Of a stretch of DNA of 64,000 nt, positions 1 through 64,000 are shown one piece after another. This stretch comes from Sphingopyxis sp. H053 (GTDB taxonomy: Bacteria; Pseudomonadota; Alphaproteobacteria; Sphingomonadales; Sphingomonadaceae). Within the stretch, counting starts at the first letter, position 1, and every line of letters starts with the position of its first letter. The stretch is from positions 1 through 64,000 of the forward strand of contig NZ_LNRU01000012.1 in NCBI RefSeq assembly GCF_001468225.1, read 5' to 3'. The notes below the pieces were generated by a model. The model searched no databases and had not been told where the DNA came from. It saw only the letters and a list, made by a program, of their open reading frames with translations. Made by a program: the position numbers and the translations under genes.

Positions 1-1
1 T

Positions 2-112
2 TTCGATCGCAAGGCGCCCTATATCCAGAGCTTCACCGATGCGAACACCGACACGATGACCTATGACCTGCTCGGACGGCGTTTCTACGTCGGCTTCCGC
101 ACCGCGTTCTGA
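2..112 (+). CDS. TonB-dependent receptor, C-terminal end (partial)
   Basis: Only the last 36 codons are present; the gene runs in from the left edge. The reading frame starting at base 2 ends ...RRFYVGFRTAF and stop, the usual close of a TonB-dependent outer-membrane beta-barrel (a final strand ending in an aromatic residue, here Phe). Eleven bases later two PepSY membrane protein genes begin on the same strand, so this is probably one operon for uptake of a siderophore or similar ligand. The substrate cannot be told from this fragment. Confidence 0.75.
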   Translation, partial: FDRKAPYIQSFTDANTDTMTYDLLGRRFYVGFRTAF

Positions 113-123
113 GGGTAATCGAT

Positions 124-828
124 ATGGCGATCCGTTGGCCGCTGCTCGTCCGGCGAACGCATAAATGGCTGGCCTTGGTGGTCGGCGTCCAGGCGCTGCT
201 CTGGACGCTGACCGGCTTCTACATGGTGGTCGTGCATATCGACACCATCCATGGCGACCATCTCGTGCGCGCGCCGATGGTTCAGCCCTTCGACCTCGCG
301 GGCCTCGCGCCGCCGTCGCGGATCGTTGCGGCCGCGCCCGGTGCGTCCGAGGTTCGCTTGCAGCGGTTCTTCGATCGCCCCGTCTGGCGCGCTGAAACTC
401 CCGAAGGGGCGCGGCTGTTCGATGCCCGCTCGGGTGCGCCGCTGCCTGCGCTTACCGAGTCCCAGGTCCGCGAGCAGGCGCGGCGCATCTACACCGGCGA
501 CGGCAAGATCGTGTCGGTGCGGCTGTTGACCGAAGCGCCACAGGAAATGCAGTCGCGCAAGCCGCCCTATTGGCAGGTCGAGTTCGAGGGCTGGAACCGC
601 CCGACGCTCTATCTGTCGCCGACGACCGGTGAGCTTATCTCGCGCCGGCACGCATTGTGGCGCGTGTTCGACTTCGCGTGGATGCTCCACATCATGGACT
701 ATGATGAGCGGACCGACGTCAACAACCCGTTGCTCCGCGTCGCGACCTGGAGCGTCTTCGCGATGGCGATCAGCGGGGCGTGGTTGCTGATCTGGTCCTT
801 CAAACGCCGCAAGAGGAAGCAGGCATGA
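124..828 (+). CDS. PepSY-domain inner-membrane protein
   Basis: 234 residues. A membrane segment lies near residues 15-37 (after RRTHKW, with a second aromatic-rich stretch) and another near 198-221, followed by a basic tail. The roughly 160-residue middle is a periplasmic PepSY-type domain. The RRxHKW N terminus and the WMLHIMDYD motif before the last helix are typical of PepSY proteins encoded beside TonB receptors, some of which act in ferric-siderophore reduction. It starts 11 bases after the receptor stop and overlaps the next gene by ATGA. The link to iron is inferred from context. Confidence 0.75.
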   Translation: MAIRWPLLVRRTHKWLALVVGVQALLWTLTGFYMVVVHIDTIHGDHLVRAPMVQPFDLAGLAPPSRIVAAAPGASEVRLQRFFDRPVWRAETPEGARLFDARSGAPLPALTESQVREQARRIYTGDGKIVSVRLLTEAPQEMQSRKPPYWQVEFEGWNRPTLYLSPTTGELISRRHALWRVFDFAWMLHIMDYDERTDVNNPLLRVATWSVFAMAISGAWLLIWSFKRRKRKQA

Positions 829-1559
829 AACGCATCCGACTGACGCCGCTCTTCTTCCGGCGCATCCACAAATGGGTCGGGCTGATCCTGGGTCTCCAGT
901 TCCTGCTCTGGGCGCTCAGCGGATCGGTGATGGCGCTGCTCGACAAGGATAAGGTCGGCGGGCACGGCGGCGGGATGTCGCATGCGCATCCACTGCCACC
1001 GGGGGAATATTTCGACGTGGCGGCCCTGCCGCGCGGCGAACCTGTCACGGGCGTGATCCTTCGCGATCTCGGAACCCGGCCGGTCTATGAAGTGCGCTCC
1101 GCAAAAGGCGTCCGTCTCGTCGACGCGACAAGCGGCGAGCACATCCGGGTCGACGAGGCCATGGCGCGCGAAGTCGCCTCCATGATGAACGAGGCGCCGA
1201 TCCGAGAGGTGAGCGTAATCGCCAAGCCGAACCTCGAATCGCGCGATCATGAGGGGGCGATGTGGCGCGTCGATTTCGCGGACGACGAGAACAGCAGCGC
1301 CTATGTCTCGCTCGATACCGCCCGCTTTCTCGTGATGCGCGGCGATACCTGGCGCACATGGGACTTCTTCTGGATGCTCCACAATATGGACTATATCAAC
1401 CGGTCGAGCTTCAACCACCCGCTGATCATCTTCGTCGCCTTCGGTGTACTATGGCTGTCGGGAACCGGCTTCTACCTGCTGTTCAAAAGCTTCAGCAAAG
1501 CCGACTTCCGTTGGCTGCGCCGGCGCCGCAAGCCGGTCGTGGTCACCCGCACCGGCTGA
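825..1559 (+). CDS. PepSY-domain inner-membrane protein, second copy
   Basis: 244 residues, paralogous to the gene before it: RRIHKWVGL at the N terminus, a first membrane helix, a periplasmic PepSY region, then WMLHNMDYI before the second helix and a basic cytoplasmic tail. The start is fixed by the ATGA overlap with the upstream stop. A His-rich stretch (GGHGGGMSHAH) near residues 46-56 could bind metal. The pair with the TonB receptor looks like one uptake or reduction operon. It ends 7 bases before the convergent HutC-like gene. Confidence 0.75.
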   Translation: MKRIRLTPLFFRRIHKWVGLILGLQFLLWALSGSVMALLDKDKVGGHGGGMSHAHPLPPGEYFDVAALPRGEPVTGVILRDLGTRPVYEVRSAKGVRLVDATSGEHIRVDEAMAREVASMMNEAPIREVSVIAKPNLESRDHEGAMWRVDFADDENSSAYVSLDTARFLVMRGDTWRTWDFFWMLHNMDYINRSSFNHPLIIFVAFGVLWLSGTGFYLLFKSFSKADFRWLRRRRKPVVVTRTG

Positions 1560-1565
1560 CCGGCC

Positions 1566-2267
1566 TCAATCGTCGATCGAAAAGGCGGCTGACAGCTCGA
1601 AGCGTGTTCCGGGGTGTGTCAGCCAGGCATGCGACACAAGGCGCGAGCGGCTCCAAGTCCGGCGCGTCATCTGGAGCACCGGTTCGCCGTCGGACAATCC
1701 CAGCATGCCGCGCATCCGCTCGTCGGGCATCGTCGAGCAAACGCGATGCTCGACCCGTTCGAGCGGTGCAATGCGCGTCAGATATTCATTTGGTGTCATC
1801 CGCGTGAAGTCGAGCGTGCCATAGTCGGGGGCGATCGACGCGAGAACGAACCTCTCTTCTATCTGTATCGGAAATTCGGCTTCGTGATGGACGATGATCG
1901 AATGGAACAATTTCGTGCCCACGGACACCTCGAGCAGCGGCGCCGTCTCTACATTGGCGCGCTCTTCGCGGTTCTGGATCACGCGGGCGCGGTACGCATG
2001 ACCGCGCTCCCGGATTTCCTCGGCGATGTTGCGGATTTCAATCATCTGGCCGATCGGCTTTGGCTCTGCGATGAACGATCCGCTGCCGGCGCGCCGCACG
2101 ACGACGCCCGCCGCCTGCAACTCGCGTAGAGCGCGGTTCGCGGTCATCCGCGAAACGTCGAACTGCTGAACCAGCTCCGCTTCCGACGGCACCCGGTCTC
2201 CTGGGTTGAGGCGGCCGTCCCGCACTGCATCGCAAATGCTTTGCTTGATGGCGACGTACCGGGGCAT
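1566..2267 (-). CDS. GntR/HutC-family transcriptional regulator
   Basis: 233 residues from the ATG at 2267, chosen because GGGAGG precedes it; longer in-frame starts up to 2372 would cover the likely operator. An N-terminal winged helix (residues about 5-70, with SEAELVQQFDVSRMTANRAL) is followed by a UTRA ligand-binding domain, the HutC subfamily layout. HutC proteins repress histidine-utilisation genes and respond to urocanate. No hut genes are visible here, so the ligand is open. A short palindromic site upstream suggests autoregulation. Confidence 0.75.
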   Translation of the reverse strand: MPRYVAIKQSICDAVRDGRLNPGDRVPSEAELVQQFDVSRMTANRALRELQAAGVVVRRAGSGSFIAEPKPIGQMIEIRNIAEEIRERGHAYRARVIQNREERANVETAPLLEVSVGTKLFHSIIVHHEAEFPIQIEERFVLASIAPDYGTLDFTRMTPNEYLTRIAPLERVEHRVCSTMPDERMRGMLGLSDGEPVLQMTRRTWSRSRLVSHAWLTHPGTRFELSAAFSIDD

Positions 2268-2360
2268 CACCTCGCCTCCCGTCTCTTCGGGCGGCCGGGT
2301 TGCCTCGCGGGGCCGAGATTCTGAAGCGGGGGATTTTCGAGTGAGCGAAGGGTTCATAAG

Positions 2361-2372
2361 TCGTCTATACAA
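2361..2372 (-). promoter_or_regulatory. candidate HutC-type operator
   Basis: On the minus strand this reads TTGTATAGACGA, which resembles the TTGTAT/ATACAA half-sites bound by HutC/GntR proteins. It lies about 95 bases upstream of the preferred start of the HutC-like gene, inside its presumed leader. Called by eye only. Confidence 0.35.
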
Positions 2373-2463
2373 CTTCGCCGACTCCCAGCTAGGTAAAACA
2401 GAATGTCACGCGCCGATTGCGCAAAAACTTGCGCGCCAAGCCACTCTCGGTGAGAGCGGGAGA

Positions 2464-3234
2464 CTAATTGTCTCGATTCCGCTTGCGATCGGGAAAGTAG
2501 CGTGCCGGCGTTACACCGGTCAGTTCGCGAAACGAGCGGATAAAGTTACTCGCCGTCCCAAAACCGAGTTCGAGCGCGATCGATGTGACCGCCTCGCCCT
2601 GCGCCAGCCGCAAGAGCGCGGCCTTGAGCCGAATCTGGTTCCGAAACGCGGTAAAGCCTGTTCCGGTATCGCGTTGGAACAGCCGCGCAAGGCTTCGGCT
2701 CGAGATATGGAGTTGCTCCGACCAGGCTTCGAGGCTCCTCCGGTCGCCGGGATTGCGATCGAGTGCCGCGGCGATTTGCGCGATACGGGGCGCTGTGACC
2801 GACGGGATCGTCAGGGCAGGCGATATTTTCAACGCCATCTCGTCGGCGAAGAGGAAGGCCAGATGCCGCTGACGCGCCCCTGCGCCCGTGCCTGCGGCCG
2901 CAAAAATGATCTCGCGCATCAAGGGGCTCACGGAAGTTAGCCCGGCTTCTTTCGGCAGCCTCCGTAGAATGCTGCCGAAACAATATATGCTGTACATCTC
3001 GAAACCGCCCGAGGTCTCGACGCGATGCTCATGGTCCGCGGGCAGCCAAACGCCCTGCTGGGGCGGAACGACCCATTGTCCCTCACGGGTGTGCAATATC
3101 ATGACCCCCCTGCTCGGGTATATCAGTTGGACTACTGGGTGCCGGTGCCACTCCCCGATGCTTCGTGCATGGAATGTGGCTCGTTCCACCTCGATCGAGA
3201 CCGAAGGAGCATTCTTGTCGGATAGTGAATTCAT
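2464..3234 (-). CDS. AraC-family transcriptional regulator with cupin domain
   Basis: 256 residues. The N-terminal half is a cupin-like sensor (HRHPVVQLIYPSRGVM, then PPQQGVWLPADHEH), and the C-terminal 100 residues carry the two helix-turn-helix units of AraC/XylS proteins, with ALELGFGTASNFIRSFREL in the second. It is transcribed away from the methyltransferase gene with a 71-base divergent spacer, which suggests it may control that gene and the alpha/beta-fold gene after it. The effector is unknown. Confidence 0.8.
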   Translation of the reverse strand: MNSLSDKNAPSVSIEVERATFHARSIGEWHRHPVVQLIYPSRGVMILHTREGQWVVPPQQGVWLPADHEHRVETSGGFEMYSIYCFGSILRRLPKEAGLTSVSPLMREIIFAAAGTGAGARQRHLAFLFADEMALKISPALTIPSVTAPRIAQIAAALDRNPGDRRSLEAWSEQLHISSRSLARLFQRDTGTGFTAFRNQIRLKAALLRLAQGEAVTSIALELGFGTASNFIRSFRELTGVTPARYFPDRKRNRDN

Positions 3235-3305
3235 TATGTCCTGATATCATCTATCGGACATAGTCTCCAACGCTCAGCATCGTCTTCGCAATCGACGGAG
3301 ACCTT

Positions 3306-4052
3306 ATGCGCCTACCCATGATGATCCAGTCCACGAAGCGTTCGTCCGCCGCCCGTCCCCATGGGGAATATAAGCGCCAATTGCTCGACGAAATTGTCGC
3401 TCTCAAGCCGGCAACCTTACTCGACGTCGGATGCGGCACGGGCGATCTTCTCGTCGCAGCGCGCGAAGCGGGCATCGCCCGCACTGTCGGGATCGAGCCG
3501 GAAACCCAAGCTTGCGTCCGCGCGCGATCCCGGGGTTTGGACGTCATTTCATGTCGTGCCGAAGCGCTGCCATTCGAAGACCGCAGTTTCGACGTCGTGA
3601 CGCTCGATTATGTCGCACATCATACGGAGAATTTGCCGAGAGCATTGCGCGAGGCGTCGCGCGTCGCGCGCTGCGCCGTGCTCATCCTGGATTGCTGGTT
3701 CGACGACACCCTTGCTTCCCAGCGCGTCGCACGACGCTATGACAACTGGCTGAAGAGGCGCGACCGCAAGAGCGGATATGTGCACAACGCCTGCCCCACG
3801 GCGATCGAACTAATCTCTATGTTTGCAGCCGAAGAATTTTCGATCGACTATTTTTGCCGCCTTATCCTTTCGCCGCTCGACGTCGCCGAAGTCGAACGAT
3901 CGGCCCGCGGTCTCCTGGAAAATGACGACGACCCGATCGGGAGGCTGGAACTGGAGGGCATTCTAGACGATGCCCGCCGCGACGGAATAAGCGATGATGG
4001 CTGCATCGTCGCTCGCTTTCTTCGCGACGGCGAAGCTGCAGACACCGCCTAG
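3306..4052 (+). CDS. class I SAM-dependent methyltransferase
   Basis: 248 residues. Motif I LLDVGCGTGD is at residues 38-47, and the acidic residue after strand 2 is in GIEPE. The motif IV region reads FDVVTLDYVAHH, a Rossmann methyltransferase of the Methyltransf_11 type. The start has GGAG at 3297-3300. The alpha/beta-fold gene follows after 25 bases and the divergent AraC regulator precedes it, so the three look like one small regulated unit. The substrate cannot be read from the sequence. Confidence 0.75.
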   Translation: MRLPMMIQSTKRSSAARPHGEYKRQLLDEIVALKPATLLDVGCGTGDLLVAAREAGIARTVGIEPETQACVRARSRGLDVISCRAEALPFEDRSFDVVTLDYVAHHTENLPRALREASRVARCAVLILDCWFDDTLASQRVARRYDNWLKRRDRKSGYVHNACPTAIELISMFAAEEFSIDYFCRLILSPLDVAEVERSARGLLENDDDPIGRLELEGILDDARRDGISDDGCIVARFLRDGEAADTA

Positions 4053-4077
4053 GCCCGAGAATGAAGGAGAGGCGATC

Positions 4078-4923
4078 ATGTCGAGGCAAGCGGCTCTGGC
4101 CGAGATCCGGTTTCTGGGCGATGATCGATGTGAGTTGTCTGCCTGGGTGTCGGCGGCGGCTCCAGGGATCGAGAATCCAACGCCGATCCTGCTATGCCAC
4201 GGTGGCGGACCCGATCACGCAATGTTCCTGCCCCTGATCGAGACAATCCCGGACGAATATGCGGTAATACTTCCCGATGTGCGCGGCTATGGCCGATCGC
4301 GATGTCGCGACACGGCGCGCCACACTTGGGCCCAATATGTATCCGATGCAGTCGCGTTGCTTGACGCCCTTGGTTTCTCGCGCGCCATCATCGGAGGCGC
4401 CGGACTTGGATCGACGATAGCACTCCGCTTCGCGGTGGATCTTCCGACCTATGTTCTGGCTGTCATCGCGATCGGGATCGAGGATATCGAGGACGATAAG
4501 GCAAAGGAGGCTGAAATCCGGATGATGGAGGCGTTCGCCTTGCGAGTACAGCGTGACGGCATTCTGGCCGGATGGGAGCCCCTCTTGCCGCATCTATCTC
4601 CGATCATCGGCGCGATGGTTTGCGAGGCGATCCCGCGTTCCGATGCGGAGAGCATTGCCGCGGCTGCGGCGATCGGTCGCGACCGATCCTTTAAAGATCC
4701 CGAAGAGCTTGCCGTCATTTCCGTTCCGGTCATCTTGTTCGCGGGTGACGACGCGAGACACCCGCAGTCGCTGGCCGAAGAGCTTGCGAGCATCATTCCC
4801 CGTGGCCGATTGGCGGCGGCTTCGCTGTCATCGAACGTGAAAACAAGCCGCGATTTCGGTCGGTTCATCGCGCCCGCTCTTCTCGACTTTATTGCCGAAG
4901 TTCGAGCCGCACCCACAGGATGA
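4078..4923 (+). CDS. alpha/beta-hydrolase-fold protein lacking the nucleophile
   Basis: 281 residues, start ATG with GGAG upstream. The fold is clear: oxyanion motif HGGG at 41-44, LPDVRGYGRS at 65-74, and a nucleophile elbow near 105-112. The elbow reads GAGLG instead of GxSxG, with Gly where the Ser should be. The C-terminal region keeps GDDARHP but shows no obvious catalytic His. It is probably a non-hydrolytic member that binds a ligand or uses another chemistry. It follows the methyltransferase gene by 25 bases and is probably co-transcribed with it. Confidence 0.7.
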   Translation: MSRQAALAEIRFLGDDRCELSAWVSAAAPGIENPTPILLCHGGGPDHAMFLPLIETIPDEYAVILPDVRGYGRSRCRDTARHTWAQYVSDAVALLDALGFSRAIIGGAGLGSTIALRFAVDLPTYVLAVIAIGIEDIEDDKAKEAEIRMMEAFALRVQRDGILAGWEPLLPHLSPIIGAMVCEAIPRSDAESIAAAAAIGRDRSFKDPEELAVISVPVILFAGDDARHPQSLAEELASIIPRGRLAAASLSSNVKTSRDFGRFIAPALLDFIAEVRAAPTG

Positions 4924-5064
4924 TCGCAGCCTCTACGATCTGACCGACGGATAACCGCCGAAGCAGGCCCATCCAGCCGGACCTGGCGCGCACCCGATTG
5001 CGATAGCAGCAAGCGGTCTCGGCCGGCACCTGCGTCGGTGGTGCGATGTCCCGCCGCGAAGCGC

Positions 5065-5147
5065 GGCCCCCTTCGGCGGCCGCAGAGGGAGAGGAGAGAG
5101 GGGCCAGGTGACGGGTTGAAACCGGGAGAGAGTCTTCCGGACCCGTC
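5065..5147 (+). ncRNA. structured leader of the DUF932 gene
   Basis: It contains one hairpin with arms GGCCCC (5065-5070) and GGGGCC (5100-5105). A second has arms GACGGGT (5110-5116) and ACCCGTC (5141-5147) enclosing CCGG/CCGG. The segment GCCAxxTGACGGG...CCGGGAGAGAGTCT recurs before the ParB-like gene at 6384-6462, where the stem pairs are kept by compensatory changes. It lies 13 bases before the start codon, so a cis-acting RNA is likely. Confidence 0.5.
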
Positions 5148-5160
5148 GCGGAGACACGCC

Positions 5161-6354
5161 ATGACACTTCTACCCAGCACCCTCGCCCGCGATTCGTCCC
5201 CGGGCTACAAGGTCGATATCTCGCGAGGCCGGCGCATCGGCCGCGTCTCGTCCGAATGGTTCTCCCGGCCCGACGACGAGCGCTACCTGTCGCTCTCCGA
5301 CCTTTATGATGCAGTGCGCGCGCGGGCCGAGACCGCGACTGCGCGGACTGTCGAAACCCGCGCCATTCGCGTCATCGCCGCGCCCGACGAACCCGAGCGA
5401 CTGAGCCTGCTCCTTCCCGACCGCGAAGCGCCGGTTGCACCCACGCACTGGTCTTTCGGGCAAATGTGCAGTCTCGTCGGGGCGCCGTCGGCCTATCTGC
5501 GCCAGCTTCCCGCCGCATTGGCGGGCATCAACATGCAGCACGGTCTGCTCGCGCATCGCGGGGAATTGGTGAAGACGCTCGAGACCGGCGACGGGCGCAC
5601 CGAGCTGCGTGCCGTGACCGGCCCCGATTATGGCCGCATCTGGGATCATGAGCTTGTCGCCGCGGTCATGAAGATCGCGGGCAATGGCACTGGCGACACG
5701 CGGTGGAAGGTGCCGGGGCTCCTCGACTGGTCGACGATGCGCCACAATCCCTTCGTCGAGGTCATGAAAGATACGACGACGCTCTACGCCAGCGACCGCG
5801 ACGTCTTCCTCTTCCTTGTCGACGACGCCAATCCGATCGAGGCCGGTCGTCTGCCCAACGGCGATCCCGACCTCTTCTTCCGCGGCTTCTACTGCTGGAA
5901 CAGCGAGGTCGGGTCGAAAGCCCTCGGCATGGCGACCTTCTATCTTCGCGCCGTCTGCATGAACCGGAACATCTGGGGCGCCGAGGGCTTCGAAGAGATC
6001 AGCATCCGGCACAGCAAGTTCGCGGCCGGTCGCTTCGCGCAGGAAGCGGCGCCCGCGCTCGAACGCTTCGCCTCTTCCTCGCCGGTCTCCTTTATGAACG
6101 GCATCAAGGCCGCTCGGGCCGCGATCGTCGCGCGCGACGATGACGATCGGCAGACCTTCCTGCGCAAACGCGGCTTCTCGAAGGGCGAGAGCGAGCGGAT
6201 CATCCGCAGCGTGCTGCAGGAAGAGGGGCACCCGCCCGCATCGATCTTCGACTTCGTGCAGGGGATCACCGCGCTGGCCCGCGAGCGTCCGCATCAGGAT
6301 GGACGGCTCGAGCTGGAAGCCAAGGGTGCCAAGCTTCTGGCCTCGGTCCACTGA
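5161..6354 (+). CDS. DUF932 family protein
   Basis: 397 residues. The whole protein matches the DUF932 layout of phage, plasmid and ICE proteins: a conserved core with WSFGQMCSLVGAPSAYLRQLP, the VTGPDYGRIWDHELV segment, and the YCWNSEVGSKALG and VCMNRNIWG motifs. The biochemical function of DUF932 is unknown. In alphaproteobacterial elements it commonly sits beside ParB-like, Toprim and DUF2493 genes, exactly the order here, so it belongs to the maintenance backbone. The ATG is placed after the structured leader; longer in-frame starts would translate that leader. Confidence 0.8.
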   Translation: MTLLPSTLARDSSPGYKVDISRGRRIGRVSSEWFSRPDDERYLSLSDLYDAVRARAETATARTVETRAIRVIAAPDEPERLSLLLPDREAPVAPTHWSFGQMCSLVGAPSAYLRQLPAALAGINMQHGLLAHRGELVKTLETGDGRTELRAVTGPDYGRIWDHELVAAVMKIAGNGTGDTRWKVPGLLDWSTMRHNPFVEVMKDTTTLYASDRDVFLFLVDDANPIEAGRLPNGDPDLFFRGFYCWNSEVGSKALGMATFYLRAVCMNRNIWGAEGFEEISIRHSKFAAGRFAQEAAPALERFASSSPVSFMNGIKAARAAIVARDDDDRQTFLRKRGFSKGESERIIRSVLQEEGHPPASIFDFVQGITALARERPHQDGRLELEAKGAKLLASVH

Positions 6355-6383
6355 GCAAATCTCGCGTTCGCCGGCGGCGTGGT

Positions 6384-6462
6384 CCTTTCCCTTCAGAGGG
6401 AGAGGGCTGCGCCGGAGCCATGACGGGCTGAGAGCCGGGAGAGAGTCTCGCGGCGGCCTGTC
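6384..6462 (+). ncRNA. structured leader of the ParB-like gene
   Basis: The first hairpin has arms CCTTTCCCT (6384-6392) and AGGGAGAGG (6397-6405). The second has arms GACGGGC (6422-6428) and GCCTGTC (6456-6462) enclosing GCCG/CGGC and the sequence GGGAGAGAGTCT. Compared with the leader at 5065-5147 one pair changes from T-A to C-G and another from G-C to G-T, which keeps the stem. It ends 13 bases before the ATG. Confidence 0.5.
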
Positions 6463-6475
6463 ATGGAGAAGCATC

Positions 6476-8593
6476 ATGACGAAACAGGCAAAAATCACCC
6501 TCAGCGGCGCGCGGGAAATTCCCTTCAGCGCGCTCGTGCTGAGCCAGGCCAATGTGCGGCGCGTGAAGGCCGGGGTGTCGATCGACAGCCTTGCCGCGGA
6601 CATCGCGCGGCGCGGCCTCCTCCAGAGCCTGACTGTTCGCGCCCAGCGCGACGAGGCGGGCCAGGAAACCGGTCGCTTCGAAGTCCCGGCCGGCGGTCGC
6701 CGCTTCCGCGCGCTCCAGATGCTGGTGAAACAGCGGCGCCTGGCGAAGACCGAGCCCGTGCCCTGCATCGTCCGCGAGGATGATGCCGTGTCGGCCGAAG
6801 AGGATTCGCTCGCCGAAAATGTCCATCGCGAACCGCTGCATCCGCTCGACCAGTTCCGGTCGATGCAGAAGCTCGTCGAACAGGGCACCGACATCGAAAC
6901 GATCGCGGCGACCTTCATGGTCACGCCCGCGGTCGTGAAACAGCGCCTCAAGCTCGCCGAGGTCTCGCCCAAGCTCCACGACATCTACGCCGATGACGGC
7001 ATGACGCTCGAACAGCTGATGTCCTTTTCGGTGTCGAGCGATCACGCGCGGCAGGAACAGGTCTGGGATATGCTCGCCTCGAGCCACACCCAGCAGCCCT
7101 GGTATATCCGCGCGCGGCTGACCGAGGACAAGGTTCGGGCATCGGACAAGCGCGTCCAGTTCGTCACCCTCGACGCCTATCGCGAGGCAGGCGGACATAT
7201 TCTTCGCGATCTCTTCGAAAGCGATGACGGCGGCTGGCTCGAGGACGTCGCGCTGCTCGACCGGCTGCAGGCCGAGAAGTTCGAAGCCGAGGTTGCGCGT
7301 GTCGCGGCGGAAGGCTGGAAGTGGATCGAGACGGCGGTCGACTTCCCCTATGGCCACACCTTCGGCCACCGCCCGCTCGATGGCGTGGCGGCCGAGACGA
7401 GCGCCGACGATGAGGCGCGGATCGAAGCGCTGCGCGAGGAAGCCGACCGGCTCGAAGACGAATGGGCGGGCGCCGAGGACATCCCCGATGAAATCAGTGC
7501 CCGGATCGATGCGATCGACGAGGAGATCGCGCCGCTCGTCTCGAAGCCGCTGATCTACGACCCGGAGGAAGTGGCGATCGCCGGCACCTTCGTGAGCATC
7601 GATGTCGACGGGTCGCTGCATATCGAACGCGGCTTCGTTCGTCCCGAGGACGAGCCGCAAGAGCCCGTTGACGAGGAAGCTGCGGGCGGCGAGGAAGCGG
7701 CCGGCGGCGTGATCGGCGACGAAATGCAGGAAGATGCGGTCGGCGCGACATCTCCGGAAGAAGGCGGCACCGGCGAGGGCGAAGATCCGGATGATCTCGT
7801 CCGCCCGCTTCCGGACAAGCTCGTGACCGACCTCACCGCGCACCGCACCCTTGCGCTGCGCGACGCGCTGGCCGCAAGCCCGCTGGTGGCGTTTGCGGCG
7901 ATGCTCCACGCCATCGTTCTCGAATGCTTCTACACCTATGCCTCCTCGGCGAGTTGCGTCGGCATCGCGCTGCGCAATCATTCGATGGTCGGCTATGATG
8001 CGGGGCTCAACGATACGCCGTCCGCGCGGGCCATTCGCGAACGGCACGAAGGCTGGTCCGAGCGGCTGCCCGATGCGACCGCCGATCTGTGGGACGTGCT
8101 TGCCGGTCTCGACGCTGATGACCAGGCAGCACTGTTCGCGCACTGCGTCTCCTTCGGCGTCAATGCGGTGTGGGAGCCGGCGACCCGCTATAATGAAGGC
8201 CGGGTGTCGGCCCGCGCGGTGGCGAGCCGGATCGACCATTCGCACATCCTCGCGCGGGCGTCGGGCCTCGACATGGTCCAGGCGGGCTGGGTTGCTACCA
8301 CGGCCAATTACCTCGGACGGGTGACCAAGCCGGGGATCCTCGATGCCGTCGAAGAGGCTTGCGGGGCCGAAGCGGCGGCGCGGATTGCGGGACTGAAGAA
8401 GCCCGAGATGGCGAGCGCCGCCGAGGACCTGCTCAAAGGCACCGGCTGGCTTGCACATCCGCTGCGCACGCCCGTCATCGACGAGCCCGACGGTGATGGG
8501 GAGCTGGCTGCGGCCAATGACGATGGCCCTGCAATCGAAGCGGGCCATGACGAGCTGGGCGACGACGACATCGAAGCGATTGCCGCCGAATAA
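6476..8593 (+). CDS. large ParB/RepB/Spo0J-like nuclease-domain protein
   Basis: 705 residues. The N-terminal part is ParB-like: IPFSALVLSQANVRRV, then GGRRFRALQML, and AENVHREPLHPLDQF, followed by a helix-turn-helix (IAATFMVTPAVVKQRLKLAE). The long C-terminal extension includes an acidic low-complexity linker (about residues 400-445, rich in E, D and G) and a helical domain of unknown role. Such 600-720 residue ParB-like proteins are common on alphaproteobacterial plasmids and ICEs. There is no ParA partner nearby, so classical partitioning is not assured. A terminator follows. Confidence 0.8.
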   Translation: MTKQAKITLSGAREIPFSALVLSQANVRRVKAGVSIDSLAADIARRGLLQSLTVRAQRDEAGQETGRFEVPAGGRRFRALQMLVKQRRLAKTEPVPCIVREDDAVSAEEDSLAENVHREPLHPLDQFRSMQKLVEQGTDIETIAATFMVTPAVVKQRLKLAEVSPKLHDIYADDGMTLEQLMSFSVSSDHARQEQVWDMLASSHTQQPWYIRARLTEDKVRASDKRVQFVTLDAYREAGGHILRDLFESDDGGWLEDVALLDRLQAEKFEAEVARVAAEGWKWIETAVDFPYGHTFGHRPLDGVAAETSADDEARIEALREEADRLEDEWAGAEDIPDEISARIDAIDEEIAPLVSKPLIYDPEEVAIAGTFVSIDVDGSLHIERGFVRPEDEPQEPVDEEAAGGEEAAGGVIGDEMQEDAVGATSPEEGGTGEGEDPDDLVRPLPDKLVTDLTAHRTLALRDALAASPLVAFAAMLHAIVLECFYTYASSASCVGIALRNHSMVGYDAGLNDTPSARAIRERHEGWSERLPDATADLWDVLAGLDADDQAALFAHCVSFGVNAVWEPATRYNEGRVSARAVASRIDHSHILARASGLDMVQAGWVATTANYLGRVTKPGILDAVEEACGAEAAARIAGLKKPEMASAAEDLLKGTGWLAHPLRTPVIDEPDGDGELAAANDDGPAIEAGHDELGDDDIEAIAAE

Positions 8594-8611
8594 CGCCACC
8601 GACTATCATTC

Positions 8612-8647
8612 GGGGAGTTCGGCGCTGTGCCGGGCTCCCCATTTTTT
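8612..8647 (+). terminator. rho-independent terminator after the ParB-like gene
   Basis: Stem GGGGAG (8612-8617) pairs with CTCCCC (8635-8640), with inner CGGC/GCCG, followed by ATTTTTT. It lies 18 bases after the stop codon. Confidence 0.8.
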
Positions 8648-8782
8648 CGCTGGCCCTTGAAATCAGGACGCTCCGCGCGAACATCGGAGGTGTCCGGCAG
8701 GGGCTGCCAGACCGCCGCATGCCTTCCTGACCCGCTCCACCGGGCGGGATCGCGCGCAGCCTGTCTTGTGAAGGAGGCCCCC

Positions 8783-9817
8783 ATGTCGAGTCCTGCAGCC
8801 GAGGTCGCGCGACGCCTCGCCGACGATGCCGAGGCGGTTTGCCGCCGATATCTCTCCCATGGACGCCGCGAGGGACATTATTGGATGGTCGGTGACGTCC
8901 GTAATTCGCCGGGCCGCAGCCTTTACGTTCGCCTTTCTGGCACCGCCGACGGTCTTCGGTCCGCTGGCAAATGGACCGATGCCGCCAGCGGCGATCATGG
9001 CGATCTTCTCGATGTCATCGCCGCGAGCTGCGGCCATACATCCTTCCGCGACACGCTCGACGAGGCGCGCCGCTTTCTGAGCCTGCCTGCCGTCATGCCC
9101 GGCGACCGAAATCCGGCTCCGCGTAAAGCACCGCGCGGCACCCCCGAGGCCGCCCGCAGGCTATGGGCCGGATCGAAGCCGCTCAGCGGCACCCTTGCCC
9201 GCGCCTATCTGTCTGCCCGCGCGATCGGCGACCTTCGCGATGCCGAATGGCTTCGTTTCCATCCCCATTGCTTCTATCATCCATCCGAGGACGACGCCCC
9301 CGATGTCCGCCGGGCATGGCCCGCCCTGATCGCGGCGATCACTGACGAGGCGGGCAATGTCACCGGAGTCCATCGCACCTGGCTCGACTCGGCCGCCTGC
9401 GACAAGGCGCCGGTTGCCTATCCGCGGCGCGCCATGGGCCAATTGCTCGGTCATGGCGTTCGGTTCGGCACGTCGGCTGCGGTCATGGCGGCGGGCGAAG
9501 GCATCGAAACCATCCTGTCTTTGCGTCAGATCACACCAGCCCTGCCGATGATCGCCGCCCTTTCGGCGGCCCATCTGGGAGCGTTGACCTTCCCGCGCGG
9601 ACTGCAGCGACTGTATGTCGCGCGTGACGACGACCCGGCGGGTGCGGCCGCCTTCGGGACGCTTTGCGACCGAGCCCGGCCGCTCGGCATCGAGGTCATC
9701 GCGCTCGAAGCGGATCGCGGCGACTTCAATGCCGATCTCATGACACTCGGCCGACAGCGAATGATCGGCTCGCTTCGATCCCAGCTCCGGACTGCGGATC
9801 GTTCACTCCTGCTCTGA
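8783..9817 (+). CDS. Toprim-domain protein (DUF7146 type)
   Basis: 344 residues, start ATG preceded by AAGGAGG. The N-terminal region resembles the primase-like zinc-less domain of these proteins (DGLRSAGKWTDAASGDHGDLLDVIA). The C-terminal half is a Toprim domain: the acidic motif AAGEGIETILSLR and the LYVARDDDPAG motif supply the Glu and the Asp cluster that bind metal. Family members are found on phages and conjugative elements and are thought to act in replication or priming. It is the third gene of the DUF932 / ParB / Toprim / DUF2493 backbone. Confidence 0.75.
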   Translation: MSSPAAEVARRLADDAEAVCRRYLSHGRREGHYWMVGDVRNSPGRSLYVRLSGTADGLRSAGKWTDAASGDHGDLLDVIAASCGHTSFRDTLDEARRFLSLPAVMPGDRNPAPRKAPRGTPEAARRLWAGSKPLSGTLARAYLSARAIGDLRDAEWLRFHPHCFYHPSEDDAPDVRRAWPALIAAITDEAGNVTGVHRTWLDSAACDKAPVAYPRRAMGQLLGHGVRFGTSAAVMAAGEGIETILSLRQITPALPMIAALSAAHLGALTFPRGLQRLYVARDDDPAGAAAFGTLCDRARPLGIEVIALEADRGDFNADLMTLGRQRMIGSLRSQLRTADRSLLL

Positions 9818-9940
9818 CGCCTCAGCATCGGCCGGAAGGAGGGCGGGCGAGGGATGGACCGGTGCTGATGCAGCACCACGGGGTGGCCGCGCTCCGGCCT
9901 TCGCAAGAGGGCGACTGCGGCGAACCGTACCGGGCCCGCA

Positions 9941-10020
9941 ATGGCGGGCGGGCGGCTATTTTCCGCCGGGGCGCGCGGCGCCCCTTTGCATCGCGAAACA
10001 AAATAGCCTTCGCCCGCCAT
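9941..10020. repeat. 80-bp imperfect palindrome upstream of the DUF2493 gene
   Basis: Left arm 9941-9962 begins ATGGCGGGCG and ends GGCTATTTT. Right arm 10000-10020 is its near-perfect reverse complement. A second perfect hairpin, GGGGCGC / GCGCCCC (9968-9984), sits inside. It fills the middle of the 317-base gene-free stretch 9818-10134. It could form a cruciform or an RNA stem; no function is assigned. Confidence 0.6.
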
Positions 10021-10134
10021 CCTCCGCCTTCGGCTTCGGCCGCGGCCGGGGCCGCGGTGCAGTTCGGTACGGCGCGCCGCGAGGGGTCGCCGCGAAGGCC
10101 GCGCGAGCGCGGCAAAACCCGACTGGAGACGATC

Positions 10135-11067
10135 ATGTTGAGCCCCACCGAACCCGCCGACGATCCTGCCGAAGCCGGCGCCACCCATCTCCTCCTTCAG
10201 GAGATGCAACTCTTCGGACATCGCCCCTTCGAAGACGAACCCGACCCGCGCCCGCTGCCCGATGCCCGCCTGGCGGCCGGCGCTGTCGCCGACATATTCG
10301 ATGCCCTTGTCGGCTGTCTCGACGATACGCGGATCGAGCCCGATCTCGAAGAGCTCCTCTGGAACGTCGTCAACCTCTTCCACCGCGCGGGGGAGCGGGT
10401 CGAACGCAGCCTCGACGACAATGAACAGGCGCAACGCCGAGCCCAGCGCGAACAGGACGGGAGCGAGATCCGGTCGGTCGAGCTCGAACGCCTCGTGCAG
10501 CAGGGGATCAGCCTGATCGAACGGCGCGATGCGATGGAATTCTTCCGCGAAAGCGCCGCCGAACAATTTCGGACCCACTGCCGCAAGGCCTGGTCACCGC
10601 GCACCGGATCGCGCGCGCATCACCGGTCGATGACCGCGGCGATGATCGACAGCCGTGACTTTCTCGACGCGCGGTTGCGCCAGAAAGCGGCTGCACTTCT
10701 TCCCGAGGGCACGCGCATCCTGTTCACCGGCGGCGCTGATGTCGACGATCATAGGGCGATCTGGGATGCTCTCGATCGCGCACGCGACCGCCATCCCGAT
10801 ATGATCCTGCTCCATGGGGCAACGCCGACGGGGGCCGAACGCATCGCCGCCTGCTGGGCCGAAACCCGCAAGGTGACGCAGGTGGCCTTCCGTCCCGACT
10901 GGAGCCGGCATGGCAAGTCCGCGCCGTTCAAGCGCAACGACCGGATGCTCGAAGCACTGCCGGTCGGGGTCATCATCTTCCCCGGCACCGGCATCCAGGA
11001 CAATCTCGCCGACAAGGCTGCGAAGATCGGCCTTCCGGTCTGGGATTTTCGCAAGCGGGGCCGATGA
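10135..11067 (+). CDS. DUF2493 (YspA/SLOG-like) protein
   Basis: 310 residues. The N-terminal 170 residues are helical and acidic with no recognised domain. The C-terminal part is DUF2493, a Rossmann-like SLOG fold: ILFTGGADVDDHRAIWDAL, LLHGATPTGAERIAACWA, then VIIFPGTGIQDNLADKA. SLOG proteins bind nucleotides or nucleotide-derived ligands, and DUF2493 members are frequent on plasmids and ICEs. Here the gene closes the maintenance block and lies just left of the quorum-sensing genes. The ATG at 10135 follows a short GGAGA. Confidence 0.75.
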   Translation: MLSPTEPADDPAEAGATHLLLQEMQLFGHRPFEDEPDPRPLPDARLAAGAVADIFDALVGCLDDTRIEPDLEELLWNVVNLFHRAGERVERSLDDNEQAQRRAQREQDGSEIRSVELERLVQQGISLIERRDAMEFFRESAAEQFRTHCRKAWSPRTGSRAHHRSMTAAMIDSRDFLDARLRQKAAALLPEGTRILFTGGADVDDHRAIWDALDRARDRHPDMILLHGATPTGAERIAACWAETRKVTQVAFRPDWSRHGKSAPFKRNDRMLEALPVGVIIFPGTGIQDNLADKAAKIGLPVWDFRKRGR

Positions 11068-11124
11068 CAGCCGTCGGGCATTCGGACGCTTTCGGCAAAA
11101 TGGCCCCAATCTGGTTCTATCTCC

Positions 11125-11147
11125 CGAATATAATTGAAATATATTCG
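11125..11147. promoter_or_regulatory. AT-rich inverted repeat CGAATATA-N7-TATATTCG
   Basis: A perfect 8-bp inverted repeat (11125-11132 and 11140-11147) with a 7-base spacer stands out in GC-rich DNA. It lies between the DUF2493 stop and the luxR start, about 160 bases before the latter. The GAATAT half-site recurs at 14306-14320. It could be a regulator operator. The rest of 11068-11309 shows nothing further. Confidence 0.45.
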
Positions 11148-11309
11148 TAACATCCGCAAATTTACATCATTGTAGATCGCTATGACCAGCGGCGATCACC
11201 CGTCGCCGGCGGGACGGCCCATTGAGAGGGCACCGCTCGCAGGCCATGACGAGGAGCAGGGACGGTCGGCCGACTTGGCGACGACTGCCGTCCGCTGCCA
11301 TGGGTCGCA

Positions 11310-12053
11310 ATGCCGACGATGGACGCTGCGCATGCTTTTGCGCTCGACGTCACGCGGGTGAAGGATGCGGCGGGTCTGGCCGATCTGCTGGCGGAGGCCT
11401 GCGCGCGCATGGGCTGTTCCTGGTTCGCGCTGAGCCACCATGTCGATTTCCTCGCGGCTCCCGACAGGGGTGTTCGCGTCCACAACTATCCCGAGGATTG
11501 GGCCCGCTGGTTTGACGAGCGCGGCCTAGGGCTTACCGATCCGGTGCATCGCGCCAGTCACCGCAGTCTCGAGGGTTTCTTCTGGCGCAACATGAAGCCG
11601 CTTTCGGGCGAACGCCCCGAGGACGAACTGGTTCTCAGTGAGGCGCAGCGGCACGGAATAGGAGACGGGCTTACCATACCGGCGCATATTCCTGGCGAGG
11701 CGCATGGTTCGGTGTCCTTCGCCTGGACGCCGGGGATCGCCGCGAATGATATGGCGCTCCTCTTTGCCCGAATGATCGGTGGGCCAGCCTTCGAAGCCGC
11801 GCGGCTGCTCGCCAATCCCGAACTCGCGCAGGTCGGGCCGCGGCTGACGGACCGCCAGCGCGAATGTCTGATCTTGTCCGCCAAAGGCAACAGTGCCCCG
11901 AAGGTTGGACGCATCCTCGATCTCAGTCCCGACACGGTTCGCGAGCATCTTCGCAACGCGCGGCAGCGTTACGACGCGAATGGTGGGATCACGCTGACGG
12001 TGCGCGCGCTTTATGCCGGCGACCTCAGCTACGAGGATATCGCCAAGCGCTGA
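11310..12053 (+). CDS. LuxR-family autoinducer-binding regulator
   Basis: 247 residues. The N-terminal AHL-binding domain shows the signature positions of TraR-type proteins: W in DWARWFDE, the DP pair in LTDPV, W in GFFW, and Gly in GIGDG. The C-terminal GerE-type helix-turn-helix is LTDRQRECLILSAKG...SPDTVREHLRNA. It lies 91 bases upstream of an AHL synthase gene, forming a LuxR/LuxI pair. In ICEMlSymR7A such a pair drives element transfer through FseA; the same wiring here is an inference. The start could also be the internal ATG three codons later. Confidence 0.85.
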   Translation: MPTMDAAHAFALDVTRVKDAAGLADLLAEACARMGCSWFALSHHVDFLAAPDRGVRVHNYPEDWARWFDERGLGLTDPVHRASHRSLEGFFWRNMKPLSGERPEDELVLSEAQRHGIGDGLTIPAHIPGEAHGSVSFAWTPGIAANDMALLFARMIGGPAFEAARLLANPELAQVGPRLTDRQRECLILSAKGNSAPKVGRILDLSPDTVREHLRNARQRYDANGGITLTVRALYAGDLSYEDIAKR

Positions 12054-12118
12054 ACTTTTTTCGCCGACACCCCCCGATCGTGCTATGGTGGAGTGGCAAA
12101 AAGCCGTTCAATTGGATG

Positions 12119-12138
12119 GTCTCTTTCGAAAAGGAGAC
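12119..12138 (+). promoter_or_regulatory. hairpin that covers the luxI ribosome-binding site
   Basis: An 8-bp stem with a CGAA tetraloop. The 5' arm GTCTCTTT (12119-12126) pairs with AAGGAGAC (12131-12138), which contains the AAGGAG Shine-Dalgarno sequence 8 bases before the luxI ATG. As RNA it would sequester the ribosome-binding site. One pair is G-U. Confidence 0.55.
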
Positions 12139-12144
12139 ACATCC

Positions 12145-12762
12145 ATGCTTTCGGTAATCGACCATTCCAACCGCGCGCACGAGCATCAATTGCTCCGCGC
12201 GATGTTCGAGGCGCGTAAGCGCGTCTTCATCGATCTTCTGAAATGGGACCTGCCGGTGCTCGCCGACCGGTTCGAGATCGATCATTTCGACGATCCCCAT
12301 GCGACCTATCTGATCGTCGGCGATCAGGAGGGCGGGCATCTCGCCTCGGCGCGCCTCCTTCCCACCACGCGCCCGGCTCTTCTCGATGGTCTCTTCCCCG
12401 GCCTCGTCGACGGCATCCCGCCGTCCGGCCCCGACATCTTCGAGATCACGCGCTTCTGCCTGTCGCCGGGGATCGGTGCGCGCCAGCGCCGCACCGCGCG
12501 CGACACGCTTCTTGTCGGGCTGGTAGACTATGCGCTCGCCAACGGCATCCGCTCCTACACCGGCGTCGCAGAGCTCGACTGGTTCGCTCAGATCCGGACC
12601 TTTGGCTGGGACTGCAAGGCGCTCGGCGAAGCCGGCATTTACGACGGCCGCGCGCTGACCTCGCTGCGGATCGAGATCGACGCCGACACCCCCGCAAGGC
12701 TCAAGTCGGCGGGGATTGTTTCGGGCAGCGCTGCGACGCCGGTCGCGGCCAATGCAGCGTGA
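12145..12762 (+). CDS. acyl-homoserine-lactone synthase (LuxI family)
   Basis: 205 residues. It carries the invariant LuxI-family residues: Arg and Phe in ARKRVF, Trp in LKWDLP, the Asp pair in EIDHFDD, Arg in ASARLLPTT, and Glu and Arg in FEITRFCL. It makes an N-acyl-homoserine lactone from SAM and an acyl donor; the acyl chain cannot be predicted here. The start is preceded by AAGGAG lying in a hairpin. The dioxygenase-like gene follows after 13 bases, so luxI, the dioxygenase gene and the GntR gene probably form one operon. Confidence 0.88.
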   Translation: MLSVIDHSNRAHEHQLLRAMFEARKRVFIDLLKWDLPVLADRFEIDHFDDPHATYLIVGDQEGGHLASARLLPTTRPALLDGLFPGLVDGIPPSGPDIFEITRFCLSPGIGARQRRTARDTLLVGLVDYALANGIRSYTGVAELDWFAQIRTFGWDCKALGEAGIYDGRALTSLRIEIDADTPARLKSAGIVSGSAATPVAANAA

Positions 12763-12775
12763 AAGGAGCGGGACC

Positions 12776-13687
12776 ATGATTACCGATATCGCTCCAGTCG
12801 ATAGCCACCAGCCGCCCTCTGCTTCGATGCGGGCGCTCAAGGAAAACGGCTACGCGATCGTTCGCGAAGCCGTTCCCGCCGAGCTGATCGCGGCGATCGA
12901 TCGCGACCTCGATCCGCGATACGCCGCGACGCCCTTTTGCGAGGGCGGCTTCTATGGGACACGCACCAAGCGCTTCGGCCGCCTGCTCATCCGCTCGCCG
13001 CATGTTGGCGCATTGGTCATGAACCCGGCGATCCTCGCCCTCGCCGAGGCCGCGCTCGGCGACTGGTGTGAGCGCATCCAGCTCAATCTCGCCCAAGCGA
13101 TTGAGCTGCATCCGGGAGCGCTTCCGCAATTCCCGCACCGCGATCAAGATATGTGGCAGGGCACACTCGGTGAGGTCGAATATCTCGTGAATGTGATGTG
13201 GCCGCTGACGCCCTTCACCACCGAGAATGGCGCCACGATCATCTGGCCGAAAAGCCATGGGCTCGAGGCGCTCATCGAGGAACCGGCGGAGGAGCCGATC
13301 ATTGCCGAGACCATGCCGGGCGATGCCATCGTCTTCCTGGGTTCGACGCTCCACGGAGCCGGCGGCAATTGCAGCGCGTCGGTGCGGCGCGGGATCATCA
13401 TCAGCTACTGCCTTGGCTGGCTGAAACCATATGAGAACCAGTGGCTCGCCTATCCACCCGACGTCGCGAAGGACTTTCCGCCGGAGCTGGCGGCCTTGAC
13501 CGGCTATGTACAGCATCGCCCAAACCTCGGCAACTTCGAGGGCCAGTGTCCCTCGATCCTGTTCCGCGGCTATCCCCCCGACCCGATCGCAGCCGTTGAT
13601 GCGCTCCGGCCCGACCAGCAGGCGCTTCTTGCCGACTATATCGGCGACCAAAGATCGGCGGGCGGAGACGGGACGCTCGCGGCATGA
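12776..13687 (+). CDS. phytanoyl-CoA dioxygenase (PhyH) family protein
   Basis: 303 residues. A Fe(II)/2-oxoglutarate oxygenase of the PhyH family: iron ligands HRD (FPHRDQDMWQ), the distal His in STLHGAGGN, and the 2-oxoglutarate Arg in VRRGIII. The start has AAAGGAG upstream. It sits between luxI and a GntR gene, joined to the latter by an ATGA overlap. It might modify a signal, or tailor the lasso peptide encoded just downstream (PhyH-type enzymes hydroxylate small molecules and peptides). Both roles are guesses from position. Confidence 0.75.
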   Translation: MITDIAPVDSHQPPSASMRALKENGYAIVREAVPAELIAAIDRDLDPRYAATPFCEGGFYGTRTKRFGRLLIRSPHVGALVMNPAILALAEAALGDWCERIQLNLAQAIELHPGALPQFPHRDQDMWQGTLGEVEYLVNVMWPLTPFTTENGATIIWPKSHGLEALIEEPAEEPIIAETMPGDAIVFLGSTLHGAGGNCSASVRRGIIISYCLGWLKPYENQWLAYPPDVAKDFPPELAALTGYVQHRPNLGNFEGQCPSILFRGYPPDPIAAVDALRPDQQALLADYIGDQRSAGGDGTLAA

Positions 13688-14322
13688 GCCCGGGCACCAC
13701 GATGGAGCGGGTCTATCTGGACCTCAAGGCGCGTATCCTGTCGGGCACCTATCCGCCCGGTACGCGCCTCGAGGCGGCGCAGCTCGCAAAGTCGCTGGCG
13801 GCCAGCGCTACCCCCGTTCGCGATGCCCTGTATCGCCTGTCGGGCGAGCGGATCATCGAGAGCTGGCATCAGGAGGGGTTTCGGCAGCCCCTTCTTAATG
13901 AGGCGGATTTGGTCGAACTCTATTGGTGGACCGGCGCCCTTCTCTCGCTGGCGTTGAAGGGGAGGACGCCGAGGCCCGATTTGCCAGGCGGACTGATCTC
14001 GCTCGCGAATCACCAGGCCTATCCTGAGGGGCTCAATGGCCTCTTCCGGACCATCGCAATCGGCAGCAGCAACGGCGAACTTCGCGCTACCATCATCAAT
14101 TGTGTCGAGCGAAGCATGACAATCCGCACATTGGAGGTTCGTGTCGATGGGTCTGTGGGCGACGCGCTCACGGCGATGGCGGACGATTACCGGTTCGGTC
14201 GATGGAGCGCTTTACGCAGTAAAATCACGCGCTTCCATCGCCGCCGCGCGTCATATGCCGGCCGCGTCGCGGCCGAAATCCGGCGCCGGTCCGAGCCGCT
14301 GGATAATATTCGGAGAATATGA
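13684..14322 (+). CDS. GntR-family transcriptional regulator (FCD-like)
   Basis: 212 residues. The N-terminal GntR winged helix is clear (MERVYLDLKARILSGTYPPG, then AASATPVRDALYRLSGE). The C-terminal part is helical and shorter than a full FCD domain, with weak family motifs. It overlaps the dioxygenase gene by ATGA and ends 82 bases before the first lasso precursor. A palindrome overlapping its 3' end may be its own operator, which would make it the local regulator of the lasso genes. This is inferred. Confidence 0.7.
   Translation: MSPGTTMERVYLDLKARILSGTYPPGTRLEAAQLAKSLAASATPVRDALYRLSGERIIESWHQEGFRQPLLNEADLVELYWWTGALLSLALKGRTPRPDLPGGLISLANHQAYPEGLNGLFRTIAIGSSNGELRATIINCVERSMTIRTLEVRVDGSVGDALTAMADDYRFGRWSALRSKITRFHRRRASYAGRVAAEIRRRSEPLDNIRRI
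14306..14320. promoter_or_regulatory. palindrome ATATTC-GGA-GAATAT before the lasso genes
   Basis: A perfect 6-bp inverted repeat with a 3-base spacer, overlapping the last codons of the GntR gene and lying 85 bases upstream of the first precursor ATG. Its half-site matches the repeat at 11125-11147, though the arms face the opposite way. Candidate operator in the lasso promoter region. Confidence 0.4.
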
Positions 14323-14404
14323 GTCGTATTAAATTCCTATACGGCGCGGCCTCCCTAGCTTCGAGAGGGCCGCAATTCCGCGGCAATCATGGAAGGAAGC
14401 GATC

Positions 14405-14527
14405 ATGGACCGCGAACTCAATGAGTTGATCGAACTCGGCAGCGTTACCGGCGACACCGCGGGCAGCGAAGACGTCGGCATCGAAACGAACGGCAAGTTC
14501 AAGCCGCTCGGACTCAGCCAGGACTGA
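14405..14527 (+). CDS. lasso peptide precursor 1
   Basis: 40 residues, preceded by GGAAGG. The leader is residues 1-19, ending ELGSVTGDTA with Thr at position -2 of the cleavage site, the hallmark of lasso leaders. The predicted core starts at Gly20: ring GSEDVGIE closed between Gly1 and Glu8, then tail TNGKFKPLGLSQD. Total core 21 residues. Length, leader motif and core plan match precursor 2. B and C enzymes follow on the same strand, and an isopeptidase is encoded next to them. The product is a class II-type lasso peptide (N-terminal Gly, no Cys). Cleavage and ring size are predicted from motif, not shown. Confidence 0.85.
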   Translation: MDRELNELIELGSVTGDTAGSEDVGIETNGKFKPLGLSQD

Positions 14528-14535
14528 CCAGCGCT

Positions 14536-14564
14536 CCGGGGACCGGCCCGAGGCCGGCCCCCGG
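14536..14564 (+). terminator. strong hairpin after lasso precursor 1 (attenuator or stabiliser)
   Basis: Arms CCGGGGACCGGCC (14536-14548) and GGCCGGCCCCCGG (14552-14564) pair over 13 positions with one mismatch and a 3-base loop. It begins 9 bases after the precursor stop. There is no long U tract, so partial termination or mRNA stabilisation is likelier than full termination. Confidence 0.6.
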
Positions 14565-14595
14565 TCGTTTCCTTGTGTCTGAGAAGGGAAGCAAC

Positions 14596-14718
14596 ATGGA
14601 ACGCGATAACGACACGCTCGTCGAACTCGGCTCGGTCTCCGGTGACACCGCCGGCGACTGGGGCCTGTATGTCGAAGCCGGCGGCCGTATGCCGACGCCC
14701 GGTCTCGTCCAGGACTGA
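14596..14718 (+). CDS. lasso peptide precursor 2
   Basis: 40 residues, preceded by AGAAGGGAAG. The leader (1-19) ends ELGSVSGDTA, almost identical to precursor 1, with Thr at -2. The predicted core is ring GDWGLYVE, closed Gly1 to Glu8, plus tail AGGRMPTPGLVQD. Total 21 residues. The two cores share the end GLxQD and the ring size but otherwise differ strongly, so one enzyme set should make two distinct lassos. A candidate steric plug is Arg or Met in the tail; which residue acts is not predictable. Confidence 0.85.
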   Translation: MERDNDTLVELGSVSGDTAGDWGLYVEAGGRMPTPGLVQD

Positions 14719-14727
14719 CTGGTGTAT

Positions 14728-14759
14728 CCGGGAGCCGTCCAGCATCGAGCGGCTCCCGG
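14728..14759 (+). terminator. hairpin after lasso precursor 2
   Basis: Perfect 10-bp arms CCGGGAGCCG (14728-14737) and CGGCTCCCGG (14750-14759) with a 12-base loop, 9 bases after the stop and 15 bases before the B gene. No U tract follows. It probably sets the ratio of precursor to enzyme transcripts. Confidence 0.6.
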
Positions 14760-14774
14760 GTCTCGCGCGGCGCC

Positions 14775-15434
14775 ATGACGACCGGCTGGAAACTGGCAAC
14801 CGGAACGGGCTATTGCGAAGTCGACGGAGATCTCGTCTTCCTCGACCTTGTCCGGGACAAATATTTCGCGCTGCGCGGGCAAGACCGCGCGGCCTTCGAG
14901 CGGCTTCGGGCAGGCGAGCCGAACGACAGCGAGGCGATGGGGCGTCTTGTGGCGACAGGATTCCTCGCACGGTCGAGCGAGCCGACGAAGCTCGATCCGG
15001 CCTCGCCTCACATTCCGGCCAACGATTTGTCGGCGGTCGCCGACGGACCGACATCGCTCCGCATGGGTTTCGCAGCGTCCCGCGCGCTGCGCTGGGCAAG
15101 ACGTTCGATGCGGCCAAACCGGATCGCGTCAACGGTGGAAGCCATGCGGAACGCAAAGCTTCGGCTCGGCGTGCCGGGCGCCGAAGCGGCGGTTCGGGGC
15201 ATCGCTTCATCCTATGCAGCATCGCGCTGGATGGCGCGGACCCCGCCACGATGTTTGATCGACGCGCTAGCGCTCGACCACATCCTCCTGTCGCACGGCC
15301 TAGGCGCGCGGCTGGTTTTTGGGGTGCGTCTCAGCCCCTTTGCCGCACATTGCTGGTTACAGAGTCCCGGCGCGGTGTTGACCGGAACCTCGGCCGAGGC
15401 CCGCAACTTCACACCAATATTGGCGATCGGATGA
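14775..15434 (+). CDS. lasso peptide leader peptidase / RRE fusion (B protein)
   Basis: 219 residues. The N-terminal 70 residues are a PqqD-like RiPP recognition element (DGDLVFLDLVRDKYFALRG). The C-terminal 140 residues form a transglutaminase-like Cys protease: Cys160 in PPRCLIDALAL and His192 in AAHCWLQ. The acidic third residue is not obvious. It binds the leader and removes it before cyclisation. This is the fused B1-B2 arrangement found in proteobacterial clusters. It overlaps the C gene by ATGA. Confidence 0.85.
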   Translation: MTTGWKLATGTGYCEVDGDLVFLDLVRDKYFALRGQDRAAFERLRAGEPNDSEAMGRLVATGFLARSSEPTKLDPASPHIPANDLSAVADGPTSLRMGFAASRALRWARRSMRPNRIASTVEAMRNAKLRLGVPGAEAAVRGIASSYAASRWMARTPPRCLIDALALDHILLSHGLGARLVFGVRLSPFAAHCWLQSPGAVLTGTSAEARNFTPILAIG

Positions 15435-17131
15435 AACGCGGCATTCTCGCACTTGTGGGAACCACGTCCGGGGGGCTGGCGCTTGCGGCAGCTGCCGAGC
15501 GCCACGCATTGCGATGCGTTCAGAATGCGGGCGCACTGACCGTCTATGCAGGCGCCGGCATTGCTGACCAAGTGATGGAAAGCGGTGCCCTATTGCTCGG
15601 GGACATTTATTCGCTTTCGGGCGCTACCTGCCACGCGCCCGGCGACGGCTGGGGAAGCTATCTGGCCTTCACCGTCGACGATGCATCGGTCGAGATCGCG
15701 CGCGCCGCGCTCACCGGCATGCCGATCTACTGGACCCGGTTTGAAGACGGCTTTCTGCTTTGGAACGATCTCGAGCTGGTCGCGCCAATGCTTGGCATCG
15801 GGTCATTCGATTGGCAGTTCATCGCCGGGACTTTGGCGTACGCCAATCTGCGGACCGAACGGACCGGGCTTGAAGGTGTGAGCGAGCTATTGCCCGGCAG
15901 CTGTGCCAAGTTTTTGGCCGAGGAGTCAGCTGTCCAGACTTTGTGGACGCCTTGGAAGGCTGTCTCGCAGCCCGATCTTCGACCAGTCGCTGAACTTGCG
16001 CTAGACCTCGAACGTCGGTTCCTTGGGTGCTTGCGAGGCTGGTGTGGGAATCGGAGCGACATCCTGCTCGAGCTGTCGGGCGGACTCGACTCTTCGATCG
16101 TCGCGGCAGGCCTGTCATCGGCGCAAGCCAATTTCTCTGCCGTCACTTTCGTTTCGTCCGGTGCCGACGGCGACGAGCGTCCCTACGCGCGCGCCGTCGC
16201 GGCGCATTGCGGTGCTGAGCTTCTCGAAATGCCCCACGCGGATACCGGCATCGATCTGGTATCGCTACCGCCTGTCCTTCACGCGCGGCCCTCCGCCTAT
16301 GGCGTGCTCGGCGGGATCGACGATGCCTTCGAATCGGCGTTCCCCGTTTCCGATGCCGCGATCTTCGGGGGCATCGGTGGGGACAATATCTTCGATTTCG
16401 ACACGAGCGTCGCGCCGATCCTCGACGCCTTTCGTCATTTCGGGCCGCGGCGCCCTGCATTCGAGACGATGCGCGACGTCGCGCGCGCGGGCGATGCAAC
16501 GGTCTGGCAGGCCGCTCGCTTGGCGTATCGGGCGGTGCGGGACGGCCCGAGCGGCTGGCGCCGTGAGACCGGCTTCTGCGTCGCGGACCAGGTGCCGGCC
16601 TCGCCGCCGGCTCATCCCTGGGATGCGGGCGAGGAGGATGCGCCGCGCGGCAAGCGCAACCATGTGCGCGCGCTTCGGCGCATCCTCGACTTCGTCGACC
16701 GGCCGCGCCGCTGGCGGGACCGCGATGTCGTAGCGCCGCTGCTTTCACAGCCGGTGGTAGAATTTTGCCTTACTGTTCCGAGCTGGGCGTGGGTGAGGGG
16801 CGGTCGCGACCGCGCGGTTGCCCGCGCCGCATTCGCGTCGCGACTTCCGCCGGAGGTCGTTTGGAGGCGCGGCAAAGGGCGGCTCGATTCCCTCTGTACC
16901 GCAAGCTATCTTCGCCAGCGCGGTGCGCTCGCCGACCTCCTGCTCGGCGGGCGGCTGGCGGAACGCGGGCTGCTGGACAAGCCTGCGATCGAGACCTACC
17001 TCGCGCACGATCTCGTCGAGGGCGACTTCGCCTATTTCCGGCTGCTCGAAATCGCCGATGTCGAACGTTGGGTGCGGTCGGTAGAAGCCTCGCCCTTGAT
17101 GGGGCCGAGCAGCCGCCAGCGACGATACTGA
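15431..17131 (+). CDS. lasso peptide macrolactam synthetase (asparagine synthase-like C protein)
   Basis: 566 residues. An N-terminal glutamine-amidotransferase-like domain without the catalytic Cys2 (it starts MKRGILALVG) is followed by the asparagine-synthetase domain. That domain has the ATP-pyrophosphatase loop SGGLDSS at residues 216-222 and FGGIGGDNIFDFD downstream. It adenylates the Glu8 side chain and closes the ring on Gly1. The last 100 bases overlap the convergent isopeptidase gene. Confidence 0.87.
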   Translation: MKRGILALVGTTSGGLALAAAAERHALRCVQNAGALTVYAGAGIADQVMESGALLLGDIYSLSGATCHAPGDGWGSYLAFTVDDASVEIARAALTGMPIYWTRFEDGFLLWNDLELVAPMLGIGSFDWQFIAGTLAYANLRTERTGLEGVSELLPGSCAKFLAEESAVQTLWTPWKAVSQPDLRPVAELALDLERRFLGCLRGWCGNRSDILLELSGGLDSSIVAAGLSSAQANFSAVTFVSSGADGDERPYARAVAAHCGAELLEMPHADTGIDLVSLPPVLHARPSAYGVLGGIDDAFESAFPVSDAAIFGGIGGDNIFDFDTSVAPILDAFRHFGPRRPAFETMRDVARAGDATVWQAARLAYRAVRDGPSGWRRETGFCVADQVPASPPAHPWDAGEEDAPRGKRNHVRALRRILDFVDRPRRWRDRDVVAPLLSQPVVEFCLTVPSWAWVRGGRDRAVARAAFASRLPPEVVWRRGKGRLDSLCTASYLRQRGALADLLLGGRLAERGLLDKPAIETYLAHDLVEGDFAYFRLLEIADVERWVRSVEASPLMGPSSRQRRY

Positions 17132-19005
17132 TCGGCCTTCGCTGGATCGGGGTCGATCTCGCCTTTGAGCCAGAAGCGGAACCAGTCGAGATTGCGCTCA
17201 TAGGCCGCGAGCTTCTGGCGGGGTTCGACCTTCAGATGCGGGGCGAGGGGGAAGAGGTGGGTCTCGCCGAGACCGTTGGTAGCAAGCTTGCTCATCAGTT
17301 CGGCCGACTGGCGCGCTTCGCTCTCGGGAAGTTGCAGCAGCATCGGCGCCGTGATCATATCAATATTGAGCGCGGCCGAAAGCGCCTGCCACTCGGCAGG
17401 TTCGGTATCCGGCGGGCCGAGCTTCCAGTTCTGCCGGATATTGCGGGCGAATGTCTCGCGGCCCGGGCGAGCATTGTACCAGTAATACGTGGGTTCGATC
17501 TGGACCGAGGCGATCGAAACCGCCTTGAGAAGATCGCTGTGCATGGCAGTCCATACCGCAACCTCGCTTCCGAAGCTGAGACCGCCCATGCCGACGCGGC
17601 TGCGATCTATCGTTCCGCGCCGGTCGAGGGTGTCGATCGCGGCCCGCACGGCTTCCATGCCGATCTGGTAGCGATCCTGCGCGATCTCGCCGCCTGGGAG
17701 GACGTCGATGCAGAGCGATGCGATGCCGCCCGCGGCAAGCGCGCGCAGAGGCCATTCGTCGCCTGTTCCGCCGCGCAGATATCCATTGCAGCGATAGTAG
17801 GTGACGAAGAGCGGCAGCCGCCCGGGGATCTTCGGGCGGATGAGTATGCCCGACGCACGGCTGCCGCTCACCTGCCACGCGATCGTTTCGACAAGGAGCC
17901 CGTCGCGGCCAGGAAATGAATTTGGGGAATCGATGATCTTCTTGCGGCCAGAGGCCTCGATCCGGACGAGGCGGGGTGAGACCGACGCGGCCGCCTCGAC
18001 GCAAAAGATTGCTTTTTCGCCTGCAGCGCAGGGCTTGCTGTCGCTCCGCCCACTCGAGAGCTGTCCTGCCGAGACCGCGATCATCTTGAACTTCGCCGAC
18101 GCGGGCGTCCACACATGCAGGGTCGTTTGGCCCGATTGGGCGCGGAGTGCGATCAGGACGCGGCCGTCGGCAAGCCCGCTCCGCCATGCGATACGCTCCG
18201 CATCGTTCGGGCAGCCGCTCGCCGCGACGCAGACGCCGCGCTGCCGAAGAATGCCGCGGAGGCTTTCGGGGATGTCCGGCCCGGGCGCCGGCTTGAGCAG
18301 GGCGCGTTCAGCGTCGTTCGCCGGGCGCTCGCTGGTGCCGGATGCGTCTCGGGCAACGACAGCGCGCGGTGTATCTTCGAGCAGCGGCACGCGGTCGAAC
18401 CAGTCACCAGAGAAGCGCTGCGTCGAAGGACGTCCATTGATTGAGGCGCCGCGATAGAGGGGTTGGGCAAGATCGACGCGCGCGTCGAACAAGATACCGG
18501 TGTCGCGCTCGGCCTCCTCTGCCCGCGCGATCGCATCGCGCGGAGGTCCTTCGCGCGAGATGACGGTACCGTCAGCGGCGATGGCAAAGGCCTCGATTTC
18601 GCCTTCGCTTGGCCCGATCTCGTGGAATCCCGACCCGTCGATGGGACTCACCCACAGGCCGATTCGTCCGTCGACAAGGGCACGGACAACGACTGCCTTG
18701 CCGTCGGGCATCCATGTGGCTTCGCCGGGCAGGACGCTCCCGGCGTCGTTCCACATCGCGGTGCCGAGTCGTCCGAGCGCGCGGGGAGGGGCGGTGGCGT
18801 CCGTGGGCGCTAGATACCAGTCGATATCGATCCGGTTGGTGACGGTGGATGGGCGCTCGACCCGATAGGCGATCCAATTTCCGTCAGGAGAGACCGCGAG
18901 CCCCGACAGGTCGGCAATCTCGGCGATTTCGCGCGGGGTCGTCTGGCTGGCCGCGGGCGATGCCGCGGCCAGGAGACAGCCGAGGATCGCGGCTTTGCTC
19001 ACCAT
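17032..19005 (-). CDS. lasso peptide isopeptidase (S9 family)
   Basis: 657 residues from the ATG at 19005, which begins a signal peptide (MVSKAAILGCLLAAASPAASQ). The upstream in-frame extension lies inside the receptor gene. The beta-propeller-like N-terminal region is followed by an alpha/beta peptidase domain with the nucleophile in GMGGLSFGSE and a C-terminal His in PLAPHLKVE. The acidic residue may be the Glu in LPESEA; isopeptidases such as AtxE2 are recalled to use Glu here. It cuts the isopeptide bond and linearises imported lassos. Start and receptor stop overlap, so translation is coupled. Confidence 0.82.
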   Translation of the reverse strand: MVSKAAILGCLLAAASPAASQTTPREIAEIADLSGLAVSPDGNWIAYRVERPSTVTNRIDIDWYLAPTDATAPPRALGRLGTAMWNDAGSVLPGEATWMPDGKAVVVRALVDGRIGLWVSPIDGSGFHEIGPSEGEIEAFAIAADGTVISREGPPRDAIARAEEAERDTGILFDARVDLAQPLYRGASINGRPSTQRFSGDWFDRVPLLEDTPRAVVARDASGTSERPANDAERALLKPAPGPDIPESLRGILRQRGVCVAASGCPNDAERIAWRSGLADGRVLIALRAQSGQTTLHVWTPASAKFKMIAVSAGQLSSGRSDSKPCAAGEKAIFCVEAAASVSPRLVRIEASGRKKIIDSPNSFPGRDGLLVETIAWQVSGSRASGILIRPKIPGRLPLFVTYYRCNGYLRGGTGDEWPLRALAAGGIASLCIDVLPGGEIAQDRYQIGMEAVRAAIDTLDRRGTIDRSRVGMGGLSFGSEVAVWTAMHSDLLKAVSIASVQIEPTYYWYNARPGRETFARNIRQNWKLGPPDTEPAEWQALSAALNIDMITAPMLLQLPESEARQSAELMSKLATNGLGETHLFPLAPHLKVEPRQKLAAYERNLDWFRFWLKGEIDPDPAKADQYRRWRLLGPIKGEASTDRTQRSTSAISSSRK

Positions 19006-21935
19006 CGGATGGTGGCCTGGAGCGACATCATGCGGCCGAGCGGGCTCGCCTTCTCGGGGTCGTAGCCGAGCGCGGACGACACGCTGCGGTTGTTCACATA
19101 GGGCGGATCCTTGTCGAACAGGTTGGTGATTCCAAGGCTGAGCCGCAGGCCCCGCCCTTCCACGCCATCGCCGCCCCCGATGCGCTGCGAGATGCTGAGG
19201 TCGAACGTGGTCCAAGAACCGACCCGCTCCATCGGCGTCACGACCTGGTTGAGATAGCCGTCGATGTAGTTGACGAAGGCATTGGCCGAGAAGCCGCCCG
19301 TCGCCCAACCGAAGCGACCGCGAAGGCGCCATTTGACCGGCTTGGCATAGGTGCCGACGACATCGACCTGCGGCCCGCCCGGAGTCAGTTGCTGTTTTAT
19401 CGAGAAGATATGCGTGCCCGCGATGCCGAGGTCGAGCGTTCCGCCCGCGAATGCGGGGGAATAGCCGACATCGAAATCGATCCCGCGCTGGCGTTCGGCG
19501 GCGAGGTTGCGGATGCGACCGTCCAGGATCGCGGCGACCTGGCCCGGCGCGATGTTTGCTGCGTTCACGAAGCTGGGACGTGCGAAATATCCCTCTACCA
19601 GTGCCAGCGACGGATTGTCGGTGATCAGCCCGCCGAAGCGCGCCCGGTCGACAAGAAAGCGGGTGTAATCCTCGCTCGCCGTCCCGATGCGGTCGCGATA
19701 GTCGACGTCATAATAGGTGACCGACGCCTTGAAACCGGCAAGCGACGAGGGGGCGACGTCGATGCCCGCGGTCCAGGTCGTCGCTCTTTCGGGACCTACG
19801 TCCGGTGCATAGCCGAACAGGCCGAGTATGTTGGTCGTGCCCGTCGGCGAAGCGGGGTCGGGGACCGCTTCGGTCTGAAACAGCGAAATCGCCTCGCCGA
19901 TGAGCTCGTCGAAGGCGGGCGCGCGGAAGGATTTTCCGTAGGACCCGCGCAGCGCAATGCCCTGGAACGGTTCCCATCGGACGCCGACCTTGGGATTTTC
20001 GCTTCGGCCGACGTCGCTGTATTTCTCGGCGCGCCCGGCCAACGAAATGTCGAGCCTGCGGAAACCCGGCATCCCGTTATCCGGCCCGAAGACCGGCACG
20101 AGCAGTTCAGCATAGGCTGCGCGAACCTTCCGCACGCTCGGAATGATGTCGAATGGGTCGGTGAAGGGCGTCGCGAGGCTGAATCCGTTGACGGTGTAAT
20201 AGTCGAAATTCTCGCGGCGATACTCCGCGCCGATCGCGAGCCGGACCTCGCCGCCGGGCAGGCGGAAGAGCGGGCCGTCACCGCGGAGCGCCGCCGACCA
20301 GCTTTCGAAATCATTGACCGACTGGAATGTGCCGCGAATGCTGTCGATGGTGACCGGATTGTTTGCGGTGCCGTTTCCGAAGACGTTGAATGCGGTTGCT
20401 CGGTTGGTGTCGGCAAGCGCCGCAGCAAGGCGCGGGCGATTGACGAGATTGGCCTTGTTCGCGATGCCGCGCTGATGGCCATAGGCGCCGCCGACCTGCA
20501 CGCGCCAGCGGCCAATTTCCTGGTCGAAGCCCGCTGAGGCGGTGAGGCCGCGCGCCCGGCCGCTGTCGATCTGCGGTCCCAAGTCGTTCACGAAGCGATA
20601 GGCGACGCTGACCGGCTGGTTCGTGCCGATCGGATCAACGTAGAAAGGATTGGTAACCGGCACCCGCGCGGCCTGGATGAAGTCTCCGGTACTGACGCGG
20701 CTGTAGCGGCGCTGCGCCGCGAGCGCGCTTGCGCGAAAGGTCAACGTGTCGGTAAGGTCGAATTCGGCAGCGGCATAAAGGCTGTGAATGCGCGTTCTCG
20801 GCAAAATGTCGCTGTTCACGCGACCGTCGTAGCGGTTCTGGACACCTGGAATCAGCTGAGCGGCAGTCAATGCGCGGCCGTCTTGTCCGGCCGGGATGCC
20901 AAACCGCTGTCCATTCGCGGCCGTAATCGTCCCGGGCACCGCGAAGTTGGTCCGATAGTCGGGGCCTCCGAAGGCCCGCAGATCCTCGCGCGCGAAATCG
21001 CGGGAGGCGCCCGCGAGCGCACCGCGCTGCGAGTATTGGTAAGCAAGCACCAGCCGTGCGCCGCCGAAGTCACGACCAAAGATTTGGCCGAACTGCAACT
21101 CGGTCGTATCGCCATCGGCGGTGCCCGCGCGCAGCATTGTCTCGGCTCCCTCGAAGCGACTCCGCATCCGCACGTTCACCACCCCGGCGACCGCGTCGGC
21201 GCCGTAGATCGCCGATGCGCCGTCGATCAGCACTTCGATCCGTTCGACCGCGCCTACCGGGATGAGCGAGATGTCGGCGAAGACGCCGCCGATCCCGCCA
21301 AGCGCTGGGCGCGCATTGTCGATGAGGACGAGGGTCGACGAGGTCCCGAGGCCGCGCAGGTTGATGCTCGAGCCGAAAGTCGAATCCGAACCCCCGCCGT
21401 TCCGGGTCGTGGTCGTCGAGACTGCCTCGTTGGGGCCGCCGCCAAATGCCTGTGGCAGTGATTGGAGCATCTGCTGAACAGTGCCATAGCCGCTCTTTTC
21501 GATGGCTTCGCGGTCGATGGTGACGACCGGAGAACCGGTCGGTCCTGCACCGCGAATGCGCGAGCCTGTAACGATGATCGCTTCGCCGTTCGTCTCAGTC
21601 GATCCAGTCTCCCCGGCATCGACGTTTCCCGAGCGAAGGACCCATGCGCCTTCGACGAGTTCGATCGTCAGGCCCGTGCCGGTGAGGAGTCGGGAAAGGG
21701 CGGCGTCGGGAGAGAGTCGCCCGCGGACACGGTTGCTGCGTCGGCCTTCGAGCAGGCTCGAAGCCGCGATGACCTCGCGGCCGGAAATGTCCGAATATTT
21801 GCGAAGTGCGTCGCTAAGGCGCTGACCCTCGATATTGTAGGTCTGCTCGCCCGTCTGCGCACACGCGCTGGGTGCATAGAGTGCGGTCGCCGAGACGCCC
21901 GAAGCCAGAACGGCCGCGAAAAATTTCATCGTCAT
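18999..21935 (-). CDS. TonB-dependent receptor with STN domain (lasso cluster)
   Basis: 978 residues. A signal peptide (to about residue 26) leads into an STN secretin/TonB short domain (residues about 34-100, YNIEGQRLSDALRKYSDISG). The plug follows, starting GEAIIVTGSRIRGAG, with a beta barrel to the C terminus ending TIRW. STN receptors sense ligand and signal through FecR and FecI, both encoded directly upstream. In sphingomonad lasso loci this receptor is thought to import the lasso peptide or a siderophore-like ligand. The isopeptidase follows by overlap. The start has GGGAGGG 8 bases upstream. Confidence 0.85.
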   Translation of the reverse strand: MTMKFFAAVLASGVSATALYAPSACAQTGEQTYNIEGQRLSDALRKYSDISGREVIAASSLLEGRRSNRVRGRLSPDAALSRLLTGTGLTIELVEGAWVLRSGNVDAGETGSTETNGEAIIVTGSRIRGAGPTGSPVVTIDREAIEKSGYGTVQQMLQSLPQAFGGGPNEAVSTTTTRNGGGSDSTFGSSINLRGLGTSSTLVLIDNARPALGGIGGVFADISLIPVGAVERIEVLIDGASAIYGADAVAGVVNVRMRSRFEGAETMLRAGTADGDTTELQFGQIFGRDFGGARLVLAYQYSQRGALAGASRDFAREDLRAFGGPDYRTNFAVPGTITAANGQRFGIPAGQDGRALTAAQLIPGVQNRYDGRVNSDILPRTRIHSLYAAAEFDLTDTLTFRASALAAQRRYSRVSTGDFIQAARVPVTNPFYVDPIGTNQPVSVAYRFVNDLGPQIDSGRARGLTASAGFDQEIGRWRVQVGGAYGHQRGIANKANLVNRPRLAAALADTNRATAFNVFGNGTANNPVTIDSIRGTFQSVNDFESWSAALRGDGPLFRLPGGEVRLAIGAEYRRENFDYYTVNGFSLATPFTDPFDIIPSVRKVRAAYAELLVPVFGPDNGMPGFRRLDISLAGRAEKYSDVGRSENPKVGVRWEPFQGIALRGSYGKSFRAPAFDELIGEAISLFQTEAVPDPASPTGTTNILGLFGYAPDVGPERATTWTAGIDVAPSSLAGFKASVTYYDVDYRDRIGTASEDYTRFLVDRARFGGLITDNPSLALVEGYFARPSFVNAANIAPGQVAAILDGRIRNLAAERQRGIDFDVGYSPAFAGGTLDLGIAGTHIFSIKQQLTPGGPQVDVVGTYAKPVKWRLRGRFGWATGGFSANAFVNYIDGYLNQVVTPMERVGSWTTFDLSISQRIGGGDGVEGRGLRLSLGITNLFDKDPPYVNNRSVSSALGYDPEKASPLGRMMSLQATIRW

Positions 21936-22022
21936 TCATCCCTCCCGTGCGGCCGATTTTGGCCGTCTGAAGGGAAAAAATGACGGGGGCTCCGAACACC
22001 CTATGGGTTTTTCTTGGGTGTC

Positions 22023-22943
22023 CTACTCGGATTTCGCGCCGAGAATCGGTCCGTTCGCACCGAACTCGACCTTGAGATCGAGCGCGGCGCCGAGCTTCAG
22101 CGCAAGTTTCCGGGCATCGGTCATGTCGAAGCGTCCCGTCACCTGCAGCGATGCCAGCGCCGGATCGGCCAAGCTGATCTTGACGCCATTCTCGCGGCCA
22201 GCGCGGTCGAGGATCGCGCCAAGCGGGAGATTGTCGGCCCACAGTGATTTGGCCGGGGCGTTCGCCTCCTCGCTCTTGATCGTCTGGGGGCCGGTCGACC
22301 TGACCTCGGCGCGTTCGCCGGGGCGGAGGCGAAGTGCCTTTCCGCCTTCGAGGCGCCGCACTTCGACCGAGCCTTCGACCAGCGCGATGCGCGGAACATC
22401 CGCGCGGAGATCGACCTCGAAGATGGTGCCGAGCGCGCGCGTGACCGAATCTCCGGCCTCGACGAGAAAGGGACGCGACGCGTCGTGTGCGACCTCGAAC
22501 CTGGCTCGGCCGTCATACAGAATGACGCGGCGTTCGCCGTCCGAGAAGCGCGTCTCGATGCGGGCGCCGTCCATCAGCGTCACGCGCGTCCCGTCGGCGA
22601 GCTGGCTCTCGCCTTGCGCCGAATTGGTGGCGATGATCGGCTGATCGCTGTCGCGGCCGACCAGATACCAGGCGAACCCGACCGCGATCACCGCAGCGAG
22701 AATTGTGGCAAAAGCCCATCGCCGCCCGCCGGGTTCACGCTCCCGGGCATCGGCCCGAACATCGGCCTCGATCCGGGACGGCGACATCGCCGCAGACCAG
22801 TTCCAATTGTCGCGCGCTTCGTCATAGGCCTTGGCGTTGTCCGGCTTGGCCAGCCATTCGTCGAACGCCGCCCGGTGCTGGTCGGCATCGGGGCCCATCA
22901 TCTTGTCGAGCCAGGCGGTGGCTTCGCTTTCGGCGCGGCTCAC
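22023..22943 (-). CDS. FecR-type anti-sigma regulator
   Basis: 306 residues, GTG start in a GTGA overlap with the sigma gene. An N-terminal cytoplasmic anti-sigma part (DUF4880-like: WLDKMMGPDADQHRAAFDEWLAKPDN) is followed by one membrane helix (about 76-93) and a periplasmic FecR domain (LADGTRVTLMDGARIETRF). A secretin-like C-terminal repeat (LPLGAILDRAGRENGVKIS) is present. It carries the receptor signal across the inner membrane to the sigma factor. Its gene lies 87 bases before the receptor gene. Confidence 0.85.
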   Translation of the reverse strand: MSRAESEATAWLDKMMGPDADQHRAAFDEWLAKPDNAKAYDEARDNWNWSAAMSPSRIEADVRADAREREPGGRRWAFATILAAVIAVGFAWYLVGRDSDQPIIATNSAQGESQLADGTRVTLMDGARIETRFSDGERRVILYDGRARFEVAHDASRPFLVEAGDSVTRALGTIFEVDLRADVPRIALVEGSVEVRRLEGGKALRLRPGERAEVRSTGPQTIKSEEANAPAKSLWADNLPLGAILDRAGRENGVKISLADPALASLQVTGRFDMTDARKLALKLGAALDLKVEFGANGPILGAKSE

Positions 22944-23518
22944 TGCTTACCCCGCGCGCGCTTGATGGCGGCAAGGGCTTTGGTCATGTGGCTTTCGACC
23001 GTCTTCACGCTGATTCCCTTGATTCGAGCGATCTCGGGATAGCGTAGTCCTTCGAAGCGATGCATCAGGAAAATCTCGCGCGTGAGCGGAGATAGCCTCG
23101 AAATGGCTCTTTCTGCCCGGCGAAGGACGTCGCGCGCTTCGAGCGCGGCGTGCGGGTCGCTCGCTCCCTCATGCTCGTCACTGAAACTGTCGTGCTGCGA
23201 CCGGTGACGGCGCCCGTCGGCGCGACCATATTCGGCGAGGAGCATCCGGGCGCTCTTCACGAGATAGGCTCCGGGGCCTTCGACCAGCGCAGCGAGGCCG
23301 CCGCGCGCGCTCGCAAAGCGGCTGAAGACTTCCTGCACAAGGTCGCCGACATCTTGGGTCGGCGCGCGGCTCTTGAAGAAGCGGGTTATTTGGGGGCGGT
23401 GTTCGGAGTAGATCGCCTCGATGCGCGCCGATCGGCCGAAGCGCTCCCAATCCTCTGGCGGCAAGGGGTCGCCGCCGGCAATACCCGGTCGCTCGCTGTC
23501 CTTGTCCTCGAAGTCCAT
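22940..23518 (-). CDS. ECF sigma factor, FecI type
   Basis: 192 residues from the ATG at 23518, which has GGAAGG upstream; a TTG further upstream (23584) is less likely. Region 2 reads IYSEHRPQITRFFKSRAPTQDVGDLVQEVFSRFA. Region 4 reads LSPLTREIFLMHRFEGLRYPEIARIKGISVKTVESHMTKAL, split here for reading. Together with FecR and the STN receptor it forms a cell-surface signalling unit that probably transcribes the receptor-isopeptidase genes when the ligand is bound. The 272 bases upstream (23519-23790) hold no gene; promoters were not resolved. Confidence 0.85.
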   Translation of the reverse strand: MDFEDKDSERPGIAGGDPLPPEDWERFGRSARIEAIYSEHRPQITRFFKSRAPTQDVGDLVQEVFSRFASARGGLAALVEGPGAYLVKSARMLLAEYGRADGRRHRSQHDSFSDEHEGASDPHAALEARDVLRRAERAISRLSPLTREIFLMHRFEGLRYPEIARIKGISVKTVESHMTKALAAIKRARGKQ

Positions 23519-23790
23519 ACCTGCCGCCTTCCCGTTCGGGACGAAGGCGGCAAGCCGGGCGTTGAGAACTTGCTTAGCGAACAAGCGCCGCCGCCTTTAG
23601 CCCGAGGGCTTGGACATGCGCAGCGGCCACCCGGCAGGATGGAATAGGAAAACTAAGCTAAGCAGGTTCTCACGCCTGGCACCGTGCGCCTTGCCCGATG
23701 CACCTCAAAGCATAGCTTTGCCCCTGTCGCTTGCAAGCCGGCTGTGCGGAGATAGGTCCAGATCGAGTCAAATTCCTGCGGACCGCGAGG

Positions 23791-25449
23791 CTATTTCGCG
23801 CCCTTTAGTTCGTCGTCGAGTGAGCATTCGGTGACCATCCCCGAAAGGTCGGGAAGGGCGGGCAGCCCCGAGGGGCCGGGTCCCGTGTCTGGCTTGAAAG
23901 CAGGCATCATGAACGACGGGAAATTGAACTCTGGAGGATTTTCGGCCGCGAGCGTCTTGCCGACCTCGGCGAACGGGTGTTTGAAAAAATGTTGGTTGAG
24001 CGCGTCGGCGATACCCTTTTCCTTTCCGGCACGCGCCAACGCAAGAACCGCATCCCCGTCCTTCCAGTCGATCGGCGCCTTGGACCGCTTGGCCTTTTCT
24101 TCCTTGAGAAGATAGAGAGCGTCGGCATCGATCGTTCCGCTCGTCCATATCTCGAAGCGATGTTCGGCTTCTCGTAGGGCGGCATGGTTCGCATAGTGCG
24201 CACGAAAGATCGGAATCTTTTTGAGCCAGATTTCGACCTCAGCGCGCGACAGTGATCCGCCGGGCTCTTTGCCTTTACATTCGATCGCTGTCACCGCGCT
24301 CGACTGCTGGGTGATGGCCTGAACGTCTATGTCCGCGGTCTGGCCGGTCGCAGGATTTCGCGCGGTAACCCCCATATCGATAGAGATAGCGCTTCGCCGG
24401 GCGAGGTAGCCGACCACTAACTCGAATAGGATGCCGCGCAGGTTGAGGCTGCGTCCCTCGATGTCGAGCAAATTGTCGAGGAGGTATGTGAGCCGCTCAG
24501 GACTGGACGATGCATATTTGGCGGCATTTTTTAGGACTTCGCATAGTGACGCAATCGCCACCCCAACCCGTTTGCCGAACAGATCTTTCGGCGTGGCGAG
24601 CATCACGCCCGCGGCATGGCCAGCCTTCATTGCTTCGCCGGTAAATTCTTCCGCGACAATGATCGACAACACCCCGATATTCTTGAGGGTCGCCTTGAGC
24701 ATCCTCGCCTTGCGGATGAAGAACTGGATTTCGTCGGCGGTAAGCCGCCCCTCAGCGAACACGTCGGCGACAATGAAGCCGGGCTTGCCGCCGGGACCCT
24801 GGAGCGGAAGCAGGTAGCTCGGGCCGGCGAAATCGAAGGCGAAGGGGCCGATGGGCTGGAGTTCTTCGTCGCCGCGGATGCGGATCAGATTGTAGCTCGC
24901 AAATCCGATCTTCCTCGCCCATTCGCGCATTCCGTCGAGCAGAATCCCCTCTGTGAGGTCGCGGGCCCTTAGTCCGGCAGGCGTGCCGAAAGCCAGCGAC
25001 GGCGCGAGCTCGAAACATCGGCCGTGGTCGATATTATGTATTTCCTTGATGAACCCTGCGGCGATCAGGCGTTGCGCGACCGTCTCGACCGGCAGCTGTC
25101 CGCGCTGCGGGATGACCGTCGCGCCGCTGATCGACGCGAATTGGTCGGCACGGATGAGGCCGCCGCGTGCGATCATGCCATCGACCGATGCAGCGAAGAC
25201 CGAATTGGTCGCGCGCATGTCGCGAATGAAATTCTGCCAGAAGCGTTCGCTGTTCCGATCCTTGTCGAGATAGAGAAAGGCTTCGCGCTTGGGCAGCATC
25301 GGGACTGGAAAGCGGCGTATCGGTTTTGCGACCCGAGCGACGCGCTGGCGCGCTGCCTCTGGGCTCGCTCCGGCAGCGACGAGCGCCTCGACAATCAGCG
25401 ACGAGCGCGATGGGCCATGCTCTGAAAGATATTGCGCGATGGTGGTCAT
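23791..25449 (-). CDS. winged-helix plus PD-(D/E)XK-like nuclease protein (function unknown)
   Basis: 552 residues. The N-terminal segment SEHGPSRSSLIVEALVAAG...AARQRVARV looks like a winged-helix. The C-terminal third carries a restriction-endonuclease-like motif: acidic TADIDVQ, then AIECKGKEPG (E-x-K type) about 20 residues later. The middle has no recognised domain. An AT-rich promoter region lies upstream. It stands alone between the lasso sigma gene and a lipid kinase gene. The design suggests a DNA-binding nuclease, possibly of a defence or toxin type; this is an inference. GTG at 25461 is an alternative start. Confidence 0.55.
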   Translation of the reverse strand: MTTIAQYLSEHGPSRSSLIVEALVAAGASPEAARQRVARVAKPIRRFPVPMLPKREAFLYLDKDRNSERFWQNFIRDMRATNSVFAASVDGMIARGGLIRADQFASISGATVIPQRGQLPVETVAQRLIAAGFIKEIHNIDHGRCFELAPSLAFGTPAGLRARDLTEGILLDGMREWARKIGFASYNLIRIRGDEELQPIGPFAFDFAGPSYLLPLQGPGGKPGFIVADVFAEGRLTADEIQFFIRKARMLKATLKNIGVLSIIVAEEFTGEAMKAGHAAGVMLATPKDLFGKRVGVAIASLCEVLKNAAKYASSSPERLTYLLDNLLDIEGRSLNLRGILFELVVGYLARRSAISIDMGVTARNPATGQTADIDVQAITQQSSAVTAIECKGKEPGGSLSRAEVEIWLKKIPIFRAHYANHAALREAEHRFEIWTSGTIDADALYLLKEEKAKRSKAPIDWKDGDAVLALARAGKEKGIADALNQHFFKHPFAEVGKTLAAENPPEFNFPSFMMPAFKPDTGPGPSGLPALPDLSGMVTECSLDDELKGAK

Positions 25450-25652
25450 GGTCGATGTCACACTGCTTAATTTATTAATTTAACTACCCTGTGCCTCCTC
25501 GTTTTTCAACCTTCGATATGAACTCAAATTTTTCAAATACTTAACGAGACGATTTTTGGACGTCCGCGCGGCGCGATGTCACAGAGCCATTTCGAACGAC
25601 TGAAAATCGTCGCCGCACGCTGCAGCCGCAACTGCGCTGGGCCTTCGCTCGG

Positions 25653-26579
25653 TCAGTGATGGTAGAGCGGGAATTGCCGTGCGGTGGTCGGGCATTCGCA
25701 CGGGGCGAGCACCGATATCGCTCGAGGCAAGACGCGGAAATGCGCAGGCGTCGCGGTGACGATCTCACCGTCGGTGTTCACCGGCATCGGCCGCCGCGTC
25801 TCGATATCGAACTCGACGCATTTGGCGGTGCGCACTTCCTTCCACGCGCCATGCGTGCCGGACCGGAAGGCGCGAAGCATGAGGGCGAGCTTCCAGAGGT
25901 TTTTGACCTCGAGACTATAAAGATCGAGCGTGCCGTCGTCGATCGCGGCATTCTCTTCTACGACATTACCTCCCCCGTAGAGACGCCCGTTGCCGATCGC
26001 GACCTGATAGGTGCTGACGGTCCTCGACTCGCCCTTCTCCCTGATCCTCGCCCGGAACCGCTGGGCAGCCAGGATGACCCGCAGCGCGGCGACGGCATAG
26101 CCGAGGCGGCCGAACCTTTTCTTGATCGCCGGGTCGAGCTTCTGCGCAAGTTCGCTGCTGATCCCGATGCTCGCGACATTGAAGAAGGCATGGCCATTGA
26201 CCATGCCGACATCGATCCGTCGGCTGTGACTCTCGACAATGACGTCGGCCGCCGCCGCGAAGTCGAGCGGGATCGACAGGGTGCGCGCCAAGTCATTCGC
26301 GGTTCCGGCGGGAATGATTCCCAGCGGCAGGCCGCTCTCGATCACCGCGGGCGCGGCGGATGAGATCGAACCGTCGCCGCCGCACACGACAATGATATCG
26401 GCGGTCTGATGCAAGCGTGTCACGTCGCGTGCAATTTCGGGCAAGCTCTCGAACGGCTCGACCGTCACCAGAAGGCCGCCGGCAGCGAGGCGCTCGCGAA
26501 CGGGAACGAGCGCCTGCTCGCCCTGCCGCGCCTTTGCATTGTGCAGCACGAGGGCGCGCGTACCTTTGGGCCACGGCAT
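25653..26579 (-). CDS. diacylglycerol/lipid kinase family protein (YegS-like)
   Basis: 308 residues. DAGK catalytic domain: N-terminal LVLHNAKARQG, nucleotide-binding loop VVCGGDGSISSAA, and GIIPAGTANDLARTL. The C-terminal beta-sandwich includes GNGRLYGGGNVV and MPVNTDGEIV. It phosphorylates a lipid such as diacylglycerol or a related alcohol at the membrane. ATG at 26579 is preferred (AGGA upstream) over GTG at 26585. No functional link to its neighbours is visible. Confidence 0.8.
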   Translation of the reverse strand: MPWPKGTRALVLHNAKARQGEQALVPVRERLAAGGLLVTVEPFESLPEIARDVTRLHQTADIIVVCGGDGSISSAAPAVIESGLPLGIIPAGTANDLARTLSIPLDFAAAADVIVESHSRRIDVGMVNGHAFFNVASIGISSELAQKLDPAIKKRFGRLGYAVAALRVILAAQRFRARIREKGESRTVSTYQVAIGNGRLYGGGNVVEENAAIDDGTLDLYSLEVKNLWKLALMLRAFRSGTHGAWKEVRTAKCVEFDIETRRPMPVNTDGEIVTATPAHFRVLPRAISVLAPCECPTTARQFPLYHH

Positions 26580-26585
26580 CGACAC

Positions 26586-26948
26586 GATCCTGTTCAGCAG
26601 AGTTACGACCGTCGAGCGCGTGCCTTCAGAAGAACCACGCCCGATAGAGCAGGCCTATATATCGCCGCGACGAGGCCGGGAAGCATCCGTATCGATGCAG
26701 CTCCCTTTTCGGCTTCGTCATATCCTTGGCGCGATCGCTCGCCCTGATCGCTCTTCCATTTTCGAAGTTCGACCGGTCCCACCCAAGAGCGCTCCGCCAA
26801 TCTGGTCGGCGGCGGCGCCCGCGCAAGCGAGGCGTAGCCTCACTCCTCCGCTGCGCTTCGGCCCTTCGGGTGCGCAAGCGCCTCAAGCCGCCGACCCGCC
26901 CGGCTGCACGCCCGGGATGGTCCCGGGCAAATCAGCAGGAGTATCGAC
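26586..26948. other. gene-free stretch, 363 bases
   Basis: No convincing gene on either strand. It holds GC-rich short inverted repeats (for example CGCTGCGCTTCGGCCCTTCGGGTGCG, written here only as an AGC-rich tract near 26849-26875) and, at its right end, the DUF736 leader hairpin. The left part should carry the lipid kinase promoter. Confidence 0.4.
26911..26927 (+). promoter_or_regulatory. hairpin before DUF736 copy 1
   Basis: Perfect 7-bp arms CCCGGGA (26911-26917) and TCCCGGG (26921-26927), loop TGG. It ends 21 bases before the ATG. Similar hairpins occur before four other small genes in the window. Confidence 0.5.
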
Positions 26949-27272
26949 ATGGCGAGCATCGGCATCGTCAGCGGCAGCATCGAGAAGGGCTTTGTGGGCC
27001 AGCTCATCACGCTGTCGATCAAGGCACCGATCGAGATACGCCCCAACCGCGGCAAGGCGAGCGATGTGCAGCCCGACTATCGCGTTTGGTCCGATGGCGT
27101 CGAGATCGGAGCCGGCTGGATTCGCGTCGCCGAGCAATCGGGGCGTCCCTATGTCTCGCTCTCGCTCGCGACCCCCGAGTTCGGGCCGCGGCGCATCTAC
27201 GCCAATCTCGGGCGGGCCGCGGGGCAGGATCGCGACGATGTTTTCGCGATCATCTGGACACCCGCCGACTGA
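26949..27272 (+). CDS. DUF736 family protein, copy 1
   Basis: 107 residues. DUF736 signature: IGIVSGSIEKGFVGQLITL at the N terminus, PDYRVWSDGVEIGAGWIR in the middle, YVSLSLATPEFGPRRIYANL, and a final IIWTPAD. DUF736 proteins are small beta-rich proteins of unknown function found on alphaproteobacterial ICEs and plasmids. Four copies are present in this window; this one is the only copy away from the transfer region. GGAG precedes the start. Confidence 0.85.
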   Translation: MASIGIVSGSIEKGFVGQLITLSIKAPIEIRPNRGKASDVQPDYRVWSDGVEIGAGWIRVAEQSGRPYVSLSLATPEFGPRRIYANLGRAAGQDRDDVFAIIWTPAD

Positions 27273-27355
27273 GCGGCGGCCATCTTGCGGCATCCTTGCG
27301 CATCGGAACAATCTTCCGGGTGCAAGGGTGCCGCCACCTTGTTAGGGTGACCCCA

Positions 27356-28285
27356 ATGCAGAGCAGCCTCGAACATCTTCCCCCGCACAAGCAACGCGAG
27401 ATCGAGCGCGTCGTCGAGATCATCTTCGAGGAATTCGAGGATGCGCTGGCGCTCGCGACGCAGGACTGGAAGCGCAAGGGCCGGATTTCCAAGATCATCC
27501 TCTACGGCAGCTATGCACGGGGTGGGTGGGTCGACGAGCCGCACACGGCGAAGGGCTATCAGTCGGACTATGACCTGCTGATCATCGTCAACGACAAGCG
27601 GCTGACCGATCGGGCGGACTATTGGTCGAAGCTCGACGACCGGCTCATTCGTGAGCTGTCGGTAACGAAGCGGCTCCGCACGCCGGTGAATTTCATCGTT
27701 CACAGTCTCGACGAGGTGAATGCCGGACTGACGCAGGGTCGCTATTTCTTCATCGACGTCGCTCGTGACGGGATCGCGCTGTACGAGGCCGACGGGAAGG
27801 AGCTCGCAGAACCCAAGCCGATGACGCCGCATGCGGCGCTCGAGATGGCGCGCGAGTATTTTGATGAGTGGTATCCTAGCGGAGCGCAGTTTCTTCATCA
27901 CTATCGAAGCGCTGTCGCTGCAGGTTGGTTGAACAATGCGGCCTTTCAGCTTCATCAGGCGACGGAACGATATTACCACTGCATCTTATTGGTATGCACT
28001 TTCCACACGCCGCACATCCATAATCTTGTTTTCCTGCGCACCCAAGCCGAGCGGATCGATGATCGATTGATCGAGGCATGGCCGCGAGAAGTTAAGGCCG
28101 ACCGGTCGCGGTTCGAAAAGTTGAAGGAAGCGTACATCAAGGCGCGCTATTCGAAGCATTACGCGATCACCGCCGACGAACTGGAATGGCTCGGCGCGCG
28201 GGTTCAGCATCTCGCCGGTATCGTCGAGACTATTTGCCGTGACCGCATCGCTGAGCTTGAGACAACAGCGCGTCAGGCAGGTTGA
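27356..28285 (+). CDS. MNT nucleotidyltransferase fused to HEPN domain
   Basis: 309 residues. The N-terminal half is a minimal nucleotidyltransferase: IILYGSYARGGW (GS motif), SDYDLLIIV (DxD), then NFIVHSLDEV. The C-terminal half (from about residue 165) is a HEPN domain: ALEMAREYFDEW and QLHQATERYYHCILL. In separated form these domains make HEPN-MNT toxin-antitoxin pairs in which MNT AMPylates HEPN; the fused form is common and may be an RNA-targeting or silenced stress module. It converges on the EexN-like gene with 6 bases between. Confidence 0.75.
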   Translation: MQSSLEHLPPHKQREIERVVEIIFEEFEDALALATQDWKRKGRISKIILYGSYARGGWVDEPHTAKGYQSDYDLLIIVNDKRLTDRADYWSKLDDRLIRELSVTKRLRTPVNFIVHSLDEVNAGLTQGRYFFIDVARDGIALYEADGKELAEPKPMTPHAALEMAREYFDEWYPSGAQFLHHYRSAVAAGWLNNAAFQLHQATERYYHCILLVCTFHTPHIHNLVFLRTQAERIDDRLIEAWPREVKADRSRFEKLKEAYIKARYSKHYAITADELEWLGARVQHLAGIVETICRDRIAELETTARQAG

Positions 28286-28291
28286 GACCCG

Positions 28292-28522
28292 CTACTTTTT
28301 CCCGCGGAACCGCTCGAATTTGGCCTTTCCCTCGGCAGTCTCGACCGCGACATTGGCATTGCTGCATTCATCGCCGCGCTTGTCGCCCGCCGTGCAGCTT
28401 TGGACGACGTCGCGTGCCTCATCGAGATTGGCCTCGAAATATTGAACGCTGCGTGGCTCCGGCGGAGCACATGCTGTCAGGATCGTCAGGCTGGCGATCG
28501 CCAGCATCTTGAAAATGATCAT
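28292..28522 (-). CDS. EexN-like entry-exclusion lipoprotein
   Basis: 76 residues from the ATG at 28522, with GGAGG 5 bases upstream. A lipoprotein signal ends TILTACAPPEP (lipobox LTAC). The mature part follows the EexN pattern: SVQYFEANLDEARDVVQSC, DECSNANVAVET. EexN-type proteins sit in the periplasm and reduce redundant DNA uptake by cells already carrying the same element. It is separated from the transfer genes by 25 kb. It supports a conjugative origin for the whole block. Confidence 0.7.
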   Translation of the reverse strand: MIIFKMLAIASLTILTACAPPEPRSVQYFEANLDEARDVVQSCTAGDKRGDECSNANVAVETAEGKAKFERFRGKK

Positions 28523-28731
28523 CGTCACCTCCGACGATCAACTCTAGCGTCGGCGACCCGGTCCATGCAGTGGCGATTTGAGATTTAGAACCAAATTGAG
28601 GCTAGTTCTCCGTCCATCGGCCTATGTGAGCCAGTTTTGCGCCATTCTTAGCTCTCTCTCAAGCGTCGCATTGGGCGGCGAGGCTCAAGGGAACGATTGA
28701 GGAAATCCGTCGCAAAAGCTAGTTTGCAACG

Positions 28732-29808
28732 ATGAGCGAACCACCAGCACCGCGCGGACAGCGCCTCGTCACACCATATGCTTTCATCGATACCGAGGCT
28801 TTTCGTGCGGCGGGTCTCGACTGGCAATCGCGAACTTGGTCCAGCCTGATCGATCTAGCGTCGAAGAGCACGCTCGAGCCGATCACGACTTCCATCACCA
28901 CGCGGGAGGTTGAAGCGAGACTTTCGGAAGCGCTGGCGGAGGCGGAAGCAGCAGCGAAGAAGCACGGCGCGATTTTTGGCCAGCTTGGAGAAAGCGGTCC
29001 CTTTGGTGATACCGATCCAGCCGATCGGAAGGCACTGCTTCACGCGCGCTTTCGAGAATTCCTAGCGACAGCAAAATTTACCGAAATCCCCGTTGTTGCC
29101 GATCACAAAGCGATTTTTGACGATTATTTTGCTGGTGCTGCGCCCTTTGGGGAGGGCAAAAAAAAGAGCGAGTTTCCGGACGCCTTTGTGCTGTCGAGCC
29201 TCCTCGCCTGGATCCGGCCCGGTCGACCCAGAATATATGTGGTTGGCAAGGATCCGGACCTGGTGAAATTCTGCGAGGGACGGGACGATCTGATCCAATT
29301 GGACTCCGTTGCCCAGCTTCTCTCGCTGGCTCTGGCGTCAGCCCAGTTGGTGAAGCGTCTTGAAGCGCATGTCCGTGGAGACGCGTCCCTGCTCGAAAGG
29401 CTGAGGGCACGCCTTAACTCCTATCGTCCGCGCCGTGTCGATATCGAGGTTGAAGATGTCGAGTTCTTCGATCTTGAGATTTCGAGCGTGTTTCTCGTCG
29501 ACGAATCCGAGGAGGGACAGGATTTTGTCCTTGAGGTCGAAGTCTTGGCTGAGGTCGAAGCCGACGTTCGTGAGACGGGTCATGAGTATGTCATCTCGCG
29601 GCGGGGAGAGCCTGATTTGGATATTCGGACTTACCATGCTCGTCCAACTTCCAGCGCGGCTATTTATGTTGAGGTGCTGGTGTCCGAGGACGATAGTGGC
29701 GAAGAGCCAGCCTTGGTGACGACCGATTGGGCTATCACATCGGGCGATATCGAGATCAAATTGCCATCTCAGTTCAGCAGGCGTGAAATCACCCTCGAGG
29801 CGCGGTGA
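28732..29808 (+). CDS. PIN-domain protein (DUF4935-like)
   Basis: 358 residues. The N-terminal 190 residues fit a PIN nuclease: Asp in YAFIDTEAF, Glu in TTREVEARL, and Asp in KSEFPDAFVLSSLL, then RIYVVGKDPDLVKFC. The C-terminal half is acidic and beta-rich with no known domain; DUF4935 proteins often carry such extensions. PIN domains cut RNA with metal ions. No antitoxin-like gene is adjacent, so it may be a stand-alone RNase or part of the defence cluster. The 203 bases upstream hold nothing clear. Confidence 0.65.
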   Translation: MSEPPAPRGQRLVTPYAFIDTEAFRAAGLDWQSRTWSSLIDLASKSTLEPITTSITTREVEARLSEALAEAEAAAKKHGAIFGQLGESGPFGDTDPADRKALLHARFREFLATAKFTEIPVVADHKAIFDDYFAGAAPFGEGKKKSEFPDAFVLSSLLAWIRPGRPRIYVVGKDPDLVKFCEGRDDLIQLDSVAQLLSLALASAQLVKRLEAHVRGDASLLERLRARLNSYRPRRVDIEVEDVEFFDLEISSVFLVDESEEGQDFVLEVEVLAEVEADVRETGHEYVISRRGEPDLDIRTYHARPTSSAAIYVEVLVSEDDSGEEPALVTTDWAITSGDIEIKLPSQFSRREITLEAR

Positions 29809-29971
29809 CGCCAAAATCCTTCGTTGACGCCACCGGAGCGTTGCCAGTTTCGACGCTTTCCAGATTTCAGATGAAATTTTTTCCATTTTTTTAATGCAAA
29901 TTTTCTGCGCAGCAAATATCAAGGTTTTTCCGAATATTCACTTTTAGGGTGATTTTTGCTGGGCACAAAAT

Positions 29972-31069
29972 ATGGCCGAATTTGAAAATTCTCAGCGCGA
30001 ATTGCTCGATGCGCTTTTGGAGGCGCTTTTGGCGCTGCCGCAGTCGCACGCGCAAATCGAGCGATATGAGGTCGAAATCGGGCCTCGCGGCCGCGCCGAC
30101 GCCCTGATCGGCGCATATATCGGCCGCCAGCCGCTCTTATTGCTTGTCGAAATCAAGGCGCAGCTTTTTCCGCGCGATGTGCGCGAAGCAATCTGGCAGC
30201 TTCGGAATAATCAGGCCCATCTCAGCAATTCCGGTGACGACCGGGAAATCATTCCTTTTTTTGTCGCCCGTGCGATCTCGCCGGGCGCTCGAGAGATTTT
30301 TCGGGAAGAGCGCGTCGGATATTACGACCTCGGAGGCTCGCTTTATATTCCGGGGAAAAAGGCATTCATATTTCTCGATAAACCGGCTCCGAAAAAAGGG
30401 ACGAAGAAATTCGATTCCATTTTTCAGGGGCAAAAGGCGCGCGCACTCCATGAAATTTATGAGAGGCGGCAGGACTGGCTGGGCGTGAAGGATCTCGCCG
30501 ATGCGAGCGGCGTATCGCCCGCTACGGCTTCCGAGACCCTCACGGAACTCGAACGGCGCGAGTGGGTGGATGTGCAGGGGGCGGGTCCGTCGAAACAGCG
30601 TCGATTGCGCGCCGCACGGCCCCTTCTCGAAGCTTGGACCAGCTATGCGAGCGATCAGAAGGCGCCGACAGTGCGGCGTTACTATGTCCCGAAAGGGAGT
30701 GACGCACTGGCGCTGGCGCTGCGCCTTGATCAGGCGTGCGACGAGGCGAAAGCCGCCTATGCGGTCACCGGCGAGGTAGCCGCTCAAATCTATGCCCCCT
30801 ATCTTTCTTCCATCTCGCAGCTTCGTTGCCGGATCGAGCCCGGGCAGAAGCTGATCGAGGCGCTGCTCAATCTCGACGCCCGGCCCGTGGCGGAGGGGTG
30901 GAATCTCGGTATCATCGAGGCGAAGAGCCGGCGCGATGTCGCGGTCGGCCAACGGATCGATGGCGTCTGCTATGCGCCGCCGCTGCAGGTCTATCTCGAC
31001 CTGCTCCAGGCGTCCGGCCGTTCCCGTGAATTGGCGATGCACCTCCGTAGCGAATGTCTGGATAAATAA
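29972..31069 (+). CDS. AbiEi-like winged-helix protein with N-terminal nuclease-like domain
   Basis: 365 residues. The N-terminal 110 residues resemble a restriction-endonuclease fold (ADALIGAYIGRQPLLLLVEIKAQLFPRDV, with E-x-K at LVEIKA). A winged helix follows (LGVKDLADASGVSPATASETL) and then a C-terminal domain typical of type IV AbiEi-like regulators. It overlaps the nucleotidyltransferase gene by one base, the layout of AbiE toxin-antitoxin pairs in which AbiEi represses the operon and counters AbiEii. The added nuclease-like part is unusual. Local DNA before the gene is AT-rich, a sign of recent gain. Confidence 0.65.
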   Translation: MAEFENSQRELLDALLEALLALPQSHAQIERYEVEIGPRGRADALIGAYIGRQPLLLLVEIKAQLFPRDVREAIWQLRNNQAHLSNSGDDREIIPFFVARAISPGAREIFREERVGYYDLGGSLYIPGKKAFIFLDKPAPKKGTKKFDSIFQGQKARALHEIYERRQDWLGVKDLADASGVSPATASETLTELERREWVDVQGAGPSKQRRLRAARPLLEAWTSYASDQKAPTVRRYYVPKGSDALALALRLDQACDEAKAAYAVTGEVAAQIYAPYLSSISQLRCRIEPGQKLIEALLNLDARPVAEGWNLGIIEAKSRRDVAVGQRIDGVCYAPPLQVYLDLLQASGRSRELAMHLRSECLDK

Positions 31070-31977
31070 TGCCCAAACCACAGACGATCAGCGGCTATGA
31101 GGACATGGTCACCGACGCGTGCGAGCGCGTACTGGTCACGCTCCTGCGCGGGCTTGGACCATGGAAGGATTCGGTCTTTCTCGTCGGCGGACTCGCGCCG
31201 CGCTATCTCGTGACCGCCAGGCCGCCGAAAGTCCCGAAACATGCGGGCACGGGTGACGTCGATATCGTCGTCGACGTCGGAATCCTCACGACGACCGAAG
31301 CCTACAGTACGCTAGAAGAAAATCTAAAGGCGATGAACTTCGAGCGCGCCGAGAATGAAAAGGGTGCGAAGCAATCCTGGCGGTGGCGCGCCGAGATCGA
31401 GGACGGCACGACGATGATCCTCGAGTTTCTGGCGGACTCGCCGGAACTTGGAGGCGGCAAGGTAAAGGAACTTCCTTCGGACGGAAATGTCTCGGCGTTG
31501 AACATCCCCCACGCTTCCATGGTGTTCGACCATCACGGGACCGTCGAAATCACGGCGGACCTGCTGAACGGTAAGGGCCGTGCCACCGAGGTCGTGCGCT
31601 ACGCTGATATCGTCACCTTCACCTGTCTCAAGGCCTTTGCTTTCGATCAGAGGTTCGAGCGCAAGGATGCGCACGACCTGATCTACTGCATCGAGAATCT
31701 GGAAGGTGGCGTCGGCGCGGCGCAATCCGCATTCGCGGCTGCACTGACCGGTCCGCATGCCGAGGCGATACGCGAGGCTCTTACTCGCATGGCGGCTCGC
31801 TTCCGCGATCCCAATCCCGACGAGAGCTATTTGCGCGACGGGCCCGTCGCCGTGGCAAGTTTCGAAGACGACGAAGCCGATGTCTCGGCCGACCCCGATC
31901 TGCTGAACGCCCGGATCTTGCGGCAGCGACATGCCGCGGAAATTATGGCCGACTTCCTCAAGGCATTCGAAATCTGA
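31069..31977 (+). CDS. AbiEii-like nucleotidyltransferase
   Basis: 302 residues. Nucleotidyltransferase motifs: FLVGGLAPRYL (GG) and GDVDIVVDVG (DxD), then TMILEFLAD. The last 120 residues are helical. In type IV systems the AbiEii-like protein transfers nucleotides to tRNA and arrests growth. Here it is translationally coupled to the AbiEi-like gene. Whether this pair acts as toxin-antitoxin, phage defence or element maintenance is not known. Confidence 0.7.
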   Translation: MPKPQTISGYEDMVTDACERVLVTLLRGLGPWKDSVFLVGGLAPRYLVTARPPKVPKHAGTGDVDIVVDVGILTTTEAYSTLEENLKAMNFERAENEKGAKQSWRWRAEIEDGTTMILEFLADSPELGGGKVKELPSDGNVSALNIPHASMVFDHHGTVEITADLLNGKGRATEVVRYADIVTFTCLKAFAFDQRFERKDAHDLIYCIENLEGGVGAAQSAFAAALTGPHAEAIREALTRMAARFRDPNPDESYLRDGPVAVASFEDDEADVSADPDLLNARILRQRHAAEIMADFLKAFEI

Positions 31978-32029
31978 TGACGAAGGCTGTGATCGCAGTT
32001 TCGTTCCGGCGCATTCCAAGAGCTTGCCC

Positions 32030-32746
32030 GTGAACAAAGCGATCATAGTCGGCGCGAGTTCAGGGATCGGCCGAGAGCTGGCGATGCTGCTCTCGCATCA
32101 TGGCTATTCGGTTGGCGTCACCAGTCGGCGCCGCGACCTGCTCGCCAATCTCGCTGGCAATTCTTCCGGTTCGATAATCTACGAGGCGTTCGACGTGGCC
32201 GACACGACCGCGATGCAACGCGGACTCGCCGCCCTGATCGAGCGGCTTGGCGGGCTCGACTTGCTGGTGATCAGTGCCGGGGTCGGCCACATAAATGCCG
32301 ATCTTGTCTGGGAGGCGGAACGCGAGACCATCGCGGTGAATGTCGAAGGTTTCGCGGCCGCGGCCAATATCGGCATGCAGCACTTCATCGCCCAAGGCAC
32401 GGGGCATCTGGTGGCCATTTCGTCGATCGCGGGATTGCGGGGAAGCGGCGACGCGCCTGCCTACAATGCGTCCAAGGCCTTCGTCTCCAACTATATGGAG
32501 GCGCTACGCCAGAACATGGCGCGCCGGGGCCTGCCGATTGCAACGACCGACGTGCGGCCCGGCTTCGTCGACACCGCGATGGCGAAGGGTGACGGACTCT
32601 TCTGGGTTGCTTCGCCTGAAAAGGCGGCGAAGCAGATCTACGGCGCCATCCGCGCCCGTAAGTCTCATGCCTATGTCACCAAACGCTGGTGGCTCGTCGC
32701 TGGCCTGATGAAACTTCTGCCGAACGCCATCTACGACCGACTCTAG
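32030..32746 (+). CDS. short-chain dehydrogenase/reductase
   Basis: 238 residues from a GTG at 32030; longer in-frame starts reach into the previous gene. The NAD(P)-binding motif GASSGIG is at residues 8-14. Catalytic Ser is in AISSIAG and Tyr and Lys in YNASK. A 'classical' SDR with a C-terminal RWWLVAGLMKLLP stretch. The substrate is unknown. It ends 10 bases before the convergent STAND gene and seems unrelated to the defence genes on either side. Confidence 0.75.
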   Translation: MNKAIIVGASSGIGRELAMLLSHHGYSVGVTSRRRDLLANLAGNSSGSIIYEAFDVADTTAMQRGLAALIERLGGLDLLVISAGVGHINADLVWEAERETIAVNVEGFAAAANIGMQHFIAQGTGHLVAISSIAGLRGSGDAPAYNASKAFVSNYMEALRQNMARRGLPIATTDVRPGFVDTAMAKGDGLFWVASPEKAAKQIYGAIRARKSHAYVTKRWWLVAGLMKLLPNAIYDRL

Positions 32747-32756
32747 CCGCTCGCGA

Positions 32757-35693
32757 TCATCGCCCGTGGCAGATTTTGTATTTCTTGCCAGAACCGCAGG
32801 GACATTTTTCGTTGCGGCCGACCTTTTTCCTCGGCTCAACCTCCCTGGGGGCACCGCGACGCTGATCGAACAGCGCCTGCAAAGGGGCAGGAATCACAAC
32901 CTGTCGCTGCGGGGGACCGCCTTTGCGCCGAACCTCGCGAATGATGGCCTTCTGCTCCTGGAATGCCGCGCGATGGTTCGGATCCATCGCATCCTCGAAC
33001 GGCAGCAGCCGCTCGACCTCGTTCGCCGCCGCATCATGGTCGCCGCAGTACGCAAGAACCACCGCATATAGAGCGCGAGCTTCGAGAACGGGCCCCGCGA
33101 GGCCCGCGCCTTGCAAGATGGGGAAGATGTTCCGTTCGAAGGCCTCGCGGGCGCTTATGAAGTCGTTCACCCAGACCAGTTCTTCGACAAGATCGAGACC
33201 AACCCGGACGAATGACTGGTAGGATTGCGACAGTTCGTAGAATTTCATCGCATGGATGCGTGCGAGAGTAGATCGCTGGCTCTTCCGGCCCAAGGCCTGC
33301 GCGAAAAGATCGTGACTGTCTGCCAGATGTTTCAGCCGATCGGTGAGATCTTCGTCTTTGGGAAGAAGCTCCCGAAGTTCGGGGGCGTTCCGTCCTATCA
33401 CATCGTCGGGCCTGATCCCGAGCTCCCGATAATATTCGCCGATGAGGGCGAGTGCCTCACTTACCGCTGTATCGTTGTCGCCGAGCTTGAAGAGGGCGAG
33501 GGCGCGATTGTAGCGAAACACGCGCAGATGTTCGGGCTGGTCGGGAAGTCGATCCGAAACTTCGTCAAGCATGGCCCGGACGCCATCAATGTCGCCAAGC
33601 TCGGACAAGAGCAACATCCGCTTCATGCCCCAGGCCATCCACTCCTCGTCGCCGAGCTCGTTCGCCCTCAGCAGCGATTCCATCTCGTCGACCCGCTCCC
33701 GGCCGGCCTCATAATCTCCCTCGCGCAGATCATTGAAGACCAGGCCGTCGAGCGCCCACAGCCTTGTCTCGGCATCTCCGTTCGGATCGGCCGCGATCGT
33801 CAGCAGATAGGGTTCGATTTCCGGCCAGACCCCGAGTTCGTGGAACAATTCGTCTGTGGCAAACTGCACCAATATTCTCGCCTGACCGAGAAGCCCGAAC
33901 AGACGGATGAGCAGTCCTAACTTCGCGAGGCTCCAGTTGGTCCGGATCGAGCTTACGATGACCCGCTGCAGCGAGCCCAAGGCTTTCTGCTCGAAGTCCT
34001 GACCCTTTGCCGAGACGTCCGCTTTGCCGAGTATCCTCACCGCGTCGTGAATTTTTAGGCCGCTATTCCCGAATAATTCCAGCGCACCCGTTGCGGGAAG
34101 CGCGCGCAACCGGGCCGTGGCCGCCTTCGCGTCGATGTCGCATGCGGCTTGAAGCAAGGCACTGGCTTCGTCCCGTGAGAGCGCGACATCGGCGAGGCTC
34201 AGGACCGCGATCGTTTCTCTGTCGACCGGCGGCAAGCCTTCGAACGCGCGCCTCAGGATAATCTCTTGAGCCGTCTCGACGATATTGGTCTGCTGCTCGA
34301 TATCCGTACAAAAGGCCCTAATGTCGCCGCCATATTCGCGCGCCGCGATCGTCGCCGCATTGAGTACATAAAATGGCAGGCCTCCGGTAATTCTGGATAG
34401 CCGCTCGCAATCGCCGAAATCGGCACGGCAACCAGCATCTTGAACTGCCGCCGCGATAGTGTCTTCGTCCCAGCCGTTCAGAGTCTCGGCTTGAATATCT
34501 AGTCCTGCTTCGAGTTCGGCGATGTGCCGACCCGGTTGGCTCAGCAGGACAAATCGGAGATTGGGGCCCCGTGCTACCAGCGCCTCTATATCGGCCGCGG
34601 GAATGCGGTGGCTGTTATCGATGACGACAGCCGCGTGAAGGCCGTCTTCGCCGAGCTTGATGCTCAGCGCGCTCACCATGTCCAATCCGCTCGCGCCCGG
34701 CAGAAGAATTTCGCCGAGCTTGTCGTTGGAGCGACCGAACATCTTCGCCGCCACTTCGCGCGCTACCGCTGACGCGAGCGCGGGTCCCGGCGTGTCCCCA
34801 ACGTCGAGATAGGTGACCGGGAGCGCAGCATGGACCGCGGCCTCGGCCATCCAGGCGGTTTTCCCCGAGCCCGAAAGTCCCGCTATGATGCGGACGGGCT
34901 GGTCACTTAGCAGGGCGGGTTCGTCGACCTGGGCGCGGTACACCGGGGGCGGCGCCGGAAGCTGCTGCATCTGGACCACGAGCTGCTCGAACAGGTCCGG
35001 CAATTCCTCGCGGGAAAAACTGTGATCCTCGCGCGGAGGCGTGCCAGCGGATGCGAGCATGACCATGGCGGCCAGCTTCCAGGTCAGCGTCTCCGGCCTG
35101 AGCAACCCGAATGGCAGCTGCGCCGCGAGATCCGAGCAATATGCAGCCATACCGGCAACATTGTCGGCAGGTCGAGGCAGGCAATTGTCGGAGGGCTCAG
35201 GACCGCCTGGCCAATGCAGCTCGACATCGTCAGGCCAGTCATCCGCGGCAATCTTCTTGAGCAGGGCTGGCGACGGAGGCGCATTCGTCGCGATCACGAA
35301 TCTCGCGTCGCCAGCTCGCAGGCCGTTCTGATGATCCGCACGTATGTCCTCGAAACGCTCTAGTGCTCCTGAAATATCACTGGGATTGAGGACGTCCTGC
35401 CGCGTTTTGACCTGCGCATAGATACGGGCGTCCGGAAGCTGGACTTCAATGTCCTCGTCCCGCTCGACGATGATATGTTCGGCTCCCGCCTTTCCCGCGA
35501 GGAGAAGGCACGCTGCCGCGAAAAGATGCTGGTAGAGGAAACCCCTGTGTACGGCCTCGATCCGGATGAGTTGGCGCTCGTCGAGAACGAGGAGTTCGTC
35601 GACCGGCGGCTGTGGGCGTTCTGCCTCATCCTCCGCGCGGTGATCGGCCGCATTATGACCGGAATTGTCTCCGGGATCTTCTGACGCGGTCAT
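32757..35693 (-). CDS. STAND NTPase with N-terminal nuclease domain and C-terminal SEC-C motif (Avs-like)
   Basis: 978 residues. Residues about 40-170 look like a Cap4/DUF4297-type nuclease: HRGFLYQHLFAAA, acidic ERDEDIEV (77-84), and AQVKTR (93-98). A STAND-type NTPase follows: Walker A GLSGSGKT (272-279) and AVVIDNSH (355-362). Then come helical, TPR-like repeats and a terminal zinc motif (NEKCPCGSGKKYKICHG) of the SEC-C type. Nuclease-STAND-repeat proteins (Avs) detect phage proteins and then cut DNA. The SEC-C end is unusual. The ATG at 35693 overlaps the stop of the upstream gene (ATGA). Confidence 0.7.
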   Translation of the reverse strand: MTASEDPGDNSGHNAADHRAEDEAERPQPPVDELLVLDERQLIRIEAVHRGFLYQHLFAAACLLLAGKAGAEHIIVERDEDIEVQLPDARIYAQVKTRQDVLNPSDISGALERFEDIRADHQNGLRAGDARFVIATNAPPSPALLKKIAADDWPDDVELHWPGGPEPSDNCLPRPADNVAGMAAYCSDLAAQLPFGLLRPETLTWKLAAMVMLASAGTPPREDHSFSREELPDLFEQLVVQMQQLPAPPPVYRAQVDEPALLSDQPVRIIAGLSGSGKTAWMAEAAVHAALPVTYLDVGDTPGPALASAVAREVAAKMFGRSNDKLGEILLPGASGLDMVSALSIKLGEDGLHAAVVIDNSHRIPAADIEALVARGPNLRFVLLSQPGRHIAELEAGLDIQAETLNGWDEDTIAAAVQDAGCRADFGDCERLSRITGGLPFYVLNAATIAAREYGGDIRAFCTDIEQQTNIVETAQEIILRRAFEGLPPVDRETIAVLSLADVALSRDEASALLQAACDIDAKAATARLRALPATGALELFGNSGLKIHDAVRILGKADVSAKGQDFEQKALGSLQRVIVSSIRTNWSLAKLGLLIRLFGLLGQARILVQFATDELFHELGVWPEIEPYLLTIAADPNGDAETRLWALDGLVFNDLREGDYEAGRERVDEMESLLRANELGDEEWMAWGMKRMLLLSELGDIDGVRAMLDEVSDRLPDQPEHLRVFRYNRALALFKLGDNDTAVSEALALIGEYYRELGIRPDDVIGRNAPELRELLPKDEDLTDRLKHLADSHDLFAQALGRKSQRSTLARIHAMKFYELSQSYQSFVRVGLDLVEELVWVNDFISAREAFERNIFPILQGAGLAGPVLEARALYAVVLAYCGDHDAAANEVERLLPFEDAMDPNHRAAFQEQKAIIREVRRKGGPPQRQVVIPAPLQALFDQRRGAPREVEPRKKVGRNEKCPCGSGKKYKICHGR

Positions 35694-36464
35694 CGTGTCG
35701 TGAAGGCTGCGACGACCTTGTTCGTCCCGTCCATGAGCAGGCCGCACTGAATGTCGGCGACCAGGACCGTCGAATTCACCGTGATATCGGTCGGATTGCT
35801 GATCGTCGTCTTGCCATAGGGGTAGGTGGCGCGAACGACATTCGGGAGCTTCGGCACGACAACAAAGGCAATCTTGGCTTGGGGTTTGAAGGCTTGCGCT
35901 TCGGCGACGCTCATGGGGATGGTCCCGATGACCCCACCCTTGTTGGCGATGAAAAGCTCTTCGCCATAGCGCGCCGGTTCACCCTCGAAGATCGCGTTCT
36001 CGGTCCGGGTAATCTTGCTGATGGTGGCCTTCGCCCCGAAGCCATTCTGCGCGGAATAGGTGCCGGTCGTGACCTCGCTGCTCGAAATCGTCACGTCGAG
36101 GTTGGGCCTTCGGACTTTCGACTTTTGCATAATAGAAGGTGTCCCAAGCGCTGAAGTTCGTATTGTCGAACAGGTAGGACTTCACCTCGAAGGCTCCGAG
36201 ATCGGCATTATAGGCCAGATATTCCGCGCCTTCGATCTTCTTCGAGATGATGAGGGGGCCGGAGCCGCCCGCTGCTGCGAGCCGGGCGCGGTATGCATCG
36301 CTGGTCTCGAATTCGTCCTTCGGCGCGACGGGCTTGATGGACGCGATAGCCTGGTCGAAGGTCTGGGGCTGCACCATGGTGCCCGTATAGGCTGCACAGC
36401 CCGATTGCGCCTGCGCCAGTCCCGGCGCGCAGATCAGCGCCGCAGCCAGAATGATTTTCCTCAT
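35690..36464 (-). pseudogene. secreted-protein gene interrupted by a frameshift
   Basis: Two overlapping frames together read as one protein of about 250 residues. The first starts MRKIILAAALICAPGLAQAQ, a signal peptide, and runs to FYYAKVESPKAQP; the second continues as PNLDVTISSSEVTTG and ends VVAAFTTR. The break lies in a GGCCC stretch near 36096-36130, consistent with a one-base indel or a sequencing error. No family is recognised. The stop overlaps the STAND ATG (ATGA) and the start lies 39 bases after the TrlF-like gene, so the three appear to be one operon. Confidence 0.55.
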
Positions 36465-36503
36465 TGGTTTTGCTCCCCCTTGAGCCCGTGCAAAATATCG
36501 AGA

Positions 36504-39467
36504 CTAACGCTCCAGGCGAACGCGCAGGCGCCGTGCGCGCTCGCGAAACGCATGTTCCCCGCCCTCGAGAATGTCGCAGACCATCTTGCGGATCGGTGCA
36601 TCTTCGAGGCCGCCGCTCGCATAGGCGATCTCGGGCAAGCCATCCCCCGGATGCGGGCCGGCCGATGCAACGATGACCTGATCGGCGTCGGTGTTGATCA
36701 CCAGATTGGCGTTATGCGTGACGATGATGACCTGGCGCTTCGCCTTGGCCTTGAGGAACAGGCCGACGAGTTCATCATAGATCGACTTGGGATCGAGATT
36801 TTCCTCGGGCTGATCGATGATCAGCGGCCGCTCATCTGCGTTGTCGAGCGCGAGGTACAGCAGCAGGAGTACGATGCCGCGCGTGCCCGGCGAAAGTTTG
36901 CGGATGTCGACCCCATCATAATCGACGCTGTACCGGACTTCGATATGATCGGTGCCATAGAGCCAGCGCGCGAACAGCTTGAGCCAGCCGCGGAATGCGG
37001 CGGCATCGCTGCGCTGTGCGAGAGCATGTTCGAAGAAGCTCTTCTGATATTTTTGGCGAAAGTCTTTGAGCGCCTCGGTCACTTCTTCGGCGGTCCCACT
37101 CTCCCAAACGCCGCGAAGCTCGTCATTCGCGGCCTCGAGCAATTTGCCCTCGCCGCGGAACGGGCCCTGTCGGCGAAGGTCCAGCAGATCCTCGCCGCGC
37201 TTTGCCCACTCCGCCATGTCTGCTCGGCGGGTGACGGTGAATGCAAGCTTCCCGAGCGTCCCGCCCGTCTCGTCCATTCGCGCCCGGATGGGTGCGTAAA
37301 GGTCGTTGAGGACCTGCTGTTCCGAAAACACCGCTTCGAAGATCCGCCGGTAGCTTGACTGCCTTTCCGTAGGCAGGCCCTTGGCGCGCTCCTCTGCGCC
37401 CTCATAGTCCTTCAGCTTGTCCTGCAGGACCGAGAGCAATTCGGTCTCGGTCGTGATTTTCGTCGACAGGGAATTGAACCGTTCGCGTGTTTCCTTGTCG
37501 ACGTTTATGATATCGCCGAGCCGCCGGATTTCCGCATCGAGCCGGCCAAGGGGAAGTCTCGTCAGATCGGCATCGTCGGCGATGAGCGGGGTCGCTGGAT
37601 CGGTGATTGCGATATCGATCCCGCGCCACCCGTCACGGTTCTTCCGGGTGGAGGACAGGTTGTCGTTGATGATGCCGTCCACATTGCCGCTGTACTGCGT
37701 CAGAAACGGGTCCCACGCCTCTCCGGCTATGCCGGCATCCTTGTGGCGCTCTTGCGCATCGCGCAGATTTTCGGGCGCCTGATGGGTCCGGAAGTCCGAA
37801 ACCTCGTCCTGGACGAGTAGCAACTTCTGCTCGCGATTGGTCAGGCGCCTAACCCGTGCGCGCACTTCGTTTGCCGCCTCGGTCAGGGCCTCGAGGCGCT
37901 TGATCCGGTCCTCGCTGCCTTTGCGGACAAGCTTGCCGCGGTCCTCGGTGAGCTGGGTGATCTTGAGCTTCTTCTCGTCGACCTGCTTCCGAATGGCCAC
38001 GATCTGAGATTGCTTCTCGAGCTCGATGTTGATCCGGTCGGACAATTCCTCGAGCTTCTGTTCTTCGCGGCGTCGCGCCTCGCGGAACCGGGCTGCCTTG
38101 AGGTCGCGAAGGTCCGCAAAATCGACCGCGCCCTCTCGCTCGGTCGGGCTGTGGGCGTCAAAGACCACGCGCTCGACTTCCGACAGCAGGCCATCGGTCA
38201 TTCCCTCCGGTGAGCAGAGCGATTCCACGAACTGCTGTGTCAGGTATCGAGCGCGGGCGTAGCCGTCCCATGCCGCCGCGGCATTATCGAGGCCGCGTTC
38301 GGTGACAACGCCATTGCCCCAATCGAGCTTCACCGTCGCATCGTCGAGATATTCGCTCGCCCGAACCAGGAAAGACTGCATAGGGAGCTGGTCGGCATGG
38401 GCATCGCAGCCCGCTGCGATCATGTCGGCCAGCGCGGTCTTGCCGGACCCGCGCGCACCAATGATCGCGACGAGGCCCGGGTTGAGATCGATCACCGAAT
38501 TGGGGGCCCACGGCGCATTCGTCAGGGTCACACGGTGGATCGTCTCAGACGGCGCAGCTGCGGGCGGCGCCTCGGTCCCGACGTAAGCGCGGCCCTCGGG
38601 ATCGATGCAGGCCTGCTTCAGTCCGTCGAATGTCGCCGCACCTTTGATCCAGGTATAGCGGTCGCCATCGGGCGCGCCCGTTCGTTCCACAGAATGCCCG
38701 TCGCTGCCGTGCATGCAGGGCTTGAGCCCGCCGTAGGTCTCGCAGATATGCTCGCGACTGGTTTTTCGGCCGAGCCAAAATTCACGTTGCGCCGGGCTCG
38801 ACGCGAACATGATGTGAGCAAAATGTTCAATCTGCTGGCGCAAAGCTTGGTCTGCGCCATCTTGAAGTCCCGATGTCCCATCGCCCTTCGCGCCGGCGAC
38901 CGCGATCAGGATATTCTCCTGCGCCCAGCTCATCCCCTTATATTCTTCACGGAGCTGATCGAAGCTTACCTTGAATTGTTCGGAGCCGTGGCGAAGCGCT
39001 GAACGATCATCGGTCAGCTCGGAATTGAGCGAACGTCCCAGGCGGATCAGCTCCGAAGGATTACAGGCGAAGGTGTCGGTCGTGGTCTTGAAGGTCAGGC
39101 GCTGAAGGAAGCGCGTGAGCTGCTCGATATGATCGGGATCGTCGGGGCAGACGAGCAGATGGGCGTTGATCCACGACCGCGCGGTTCCCACGCTGAACCG
39201 AAGCTCGATATTCGGAAAGATCAGGTCGCAGTCCTTGAGGCGACCTTGCTCCTTGCGCGCGCGAACCTCCTTGTAGAGTTCAAGCCCGTAATAGTCGGTA
39301 ATACCGAGCGCACGGATCGCCGGCGTCGCACCCTCGATCGCGGCAAGATAGGCTTCCCAATCGCCCTTGAACTGGTCGTTGAAGATCGTGCCCGGGGCGT
39401 GGACGTGCGGATCCCATCGCAGCCACAACGATCCCGGTCCGATCGATTCCTCTTCCCCCACGGTCAT
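36504..39467 (-). CDS. TrlF-family PHP-domain and SMC-like ATPase
   Basis: 987 residues. The N-terminal PHP phosphoesterase domain shows DPHVHAPGT (19-27) and a later HGSDGHS. An SMC/RecN-like ABC ATPase follows: Walker A GARGSGKT (337-344), a long coiled coil (about 445-600), the signature region KLSPGTRGIVLLLLYLAL, and Walker B PLIIDQPEENLD. TrlF-type proteins occur in defence islands; the PHP domain suggests a nuclease or phosphatase effector gated by the ATPase. It is first in a likely three-gene minus-strand operon with the secreted protein and STAND genes. ATG 39467 is preferred to 39488. Confidence 0.7.
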   Translation of the reverse strand: MTVGEEESIGPGSLWLRWDPHVHAPGTIFNDQFKGDWEAYLAAIEGATPAIRALGITDYYGLELYKEVRARKEQGRLKDCDLIFPNIELRFSVGTARSWINAHLLVCPDDPDHIEQLTRFLQRLTFKTTTDTFACNPSELIRLGRSLNSELTDDRSALRHGSEQFKVSFDQLREEYKGMSWAQENILIAVAGAKGDGTSGLQDGADQALRQQIEHFAHIMFASSPAQREFWLGRKTSREHICETYGGLKPCMHGSDGHSVERTGAPDGDRYTWIKGAATFDGLKQACIDPEGRAYVGTEAPPAAAPSETIHRVTLTNAPWAPNSVIDLNPGLVAIIGARGSGKTALADMIAAGCDAHADQLPMQSFLVRASEYLDDATVKLDWGNGVVTERGLDNAAAAWDGYARARYLTQQFVESLCSPEGMTDGLLSEVERVVFDAHSPTEREGAVDFADLRDLKAARFREARRREEQKLEELSDRINIELEKQSQIVAIRKQVDEKKLKITQLTEDRGKLVRKGSEDRIKRLEALTEAANEVRARVRRLTNREQKLLLVQDEVSDFRTHQAPENLRDAQERHKDAGIAGEAWDPFLTQYSGNVDGIINDNLSSTRKNRDGWRGIDIAITDPATPLIADDADLTRLPLGRLDAEIRRLGDIINVDKETRERFNSLSTKITTETELLSVLQDKLKDYEGAEERAKGLPTERQSSYRRIFEAVFSEQQVLNDLYAPIRARMDETGGTLGKLAFTVTRRADMAEWAKRGEDLLDLRRQGPFRGEGKLLEAANDELRGVWESGTAEEVTEALKDFRQKYQKSFFEHALAQRSDAAAFRGWLKLFARWLYGTDHIEVRYSVDYDGVDIRKLSPGTRGIVLLLLYLALDNADERPLIIDQPEENLDPKSIYDELVGLFLKAKAKRQVIIVTHNANLVINTDADQVIVASAGPHPGDGLPEIAYASGGLEDAPIRKMVCDILEGGEHAFRERARRLRVRLER

Positions 39468-39639
39468 GGCGCGGCACGCTATCGTCAACAGGGGGGAAAC
39501 GGAAGTGCCGCCGCCAGATCAAACCATTTTGGATCTATTTTGTGCCGGGGCCTGCGGCCTGATCGCAGGGCGGCTCGGGCTCGCCGGAACCGCAGGACTT
39601 GCCGGCCGTTTCCCAGTGGCAACGTCCATAGGAGCTGTC

Positions 39640-39768
39640 ATGGCAAGCGCACCGCCCGACCCGCATCCCGATTCTCCCCCGACCGGCCCCGAGCAAGTTC
39701 CGGAGCAGGTTCCCCTTCCTGATGACGACGGTCGGGAAAGTGTCGAGGACGTGCCTGACGCAGAATGA
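39640..39768 (+). CDS. small proline/glutamate-rich protein
   Basis: 42 residues, start ATG with GGAG 8 bases upstream. Composition is Pro, Glu and Asp-rich (PPDPHPDSPPTGPEQVPEQV). No family is recognised. The reading frame is preceded by a longer open frame with poor coding character, so only the part from this ATG is proposed. Convergent to the EEP-family gene, with a terminator hairpin between them. A role is unknown and the call is modest. Confidence 0.35.
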   Translation: MASAPPDPHPDSPPTGPEQVPEQVPLPDDDGRESVEDVPDAE

Positions 39769-39832
39769 TCGTCGGGCCGCTTGGCTTCTCGCCTGCGGCA
39801 TGGCGCCCGCATATCTGCGGAGCGGAAATGGT

Positions 39833-39862
39833 AAGCCCCGCTACATCGCTGCAGCGGGGCTT
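39833..39862. terminator. bidirectional terminator-like hairpin
   Basis: Perfect 10-bp arms AAGCCCCGCT (39833-39842) and AGCGGGGCTT (39853-39862), loop of 10. It sits between the convergent small + gene and the minus-strand EEP gene. Confidence 0.5.
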
Positions 39863-39978
39863 CCCTAGATTGCATCCGAAGATGCGATCAAATTCTGCCA
39901 TTCTTTCGTCTGGACAGGTAAGTGAAACGTGCCGGGCGCGCGATGGTTCCGTGGGCTACTTCGAGGCCCGGAATTTTT

Positions 39979-40884
39979 CTATCGCCGCAGCGTGACCGCG
40001 ATCGGGCAGTGGTCCGAATAATGCTTCTCGCCGGGCGCATAGAGCGTTTCGCTGAACCCCGTCCGGTCGGCGGCGGCGCGCCGGTCGAGCACGATATGAT
40101 CGATGAAACTGTCGTAACGCGGATCGCAGGCCGGCGGCTGGCCCGCGTCGGCGAGCATCAAATCGGCGTTGGCCGGATCGCCATCGTCGATTTTAGTCCA
40201 GATCGCGTCGCCGGGAAGCGCGAGCCGCCGGTTCCAGTCGCCCAGCACCGCGAAGCGCTCGGGCCCGGCGGCGGCCGCGTCGATCCAGGCTTCGAGCGCC
40301 GGAATCTGGTCCTGGAATATGGGGCAGGCCTTCGCCTCGTTCCCGGAGAAGCAGCCTGACTTGAGGTGGATGCCGAGAAGGCGGATCGGTGTGCGGCCCT
40401 CGGGGCGGAGCGTGATGTCGACGCCCGAGCGAAGCTGTTCGTTGCCGCGCATCAGCGACGTCACATCGGCATGGCGATCGAAGGCCATATCCTTGCGGAT
40501 CGCAAAACCGACCGCTTGGCGGATCACCGTCTGCGACGGGAACTTGCCGCCGCAGGTGCCGCCCGGCGCGCCCTTCCGCGCTTCCATGATCACGACATAT
40601 TTGGCGGGGTCGAAGACCCGCGCCGCGGCGGTCTCATTCTCGGCCTCCTGAAAGGCGATCACATCGGCGTCGAGGTCGTCGACGATGCGGCGCATCGCGG
40701 CATAATCGCTGTCATCCCTGGGGTTGCAGCCTTCGCCGTTCCTCGCGGCGAGAAATTCCAGGTTCCAGCTCGCAAGCTTGAGCGGTTTCGATGGAGCAGA
40801 CGGGTTCGCGGGTGCGGAGGTCGCGGGCGAGCAGGCGGCAGCCAGCAGGAGCAGGGCGGATGCGATGAGGCGGTGGGGAAGCAT
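39979..40884 (-). CDS. exported endonuclease/exonuclease/phosphatase (EEP) family lipoprotein
   Basis: 301 residues. A lipoprotein signal ends LLLAAACSPA. EEP fold motifs follow in order: ASWNLEFLA (Asn), AFQEAEN (Glu metal ligand), GIHLKSGCF, VLGDWNRRLA (Asp and Asn), and the terminal KHYSDHCPIAV (Asp-His). This is the active-site set of DNase I-like phosphohydrolases, located in the periplasm or outer membrane here. The substrate (nucleic acid, inositol phosphate or lipid) cannot be told. Confidence 0.78.
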   Translation of the reverse strand: MLPHRLIASALLLLAAACSPATSAPANPSAPSKPLKLASWNLEFLAARNGEGCNPRDDSDYAAMRRIVDDLDADVIAFQEAENETAAARVFDPAKYVVIMEARKGAPGGTCGGKFPSQTVIRQAVGFAIRKDMAFDRHADVTSLMRGNEQLRSGVDITLRPEGRTPIRLLGIHLKSGCFSGNEAKACPIFQDQIPALEAWIDAAAAGPERFAVLGDWNRRLALPGDAIWTKIDDGDPANADLMLADAGQPPACDPRYDSFIDHIVLDRRAAADRTGFSETLYAPGEKHYSDHCPIAVTLRR

Positions 40885-40986
40885 CCGCCGCTACTGCCGC
40901 ACGCCGCCACCGAGTGCAACTCGCCGTGCCGCGCCTTGGCGCGGCGCAGATGGCGCCGATCCGTCCGCGGCGCTATAGCGCCCGCC

Positions 40987-41007
40987 CGGCCGGGATCCTT
41001 CCGGCCG
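40987..41007 (+). promoter_or_regulatory. hairpin before the HU gene
   Basis: Arms CGGCCGG (40987-40993) and CCGGCCG (41001-41007) with loop GATCCTT, 17 bases before the ATG. The loop GATCCT recurs in the DUF736 hairpin at 52957-52977. Confidence 0.5.
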
Positions 41008-41024
41008 CTCAAGGAGATGATTTT

Positions 41025-41300
41025 ATGAACCACGCCGAACTGTCGGACAGCGTCGCAACCGCACTTGGTCTGAGCAAGGCCGATGCGAAGAAGGCTGTCG
41101 ATGCCGTTTTCGCTGCGATCACCGACGCCGCCGCCAAGGGCGACGAAGTCTCGGTGAACGGCTTCGGCAAGTTCAAGGTCAAGGAATCGGCCGCGCGTGA
41201 AGGCCGCAATCCCTCGACTGGCGAAACCATCCAGATTGCGGCTTCGAAGAAGCTGACCTTCGGCGCCGCGAAGGCCGTCAAGGATCGTCTGAACGGCTGA
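41025..41300 (+). CDS. HU-family DNA-binding protein
   Basis: 91 residues. Complete bacterial HU: MNHAELSDSVATALGLSKADAKKAV, split in two by the helical hairpin, then GDEVSVNGFGKF and the beta-arm region REGRNPSTGETIQI. It bends DNA and compacts the nucleoid, and helps recombination and plasmid transfer. Strong ribosome site AAGGAGA. The longer open frame upstream is leader sequence. A hairpin lies 17 bases before the start. Confidence 0.9.
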   Translation: MNHAELSDSVATALGLSKADAKKAVDAVFAAITDAAAKGDEVSVNGFGKFKVKESAAREGRNPSTGETIQIAASKKLTFGAAKAVKDRLNG

Positions 41301-41308
41301 GCCGGTAC

Positions 41309-41333
41309 GTCCCGCCGGCGTGCCCGGCGGGAC
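41309..41333 (+). terminator. strong hairpin after the HU gene
   Basis: Perfect 10-bp arms GTCCCGCCGG (41309-41318) and CCGGCGGGAC (41324-41333), 8 bases after the stop. No U tract follows, so termination is uncertain. Confidence 0.45.
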
Positions 41334-41448
41334 GGCCGCGCGGCGGCATGTCGGGCGCGGCATCTGATGAGCGCGCTCTGGCCTCGCAGGCTCGGCCAGG
41401 GGTCGCACTTTTGTTTTGGCCGCGCGGCACACTCGGCTCGCTATCCTT

Positions 41449-41493
41449 GCGGGGCGGCGGCTAGGCACGGGAGCGCATCGCACGCCGCCCCGC
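41449..41493. repeat. 11-bp perfect inverted repeat, 23-base spacer
   Basis: Arms GCGGGGCGGCG (41449-41459) and CGCCGCCCCGC (41483-41493). It lies in the 249-base gap between HU and the minus-strand SRAP gene. Confidence 0.5.
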
Positions 41494-41549
41494 TGCGGGC
41501 TCGCCAAGAGTGCGGTTGTTCGGGCCCTGCGGGCCGGCGACATCATGAC

Positions 41550-42062
41550 CTAGAGCGGAAGTTCCGCCTGTTTGCGCAAAGGCTCAACGAACAGCGTGCG
41601 ACGCGGCGGTTCCTCGAACAGCAGCTCGTTCGGCAGGCTGCCGTCGAGCCAATGGTTCGCGTCGCGCCGCTGGATGATCACGCCGTGGCGCGACTGATAG
41701 GGAATGACATCGGCGCCCGCCGGGATGGTGAGGATGCGGTAGGACAGCGGCCAGTCGGCGAGTGGCGGGTCCCACACTGCGGCGAGATAGAAGAAATTGC
41801 CGCTGTCGAGCGTCACCCGGTAGCGGTGATCGCCGGTTCCCATGCGAAACTCGGACGCCGGGATCAGGCAGCGGCGCGCCGGGAAGGCGCGGCCCTCGGC
41901 GCGCACGAAACGATAATTGATCCCGTCGCTAAACCGCGGGTCGGAACCCCAAACCGCTTTGACCATTTCGATCTCGGTCATATTGTCGGGATTGCGCCGG
42001 ACGAGCGCTTGCACGCCTCCGCTCGGGGCGTCGGGATCGAAAGGGGTTGGCGCGATACCCAT
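41550..42062 (-). CDS. SRAP-fold protein without the catalytic Cys2 (divergent paralog)
   Basis: 170 residues from the ATG at 42062. It matches the later part of the SRAP/YedK/HMCES family (INYRFVRAEGRAFPARRCLIPASEF, FFYLAAVWDP, SRHGVIIQRRDANHWLDG). The N-terminal MC, whose cysteine links to abasic sites, is absent; the protein starts MGIAPTPF. Longer starts do not supply it. It is divergent from the canonical SRAP gene and shares its LexA box. The box lies only 6 bases before the ATG, so a later start such as 41981 is possible. Confidence 0.6.
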   Translation of the reverse strand: MGIAPTPFDPDAPSGGVQALVRRNPDNMTEIEMVKAVWGSDPRFSDGINYRFVRAEGRAFPARRCLIPASEFRMGTGDHRYRVTLDSGNFFYLAAVWDPPLADWPLSYRILTIPAGADVIPYQSRHGVIIQRRDANHWLDGSLPNELLFEEPPRRTLFVEPLRKQAELPL

Positions 42063-42067
42063 ATGTG

Positions 42068-42082
42068 GAACATAATGGGAAC
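42068..42082. promoter_or_regulatory. LexA box between divergent SRAP genes
   Basis: Reads GTTC-CCATTAT-GTTC on the minus strand, an exact match to the alphaproteobacterial LexA consensus GTTC-N7-GTTC. It lies between the two divergent SRAP genes and so likely controls both in the SOS response. Confidence 0.85.
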
Positions 42083-42117
42083 GATGTTGAGTCGCAAGGG
42101 CGAGGGGGCCGACGCGC

Positions 42118-42735
42118 ATGTGCAATGATTATCGGCTCGAAATTGACATCGCGTCGATCGCCGAGGACTTCGACAACCTCCAGATCAAGATCGACATGCC
42201 CGAGGGCGCACCGAACGTGCCGGCGCGCGAGGATGTCCGCATCACCGATACAGCGCCGATCGTGAAGAGCAGCGACGGCGCCGCCGCCGGATCGCTCGTC
42301 AACCGGCGCTGGAGCTGGCCCGGACAGGGCGGCAAACCGGTCTATAATGTGCGCTCGGAGCGCCGCGATCTCGGCATGCAGCGATGCCTCGTCCTCTGCG
42401 ACGGTTTCTATGAGTTCACCGATCCCACCGACCCTGCGCAGAAGCGGCTCGACAAGTGGCTGTTCACGCTGAAGGACCATCGCTGGTTCTGCATGGCCGG
42501 CGTCTGGCGCGACAGCCATGTCGGCGAAGCCTTCAGCCTCCTGACCATGGACGCAGGTCCCGACATCGCACCCTATCACCATCGCCAGATCATTCCGCTG
42601 CCACGCGATCAATGGGCCGCTTGGCTCGATCCGCGCGTTCCGGCCGAGGACATATTGAAATGGCTTCCCGAAGGCAGCCTCGAGGTGACGCAGGTATATG
42701 GTAAGCCGCCTGCACAAGGCGCTCTTGCCTTATGA
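42118..42735 (+). CDS. SOS response-associated peptidase (SRAP/HMCES family)
   Basis: 205 residues. Starts MCNDY, giving the catalytic Cys2 once Met is removed. Other conserved positions: Asn in VYNVRSER, Glu in LCDGFYEF, and His in PYHHRQIIP. SRAP proteins form a covalent link with abasic sites in single-stranded DNA and protect it from cleavage. Its promoter region contains a LexA box 36 bases upstream, so it is an SOS gene. The DUF1810 gene follows with an ATGA overlap. Confidence 0.88.
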   Translation: MCNDYRLEIDIASIAEDFDNLQIKIDMPEGAPNVPAREDVRITDTAPIVKSSDGAAAGSLVNRRWSWPGQGGKPVYNVRSERRDLGMQRCLVLCDGFYEFTDPTDPAQKRLDKWLFTLKDHRWFCMAGVWRDSHVGEAFSLLTMDAGPDIAPYHHRQIIPLPRDQWAAWLDPRVPAEDILKWLPEGSLEVTQVYGKPPAQGALAL

Positions 42736-43169
42736 CGAACGAAGAGGGACTCGATCTGTTCGTGACCGCGCAAGAGCAAATCTACCCGCGCGCGCTCGGC
42801 GAGATTCGCCGCGGCAAGAAGTGCTCGCACTGGATGTGGTTCATATTCCCGCAGCTGGCAGGCCTTGGCCGAAGCGCGACGTCGAAGCTCTACGGTCTCG
42901 CGGGAGCCGATGAGGCGCGGGCCTATCTGGCCCATCCGCTTCTCGGCGCGCGCTATGCCGAATGCGTCGAAGCGATCCAGGACCTGCCGGCAAGCGACCC
43001 GGTGGCGGTCTTCGGCGAGGTCGACGCCGTCAAGCTGCGTTCATCGCTGACATTGTTCGAGGCCGTGAGCCGGCGGCCGCTCTTCTCCGCCGCGCTCATC
43101 CGCTGGTTCGGCGGCGAGCGCGATGAGCGCACCCTCGGCCTGCTCAGCCGCGACGACAGCATGCCGTGA
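42732..43169 (+). CDS. DUF1810 family protein
   Basis: 145 residues, matching DUF1810 over its whole length: LGEIRRGKKCSHWMWFIFPQ, split by a short loop, LAGLGRSATSKLYGL, and EAYL-type HPLLGARYAEC. The function is unknown; DUF1810 is related to the NADAR/YbiA fold. It overlaps the SRAP gene by ATGA and is probably expressed with it under LexA. It ends 12 bases before the convergent cytochrome b561 gene. Confidence 0.82.
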   Translation: MTNEEGLDLFVTAQEQIYPRALGEIRRGKKCSHWMWFIFPQLAGLGRSATSKLYGLAGADEARAYLAHPLLGARYAECVEAIQDLPASDPVAVFGEVDAVKLRSSLTLFEAVSRRPLFSAALIRWFGGERDERTLGLLSRDDSMP

Positions 43170-43181
43170 CGCCGACGCGTG

Positions 43182-43739
43182 TCAGCCGCGCGGATTGCGA
43201 AACAGCGGCAGCATCCGGTGGAGCACTTCGTCCTTGTCGAAAAAATGATGCTTGAGCGCGCCGAGAACATGCAGCGCGAGCACGACGTAAATGGCCTTCA
43301 CCATCAGCTTGTGTATGTCGCCGAGCTCTTCGGCGAGATCCTCGTTCAGCGGTAGCGGAAGATTGGGCGCGGGCACGGCGCCGTAAAGCGGCACTTCAGG
43401 CGCCCCGCCCGCCGACGCTGCGGCCCAGCCGAGAAGCGGGGCGCCGATCATCAGCACATAGAAGAGGACATGGGTCGTGCGCGCGAGCATCCGTTCCCAT
43501 GACGGCATGCCGCCGGGGAAGGCCGGCCAGGGATGGCCGAAGCGCCAACCGAGCCGGATAATGCTGAGCGCGAGGATCGTGATCCCGACCGATTTGTGCA
43601 GATGATAATAGCCAAGTTTCTCGCTGTCCGAGGCGTCCTCCATCCAGCCGCCAAAGGTGGCATTGGCGATGATCAGGATGGCGATCGTCCAGTGCAGGAC
43701 GATCGAGACGGTGGAATAGCGGCTGTGATTCTCACGCAT
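43182..43739 (-). CDS. cytochrome b561 family protein
   Basis: 185 residues from the ATG at 43739; the longer open frame upstream is an imuA shadow. Four membrane helices with conserved His: VSIVLHWTIAILII, YYHLHKSVGITIL, MIGAPLLGWAA, and VVLALHVLGALKHH. These di-haem b561 proteins move electrons in the inner membrane and oxidise quinol, often to superoxide in defence against oxidative stress. Divergent from imuA with 222 bases between. Confidence 0.82.
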   Translation of the reverse strand: MRENHSRYSTVSIVLHWTIAILIIANATFGGWMEDASDSEKLGYYHLHKSVGITILALSIIRLGWRFGHPWPAFPGGMPSWERMLARTTHVLFYVLMIGAPLLGWAAASAGGAPEVPLYGAVPAPNLPLPLNEDLAEELGDIHKLMVKAIYVVLALHVLGALKHHFFDKDEVLHRMLPLFRNPRG

Positions 43740-43927
43740 GATTCGCCTCGCAATAGGTCCGTCACCGGTCTTCCAATGCTTTGGCGGCGATCCTCGTTCC
43801 GTCAGCAGGACGCAGCCGTCACGATCATGAGCCCAATTTGTTTCGCTTTTACAGAGGCCGGGCGGAAGGCGCGCACCGATTCCCGGCGGTTCGTCGCGGC
43901 CCGCTTGACGCGCCCTTTGACTCGGTG

Positions 43928-43942
43928 GAACATAAAGGGAAC
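43928..43942 (+). promoter_or_regulatory. LexA box upstream of imuA
   Basis: GAAC-ATAAAGG-GAAC on the + strand, which is GTTC-CCTTTAT-GTTC on the other, matching the alphaproteobacterial LexA consensus. It ends 19 bases before the imuA ATG and controls the imuA-imuB-dnaE2 operon. Confidence 0.88.
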
Positions 43943-43961
43943 ATTTGAGTCGATATTTCCC

Positions 43962-44750
43962 ATGAGCACGACGCCCCAATCTGCACCTCGGCCAAGTGCC
44001 AGAGATATCGACGTGCTTCGCGCGGCGGTGGCGCGTGTAGCCGCCTCGCGCGGGCCGGTCTTGCCGTTCGGCGTCGGGCCGGTCGATCATCTTCTCGCTG
44101 GCGGCGGGCTCGATGGCGCAGGCCTGCACGAGGTCACGGGCGCCTCGGCAAGCTGGAGCGATGACGCTGCGGCAACGCTCTTCGCGGCTGGAATCGCGTC
44201 GCGCTTCGCGGCGGCGCCCGACGTGTCGGCGCTCTGGGCGCTGACGCGGTTCGATCTCTATGCCCCCGGTCTCGAACAGGCGGGGCTCGGTCCGGACCGC
44301 GTGCTCTATGCTCAAGGCAGGACCGACAAGGAACTGCTGGCGCTGTGCGAGGACGCGCTGCGCGACGGTTCGCTCGCCTGCGTCGTTGCCGAAGTGAAAG
44401 CGGCCGATCAGACCGCGACGCGCCGGCTGCAACTGGCAGCATCCGAGGGCAACACGCCGATGATCCTCTATCGCCGGTACCGGCGTTATGGCCAATGCCC
44501 GCTCGCCGATCCGTCGCTCGCAATGACCCGCTGGCGCATCGGCACCTTGTCGTCGGGCCGCCTCGCCTCGCCCGGCGTCGGGCGCGGGCGCTGGAATGTC
44601 GAGCTGGTCCGGCAGCGCGGCGGGCCGCCTTTTTCCCTCGAACTGGAGGCGTGCGATGACCAGGGTCGCCTCGCTCTTCCTGCCGCAACTGCCGATCGAG
44701 CGGTTGCGCCGGGCAGAACGGACACCGTCGCATTCGGGCACGCCGCCTGA
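43962..44750 (+). CDS. imuA: ImuA, SOS mutagenesis cassette RecA-like protein
   Basis: 262 residues. ImuA-family protein: PFGVGPVDHLLAGGGLDGAGLHEVTG near residues 36-61 (split by a Gly turn) matches the degenerate RecA-like nucleotide-binding region. It is the first gene of the imuA-imuB-dnaE2 cassette, in which ImuA and ImuB support mutagenic translesion synthesis by DnaE2. A LexA box lies 19 bases upstream. Its 3' end overlaps imuB by 95 bases in another frame, so translation is coupled. Confidence 0.85.
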   Translation: MSTTPQSAPRPSARDIDVLRAAVARVAASRGPVLPFGVGPVDHLLAGGGLDGAGLHEVTGASASWSDDAAATLFAAGIASRFAAAPDVSALWALTRFDLYAPGLEQAGLGPDRVLYAQGRTDKELLALCEDALRDGSLACVVAEVKAADQTATRRLQLAASEGNTPMILYRRYRRYGQCPLADPSLAMTRWRIGTLSSGRLASPGVGRGRWNVELVRQRGGPPFSLELEACDDQGRLALPAATADRAVAPGRTDTVAFGHAA

Positions 44751-46457
44751 TCGGGCGCGGGCGGGTCCGCGCTTCCCCGAGCCTGTCGACGACAATCCCG
44801 GCACCTGTTCGGTGCCGCGCGGCGGCGGCTGGCGTCCGGGCGCGCGCTGGGCGCAAGGCACGCACTCCGGCGAGCCGTCGCTCGACGCCCTCCCGGCGCA
44901 CCAGCGACCGACGATGCGCGAGCTCGGACGGCGGAGCGAAGCTGCCGCACCGGTGTTCCGGGCGTTGCGCTCGGACGACGGGACGTCGGGCGGGATCGCT
45001 GCGCCGCTGCCGCCGCTCTGGGGCCTCCGTCCGACGATCGTCGTCGCGCGAACCGGCCAGCGCGACGTCGTGACCGCCGCCTGTCCGGCGGCGCTCGATC
45101 TCGGCCTCGTGCCCGGCATGGCGGCCGCCCATGCCCGCGCGCTGGTCTCCGATCTCGACATACTCGATGCCGCACCCGACGCCGATCGCGCGTGGCTCGA
45201 TCGCCTTGCGCTCCACGCCGCCCGCTGCTGGACGCCGACGGCGGCAGTGTCGGGCATCGACGGGCTGTGGCTCGACCTGTCGGGCACGACGCATCTCTTC
45301 GGCGGCGAAGAGCGTTTCGCGGCGCGTCTGCTCGGTTTTCTACGGCGCCTCGGCTTCACCGCGCGTGTCGCGATCGCCGGCACGCCCGGCGCCGCTCACG
45401 CGCTCGCACGCGATGGCGGCGCGGGCGTGCGGATCTTGCCGGAAGGAGGCGAGAGCGAGGCGCTGGCGCCTTTGCCGCTGGCGGCGCTCCGGCTGGCGCC
45501 GGAGGCGCTCGCCGCGGCGGCGCGCTTCGGGATCGAGCGGATCGCCGATCTTTATCCGATGCCGCGCGGGCCATTGGCCCGGCGGCTCGGGCGCGGCGCG
45601 GTCGAGCGGCTCGACCAGGCGCGAGGGTTCGTACCCGAGCCGATCGTGCCCGTCGTCCCGTTCGACATGCCCGAGGCGCGCCGTTCCTTGCTCGAGCCGA
45701 TCGGGACCGCCGAGGCGATCGAGCAGGTCATCGCCGACCTGCTCGGCGATCTCGTGCTCGCGCTGCGCGAGCGCAGTCTTGGCGTGCGGAGCCTCGTCTT
45801 GCGCTGCGACCGGCTCGACATGGGCGCGCAGTTCGTCACCGTCGGCACGGCGCGCGCGACGCGCGATGCGAAACATCTGCTGCGCCTGTTCAGGCTCCGG
45901 ATCGACCGGATCGAGCCGGGGCTCGGGATCGAGACGATGGTTCTCGCGGCGCCGCAGGTCGAAGCGCTGGCGCCCGAGGCGATCGCCGCCGTGCTCAACA
46001 CGGCACGCCAGGCGCCCGACCTCGCTCCGCTCGTCGATGCGCTGGCCGGCCGCGCCGGCGATGCCGCGCTGTTCCGCCTGTCCGCGATCGAAAGCGATGT
46101 CCCCGAGCGCGCGATCGTGCGCGCCGGGCCTTTGGCCCAGCCTGCCGGCTGGCCCGTCTGGCCGCGGCCGATCCGGATGCTCGCGCGGCCCGAGGCGCTG
46201 TCGGGCGTCGTCGCCTTGCTTCCCGACCATCCGCCGCGCCGCTTCGCGTGGCGCGGGCGGAGCTATGCGGTGGTCGCAGGCGATGGCCCCGAGCGCATCC
46301 ATGGCGAATGGTGGCGCCGCCCGGGCGAGATGTGGGCGGTTCGCGACTATTTCCGGGTCGAGGCGACAAGCGGCGAGCGCTTCTGGCTCTTCCGCCGCGG
46401 CGACGCGATCACCGACAAGACGGGTGACCTCAGCTGGTACATGCACGGCGTGTTCGG

Positions 46458-46461
<4 letters not shown>
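44656..46461 (+). CDS. imuB: ImuB, Y-family polymerase-like protein
   Basis: 601 residues, longer than the usual 450-520 because of an N-terminal low-complexity insert (about residues 20-120, rich in Pro, Arg and Gly). Y-family fold: [51 protein letters not shown], and [18 protein letters not shown]. ImuB lacks polymerase activity and recruits DnaE2 to the sliding clamp. It overlaps dnaE2 by ATGA. The start is chosen by the MTR-SLFLP motif. Confidence 0.88.
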
Positions 46462-49667
<3,206 letters not shown>

Positions 49668-49817
49668 TGGTGGCCAAATGCTCCGGTTGCAGGACCACTC
49701 CCTCCTTGGCTGCCTGACTGCGGGCCTCGGCTCGCCTCATGCCGTCAACCCCCTGCGGGGGTTCGCCCTCGCGTACCGCTCGGTGACGGCGGCTCGCGGG
49801 CCCTTCGGTCGGCGCCA

Positions 49818-49833
49818 TCGGGGATGGTCCCGA
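49818..49833 (+). promoter_or_regulatory. hairpin before DUF736 copy 2
   Basis: Arms TCGGGG (49818-49823) and TCCCGA (49828-49833), loop ATGG, one G-T pair. It ends 20 bases before the ATG and matches the GGGATGGTCCC core of the hairpin at 26911-26927. Confidence 0.45.
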
Positions 49834-49853
49834 GCAACCCAAGGAGACACGAC

Positions 49854-50174
49854 ATGGCCACCATCGCAAATCTCACCGTCAAGGCCGACGGCAGCTTCGA
49901 AGGCACGCTGACGACCCTTCTGGTCACCGCGCCGATCGCGATCGTCCCGAACGGCCGCAAGGTGAAGGACAATGAGCCCGACTTCCGCGTGATCGCGCGC
50001 AAGAACGGCTACGAGGTCGGCGCCGGCTGGACCCGCACGTCGCAGTCGAACGGCACCGAATATGTCTCGGTCACCCTTTCGGCCCCCGAATTCGGCACGA
50101 TCTACGCGAATATCGCGAACGCGCCCGGCGACGATCCGATGAAGAAGGTGCTTATCTGGAACCCGCCGAGCTGA
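49854..50174 (+). CDS. DUF736 family protein, copy 2
   Basis: 106 residues. MATIANLTVKADGSFEGTLTTL at the N terminus (22 residues, split after ADG), PDFRVIARKNGYEVGAGWTR, YVSVTLSAPEFGTIYANI and a final LIWNPPS, the DUF736 pattern. It is closer to the canonical family than copies 3 and 4. Ribosome site AAGGAGA. A hairpin lies upstream and a terminator directly after the gene, so it is a single-gene transcription unit. Confidence 0.87.
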   Translation: MATIANLTVKADGSFEGTLTTLLVTAPIAIVPNGRKVKDNEPDFRVIARKNGYEVGAGWTRTSQSNGTEYVSVTLSAPEFGTIYANIANAPGDDPMKKVLIWNPPS

Positions 50175-50180
50175 CCCCAG

Positions 50181-50213
50181 CGGCCCCGCCTTCGGGCGGG
50201 GCCGTCATTTTTC
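50181..50213 (+). terminator. rho-independent terminator after DUF736 copy 2
   Basis: Perfect 10-bp stem CGGCCCCGCC / GGCGGGGCCG with a TTCG loop (50181-50204), followed by TCATTTTT. It starts 7 bases after the stop and overlaps the end of the DUF1289 gene on the other strand. Confidence 0.88.
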
Positions 50214-50378
50214 CTGCGTGAGTTTCGCCAATCGGCGCGGAAGCTCCGAGGCCAGCTTGCGCTGCTGGAATGGCGAGGCCTTCTTCCAGCTCCGGCATTC
50301 GGACTGGGTGCGGCCGCAGCCGGGGCACCAGCCCGTCCGACCGTCGAACGCACATAATTCGATGCAGGGCGAACGCAT
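50205..50378 (-). CDS. DUF1289 family protein (small Cys-rich)
   Basis: 57 residues, missed because of length. The DUF1289 pattern is exact: MRSPCIELCAFDGRTGWCPG, then CGRTQSECRSW, and LPRRLAKL. The four to five Cys (at 5, 9, 18, 21 and 28) suggest a bound metal or Fe-S cluster. The function of the family is unknown. It lies 3 bases downstream of the dmeF stop on the same strand and is likely co-transcribed with dmeR and dmeF. Confidence 0.85.
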   Translation of the reverse strand: MRSPCIELCAFDGRTGWCPGCGRTQSECRSWKKASPFQQRKLASELPRRLAKLTQEK

Positions 50379-50381
50379 CGC

Positions 50382-51344
50382 TCAGTTGCACTCGATCGTG
50401 ACGTGACGCAGCTCGTGGACCGGCGCGAGGCGCTCGCGGATCGCCGCGCCGGTGAGACCGGCAGGCCCGGCGACGCTGACGATCGCGGCATGCGCGTCGG
50501 GTCCGAGGCGCCATACGTGAAGATCGACGATCCGGGCATCGCCGGGCGCCTCGACCAGCTCGCGGACTTCCTCCGCCACATGATCGTCGCTCCGGTCGAG
50601 CAGGACCGCGGCCGTGTCGCGCATCAGGCTCCACGACCAGCGCGCGATCACGATCGCGCCGACGATCCCCATTACGGGGTCCATCCACACCCATCCGAGA
50701 TAGCGTCCCGCAAGCAGGGCTGCGATGGCGAGCACCGACGTCAACGCATCGGCAAGCACATGCACATAGGCCGAGCGCAGATTATTGTCGCCGCTCTGCG
50801 CCATTGGCCCATGGTTGTGATGATGATCGTCGCCATGGCCATGGCCATGACCATGGTGATGTCCGTGCCCATGACCATGGTGATGCCCGCCCGACAGCAG
50901 GAAGGCGCTCGCAATGTTTACGCCAAGGCCAACCGCCGCGACGACAGTCGCCTCGAGAAAAGCGACGTTGGTCGGATTGAACAGTCGCGACACCGCTTCG
51001 ACGCCGATGCCGAGCGAAACAAGCCCGAGCGCCATCGCCGAGGCAAATCCTCCGAGATCGCCGACCTTGCCGGTTCCGAAGCTATAGGCCGCGTTGTGCG
51101 CATTGCGCTTCGCATAACCATAAGCGATCGCCGCCACGCCGAGGGCACCGGCATGCGTCGCCATGTGGAAACCATCGGCGAGCAGCGCCATCGATCCCGT
51201 GATGTAGCCGGCGATGATCTCGCCGACCATCATCAGCGCGGTCAAAACGACGACGAGCAGCGTGCGCCGGGCATTCTCGTCATGTGACGCGCCCAGGAAC
51301 ATATGATCGTGGACACGCGCGTCCGCGATGGGGGTAGTGGCCAT
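50382..51344 (-). CDS. dmeF: cation diffusion facilitator, DmeF-like Co/Ni exporter
   Basis: 320 residues. Six membrane helices, with the metal site in ALLADGFHMATHAGALG (D and H) and ADALTSVLAIAAL. A long His/Gly loop (about residues 153-177: HHHGHGHGHHH and more) lies between helices 4 and 5. The N-terminal HDHMFLGASHDENARR is typical of DmeF. It exports Co2+ or Ni2+ from the cytoplasm by proton exchange. A repressor gene lies 9 bases upstream, giving a dmeR-dmeF operon. Confidence 0.88.
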   Translation of the reverse strand: MATTPIADARVHDHMFLGASHDENARRTLLVVVLTALMMVGEIIAGYITGSMALLADGFHMATHAGALGVAAIAYGYAKRNAHNAAYSFGTGKVGDLGGFASAMALGLVSLGIGVEAVSRLFNPTNVAFLEATVVAAVGLGVNIASAFLLSGGHHHGHGHGHHHGHGHGHGDDHHHNHGPMAQSGDNNLRSAYVHVLADALTSVLAIAALLAGRYLGWVWMDPVMGIVGAIVIARWSWSLMRDTAAVLLDRSDDHVAEEVRELVEAPGDARIVDLHVWRLGPDAHAAIVSVAGPAGLTGAAIRERLAPVHELRHVTIECN

Positions 51345-51353
51345 TATGCGATC

Positions 51354-51629
51354 CTATTTGCTGTAGCGGCGGATAACGGTGAGCAACTCCTCGGCACCGG
51401 CCGCGCGCTCGGCGTCGGTCAGCCCCGGGCGCGAGACATGCTCCTCGAGATGATCGGAGATCACTTCCTCGATGAGCCCGGCGACCGCGCCGCGGACTGC
51501 CGCAACAAGATGCAGGACTTCGGCGCACGGCGCTTGCGACTGGAGCGCTCGCTCGATCGCGCCAACCTGTCCGCTGATGCGGCGGACGCGCGCAATGAGT
51601 TCGGAATTATCGCCTGAAAGATGTGCCAT
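51354..51629 (-). CDS. dmeR: RcnR/CsoR-family metal-responsive repressor (DmeR-like)
   Basis: 91 residues from the ATG at 51629; longer starts are shadows. Family features: LIARVRRISGQVGAIERAL, Cys in QAPCAEVLHLVAAVRG, and the His pair in SDHLEEHVSRPG. The four-helix repressor binds Co or Ni and then releases DNA. Translation start overlaps a C-tract (G-tract on the coding strand) that is a good candidate operator. Confidence 0.86.
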   Translation of the reverse strand: MAHLSGDNSELIARVRRISGQVGAIERALQSQAPCAEVLHLVAAVRGAVAGLIEEVISDHLEEHVSRPGLTDAERAAGAEELLTVIRRYSK

Positions 51630-51633
51630 AGGG

Positions 51634-51652
51634 ATACCCCCTACCCCTACCC
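51634..51652 (-). promoter_or_regulatory. candidate DmeR operator (G-tracts)
   Basis: On the coding strand GGGTAGGGGTAGGGGGTAT. CsoR/RcnR-family repressors bind G-tracts flanked by AT, and this lies 5 bases upstream of the dmeR ATG, where it would also overlap the ribosome site. The rest of the 332-base gap 51630-51961 shows nothing more than the hairpin at its right end. Confidence 0.55.
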
Positions 51653-51919
51653 AAGGCAGAAGGCAAGCAACCTCGTGTGGAGAGGCACGATCGCCAAGTC
51701 CCACTACAGGGGCCACGGCGCACGCAGATTGTGGTCCGGGAGGAAGGCGCAAGGGCCTCCAGTCCCCGCGAAACCATACCCGCTCTCGATAGCCGCTGAT
51801 CCCTGGGCTCGAAGCCGGGCCTCCTTCAATCAACCCGTGAAGGGTCCGCTACGCTTCGCGTGCGGCCGCAGCCTTGCTGCGGTGATTGCGGCCCGCCCCC
51901 GGCCGGCGGGGCGACTGTC

Positions 51920-51939
51920 GAGCGGGAACGGTCCCGCTC
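51920..51939 (+). promoter_or_regulatory. hairpin before the 54-residue gene
   Basis: Perfect 8-bp arms GAGCGGGA (51920-51927) and TCCCGCTC (51932-51939), loop ACGG, 22 bases before the ATG. The same GGGA-N-TCCC core as the hairpins at 26911 and 49818. Confidence 0.55.
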
Positions 51940-51961
51940 CGAAAGGACAGGAGCCAAACCC

Positions 51962-52126
51962 ATGCCGCTTTCCACCGCTCAATCGCTCGGCTGGAGCCTC
52001 GCCCGCACGATGATGACGATCATCGTCCTTATCGAAACGACAAAAGGCTATGCGGTGATGCCCATCGAAGAGTTCGACGGCGACCCCGAACACATCGTGT
52101 GCGAATATGACCCGTTCAACCGCTGA
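51962..52126 (+). CDS. small hypothetical protein
   Basis: 54 residues, ATG with GGACAGGAG upstream. A hydrophobic stretch (MMTIIVLIETTKGYAVM, about residues 17-33) could be a membrane segment or a beta core. The C terminus is acidic (EEFDGDPEHIVCEYDPFNR). No family is recognised. It shares its leader hairpin type with the DUF736 and HU genes and lies just before the DUF736 copies of the transfer region, so it probably belongs to that set. Confidence 0.5.
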   Translation: MPLSTAQSLGWSLARTMMTIIVLIETTKGYAVMPIEEFDGDPEHIVCEYDPFNR

Positions 52127-52249
52127 GCCCGCAAAATTTGCCCCGCGATGGTTCCAGTTCCGGTTCCGTCGCGGGCGGCTGTCTGCTAGATTGACGGTGC
52201 AGACCGCGCTGTGGTGGTGGTGGAGAGCGCGTCCCCAGGGAGGACGCTC

Positions 52250-52738
52250 GTGACTTTCATGCTTATCCTCGGCGCTGCCGCAGGCCTCTATCTCATCTGG
52301 CTTCTGTTCCGGCTGGCGGCACTCGCGCTGCCGCTTGGCACCGGCATTGCTCTCGCCTTCGAACTTCTGGACCGGGGCTATGGCATTGGCGCTGCCCTTG
52401 CGATGGCATTCCTGGCGGGGATCCTGCTCCATCTTGCTGGACGGCACCTCTACGCGCACGGCGGATCGACATTGCTGCGAGCCTGTGTCGCAATGCTCTT
52501 CCTCCTCCCGGCGGGGGTCGCAGGCTATTATGGCATGACGGGGATCGTGCGGCTCTTCGCTACGGAGGGCATGCTGGTGGCGATCCTGCCTATGCTCGCT
52601 GCCGTCGTCGCCGCCGTGGCGGCGGTCCGGGGACTTAACGGGTCTTCGGTGGATGCAATTGGTGTCGGCGACCGGGAACGTGACGATCGCGCACCCGCGA
52701 TCCCGGCCTCCGCTTCGCCCGCTTCCGACCGCCTCTGA
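52250..52738 (+). CDS. multi-pass inner-membrane protein
   Basis: 162 residues from a GTG with AGGGAGG upstream; ATG at 52259 and further starts upstream are possible. Four to five hydrophobic segments: MLILGAAAGLYLIWLLF, AALALPLGTGIALAFEL, GAALAMAFLAGILLHLA, ACVAMLFLLPAGVAG, and AILPMLAAVVAAVAAV. The C terminus is polar. It is not assigned to a family. It sits in the accessory end of the transfer region and could belong to it. Confidence 0.55.
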   Translation: MTFMLILGAAAGLYLIWLLFRLAALALPLGTGIALAFELLDRGYGIGAALAMAFLAGILLHLAGRHLYAHGGSTLLRACVAMLFLLPAGVAGYYGMTGIVRLFATEGMLVAILPMLAAVVAAVAAVRGLNGSSVDAIGVGDRERDDRAPAIPASASPASDRL

Positions 52739-52956
52739 GTCCTTCGCTCCCGCCGCAGGAACACGGTCTCTTCCCTGCGCGATCTGCCGGCAAGCCGCTG
52801 CGCTGAGCCCGCTGGCCGCAACGGCGCTCCCCGATTTTCTTCCCCCGGCGTGCCGCCGTTCCTCGCGGACCAAGAAAATCGCTGCGCTGCCGTCCTTTGC
52901 TTCGCTCCGGGCCTGCGGCTGCGGCGCGGTCTCCTTTCCGGCCACCGATGCGCATC

Positions 52957-52977
52957 GAGACCGCGATCCTGCGGCTC
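52957..52977 (+). promoter_or_regulatory. hairpin before DUF736 copy 3
   Basis: Arms GAGACCGC (52957-52964) and GCGGCTC (52971-52977) pair with one mismatch; loop GATCCT. It ends 23 bases before the ATG and resembles the HU leader hairpin. Confidence 0.45.
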
Positions 52978-53000
52978 GAAAGCAAGGAAAGGACTTCAAG

Positions 53001-53312
53001 ATGGCCAAGATCGGAACCTTCAAGAAAGCGAAGGGCGAATATCGGGGCGCAATCGCGAGCCTCGCCCTCTCGGTCGACGCGGTTCGCATCGTCCCCGAGG
53101 ACAATCCCAAACCCAGCGCTCCGACCCACCGCATCTATGTCGGCGACGTCGAGGTGGGTGCGGCCTGGGAGAAGACCAGCCAGGACGACCGCACCTATCT
53201 CTCGACCAAGTTCGACGACCCGAGCTTCACCGCGCCCATCTTCGCGCAGCTCTTCGAAGGAAGCGACGGCGACTATGACCTCGTCTGGACCCGTCCCCAG
53301 CGGCGGGACTGA
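53001..53312 (+). CDS. DUF736 family protein, copy 3
   Basis: 103 residues, ATG with AAGGAAAGGA upstream. MAKIGTFKKAKGEYRGAIASL, IYVGDVEVGAAWEKTS, and a final YDLVWTRPQRRD fit DUF736. It lies 183 bases before the split transfer regulator. A strong hairpin follows. The long open frame upstream is leader, not coding. Confidence 0.85.
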   Translation: MAKIGTFKKAKGEYRGAIASLALSVDAVRIVPEDNPKPSAPTHRIYVGDVEVGAAWEKTSQDDRTYLSTKFDDPSFTAPIFAQLFEGSDGDYDLVWTRPQRRD

Positions 53313-53319
53313 TCGAGCA

Positions 53320-53359
53320 CGCCGCCCGGCCGCAAGCCGGGCGGCGATACTCTCATTTT
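53320..53359 (+). terminator. terminator-like hairpin after DUF736 copy 3
   Basis: Perfect 11-bp arms CGCCGCCCGGC (53320-53330) and GCCGGGCGGCG (53336-53346), loop CGCAA, then ATACTCTCATTTT. Confidence 0.6.
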
Positions 53360-53495
53360 GAGGCTTTTCGCGCGGGGATTCTCCGCCGCAATGCGTTACG
53401 ATGATCCTTTGCATGCCGCTAACCATGTTCCAGCCGATGCGGGCAAGCTGCTGATAGGCTTTGCTTTCATTCCTGAAGATCAGCCGGAGGTGCGA

Positions 53496-53705
53496 ATGGA
53501 TCAGGTCGTCGATTGGCAATCGCCATATTTTCCGAGAATATTCGAAACATATGATCGCGCCGATTTCGCGCAGGAGTTCCTGCGCCGAAGCCCGGCCTAT
53601 CGCCGCGCCTATCGTTCGGCCGCGTTGGCGCCGACGCGGCGGCGCACCGCGCGCCTCGCTGGGCTGGCGCGACGATGGGGGTTGGTCTTTCGCCCTAGAC
53701 CCTGA
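53496..53705 (+). CDS. N-terminal half of split transfer activator (DUF6499-like)
   Basis: 69 residues in this frame, start ATG with GGAGG 6 bases upstream. MDQVVDWQSPYFPRIFETYD, then FAQEFLRRSPAYRRAYRSA, is the DUF6499-type segment that in related elements precedes DUF2285. The frame ends at 53703-53705 just past RWGLVFRPRP, while the next frame (+1) continues the protein. In ICEMlSymR7A, FseA is made from two such genes by programmed +1 frameshifting, so this is probably the same arrangement. Fused length would be 260 residues. Confidence 0.65.
   Translation: MDQVVDWQSPYFPRIFETYDRADFAQEFLRRSPAYRRAYRSAALAPTRRRTARLAGLARRWGLVFRPRP
53688..53691 (+). promoter_or_regulatory. candidate +1 ribosomal frameshift site TTT-C
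   Basis: In frame one the codons are GTC TTT CGC CCT AGA CCC TGA. A +1 slip of tRNA-Phe from TTT to TTC (53689-53691) gives GLVF-ALDPDRS and enters the DUF2285 frame. The stop of frame one is only 12 bases downstream. Site placement is inferred. Confidence 0.5.
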
Positions 53706-54279
53706 CCGATCCGTCACCGAATCCCCCGCGCTCTGGCAGCCCGAGGCCTGCGCGCATGTCGCCATCGCCGAACCGGCGCCCGACGGCTTTGCCGCGCCGC
53801 GGCTCGCCGAGCTCATCGCCTCCGCGGATATCGCCTCCGAGATCATCCTGCCGGGCGAGTGGCATCTCGTGTTCGTGGCCGACGGACGGCGCTTCCGCCT
53901 CTGGCTTCGCCGCTTCCTCGCCGATGAACGGCTCGCCTATGTAAATCCGGCCGATCCGCACAGCGAGCTGCGGATGGCCGTGAGCCTCGCCGTACAGCGC
54001 CGCTTCTCGGCGGGCGTCACGACGCATCGCTTCCTGCGGGGAGGCGCCCCCGGACCATCCGAGCGCTGGCGTCTCATCCAGTGGCTGCGGCTCCTCGACG
54101 CCTCCGCCGAAGGGCGTTCGGCGCGCGACATCGCCGCCGCCCTCATCCTCGACGATGCCCAGGATTTCTCGGCCGCCGACTGGGACGGATCGAGCGAGCG
54201 CCGTCGCATCGCGCGCTGGCACCGCGCCGCGGTCGCGATGCGCGACGGCGGCTATCAGGAGCTGCTCGGCGCCGCCTGA
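53692..54279 (+). CDS. C-terminal half of split transfer activator (DUF2285)
   Basis: 195 residues from the proposed slip point; no convincing start codon or ribosome site lies near it in this frame. The DUF2285 pattern is present: ALWQPEACAHVAI, EWHLVFVADGRRFRLWLRRF, and AVSLAVQRRFSAG. A recombinase-like HTH follows near the end (RSARDIAAALILDDAQDFS). DUF2285 proteins include the activators of ICE excision and transfer. Expression therefore likely depends on frameshifting from the upstream frame. The excisionase-like gene follows after 128 bases. Confidence 0.65.
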   Translation, partial: ALDPDRSVTESPALWQPEACAHVAIAEPAPDGFAAPRLAELIASADIASEIILPGEWHLVFVADGRRFRLWLRRFLADERLAYVNPADPHSELRMAVSLAVQRRFSAGVTTHRFLRGGAPGPSERWRLIQWLRLLDASAEGRSARDIAAALILDDAQDFSAADWDGSSERRRIARWHRAAVAMRDGGYQELLGAA

Positions 54280-54407
54280 TCGGGACATTCCGCGCGTCGT
54301 CACTTTGTCCGTTCCTAAACCGCATCCCGATTTCCGAATGTCGCCGCCTCTCCGCCGGAGCCCCCCACGGGACCCGGCGCTGCGAACGGAGGCCCCTTTT
54401 GAGCGAC

Positions 54408-54650
54408 ATGCATACCCCCATTTCGCCGCGCTACCTCAAGACGCCCGACGCTGCGCTGCACCTCGGCCTGTCGAGCCGGACGCTCGAAAAACATCGCTGC
54501 TTCGGAACGGGTCCCGAATACCGCAAACTCGGCGGGCGGATCGTCTACGCGATCGCTGATCTCGACGCCTGGGCCGAGATCGGCCGCAAGAAGTCGACAT
54601 CCGATCCCGGCAAGGGCGTCGTCCATCCCGCGCGCCCGGTCCGCCGCTGA
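54408..54650 (+). CDS. excisionase-like helix-turn-helix protein (RdfS/AlpA type)
   Basis: 80 residues from the ATG at 54408; a TTG at 54399 has better spacing to GGAGG (54388-54392) and would add three residues. MerR-like fold: YLKTPDAALHLGLSSRTLEK, split, then GPEYRKLGGRIVYAIADLDAWAE, the layout of recombination directionality factors. In ICEMlSymR7A RdfS promotes excision and is co-transcribed with transfer genes. Here the gene stops inside the DUF2840 start (TGATG), so it heads the transfer operon. Confidence 0.75.
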   Translation: MHTPISPRYLKTPDAALHLGLSSRTLEKHRCFGTGPEYRKLGGRIVYAIADLDAWAEIGRKKSTSDPGKGVVHPARPVRR

Positions 54651-55171
54651 TGCGCTCCGCCCAGAACATCCCGCCCGCTCCCGGCGTGCAGCCGGTCGCG
54701 GCGACCGCGAGCGGTCTCACCGACCTTGAGCTGACCTGGATCGAGCAGCGGCTCGAGAATTGGCTGCGCTTCGGCCGCGTCGCCGCCGAGCGCATCGTCA
54801 GCCGCCGGACGCGCATCGTCTCCTTCCGGCCCGAGGCCGTCTTCGGCTTCGTCCGTTGGGGCGCGAACGATTTCGGCACGATCTTCTCGAGCATCTCGGT
54901 CATCGCGGCGCCCGCGCCCCGCGCCCCCTTCGCGACGCATCCCTACGTGCGTCCCGGAGGCGACATCCTGCTCCGCGTCGACGGTTGGCCGAAGGTCCAG
55001 CAGGTGCTCTCGGCGATCGATGCGATCGAGGCCGACGGGCTCGACCCGTGCGAGACGGCGCCCGATCATTGGCGCCACATCGGCAGCCATATCGCCGCCG
55101 GACTGCCGTTCCGGCCCTATGGTCCGGAGCGGCACCGGGCATGGCTCCAGCGCAAGGCGATCGCGCCATGA
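54650..55171 (+). CDS. DUF2840 family protein
   Basis: 173 residues. DUF2840 pattern: LELTWIEQRLENWLRFGR, SFRPEAVFGFVRWGANDFGT, VDGWPKVQQVLSAIDAIE. The family is found next to traF on alphaproteobacterial conjugative elements. Its function is unknown. It begins at the TGATG overlap with the excisionase-like gene and overlaps traF by ATGA, so it is part of a coupled operon. Confidence 0.85.
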   Translation: MRSAQNIPPAPGVQPVAATASGLTDLELTWIEQRLENWLRFGRVAAERIVSRRTRIVSFRPEAVFGFVRWGANDFGTIFSSISVIAAPAPRAPFATHPYVRPGGDILLRVDGWPKVQQVLSAIDAIEADGLDPCETAPDHWRHIGSHIAAGLPFRPYGPERHRAWLQRKAIAP

Positions 55172-55758
55172 ACCGCCGCTGGTTCCGCGCAACCGCGGCG
55201 AGCGCTACGCTCTTCGCGGGGCTGTTCGTCGCGGCGGCAGCGCTCGCGCCGAAACCGCGCCTCATCTGGAACGCGAGCCCGAGCGTTCCGATCGGCTTCT
55301 ACCGCGTCGATGTCGGCGCCGATCCCGAGGTCGGCGACCTCATCCTCTTCCACCCGCCCGAGGCGGTCGCGACGCGCCTCGCGGTGCGCGGCTATGTGCC
55401 GCGCGGCGTGCCGCTCCTGAAGCATGTCGCCGCCGGTGAAGGCGCGCTCGTCTGCCGCAGCGGCACCTTCGTGACGATCGACGGCGCGCCGGCAGCGCGC
55501 GCGCGGGACGCGGACCGCCTCGGGCGGTCGCTGCCGCGCTGGCTCGGCTGCCATCTCCTGCGCCCCGGCGAACTGTTCCTCCTAAACCCCGCGCCCGACA
55601 GTCTCGACGGCCGATATTTCGGACCGCTCCCCGACACCGGCGTCGTCGGCGTCGCGCACCCGCTTCTCGTGCGCGATGCGCCCGGCGCGCCGCTGCGCTG
55701 GCGCCGTGACGCCGATCGCTCCGCATTCACCCTCGAAGGAAAGGATATGTCCTCATGA
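55168..55758 (+). CDS. traF: TraF-type S26 signal peptidase
   Basis: 196 residues. An N-terminal membrane anchor (about residues 9-27) is followed by the S26 catalytic Ser in NASPSVPIGFYR and Lys in VPLLKHV. The terminal PLPDTGVVGVAHPL motif is typical. TraF processes or circularises the conjugative pilin in the periplasm. The start is the ATG in the ATGA overlap with DUF2840; the next gene also overlaps by ATGA. Confidence 0.88.
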   Translation: MNRRWFRATAASATLFAGLFVAAAALAPKPRLIWNASPSVPIGFYRVDVGADPEVGDLILFHPPEAVATRLAVRGYVPRGVPLLKHVAAGEGALVCRSGTFVTIDGAPAARARDADRLGRSLPRWLGCHLLRPGELFLLNPAPDSLDGRYFGPLPDTGVVGVAHPLLVRDAPGAPLRWRRDADRSAFTLEGKDMSS

Positions 55759-56087
55759 TTATCGGAAGCTTTCAAACTGCTGGCGACGGCTATGCCGGAC
55801 AGATCCGGACGCTGCTGCTCGATGCGATGATCGCGATCGTTCCGGCGAAGCCGAACGACGCGGAAAATGCGCCGGCCTGGCGCGTCCTGCTCGTCGAAGC
55901 CGATACCGGCGTGGAGATCGGGGCAGGCTGGGAACGCCGCAGCGAACGCGCCGGCTCCTATATCGCCCTGCAGATCGACGATCCGGCGCTCGCGGTTCCG
56001 CTGCGCGCCAATCTGCTCCGTTCGACGCAGAACGAGGATGAATATCATCTCCTCTGGACGCGTCCCGTTCCACGCGAACAAGCGTGA
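55755..56087 (+). CDS. DUF736 family protein, copy 4
   Basis: 110 residues, in the transfer operon with ATGA overlap to traF and GTGA overlap to the next gene. MIIGSFQTAGDGYAGQIRTL, EIGAGWERRSERAGSYIALQ and LLWTRPVPREQA fit DUF736. It is more diverged than copies 1-3, with an acidic linker after the first strand pair. It has no leader hairpin because it is internal to an operon. Confidence 0.83.
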   Translation: MIIGSFQTAGDGYAGQIRTLLLDAMIAIVPAKPNDAENAPAWRVLLVEADTGVEIGAGWERRSERAGSYIALQIDDPALAVPLRANLLRSTQNEDEYHLLWTRPVPREQA

Positions 56088-56806
56088 GCATCATGCATCC
56101 GGCTCGCTCGGCGCGCGTCCGCGCCGTGCGCCTCGCCTTGCTGCTGCTCTGCTCGGCGAGCGCCGCCCCGGACCGGGCATGGGGCGCGGCACCGGCGGAA
56201 GAGCCGACGGCCGCGGCCCACCCCTATGCCGCTCATGTGGCGGAGGCATCGCATCGCTTCGGCGTTCCGGAGGTCTGGATATGGCGCGTGATGCATGTCG
56301 AGAGCCGCGGAAAGCCGCGGGCGCTCTCGCATGCCGGTGCAATGGGGCTGATGCAGATCATGCCCGCAACCTGGGCGATGCTGACGGCGCAGCATCGTCT
56401 CGGGTCCGACCCCTTCGACGTGCGTGCCAACATCCTCGCGGGCGCGGCCTATCTGCGCGCGATGTGGGACCGATATCGCGACGTTCGCCTCATGCTCGCT
56501 GCCTATAATGCAGGCCCCGGCCGCGCCGACGCCTATGCAGCGGGGCGGCGCGGCTTGCCCGCCGAGACGGTGGCTTATGTCGCAGCCATCGCGCCCGCGC
56601 TCGGTGCGCCGGCTGCTCCGTCATCTGCGATGGCGCGGACTGCCGAACCGCCGAGCTGGCGCAGCGCCTCGCTCTTCGCCGAGCAGCGATCGGACACGCC
56701 GGCTGCAACTTCGGTGCAGCGCGGCGACGCCGCGCCTGCTGGGCCGTCGAATTCCGCGCCTGCTCCCTCGCCCCTCTTCGTCCCGCTTTCCGGGGACAAT
56801 CGGTGA
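56084..56806 (+). CDS. lytic transglycosylase (SLT family) of the transfer operon
   Basis: 240 residues, GTG start in the GTGA overlap (ATG at 56093 is the alternative). A signal peptide runs to about residue 35. The SLT domain is complete: WIWRVMHVESRGKPRALS with the catalytic Glu in VESRG, GAMGLMQIMPATWAML, and MLAAYNAGPGR. It opens the peptidoglycan for assembly of the mating channel. The C-terminal third is Ala/Pro-rich. Its stop overlaps the next possible start (TGATG). Confidence 0.86.
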   Translation: MSIMHPARSARVRAVRLALLLLCSASAAPDRAWGAAPAEEPTAAAHPYAAHVAEASHRFGVPEVWIWRVMHVESRGKPRALSHAGAMGLMQIMPATWAMLTAQHRLGSDPFDVRANILAGAAYLRAMWDRYRDVRLMLAAYNAGPGRADAYAAGRRGLPAETVAYVAAIAPALGAPAAPSSAMARTAEPPSWRSASLFAEQRSDTPAATSVQRGDAAPAGPSNSAPAPSPLFVPLSGDNR

Positions 56807-57033
56807 TGGTCGTCCTGGCGATATTTGCTGGAGTGCGCCGGTCCATGGATAGGCACTGCTTGGCGTTCAGAAGGGGTTCGGGGGGATGGCAAGATAAAAG
56901 ACCTGCCAGCTCGCCGGCAGATTGTGGTTGGATTACAGCGCTTTATGCGTATGGCACCCCCCTCCGGCTGCCATATCGACCTCTGGATTTCCGAGGCAGA
57001 ACAAGCGCTTACGATATGGCACCGGCGTTGTGA
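56806..57033 (+). CDS. possible small protein bridging transglycosylase and relaxase genes
   Basis: 75 residues. The frame begins in a TGATG overlap with the transglycosylase stop and ends in a GTGA overlap with the relaxase start, exactly the coupling used in this operon. The sequence (MVVLAIFAGVRRSMDRHCLA...DMAPAL) matches no family known to me, and a second open frame (56825-57049) competes. A 5-bp inverted repeat within it (56903-56920) could belong to an oriT instead. Real gene or non-coding origin region is unresolved. Confidence 0.3.
   Translation: MVVLAIFAGVRRSMDRHCLAFRRGSGGWQDKRPASSPADCGWITALYAYGTPLRLPYRPLDFRGRTSAYDMAPAL
56903..56920. other. candidate oriT region upstream of the relaxase
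   Basis: Inverted repeat CTGCC (56903-56907) and GGCAG (56916-56920) with an 8-base spacer, 110 bases before the relaxase start. Origins of transfer often lie next to the relaxase gene and carry such repeats. No nick-site consensus was recognised, so this is weak. Confidence 0.2.
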
Positions 57034-58775
57034 GCGGCGACGAGCATGATTTTCGGGTGCGACCGGGAAGGGGTCGCGATGCGGGTTCGGGATCGGCGCG
57101 GCGCGGGAAGAGGCTCGCGGCGCAGGTGCGCAAGGCAGCCGCCCGCTCGGGTTACACCCGCTCCCGTCGGGGCGGCGGCGGTCGCAGCGGAACCGGTCGG
57201 CATGGCCGCGGCCGCGCCGCGCTTGCGACGATCCGGCGCGGCCCCGCGCAGCGCCGCGTGACGGTCATGGCGCGCATCGTCCGGCATAAGGGCGCGCAGT
57301 TTCGCTCCGCGCCTCTCGCACGGCATATCGCTTATCTCGAACGCGACGGCGTCACCCGCGATGGTCGCGATGCCATGATGTTCGATGCGTCTGGAGATAC
57401 CGCCGACCGCGAGGCCTTTGCCGATCGCTGCGCCGACGATCGCCATCATTTCCGTTTCATCGTCAGCCCTGAAGATGCGGAGCAATTGCAGGACCTTCGG
57501 ACCTTCACCCGCGATCTCATGGGCCGGATGGAGAAGGATCTCGAGACCCGGCTCGACTGGGTGGCGGTCGATCACTGGAACACCGACAATCCGCATATCC
57601 ATATACTCCTGCGCGGCGTCGCCGAGGACGGAAGCGACCTGGTCGTCGACCGCGCTTATATGTCGGAAGGCGTGCGCGGACGGGCGTCGGAGATCGCGAC
57701 CCTCGAACTCGGCCCGCGAAACGAACAGGAGATCGACGCGAGCCTCGTGCGGGAGACGGGCGCCGAGCGTTGGACCGGGCTCGATGCGCGCCTGCGCGAA
57801 CGCGGCGGCGAAACGGGGATCGTCGATCTTCGTCCCGACCCAAGCTCGCCGCCGGGCCGCGATCGGCATCTCATCGGACGTGCGGCGAAGCTCGAGGCGC
57901 TTGGGCTTGCGACGCGCCTTGGACCCGGCATTTTCGAGATCGATCCGCGCGCCGAAACCCTATTGCGCGACCTCGGCGAGCGAGGCGACATCATCAAGGG
58001 CGTCCACCGCGCCATGCGCATGCAAGGGCTCTCCTTCGACGCATCGAGGCTCGCCCTTCACGGCGAGGCGGAGCGTTCGGGCCTCGTCGGGCGGCTGGTC
58101 GCACGCGGCCTCGACGATGAGCTTGCCGGCTCCGCCTTCGCCATCGTCGACGGGACCGATGGACGGACCCATCACATCAAATTCTCCGATCTCCAATGGA
58201 CCGGGGACGCGAAGCCGGGCGCGGTCGTCGAGCTGCGGCGCTGGGAAGGACGCGACGGCGGCGAGCATCTCTCGCTCGCCCTGCGATCGGACCTTGCGGT
58301 CGCCGACCAGACATCCGCGCGCGGCGCAACCTGGCTCGACCGCGAGCTGGTCGCGGCGAAGCCCACGGCAGGAACCTCGGGCTTCGGCATCGATGTTCGC
58401 CGCGCCATGGCAGCGCGCGCCGAGTTTCTCGCGAGCGAAGGCCTCGCGAGCCGACAGAACGGCAAGCTCGTACTGGCGCCCGATCTCATCGAAACGCTGA
58501 AGCGGCGCGACCTCGAGGCGGCCTGCGAAACCATCGCCGCGCGCACCGGGCTCGCGCATCGCCCGCCGGCCACCGGCGACGCGGTGAGCGGGACCTACCG
58601 CGAGCGCGTGTCGCTCGCCTCGGGGCGCTTCGCGATGATCGACGACGGCCTTGGCTTTCAACTCGTGCCCTGGCGCCCGGCGCTCGACCGGCACCTCGGG
58701 CAGCATGTCACCGGCACCGCCACCGCGGGCGGCATCGACTGGAGCCTTGGCCGCGATCGCGGGATCGCAATCTGA
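57030..58775 (+). CDS. relaxase (RlxS/VirD2-like, DUF3363)
   Basis: 581 residues from the GTG in the GTGA overlap; the start reads VSGDEHDFRVRPGRGRD, typical of RlxS proteins. Relaxase motifs: Tyr in HIAYLERDGVTRDG, HHFRFIVSPEDA, and the metal His motif in WNTDNPHIHILLRG. The C-terminal DUF3363 part is long. It nicks the origin of transfer, stays bound to the 5' end and pilots the strand into the recipient. The coupling protein gene follows after 13 bases. Confidence 0.88.
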   Translation: MSGDEHDFRVRPGRGRDAGSGSARRGKRLAAQVRKAAARSGYTRSRRGGGGRSGTGRHGRGRAALATIRRGPAQRRVTVMARIVRHKGAQFRSAPLARHIAYLERDGVTRDGRDAMMFDASGDTADREAFADRCADDRHHFRFIVSPEDAEQLQDLRTFTRDLMGRMEKDLETRLDWVAVDHWNTDNPHIHILLRGVAEDGSDLVVDRAYMSEGVRGRASEIATLELGPRNEQEIDASLVRETGAERWTGLDARLRERGGETGIVDLRPDPSSPPGRDRHLIGRAAKLEALGLATRLGPGIFEIDPRAETLLRDLGERGDIIKGVHRAMRMQGLSFDASRLALHGEAERSGLVGRLVARGLDDELAGSAFAIVDGTDGRTHHIKFSDLQWTGDAKPGAVVELRRWEGRDGGEHLSLALRSDLAVADQTSARGATWLDRELVAAKPTAGTSGFGIDVRRAMAARAEFLASEGLASRQNGKLVLAPDLIETLKRRDLEAACETIAARTGLAHRPPATGDAVSGTYRERVSLASGRFAMIDDGLGFQLVPWRPALDRHLGQHVTGTATAGGIDWSLGRDRGIAI

Positions 58776-58788
58776 GAAAGGATGAACG

Positions 58789-60759
58789 ATGAGCGACAGG
58801 ATATTATGGGGCCAGATCTTCGCGGTGCTGCTGATCGTCCTCGCGGCGGTCTGGACCGCGACCCAAGCGACGGCGGAAGCGCTCGGATTTCAGGCGGCGC
58901 TCGGTGCCCCCTGGTTCCGCATCGGCGACTATCCCGTCTATCCCCCGCCCGCCTTCTTCTGGTGGTGGTTTGCCTTCGACGCCTATGCGCCGCCGATCTT
59001 CTATCGCGGTGCCGCGATCGCCGCGTCGGGCGGGCTGCTGTCGGTTGTCGTCGCGATCAGCATGTCGGTGTGGCGTGCGCGCGAGCGCCGGCGGGCCGAG
59101 ACCTACGGATCGGCACGCTGGGCGCAGGAGCGTGAGATACGGGCTGCCAACATGCTCGGCCCCGATGGCGTCATTCTCGGGCGCATGGCCGGAACATACC
59201 TGCGTCACGATGGCGCCGAGCATGTCCTCTGCTTCGCGCCGACCCGATCCGGAAAGGGCGTCGGCCTCGTGGTGCCGACCCTGCTGACTTGGCCGGGGAG
59301 CTGCATCGTCCATGACATCAAGGGCGAGAACTGGCAGCTCACTGCGGGCTTTCGCGCAAAGCATGGCCGGGTGCTGCTCTTCGATCCGACCAACCCCGCA
59401 TCGGCCGCCTATAATCCGCTCCTCGAAGTCCGGCGCGGCGCGTGGGAAGTACGCGATGTGCAGAATGTCGCCGACGTGCTGGTCGATCCCGAAGGAAGCC
59501 TCGAGCGCCGAAACCACTGGGAGAAGACAAGCCACGCCCTGCTCGTCGGCGCGATCCTCCATGTTCTCTACGCCGAGGAGGAAAAGAGCCTTGCCGGTGT
59601 CGCGGCCTTTCTGTCGAACCCCGAGCGCAAGATCGAGGCGACGCTCCACCGGATGAAGACCACCAGCCATTTGGGAGATCGCGTCCACCCGGTCGTCGCC
59701 GCGGCGGCGCAGGAGCTGCTCAACAAGAGCGAGAATGAGCGGTCCGGCGTGCTGTCGACCGCCATGTCCTTCCTCGGTCTTTATCGCGATCCGGTGATCG
59801 CCAAGGTCACGGGACATTCCGAGTGGCGCATCGCGGACCTGATCGGAAGCGAGCGCCCGGTCTCGCTCTACCTCGTGGTGCCGCCCGGCGATATCAGCCG
59901 GACCAAGCCGCTCATGCGCCTGATCCTCAACCAGATCGGGCGGCGGCTGACCGAGGAGCTGAATCCCAAGGCACGGTCGCAACGGCTGCTGTTCATGCTC
60001 GACGAGTTTCCCGCGCTCGGACGTCTCGATTTCTTCGAAAGCGCGCTCGCCTTCATGGCGGGCTATGGCATCAAGGCCTTTCTGATCGCCCAGTCGCTCA
60101 ACCAGATCGAGAAGGCCTATGGCCAGAGCAATGCGATCCTCGACAATTGCCACGTCCGGGTCAGTTTCGCGACGAACGATGAGCGCACCGCCAAACGGAT
60201 TTCCGATGCGCTTGGCACTGCGACCGAGCAACGCGCGATGAAGAATTATGCCGGCCATCGGCTCTCGCCCTGGCTCGGCCATTTGATGGTGTCGCGCACC
60301 GAAACCGCCCGGCCGCTGCTCACCCCCGGCGAAGTCATGCAGCTCCCCCCGGACGACGAGATCGTGATGGCCGCCGGCCTCGCACCGATCCGGGCCAAGA
60401 AGGCGCGCTACTATGGCGACCGGCGCCTGGCCGGCCGCGTCATTCCGCCGCCCGCACCCGGTCGCGGTCTTCCCGCCGGCCACGATTGGATGGCCGACCG
60501 GGTACAGCAGCCGATGGAGACGAAAGCGAAGGCGGCGGAGGACGATGACGCGGCCAATGGCGGCATTCGGCAGGAACCCGAACTTCCCGTCCATGAGGAT
60601 ATCGCGCCGCCGCCGCCGCGCAGCGTCAATGGCGAGTTTGATTTCACCGAGGACGGAGCACAAGCCGATGCAGCGCGGCTTCGCGCCGCCGCGGATCGGC
60701 GGATGGCGCGGCGCGCTCAAGCTGCCGCGCTCGATCCCGACGATGGGATCCAGCTGTGA
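58789..60759 (+). CDS. VirD4/TraG-type coupling protein (T4CP)
   Basis: 656 residues. N-terminal membrane segments (about 5-30 and 60-90) are followed by the ATPase: Walker A in PTRSGKGVGLVVPTLL and Walker B RLLFMLDEFPALGRL. Motif NCHVRVSFATNDERTAKRIS follows later. The hexameric ATPase links the relaxase-DNA complex to the secretion channel. The C-terminal 80 residues are acidic and low-complexity. It overlaps the CopG gene by GTGA. Confidence 0.9.
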   Translation: MSDRILWGQIFAVLLIVLAAVWTATQATAEALGFQAALGAPWFRIGDYPVYPPPAFFWWWFAFDAYAPPIFYRGAAIAASGGLLSVVVAISMSVWRARERRRAETYGSARWAQEREIRAANMLGPDGVILGRMAGTYLRHDGAEHVLCFAPTRSGKGVGLVVPTLLTWPGSCIVHDIKGENWQLTAGFRAKHGRVLLFDPTNPASAAYNPLLEVRRGAWEVRDVQNVADVLVDPEGSLERRNHWEKTSHALLVGAILHVLYAEEEKSLAGVAAFLSNPERKIEATLHRMKTTSHLGDRVHPVVAAAAQELLNKSENERSGVLSTAMSFLGLYRDPVIAKVTGHSEWRIADLIGSERPVSLYLVVPPGDISRTKPLMRLILNQIGRRLTEELNPKARSQRLLFMLDEFPALGRLDFFESALAFMAGYGIKAFLIAQSLNQIEKAYGQSNAILDNCHVRVSFATNDERTAKRISDALGTATEQRAMKNYAGHRLSPWLGHLMVSRTETARPLLTPGEVMQLPPDDEIVMAAGLAPIRAKKARYYGDRRLAGRVIPPPAPGRGLPAGHDWMADRVQQPMETKAKAAEDDDAANGGIRQEPELPVHEDIAPPPPRSVNGEFDFTEDGAQADAARLRAAADRRMARRAQAAALDPDDGIQL

Positions 60760-61175
60760 TCCGATCGCATGTCAAACAGACATTCCGGATCGAAACCGGC
60801 CTGTCGCGCGACCTGACAGACCTTGCCCGCCGACGCGGCCTCACCCGGACCGAAGTGCTGGAGGCTGCACTGCGCTCCTTTCTCTCGCCCGATCAGGAGG
60901 AGCGGATCGAGGCGCTGTTGACCCGGCGCCTCGACCGCATCGGCCGCCAGCTCGACCGCATCGAATGGCATGGCGAAATGTCGGGAGAAGCGATGGCCCT
61001 GTTCGTTCGACACTGGCTCACGAGCACGGCGCCTTTGCCCGATGATGCATTGCCGGCCGCGCAGGCCAGCGGGAAGCGGCGGTGGGAGGCTTTCGTCGAT
61101 GCCCTTTCACGTAGGATGGAAGTTGGACCAAAGCTCGCCGCGGAGCTGATGCGTGATGTCGGCGGTTCCAATTGA
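60756..61175 (+). CDS. CopG/ribbon-helix-helix transfer protein
   Basis: 139 residues with a GTG start in the GTGA overlap. The N terminus is a ribbon-helix-helix: HVKQTFRIETGLSRDLTDLARRRGLTRTEVLEAALRSF, split by its turn. The rest is helical. Small RHH proteins encoded after traG genes act as relaxosome accessory or transfer-regulator proteins. It is the last gene of the transfer operon and ends 14 bases before a convergent gene. Confidence 0.75.
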   Translation: MIRSHVKQTFRIETGLSRDLTDLARRRGLTRTEVLEAALRSFLSPDQEERIEALLTRRLDRIGRQLDRIEWHGEMSGEAMALFVRHWLTSTAPLPDDALPAAQASGKRRWEAFVDALSRRMEVGPKLAAELMRDVGGSN

Positions 61176-61189
61176 AGCCTTTAACCGGC

Positions 61190-61429
61190 TCATCCAGCCC
61201 GCAGTTTTAAGAGAAAGCTGATGGCCTCGGCGGGGACACCGCACAGGGCAGCCGCTAGCAGCAGTATCGCGAGAGCCAGATATTTGGCCAGAGGAGTTCG
61301 GCACAGCTCGAGAAGCACCGCCGATTTGTGGCGGCCCAATTGCACAAGCGCCATGAACTGGGCGAGCTCGGCCTCACGGTCAGTCATCGGACGATCACCT
61401 ACGGGCGGGAGAGGGGGCATGTCGGTCAT
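61190..61429 (-). CDS. small membrane protein of unknown function
   Basis: 79 residues from the ATG at 61429. A soluble N-terminal half (EAELAQFMALVQLGRHKSAVL) is followed by one membrane helix (KYLALAILLLAAALCGV) and a short hydrophobic tail. No family is recognised. It converges with the transfer operon and is separated from the next rightward genes by a gap of 196 bases that holds short inverted repeats. Confidence 0.5.
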   Translation of the reverse strand: MTDMPPLPPVGDRPMTDREAELAQFMALVQLGRHKSAVLLELCRTPLAKYLALAILLLAAALCGVPAEAISFLLKLRAG

Positions 61430-61493
61430 CACAAACCTCACGGATTCATCGCAAAAATGGCGCGCTGTTACAGATGCGCGTGCGGGTTACCGT

Positions 61494-61508
61494 GAGGGAT
61501 AAGCCCTC
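61494..61508. repeat. inverted repeat GAGGG-ATAAG-CCCTC
   Basis: Perfect 5-bp arms (61494-61498 and 61504-61508), overlapping a second repeat GCCC-TCC-GGGC (61503-61513). It lies in the gap between the transfer module and the next operon. Origin-of-transfer or regulatory use is possible but not supported by a recognised motif. Confidence 0.25.
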
Positions 61509-61625
61509 CGGGCTGGAGTGCCCCTCAGGCGAGTCGCTTGTCAACAGGGTGAATCGCAATTTTATCAACAGTCGGGGGTGCGTCTGGGGATATCTTGCCG
61601 CATTTCCGGGAAAGCCGGAGTTCGT

Positions 61626-62255
61626 TCAGTCCTCTTCGCCCTGCTGCTCGCGCTCGCGTAGTCTCTCGGCATAGCGGTAGCTCGCTTCGACGGAGTGATA
61701 GTCATCGGCGTAGCGATCGATGTCGCCGAGCGCGCATTCGACCTCATAGGCCACCGTATGGGGAGACGAGCCCGGGCGCTTTCGGCCCAGCCAGCGCTCT
61801 AGCTTGTCGAAGCGGCTCTGCATCCCCTGCACGCTGCATGCGATGCGCAGATCGTCGAGATTGCTGCTCGTTCGATTGCGGCTCCAGGCCCTGCAGGCGA
61901 ACTCAAGCTCTTCACCCCGTGTCGGAGGGCGATCGCTGAGATCAGCCCCACCATCTTTCGCAAGGGTCGGGTCGGCCTGTACACCGGCAAGGCCCGCACT
62001 GAGTGCCTCGCACAGTTCGCTATGATATTTATCCCGGAGCGCGGCGTCCCAATCATAGGGGCCAGCGCCGACGAAAAGATGCGGCAGCTTGAAATGCGCC
62101 CCCACTGCCTTCGGCAGCATCTTCTCGATCCGGATCACTCCGCGAATGACGCCGAGAAGGCGCTCGGCGTCGATCCCGGCCCAGGGCCGCGCCAGATTTT
62201 CGAGCGCGCCAAGGTTCGAATTGGTGGGCGTGTCCCCCGTGTTCCAGTATCGCAT
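61626..62255 (-). CDS. hypothetical protein
   Basis: 209 residues, ATG start. Helical, charged, with a coiled-coil-like C terminus (ERLREREQQGEED). No family is recognised. It follows the HEPN-like gene after 2 bases in a minus-strand operon with a thioesterase, so it may work with them. Confidence 0.5.
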   Translation of the reverse strand: MRYWNTGDTPTNSNLGALENLARPWAGIDAERLLGVIRGVIRIEKMLPKAVGAHFKLPHLFVGAGPYDWDAALRDKYHSELCEALSAGLAGVQADPTLAKDGGADLSDRPPTRGEELEFACRAWSRNRTSSNLDDLRIACSVQGMQSRFDKLERWLGRKRPGSSPHTVAYEVECALGDIDRYADDYHSVEASYRYAERLREREQQGEED

Positions 62256-62257
62256 GG

Positions 62258-62974
62258 TCAGTGCTTCAGTTTCTCTTTGGCCTTGATCCCTAATATGGCT
62301 TTCGCTTCCTCGCTCGCATTCTTGCCGATCTCGTCGAGGCGCTTTCTCACTATGGGGTCCGCGAGGAGCTGAGCCTTGGGTCCTTCGCCGGAACCGCAGA
62401 CGACAGCATAGAAGAGCCGGTATAGCTCCTGTGCATGCTCGGCTCCGGCCACGGCAGCGTCGATGTCGCCCTGCCGGTAAACCAGTATGTCCTTGTCATC
62501 GATGGGTTCGGGCCTGATCACGCCGCGTCCATCGGGCAATATCTCAGATCTTTGTCGATGGCTGACATTATGGTTCACGATCGTCTTCGGATGGGTGAGC
62601 AGGATTGCATCCGGCAGTTCGGAGCTATGACCCCAGACGCGGTGCGCAAACTGGTTACGCTCGGTTCGCGAGGTCTCGGCCACCGACCCGATGGTCTGCA
62701 GGAGCAATTGCTGCCATTCAGGAAGCGCTTCCTTGGCCGCGGCGTTGAGCGCCGACCTCTGGCCTCCCGAATTGACGAGCGAAAGATACATGGCCGTGCC
62801 CACCGCGATATCGGCTTTCAGCATGCGGCTGAGGATGCTCGCGAGATCGCCATCGATGTGGGCCCAGAGCGCTATGATATAGGCTACATCAGCCGCGAAC
62901 GGCGAACGGCGCAAAACGCCGGGGCCAAAGAACAGCTGCCCATCGGGCGCGACATCGAAAAGGCGTTCGGGCAT
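62258..62974 (-). CDS. hypothetical protein with HEPN-like Rx4H motif
   Basis: 238 residues from the ATG at 62974; the longer open frame overlaps the thioesterase. The middle region contains RNQFAHRVWG, an R-x4-H pattern found in HEPN RNase-type proteins, within an alpha-helical stretch. No clear domain otherwise. It is flanked by a thioesterase gene (1-base overlap) and the 209-residue unknown. Its role is not assigned; the motif alone is weak evidence. Confidence 0.45.
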   Translation of the reverse strand: MPERLFDVAPDGQLFFGPGVLRRSPFAADVAYIIALWAHIDGDLASILSRMLKADIAVGTAMYLSLVNSGGQRSALNAAAKEALPEWQQLLLQTIGSVAETSRTERNQFAHRVWGHSSELPDAILLTHPKTIVNHNVSHRQRSEILPDGRGVIRPEPIDDKDILVYRQGDIDAAVAGAEHAQELYRLFYAVVCGSGEGPKAQLLADPIVRKRLDEIGKNASEEAKAILGIKAKEKLKH

Positions 62975-63390
62975 CAGCCGCGATCCAGGCCGCCCGTGGA
63001 CACCACCCGTGCCGAGGCCGTCGCGCGCGCCACGCATCGGCCCTCGGCGTCGAAAAGCTCGCCCTCGAGAAAGGCGACCGTCTTCCCCAATTGGACGATC
63101 CGGCCGACACCGGTGAAGCTGCCCGGCCGCGCGGGAGCGAGATAGCTGATGTTGAGCGAGATGGTTGCGCAATAATAGGCGCCCCCCGATTTCACGAGAA
63201 CCGTCGGTCCCAGCGTATCGTCGAGCATCGCAGCGACGAAGCCGCCCTGGATATTGCCTCCGGGATTACAGAAGGCGGGCTTCCCTTCCATTCTCACCCG
63301 TATGGTGCCGGTGGCTTCCTCGGCCTCGATAAGCTCCCAGCCAAGTGTTTCTGCGCAGGGCGGGCGTGCGAAGCTGTCGAATATGCTCAT
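62974..63390 (-). CDS. PaaI-family thioesterase (hotdog fold)
   Basis: 138 residues from the ATG at 63390; ATG at 63396 is also possible. Hotdog-fold features: GWELIEAEEATGTIRVRM, CNPGGNIQGGFVAAMLDDT with the catalytic Asp region, and ISLNISYLAPARPGSFTG. PaaI-type enzymes hydrolyse small acyl-CoA thioesters. It heads a three-gene minus-strand operon. The Shine-Dalgarno GGGAGA lies upstream. Confidence 0.8.
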   Translation of the reverse strand: MSIFDSFARPPCAETLGWELIEAEEATGTIRVRMEGKPAFCNPGGNIQGGFVAAMLDDTLGPTVLVKSGGAYYCATISLNISYLAPARPGSFTGVGRIVQLGKTVAFLEGELFDAEGRCVARATASARVVSTGGLDRG

Positions 63391-63573
63391 GTCCATCTCC
63401 CGATGCTGCCCGGCTAGTGCAGGCATTCGGCAGCATAGTGACGGGCCTCTCCCCCAAACTCCAGACCTGTCGCAATCAGCATTCCATCCTGGACCAATCT
63501 GTCTGGTCATGCTCGCTTTTCTCCGGGGGCGAATGCTGGCATCCCCGGTGCTCCATCACATTGGGAGAGAATA

Positions 63574-63804
63574 ATGGACGAAGACGCTTTGTTCGCGGTT
63601 GGAACAGTCCTGGCGGCGATCGGCGGCCTGCTGGAACGAAAGGGCGTCTGTACCACCACCGAATTTGCCGAAACTCTTGGCGGCGTTGCCCTGATGACCG
63701 CCGAGTCCGGTGAGCAGTACCGGAACCGTGCCGCCTATGTCGGCAGTTGGGCACAGATGGTGCGCGCTGCCGCCGAACATGCTGGCGGCGCGCGCGAGCA
63801 TTGA
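63574..63804 (+). CDS. small hypothetical protein
   Basis: 76 residues, ATG with GGGAGA upstream. Helical: ALFAVGTVLAAIGGLLERKG and VALMTAESGEQYRNRAAYVGSW. No family is recognised. It is divergent from the thioesterase operon with 183 bases between and convergent to the winged-helix gene at the edge, from which it is separated by 7 bases. Confidence 0.55.
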   Translation: MDEDALFAVGTVLAAIGGLLERKGVCTTTEFAETLGGVALMTAESGEQYRNRAAYVGSWAQMVRAAAEHAGGAREH

Positions 63805-63811
63805 CCCACCC

Positions 63812-64000
63812 TCATTCGGCGCCAGCTTCGAAATAGGCGCGCATCCGGTGGGCAATGACTGGGTCGAGCCGGATGAAAGTCCGGCGGCCGTCGATCGGAT
63901 CGGGCACGCGGCGCGTAATCCCGGCATCGCAGAGGCGCTGTGCCAGCCTCAACGCGCTGCTCATTGGGATCGAGGATGTGACGCACAGCGCGCTGATGGA
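63812..64000 (-). CDS. winged-helix (MarR-like) regulator, C-terminal part (cut by window edge)
   Basis: The last 62 residues of a gene whose start lies beyond the right edge. The frame reads SALCVTSSIPMSSALRLAQRL, CDAGITRRVPDPIDGRRTFI, then RLDPVIAHRMRAYFEAGAE and stop. A recognition helix (PMSSALRLAQRL) followed by a basic wing (RRVPDPIDGRRTFIRL) is the pattern of MarR-type winged helices that bind in pairs. The target is unknown. Confidence 0.65.
   Translation of the reverse strand, partial: SISALCVTSSIPMSSALRLAQRLCDAGITRRVPDPIDGRRTFIRLDPVIAHRMRAYFEAGAE

Follow-up and report, generated by a model that had tools for sequence, protein, structure and literature searches.

Genetic Setting of the Locus

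The window (the whole 64,000-nt stretch that was analyzed) comprises positions 1-64,000 on the forward strand of contig NZ_LNRU01000012.1 from Sphingopyxis sp. H053 (GCF_001468225.1) and was matched over its entire length by two further genomes (G001 and G333) at 99.97-99.98% identity. It carries two predicted lasso peptide precursors, their maturation enzymes, an isopeptidase, and a TonB-dependent receptor, with genes in the order LuxR-LuxI-PhyH-GntR directly upstream of the first precursor (Table 1). A tRNA search over the window gave no hit and comparison of a plasmid collection with the window returned partial matches only. At least 142 kb around the locus was 99.1-99.7% identical between G001 and G333 compared with 91.6% for rpoB, indicating that a large block had moved between species. 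To the right of this block the identity drops to 82-87%, and its left end lies beyond the compared stretch. As judged from these identities, the region shared by G001, G333, and G318 is a recent transfer of a large block.

Table 1. Features of the lasso peptide locus and its surroundings (positions in the window).
Feature	Position	Strand	Remarks
ParB-like and toprim/DUF7146 genes, plasmid kind	6440-9817		like genes at 78% on a Sphingopyxis plasmid
LuxR-type regulator with autoinducer-binding domain	11310..12053	+	PF03472 86.2 bits, PF00196 32.3 bits
LuxI-type acyl-homoserine-lactone synthase	12145..12762	+	PF00765 70.5 bits; Arg24, Phe28, Trp34 present
PhyH-type dioxygenase	12776..13687	+	PF05721
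GntR-type regulator	13684..14322	+	PF00392
GCCGCAATNCCGCGGC dyad upstream of A1	14369..14384	+	exact in 29/33 loci of the same kind
A1, lasso precursor 1	14405..14527	+	leader 19 aa, core GSEDVGIETNGKFKPLGLSQD, predicted ring Gly1-Glu8
A1-A2 spacer, GC-rich stem-loop	14525..14595	+	-35.1 kcal/mol, z -2.43
A2, lasso precursor 2	14596..14718	+	leader 19 aa, core GDWGLYVEAGGRMPTPGLVQD, predicted ring Gly1-Glu8
A2-B spacer, GC-rich stem-loop	14716..14774	+	-32.0 kcal/mol, z -2.56
B, leader peptidase (transglutaminase-like)	14775..15434	+	NF033537 69.2 bits, cut-off 33; PF13471
C, lasso cyclase (Asn-synthetase fold)	15431..17131	+	PF00733 82 bits, over cut-off; start overlaps B stop
AtxE2-type lasso isopeptidase	17032..19005	-	NF033523 477.1 bits, cut-off 400; AtxE2 5txc E 1.2e-32; 3' end overlaps that of C
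TonB-dependent receptor	18999..21935	-	STN residues 56-101, plug 134-252, then barrel; mosaic among relatives
FecR-type regulator, resident flank	22023..22943	-	PF04773
ECF sigma factor, resident flank	22940..23584	-	TIGR02937 72.5 bits, cut-off 42.9

Tandem Precursors and Their Enzymes

A sequence-only reading of this DNA had recognized two lasso precursors in tandem, and both 40-residue open reading frames were recovered, with the leaders MDRELNELIELGSVTGDTA in A1 and MERDNDTLVELGSVSGDTA in A2. Both divide as that reading had it into a 19-residue leader ending in ELGSVxGDTA with Thr at position -2 and a 21-residue core with Gly1 and Glu8. Its statement that the cores share only a terminal GLxQD was too narrow, as Gly11 is identical too and Lys/Arg12 is a conservative difference. 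In an alignment of 22 precursors from 11 loci, the window among them, Gly1, Glu8, and Gly11 never varied, and the core residues G17, L18, Q20, and D21 were kept in 20, 20, 20, and 19 cases, respectively. The benenodin model NF033522 scored A1 and A2 at 21.8 and 25.3 bits (curated cut-off 33 bits) and the subterisin model PF24178 at 20.8 and 23.4 bits (gathering score 27 bits), matches that are below threshold and span nearly the full precursor length. These weak matches, together with two precursors before B at the same place in 10 other distinct loci, argue against a chance find. Four relatives each were found for A1 and A2 in protein space at 83-98% identity.

The nearest kin in another locus was the same-position gene for all 22 precursors, such that the duplication predates the divergence of these cassettes. 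L126-L128, being identical to the window, and L139 and L140, which share their peptides with L137, did not enter this count. In a related kind of locus there is only one precursor, which by tblastn identity resembles A2 more than A1 (e.g., L010, L011, and L012). The gaps in 15 single-precursor loci were only 80-101 bases before the precursor and 42-57 after it, leaving no space for a second one, while atypical precursors could be missed as they were located by motif. Three precursors before one B were seen in L017 and L019 from Sphingomonas, also with LuxR-LuxI-PhyH-GntR genes upstream.

The earlier argument that agreeing leaders and differing cores indicate selection on the pair did not suffice by itself; the age of the two positions and the substitutions in A2 are stronger evidence. 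In four pooled close pairs, purifying selection was clear for A2 (core pN/pS 0.30, Fisher p 3e-6; leader 0.31, p 5e-5) and the counts for A1, with the same direction, were too few for significance (core 0.69, p 0.30; leader 0.53, p 0.08). With pN/pS below 1 (not significant for A1), these pairs show no diversifying selection. Synonymous divergence in the precursor genes was 0.30 of sites, half of the 0.61 in C (L149/L152, L094/L008, L144/L145, and L136/L137), for which either a separate exchange of precursors or a constraint on precursor RNA may account.

B exceeded the cut-off of its lasso peptidase model, and its residues 1 to ~90, the expected place of the RRE, had no family match in profile searches. 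C was assigned by PF00733, with the lasso/lactam cyclase models NF033535 and NF033561 below cut-off, and in sequence searches neither B (E up to 0.1) nor C (E up to 0.01) matched a solved structure. The claimed isopeptidase, as in astexin-type loci, was borne out as a member of the AtxE2 family by the family model and by the AtxE2 structure match, and the precursors have the Thr at -2, Gly at core position 1, and Asp/Glu at core positions 7-9 of isopeptidase-associated (astexin-type) clusters. All genes from A1 to the sigma factor gene were accounted for, and none of them codes for a D-type ABC transporter. Sphingopyxis terrae NBRC 15098 and Sphingopyxis sp. LC363 carry a B gene identical to that of the window. 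In L129 and its copy L010, C is interrupted, with two open parts in separate frames (residues 1-303 and 310-551; 440 residues in a separate comparison), reflecting either an assembly error or a broken gene.

Profile matches, the AtxE2 match, and the related loci support the claim of two lasso precursors served by one B/C/isopeptidase set, and on homology A1 and A2 would be cleaved and ring-closed by one B/C pair into two products. Tandem precursors with one enzyme set have been published for caulosegnins I-III, astexins 2/3, caulonodins, and xanthomonins (PMC7549694; PMC13352647), and the pair is therefore ordinary in kind.

Quorum-Sensing Neighborhood

The LuxI-type synthase retains the residues named for such enzymes (PMC3704786) and lies beside a LuxR with an autoinducer-binding domain; its matches to the NCBIfam AHL-synthase models were below cut-off. 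The sequence-only reading had made no mention of this neighborhood. Across 298 genomes of the family, lasso B was matched 70 times in 51 genomes, and LuxI was matched in 91 genomes. LuxI was located at most 3.5 kb from 20 of the 70 B matches compared with 0.18 expected by random placement (assuming 4-Mb genomes, and with two second halves of split LuxI matches dropped), and within 20 kb of 35 compared with 1.0 expected; the other 35 had no LuxI in 20 kb and 50 had none inside 3.5 kb. All 20 close LuxI genes were upstream and on the same strand as B at 1.2-3.1 kb, including 18 at 2.41-2.72 kb. The complete LuxR, LuxI, PhyH, and GntR set was found upstream of the lasso genes in 15 of 35 loci (L004-L008, L010-L014, L016-L019, and L021), including Sphingomonas loci with B only 30-31% identical. 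This neighborhood set comprised 34 of 55 loci plus L060, with L009, L015, and L060 cut short upstream.

The adjoining of PhyH and LuxI in sphingomonads and the idea that PhyH is under quorum regulation have been described in a paper whose main text does not contain the word "lasso" (PMC3704786). As this linkage was already known, the proximity of LuxI may reflect one conserved island. Hao 2010 is the paper cited for quorum control of phyH. Two LuxI-linked lasso loci occur in one genome in G123 (L094 and L095) and in G316 (L139 and L142), and G001 (L091, L092, and L093) holds four lasso B matches, one at C1:2979199 with another LuxI 1.2 kb upstream and another on a 208-kb contig.

The dyad just upstream of A1 is absent from L130, L147, L154, and L095; its position is close to the left boundary of the exchanged segment in L130/L131, and it is a candidate for either an operator or a 5' hairpin. 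A second dyad, ATATTC-GGA-GAATAT (14306-14320), overlaps the end of gntR, was kept in several but not all aligned relatives, and is a possible GntR or LuxR operator. The stem-loops after A1 and A2 perhaps limit read-through into the enzyme genes.

Different Cassettes at One Site

A survey of 79 Sphingopyxis genomes identified PhyH in 57, with at least 87% identity in 11 genomes and a next best value of 77%, bar one partial place at 79%. Flanks were taken for 32 PhyH places, i.e., the 11 at 87% or above and 21 of those at 72-79%. The 11 genomes sharing the window backbone carried six different lasso cassettes at one site: that of the window in four (G001, G318, G333, and G368) and five others in seven (G347 and G327; G306; G311; G366 and G331; and G123). 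In these seven genomes, DNA identity to the window was 82-97% for LuxR, LuxI, PhyH, FecR, and the sigma factor compared with 42-65% for B, C, and the isopeptidase. The proteins of the five flanking genes were 91-100% identical, except in G123 at 86-99%, and FecR was 93-97% identical in relatives with other cassettes. GntR was 97-98% identical in four of the seven, 83% in G123, and 65% in G366 and G331.

The outer flanks matched on both sides, from ~9.1-9.4 kb to the left joint and then through FecR and the sigma factor up to 23.8 kb, with the match resuming at 25.6-26.6 kb where covered and G306 carrying an insert of ~12 kb before the last block. G347 and G327 have their left joint where A1 begins, G306 and G311 have it at the conserved box that immediately precedes A1, and G366 and G331 have it where gntR begins; G123 shows no sharp left joint, with identity already reduced at luxI (82% nt). 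On the right, the joint is within the receptor gene, where identity falls at about residue 90-120, between the STN domain and the plug; by bins, receptor identity was 95-98% for residues 1-60, 85-88% for residues 61-120, and 35-83% in later bins.

A second backbone (L136 versus L137/L139) had 98-100% identity in LuxR, LuxI, PhyH, and GntR and 58-70% in B, C, and the isopeptidase, and a third (L135 versus L141) had 97, 93, and 90% in LuxR, LuxI, and PhyH and 29, 32, and 34% in B, C, and the isopeptidase, respectively. In both, the discord is between left flank and cassette only, with FecR missing or 67% identical on the right. The rpoB stretches of the 11 backbone genomes were 89.1-97.6% identical, so that the flanks are no plain marker of the species tree and "resident" here means resident in the island. 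Ligand synthesis and part of the receptor were thus replaced as one unit within constant flanks. As read from these alignments, the cassette was replaced while the regulators stayed, presumably by homologous recombination.

Tree Conflict and Core Covariation

The LuxR+LuxI+PhyH tree placed the eight window-backbone rows (seven different) in one clade (SH-aLRT 100), and the tree built from C, the isopeptidase, and the receptor (residue 121 onward) needed six label changes for the window-backbone rows. Grouping these rows in the cassette tree was rejected (AU p 3.6e-93, lnL 4427.5 lower). Both were quick trees, with L126-L128 dropped as their compared proteins are identical to the window and with L133 and L134 as identical rows. 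Plain divergence of one locus was ruled out by this conflict and by the contrast in identity between cassette and flanks.

Core identity followed the cassette, with Spearman coefficients of 0.81 for B, 0.82 for C, 0.87 for the isopeptidase, and 0.81 for the receptor from residue 131 on, compared with 0.03 for LuxR, 0.11 for LuxI, 0.12 for PhyH, 0.07 for GntR, 0.04 for receptor residues 1-110, -0.05 for FecR, and 0.06 for the sigma factor. These coefficients were derived from 28 loci and up to 378 pairs using the best pair of cores, with L126-L128, L140, and L142 (copies or partial) left out, and carry no p-value as locus pairs are not independent.

Identical cores occurred in 12 locus pairs with PhyH below 90% identity, where B was 54-80% identical, and the mature peptide is therefore conserved while the enzymes diverge. 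Mean identities in these pairs were 64, 72, and 75% for B, C, and the isopeptidase versus 75, 73, and 75% for LuxR, LuxI, and PhyH; the enzymes being about as divergent as these three flanking proteins, the pairs do not point to recent transfer from the sampled backbones and call for old variants or unsampled donors. Of the four cassette genes, the barrel was conserved best in all 11 identical-core pairs measured, and also where cores differ, as between the window and L134 or L130 (in the latter, barrel 51, B 27, C 35, and isopeptidase 34%). Reading the conserved receptor barrel as a sign of ligand matching was accordingly dropped. The receptor-core correlation was no higher than those between enzymes and core, and sequence covariation does not single the receptor out. 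The case for the TonB receptor as the receptor of the peptide comes from its break point, which keeps the signaling domain in place while plug and barrel follow the peptide genes, and from the travel of the receptor part with the cassette.

Proposed Role of the Cassette

The precursor pair is real and ordinary in kind, and an exchangeable cassette with a mosaic receptor beside a quorum-sensing module is the unexpected part. The comparisons make it probable that precursors, B, C, isopeptidase, and receptor plug and barrel form an exchangeable cassette between resident regulators, with A1 and A2 as its ligand part. The residents would be LuxR, LuxI, and PhyH (and GntR) on one side and the STN domain of the receptor, FecR, and the sigma factor on the other. 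Acyl-homoserine lactone and LuxR, with GntR, most likely control the lasso operon, and the threaded peptides would exit the cell to be recognized and re-imported by the cognate TonB receptor. The signal would pass along STN, FecR, and the sigma factor, and the isopeptidase would linearize the imported peptides inside the cell. A match of peptide and receptor would explain both the joint travel of the parts and the identical cores kept despite enzyme divergence.

To our knowledge, the benefit of isopeptidase-associated lasso peptides to their producers is an open question in the field. We tentatively propose that such peptides may be strain-specific self-recognition ligands, forming a quorum-timed and exchangeable "lasso pherotype": peptide, maturation enzymes, isopeptidase, and barrel would change hands as a single cassette, with the receptor signaling domain, FecR/sigma, and LuxR/LuxI staying to read the installed ligand.

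A less likely explanation is a public good of the siderophore or nutrient type, in which the peptide binds a metal or other ligand, a private receptor retrieves it, and exchange excludes cheaters. Cheater exclusion by exchange has been proposed for pyoverdine. Receptor residues 1-300 resemble FecA and FpvA, FecR and the sigma factor match iron-signaling families, and whole pyoverdine synthetase sets have been replaced by horizontal transfer (PMC11366639). In its favor, five of the 22 aligned cores contain His; against it, none contains Cys, and the two cores of the window have neither.

The cassette may also encode a bacteriocin-like weapon that inhibits close relatives, with the isopeptidase as self-immunity and swapping driven by an arms race, an option that we consider unlikely. 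Cassette swapping does resemble that of bacteriocin loci, which was counted in its favor. Antimicrobial lasso peptides also exist (PMC13352647), but a review connects D with a possible antibacterial role and associates isopeptidases with most proteobacterial clusters lacking D (PMC7549694), and the locus from A1 to the sigma gene lacks such a transporter. An exchanged receptor barrel with FecR and the sigma factor points to uptake instead. That the loci are paralogous quorum-sensing islands at different insertion sites, and not alleles of one site, is very unlikely, since both outer flanks match in the window backbone, even if G123 and G316 each hold two such loci. Least probable, and barely credible, is an ordinary astexin/benenodin-type two-precursor cluster with relatives differing by plain divergence and no unit exchange, which has the known gene content and published tandem precursors on its side (PMC7549694; PMC13352647) and against it the diverged cassette beside conserved flanks in the same genomes and the rejected tree grouping.

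Strains with different cassettes and a similar backbone offer a natural cross-recognition experiment. The LuxI neighborhood suggests conditions for seeking the lasso peptides, and cassettes exchangeable at a single locus bear on the mining of lasso clusters.

Comparison With Known Systems

By title and start of abstract in the open-licence PMC literature, no paper was found that connects lasso peptides either to LuxI in sphingomonads or to the exchange of cassettes, a mention in Hao 2010 being possible. The benenodin and subterisin families (NF033522 and PF24178) have the same precursor shape, with the window precursors below the curated cut-offs. The window cores presumably differ from those of astexin-2/-3 and, as we take it, are other sequences than the sphingopyxins and sphingonodins with their similar xGLSxD-like ends. 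Both "lasso peptide" and "luxI" occur in the text of a Burkholderia paper (PMC6963729).

The astexin-2/-3 cluster of Asticcacaulis excentricus likewise has two precursors, B, C, an AtxE2 isopeptidase, and a TonB receptor on the opposite strand (PMC7549694; PMC11006600). Cassette exchange among relatives sets the window apart from it, and the window also has LuxR-LuxI-PhyH-GntR directly upstream. Sphingopyxins and sphingonodins are sphingomonad lasso peptides that have been expressed in Escherichia coli (PMC7549694). The sphingocin cluster of Sphingomonas BPH is a lasso operon with one described core, compared with two in the window, and with neighboring genes for an isopeptidase and a TonB receptor on the opposite strand (PMC11006600), and the words "quorum," "homoserine," "LuxR," "GntR," and "phytanoyl" are absent from the main text of that paper. 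The pyoverdine loci of Pseudomonas likewise have biosynthesis sets replaced whole by horizontal transfer (PMC11366639). Pyoverdine is a non-ribosomal siderophore, whereas the window encodes predicted ribosomal lasso peptides with an isopeptidase, a LuxI neighbor, and a receptor cut between signaling domain and plug.
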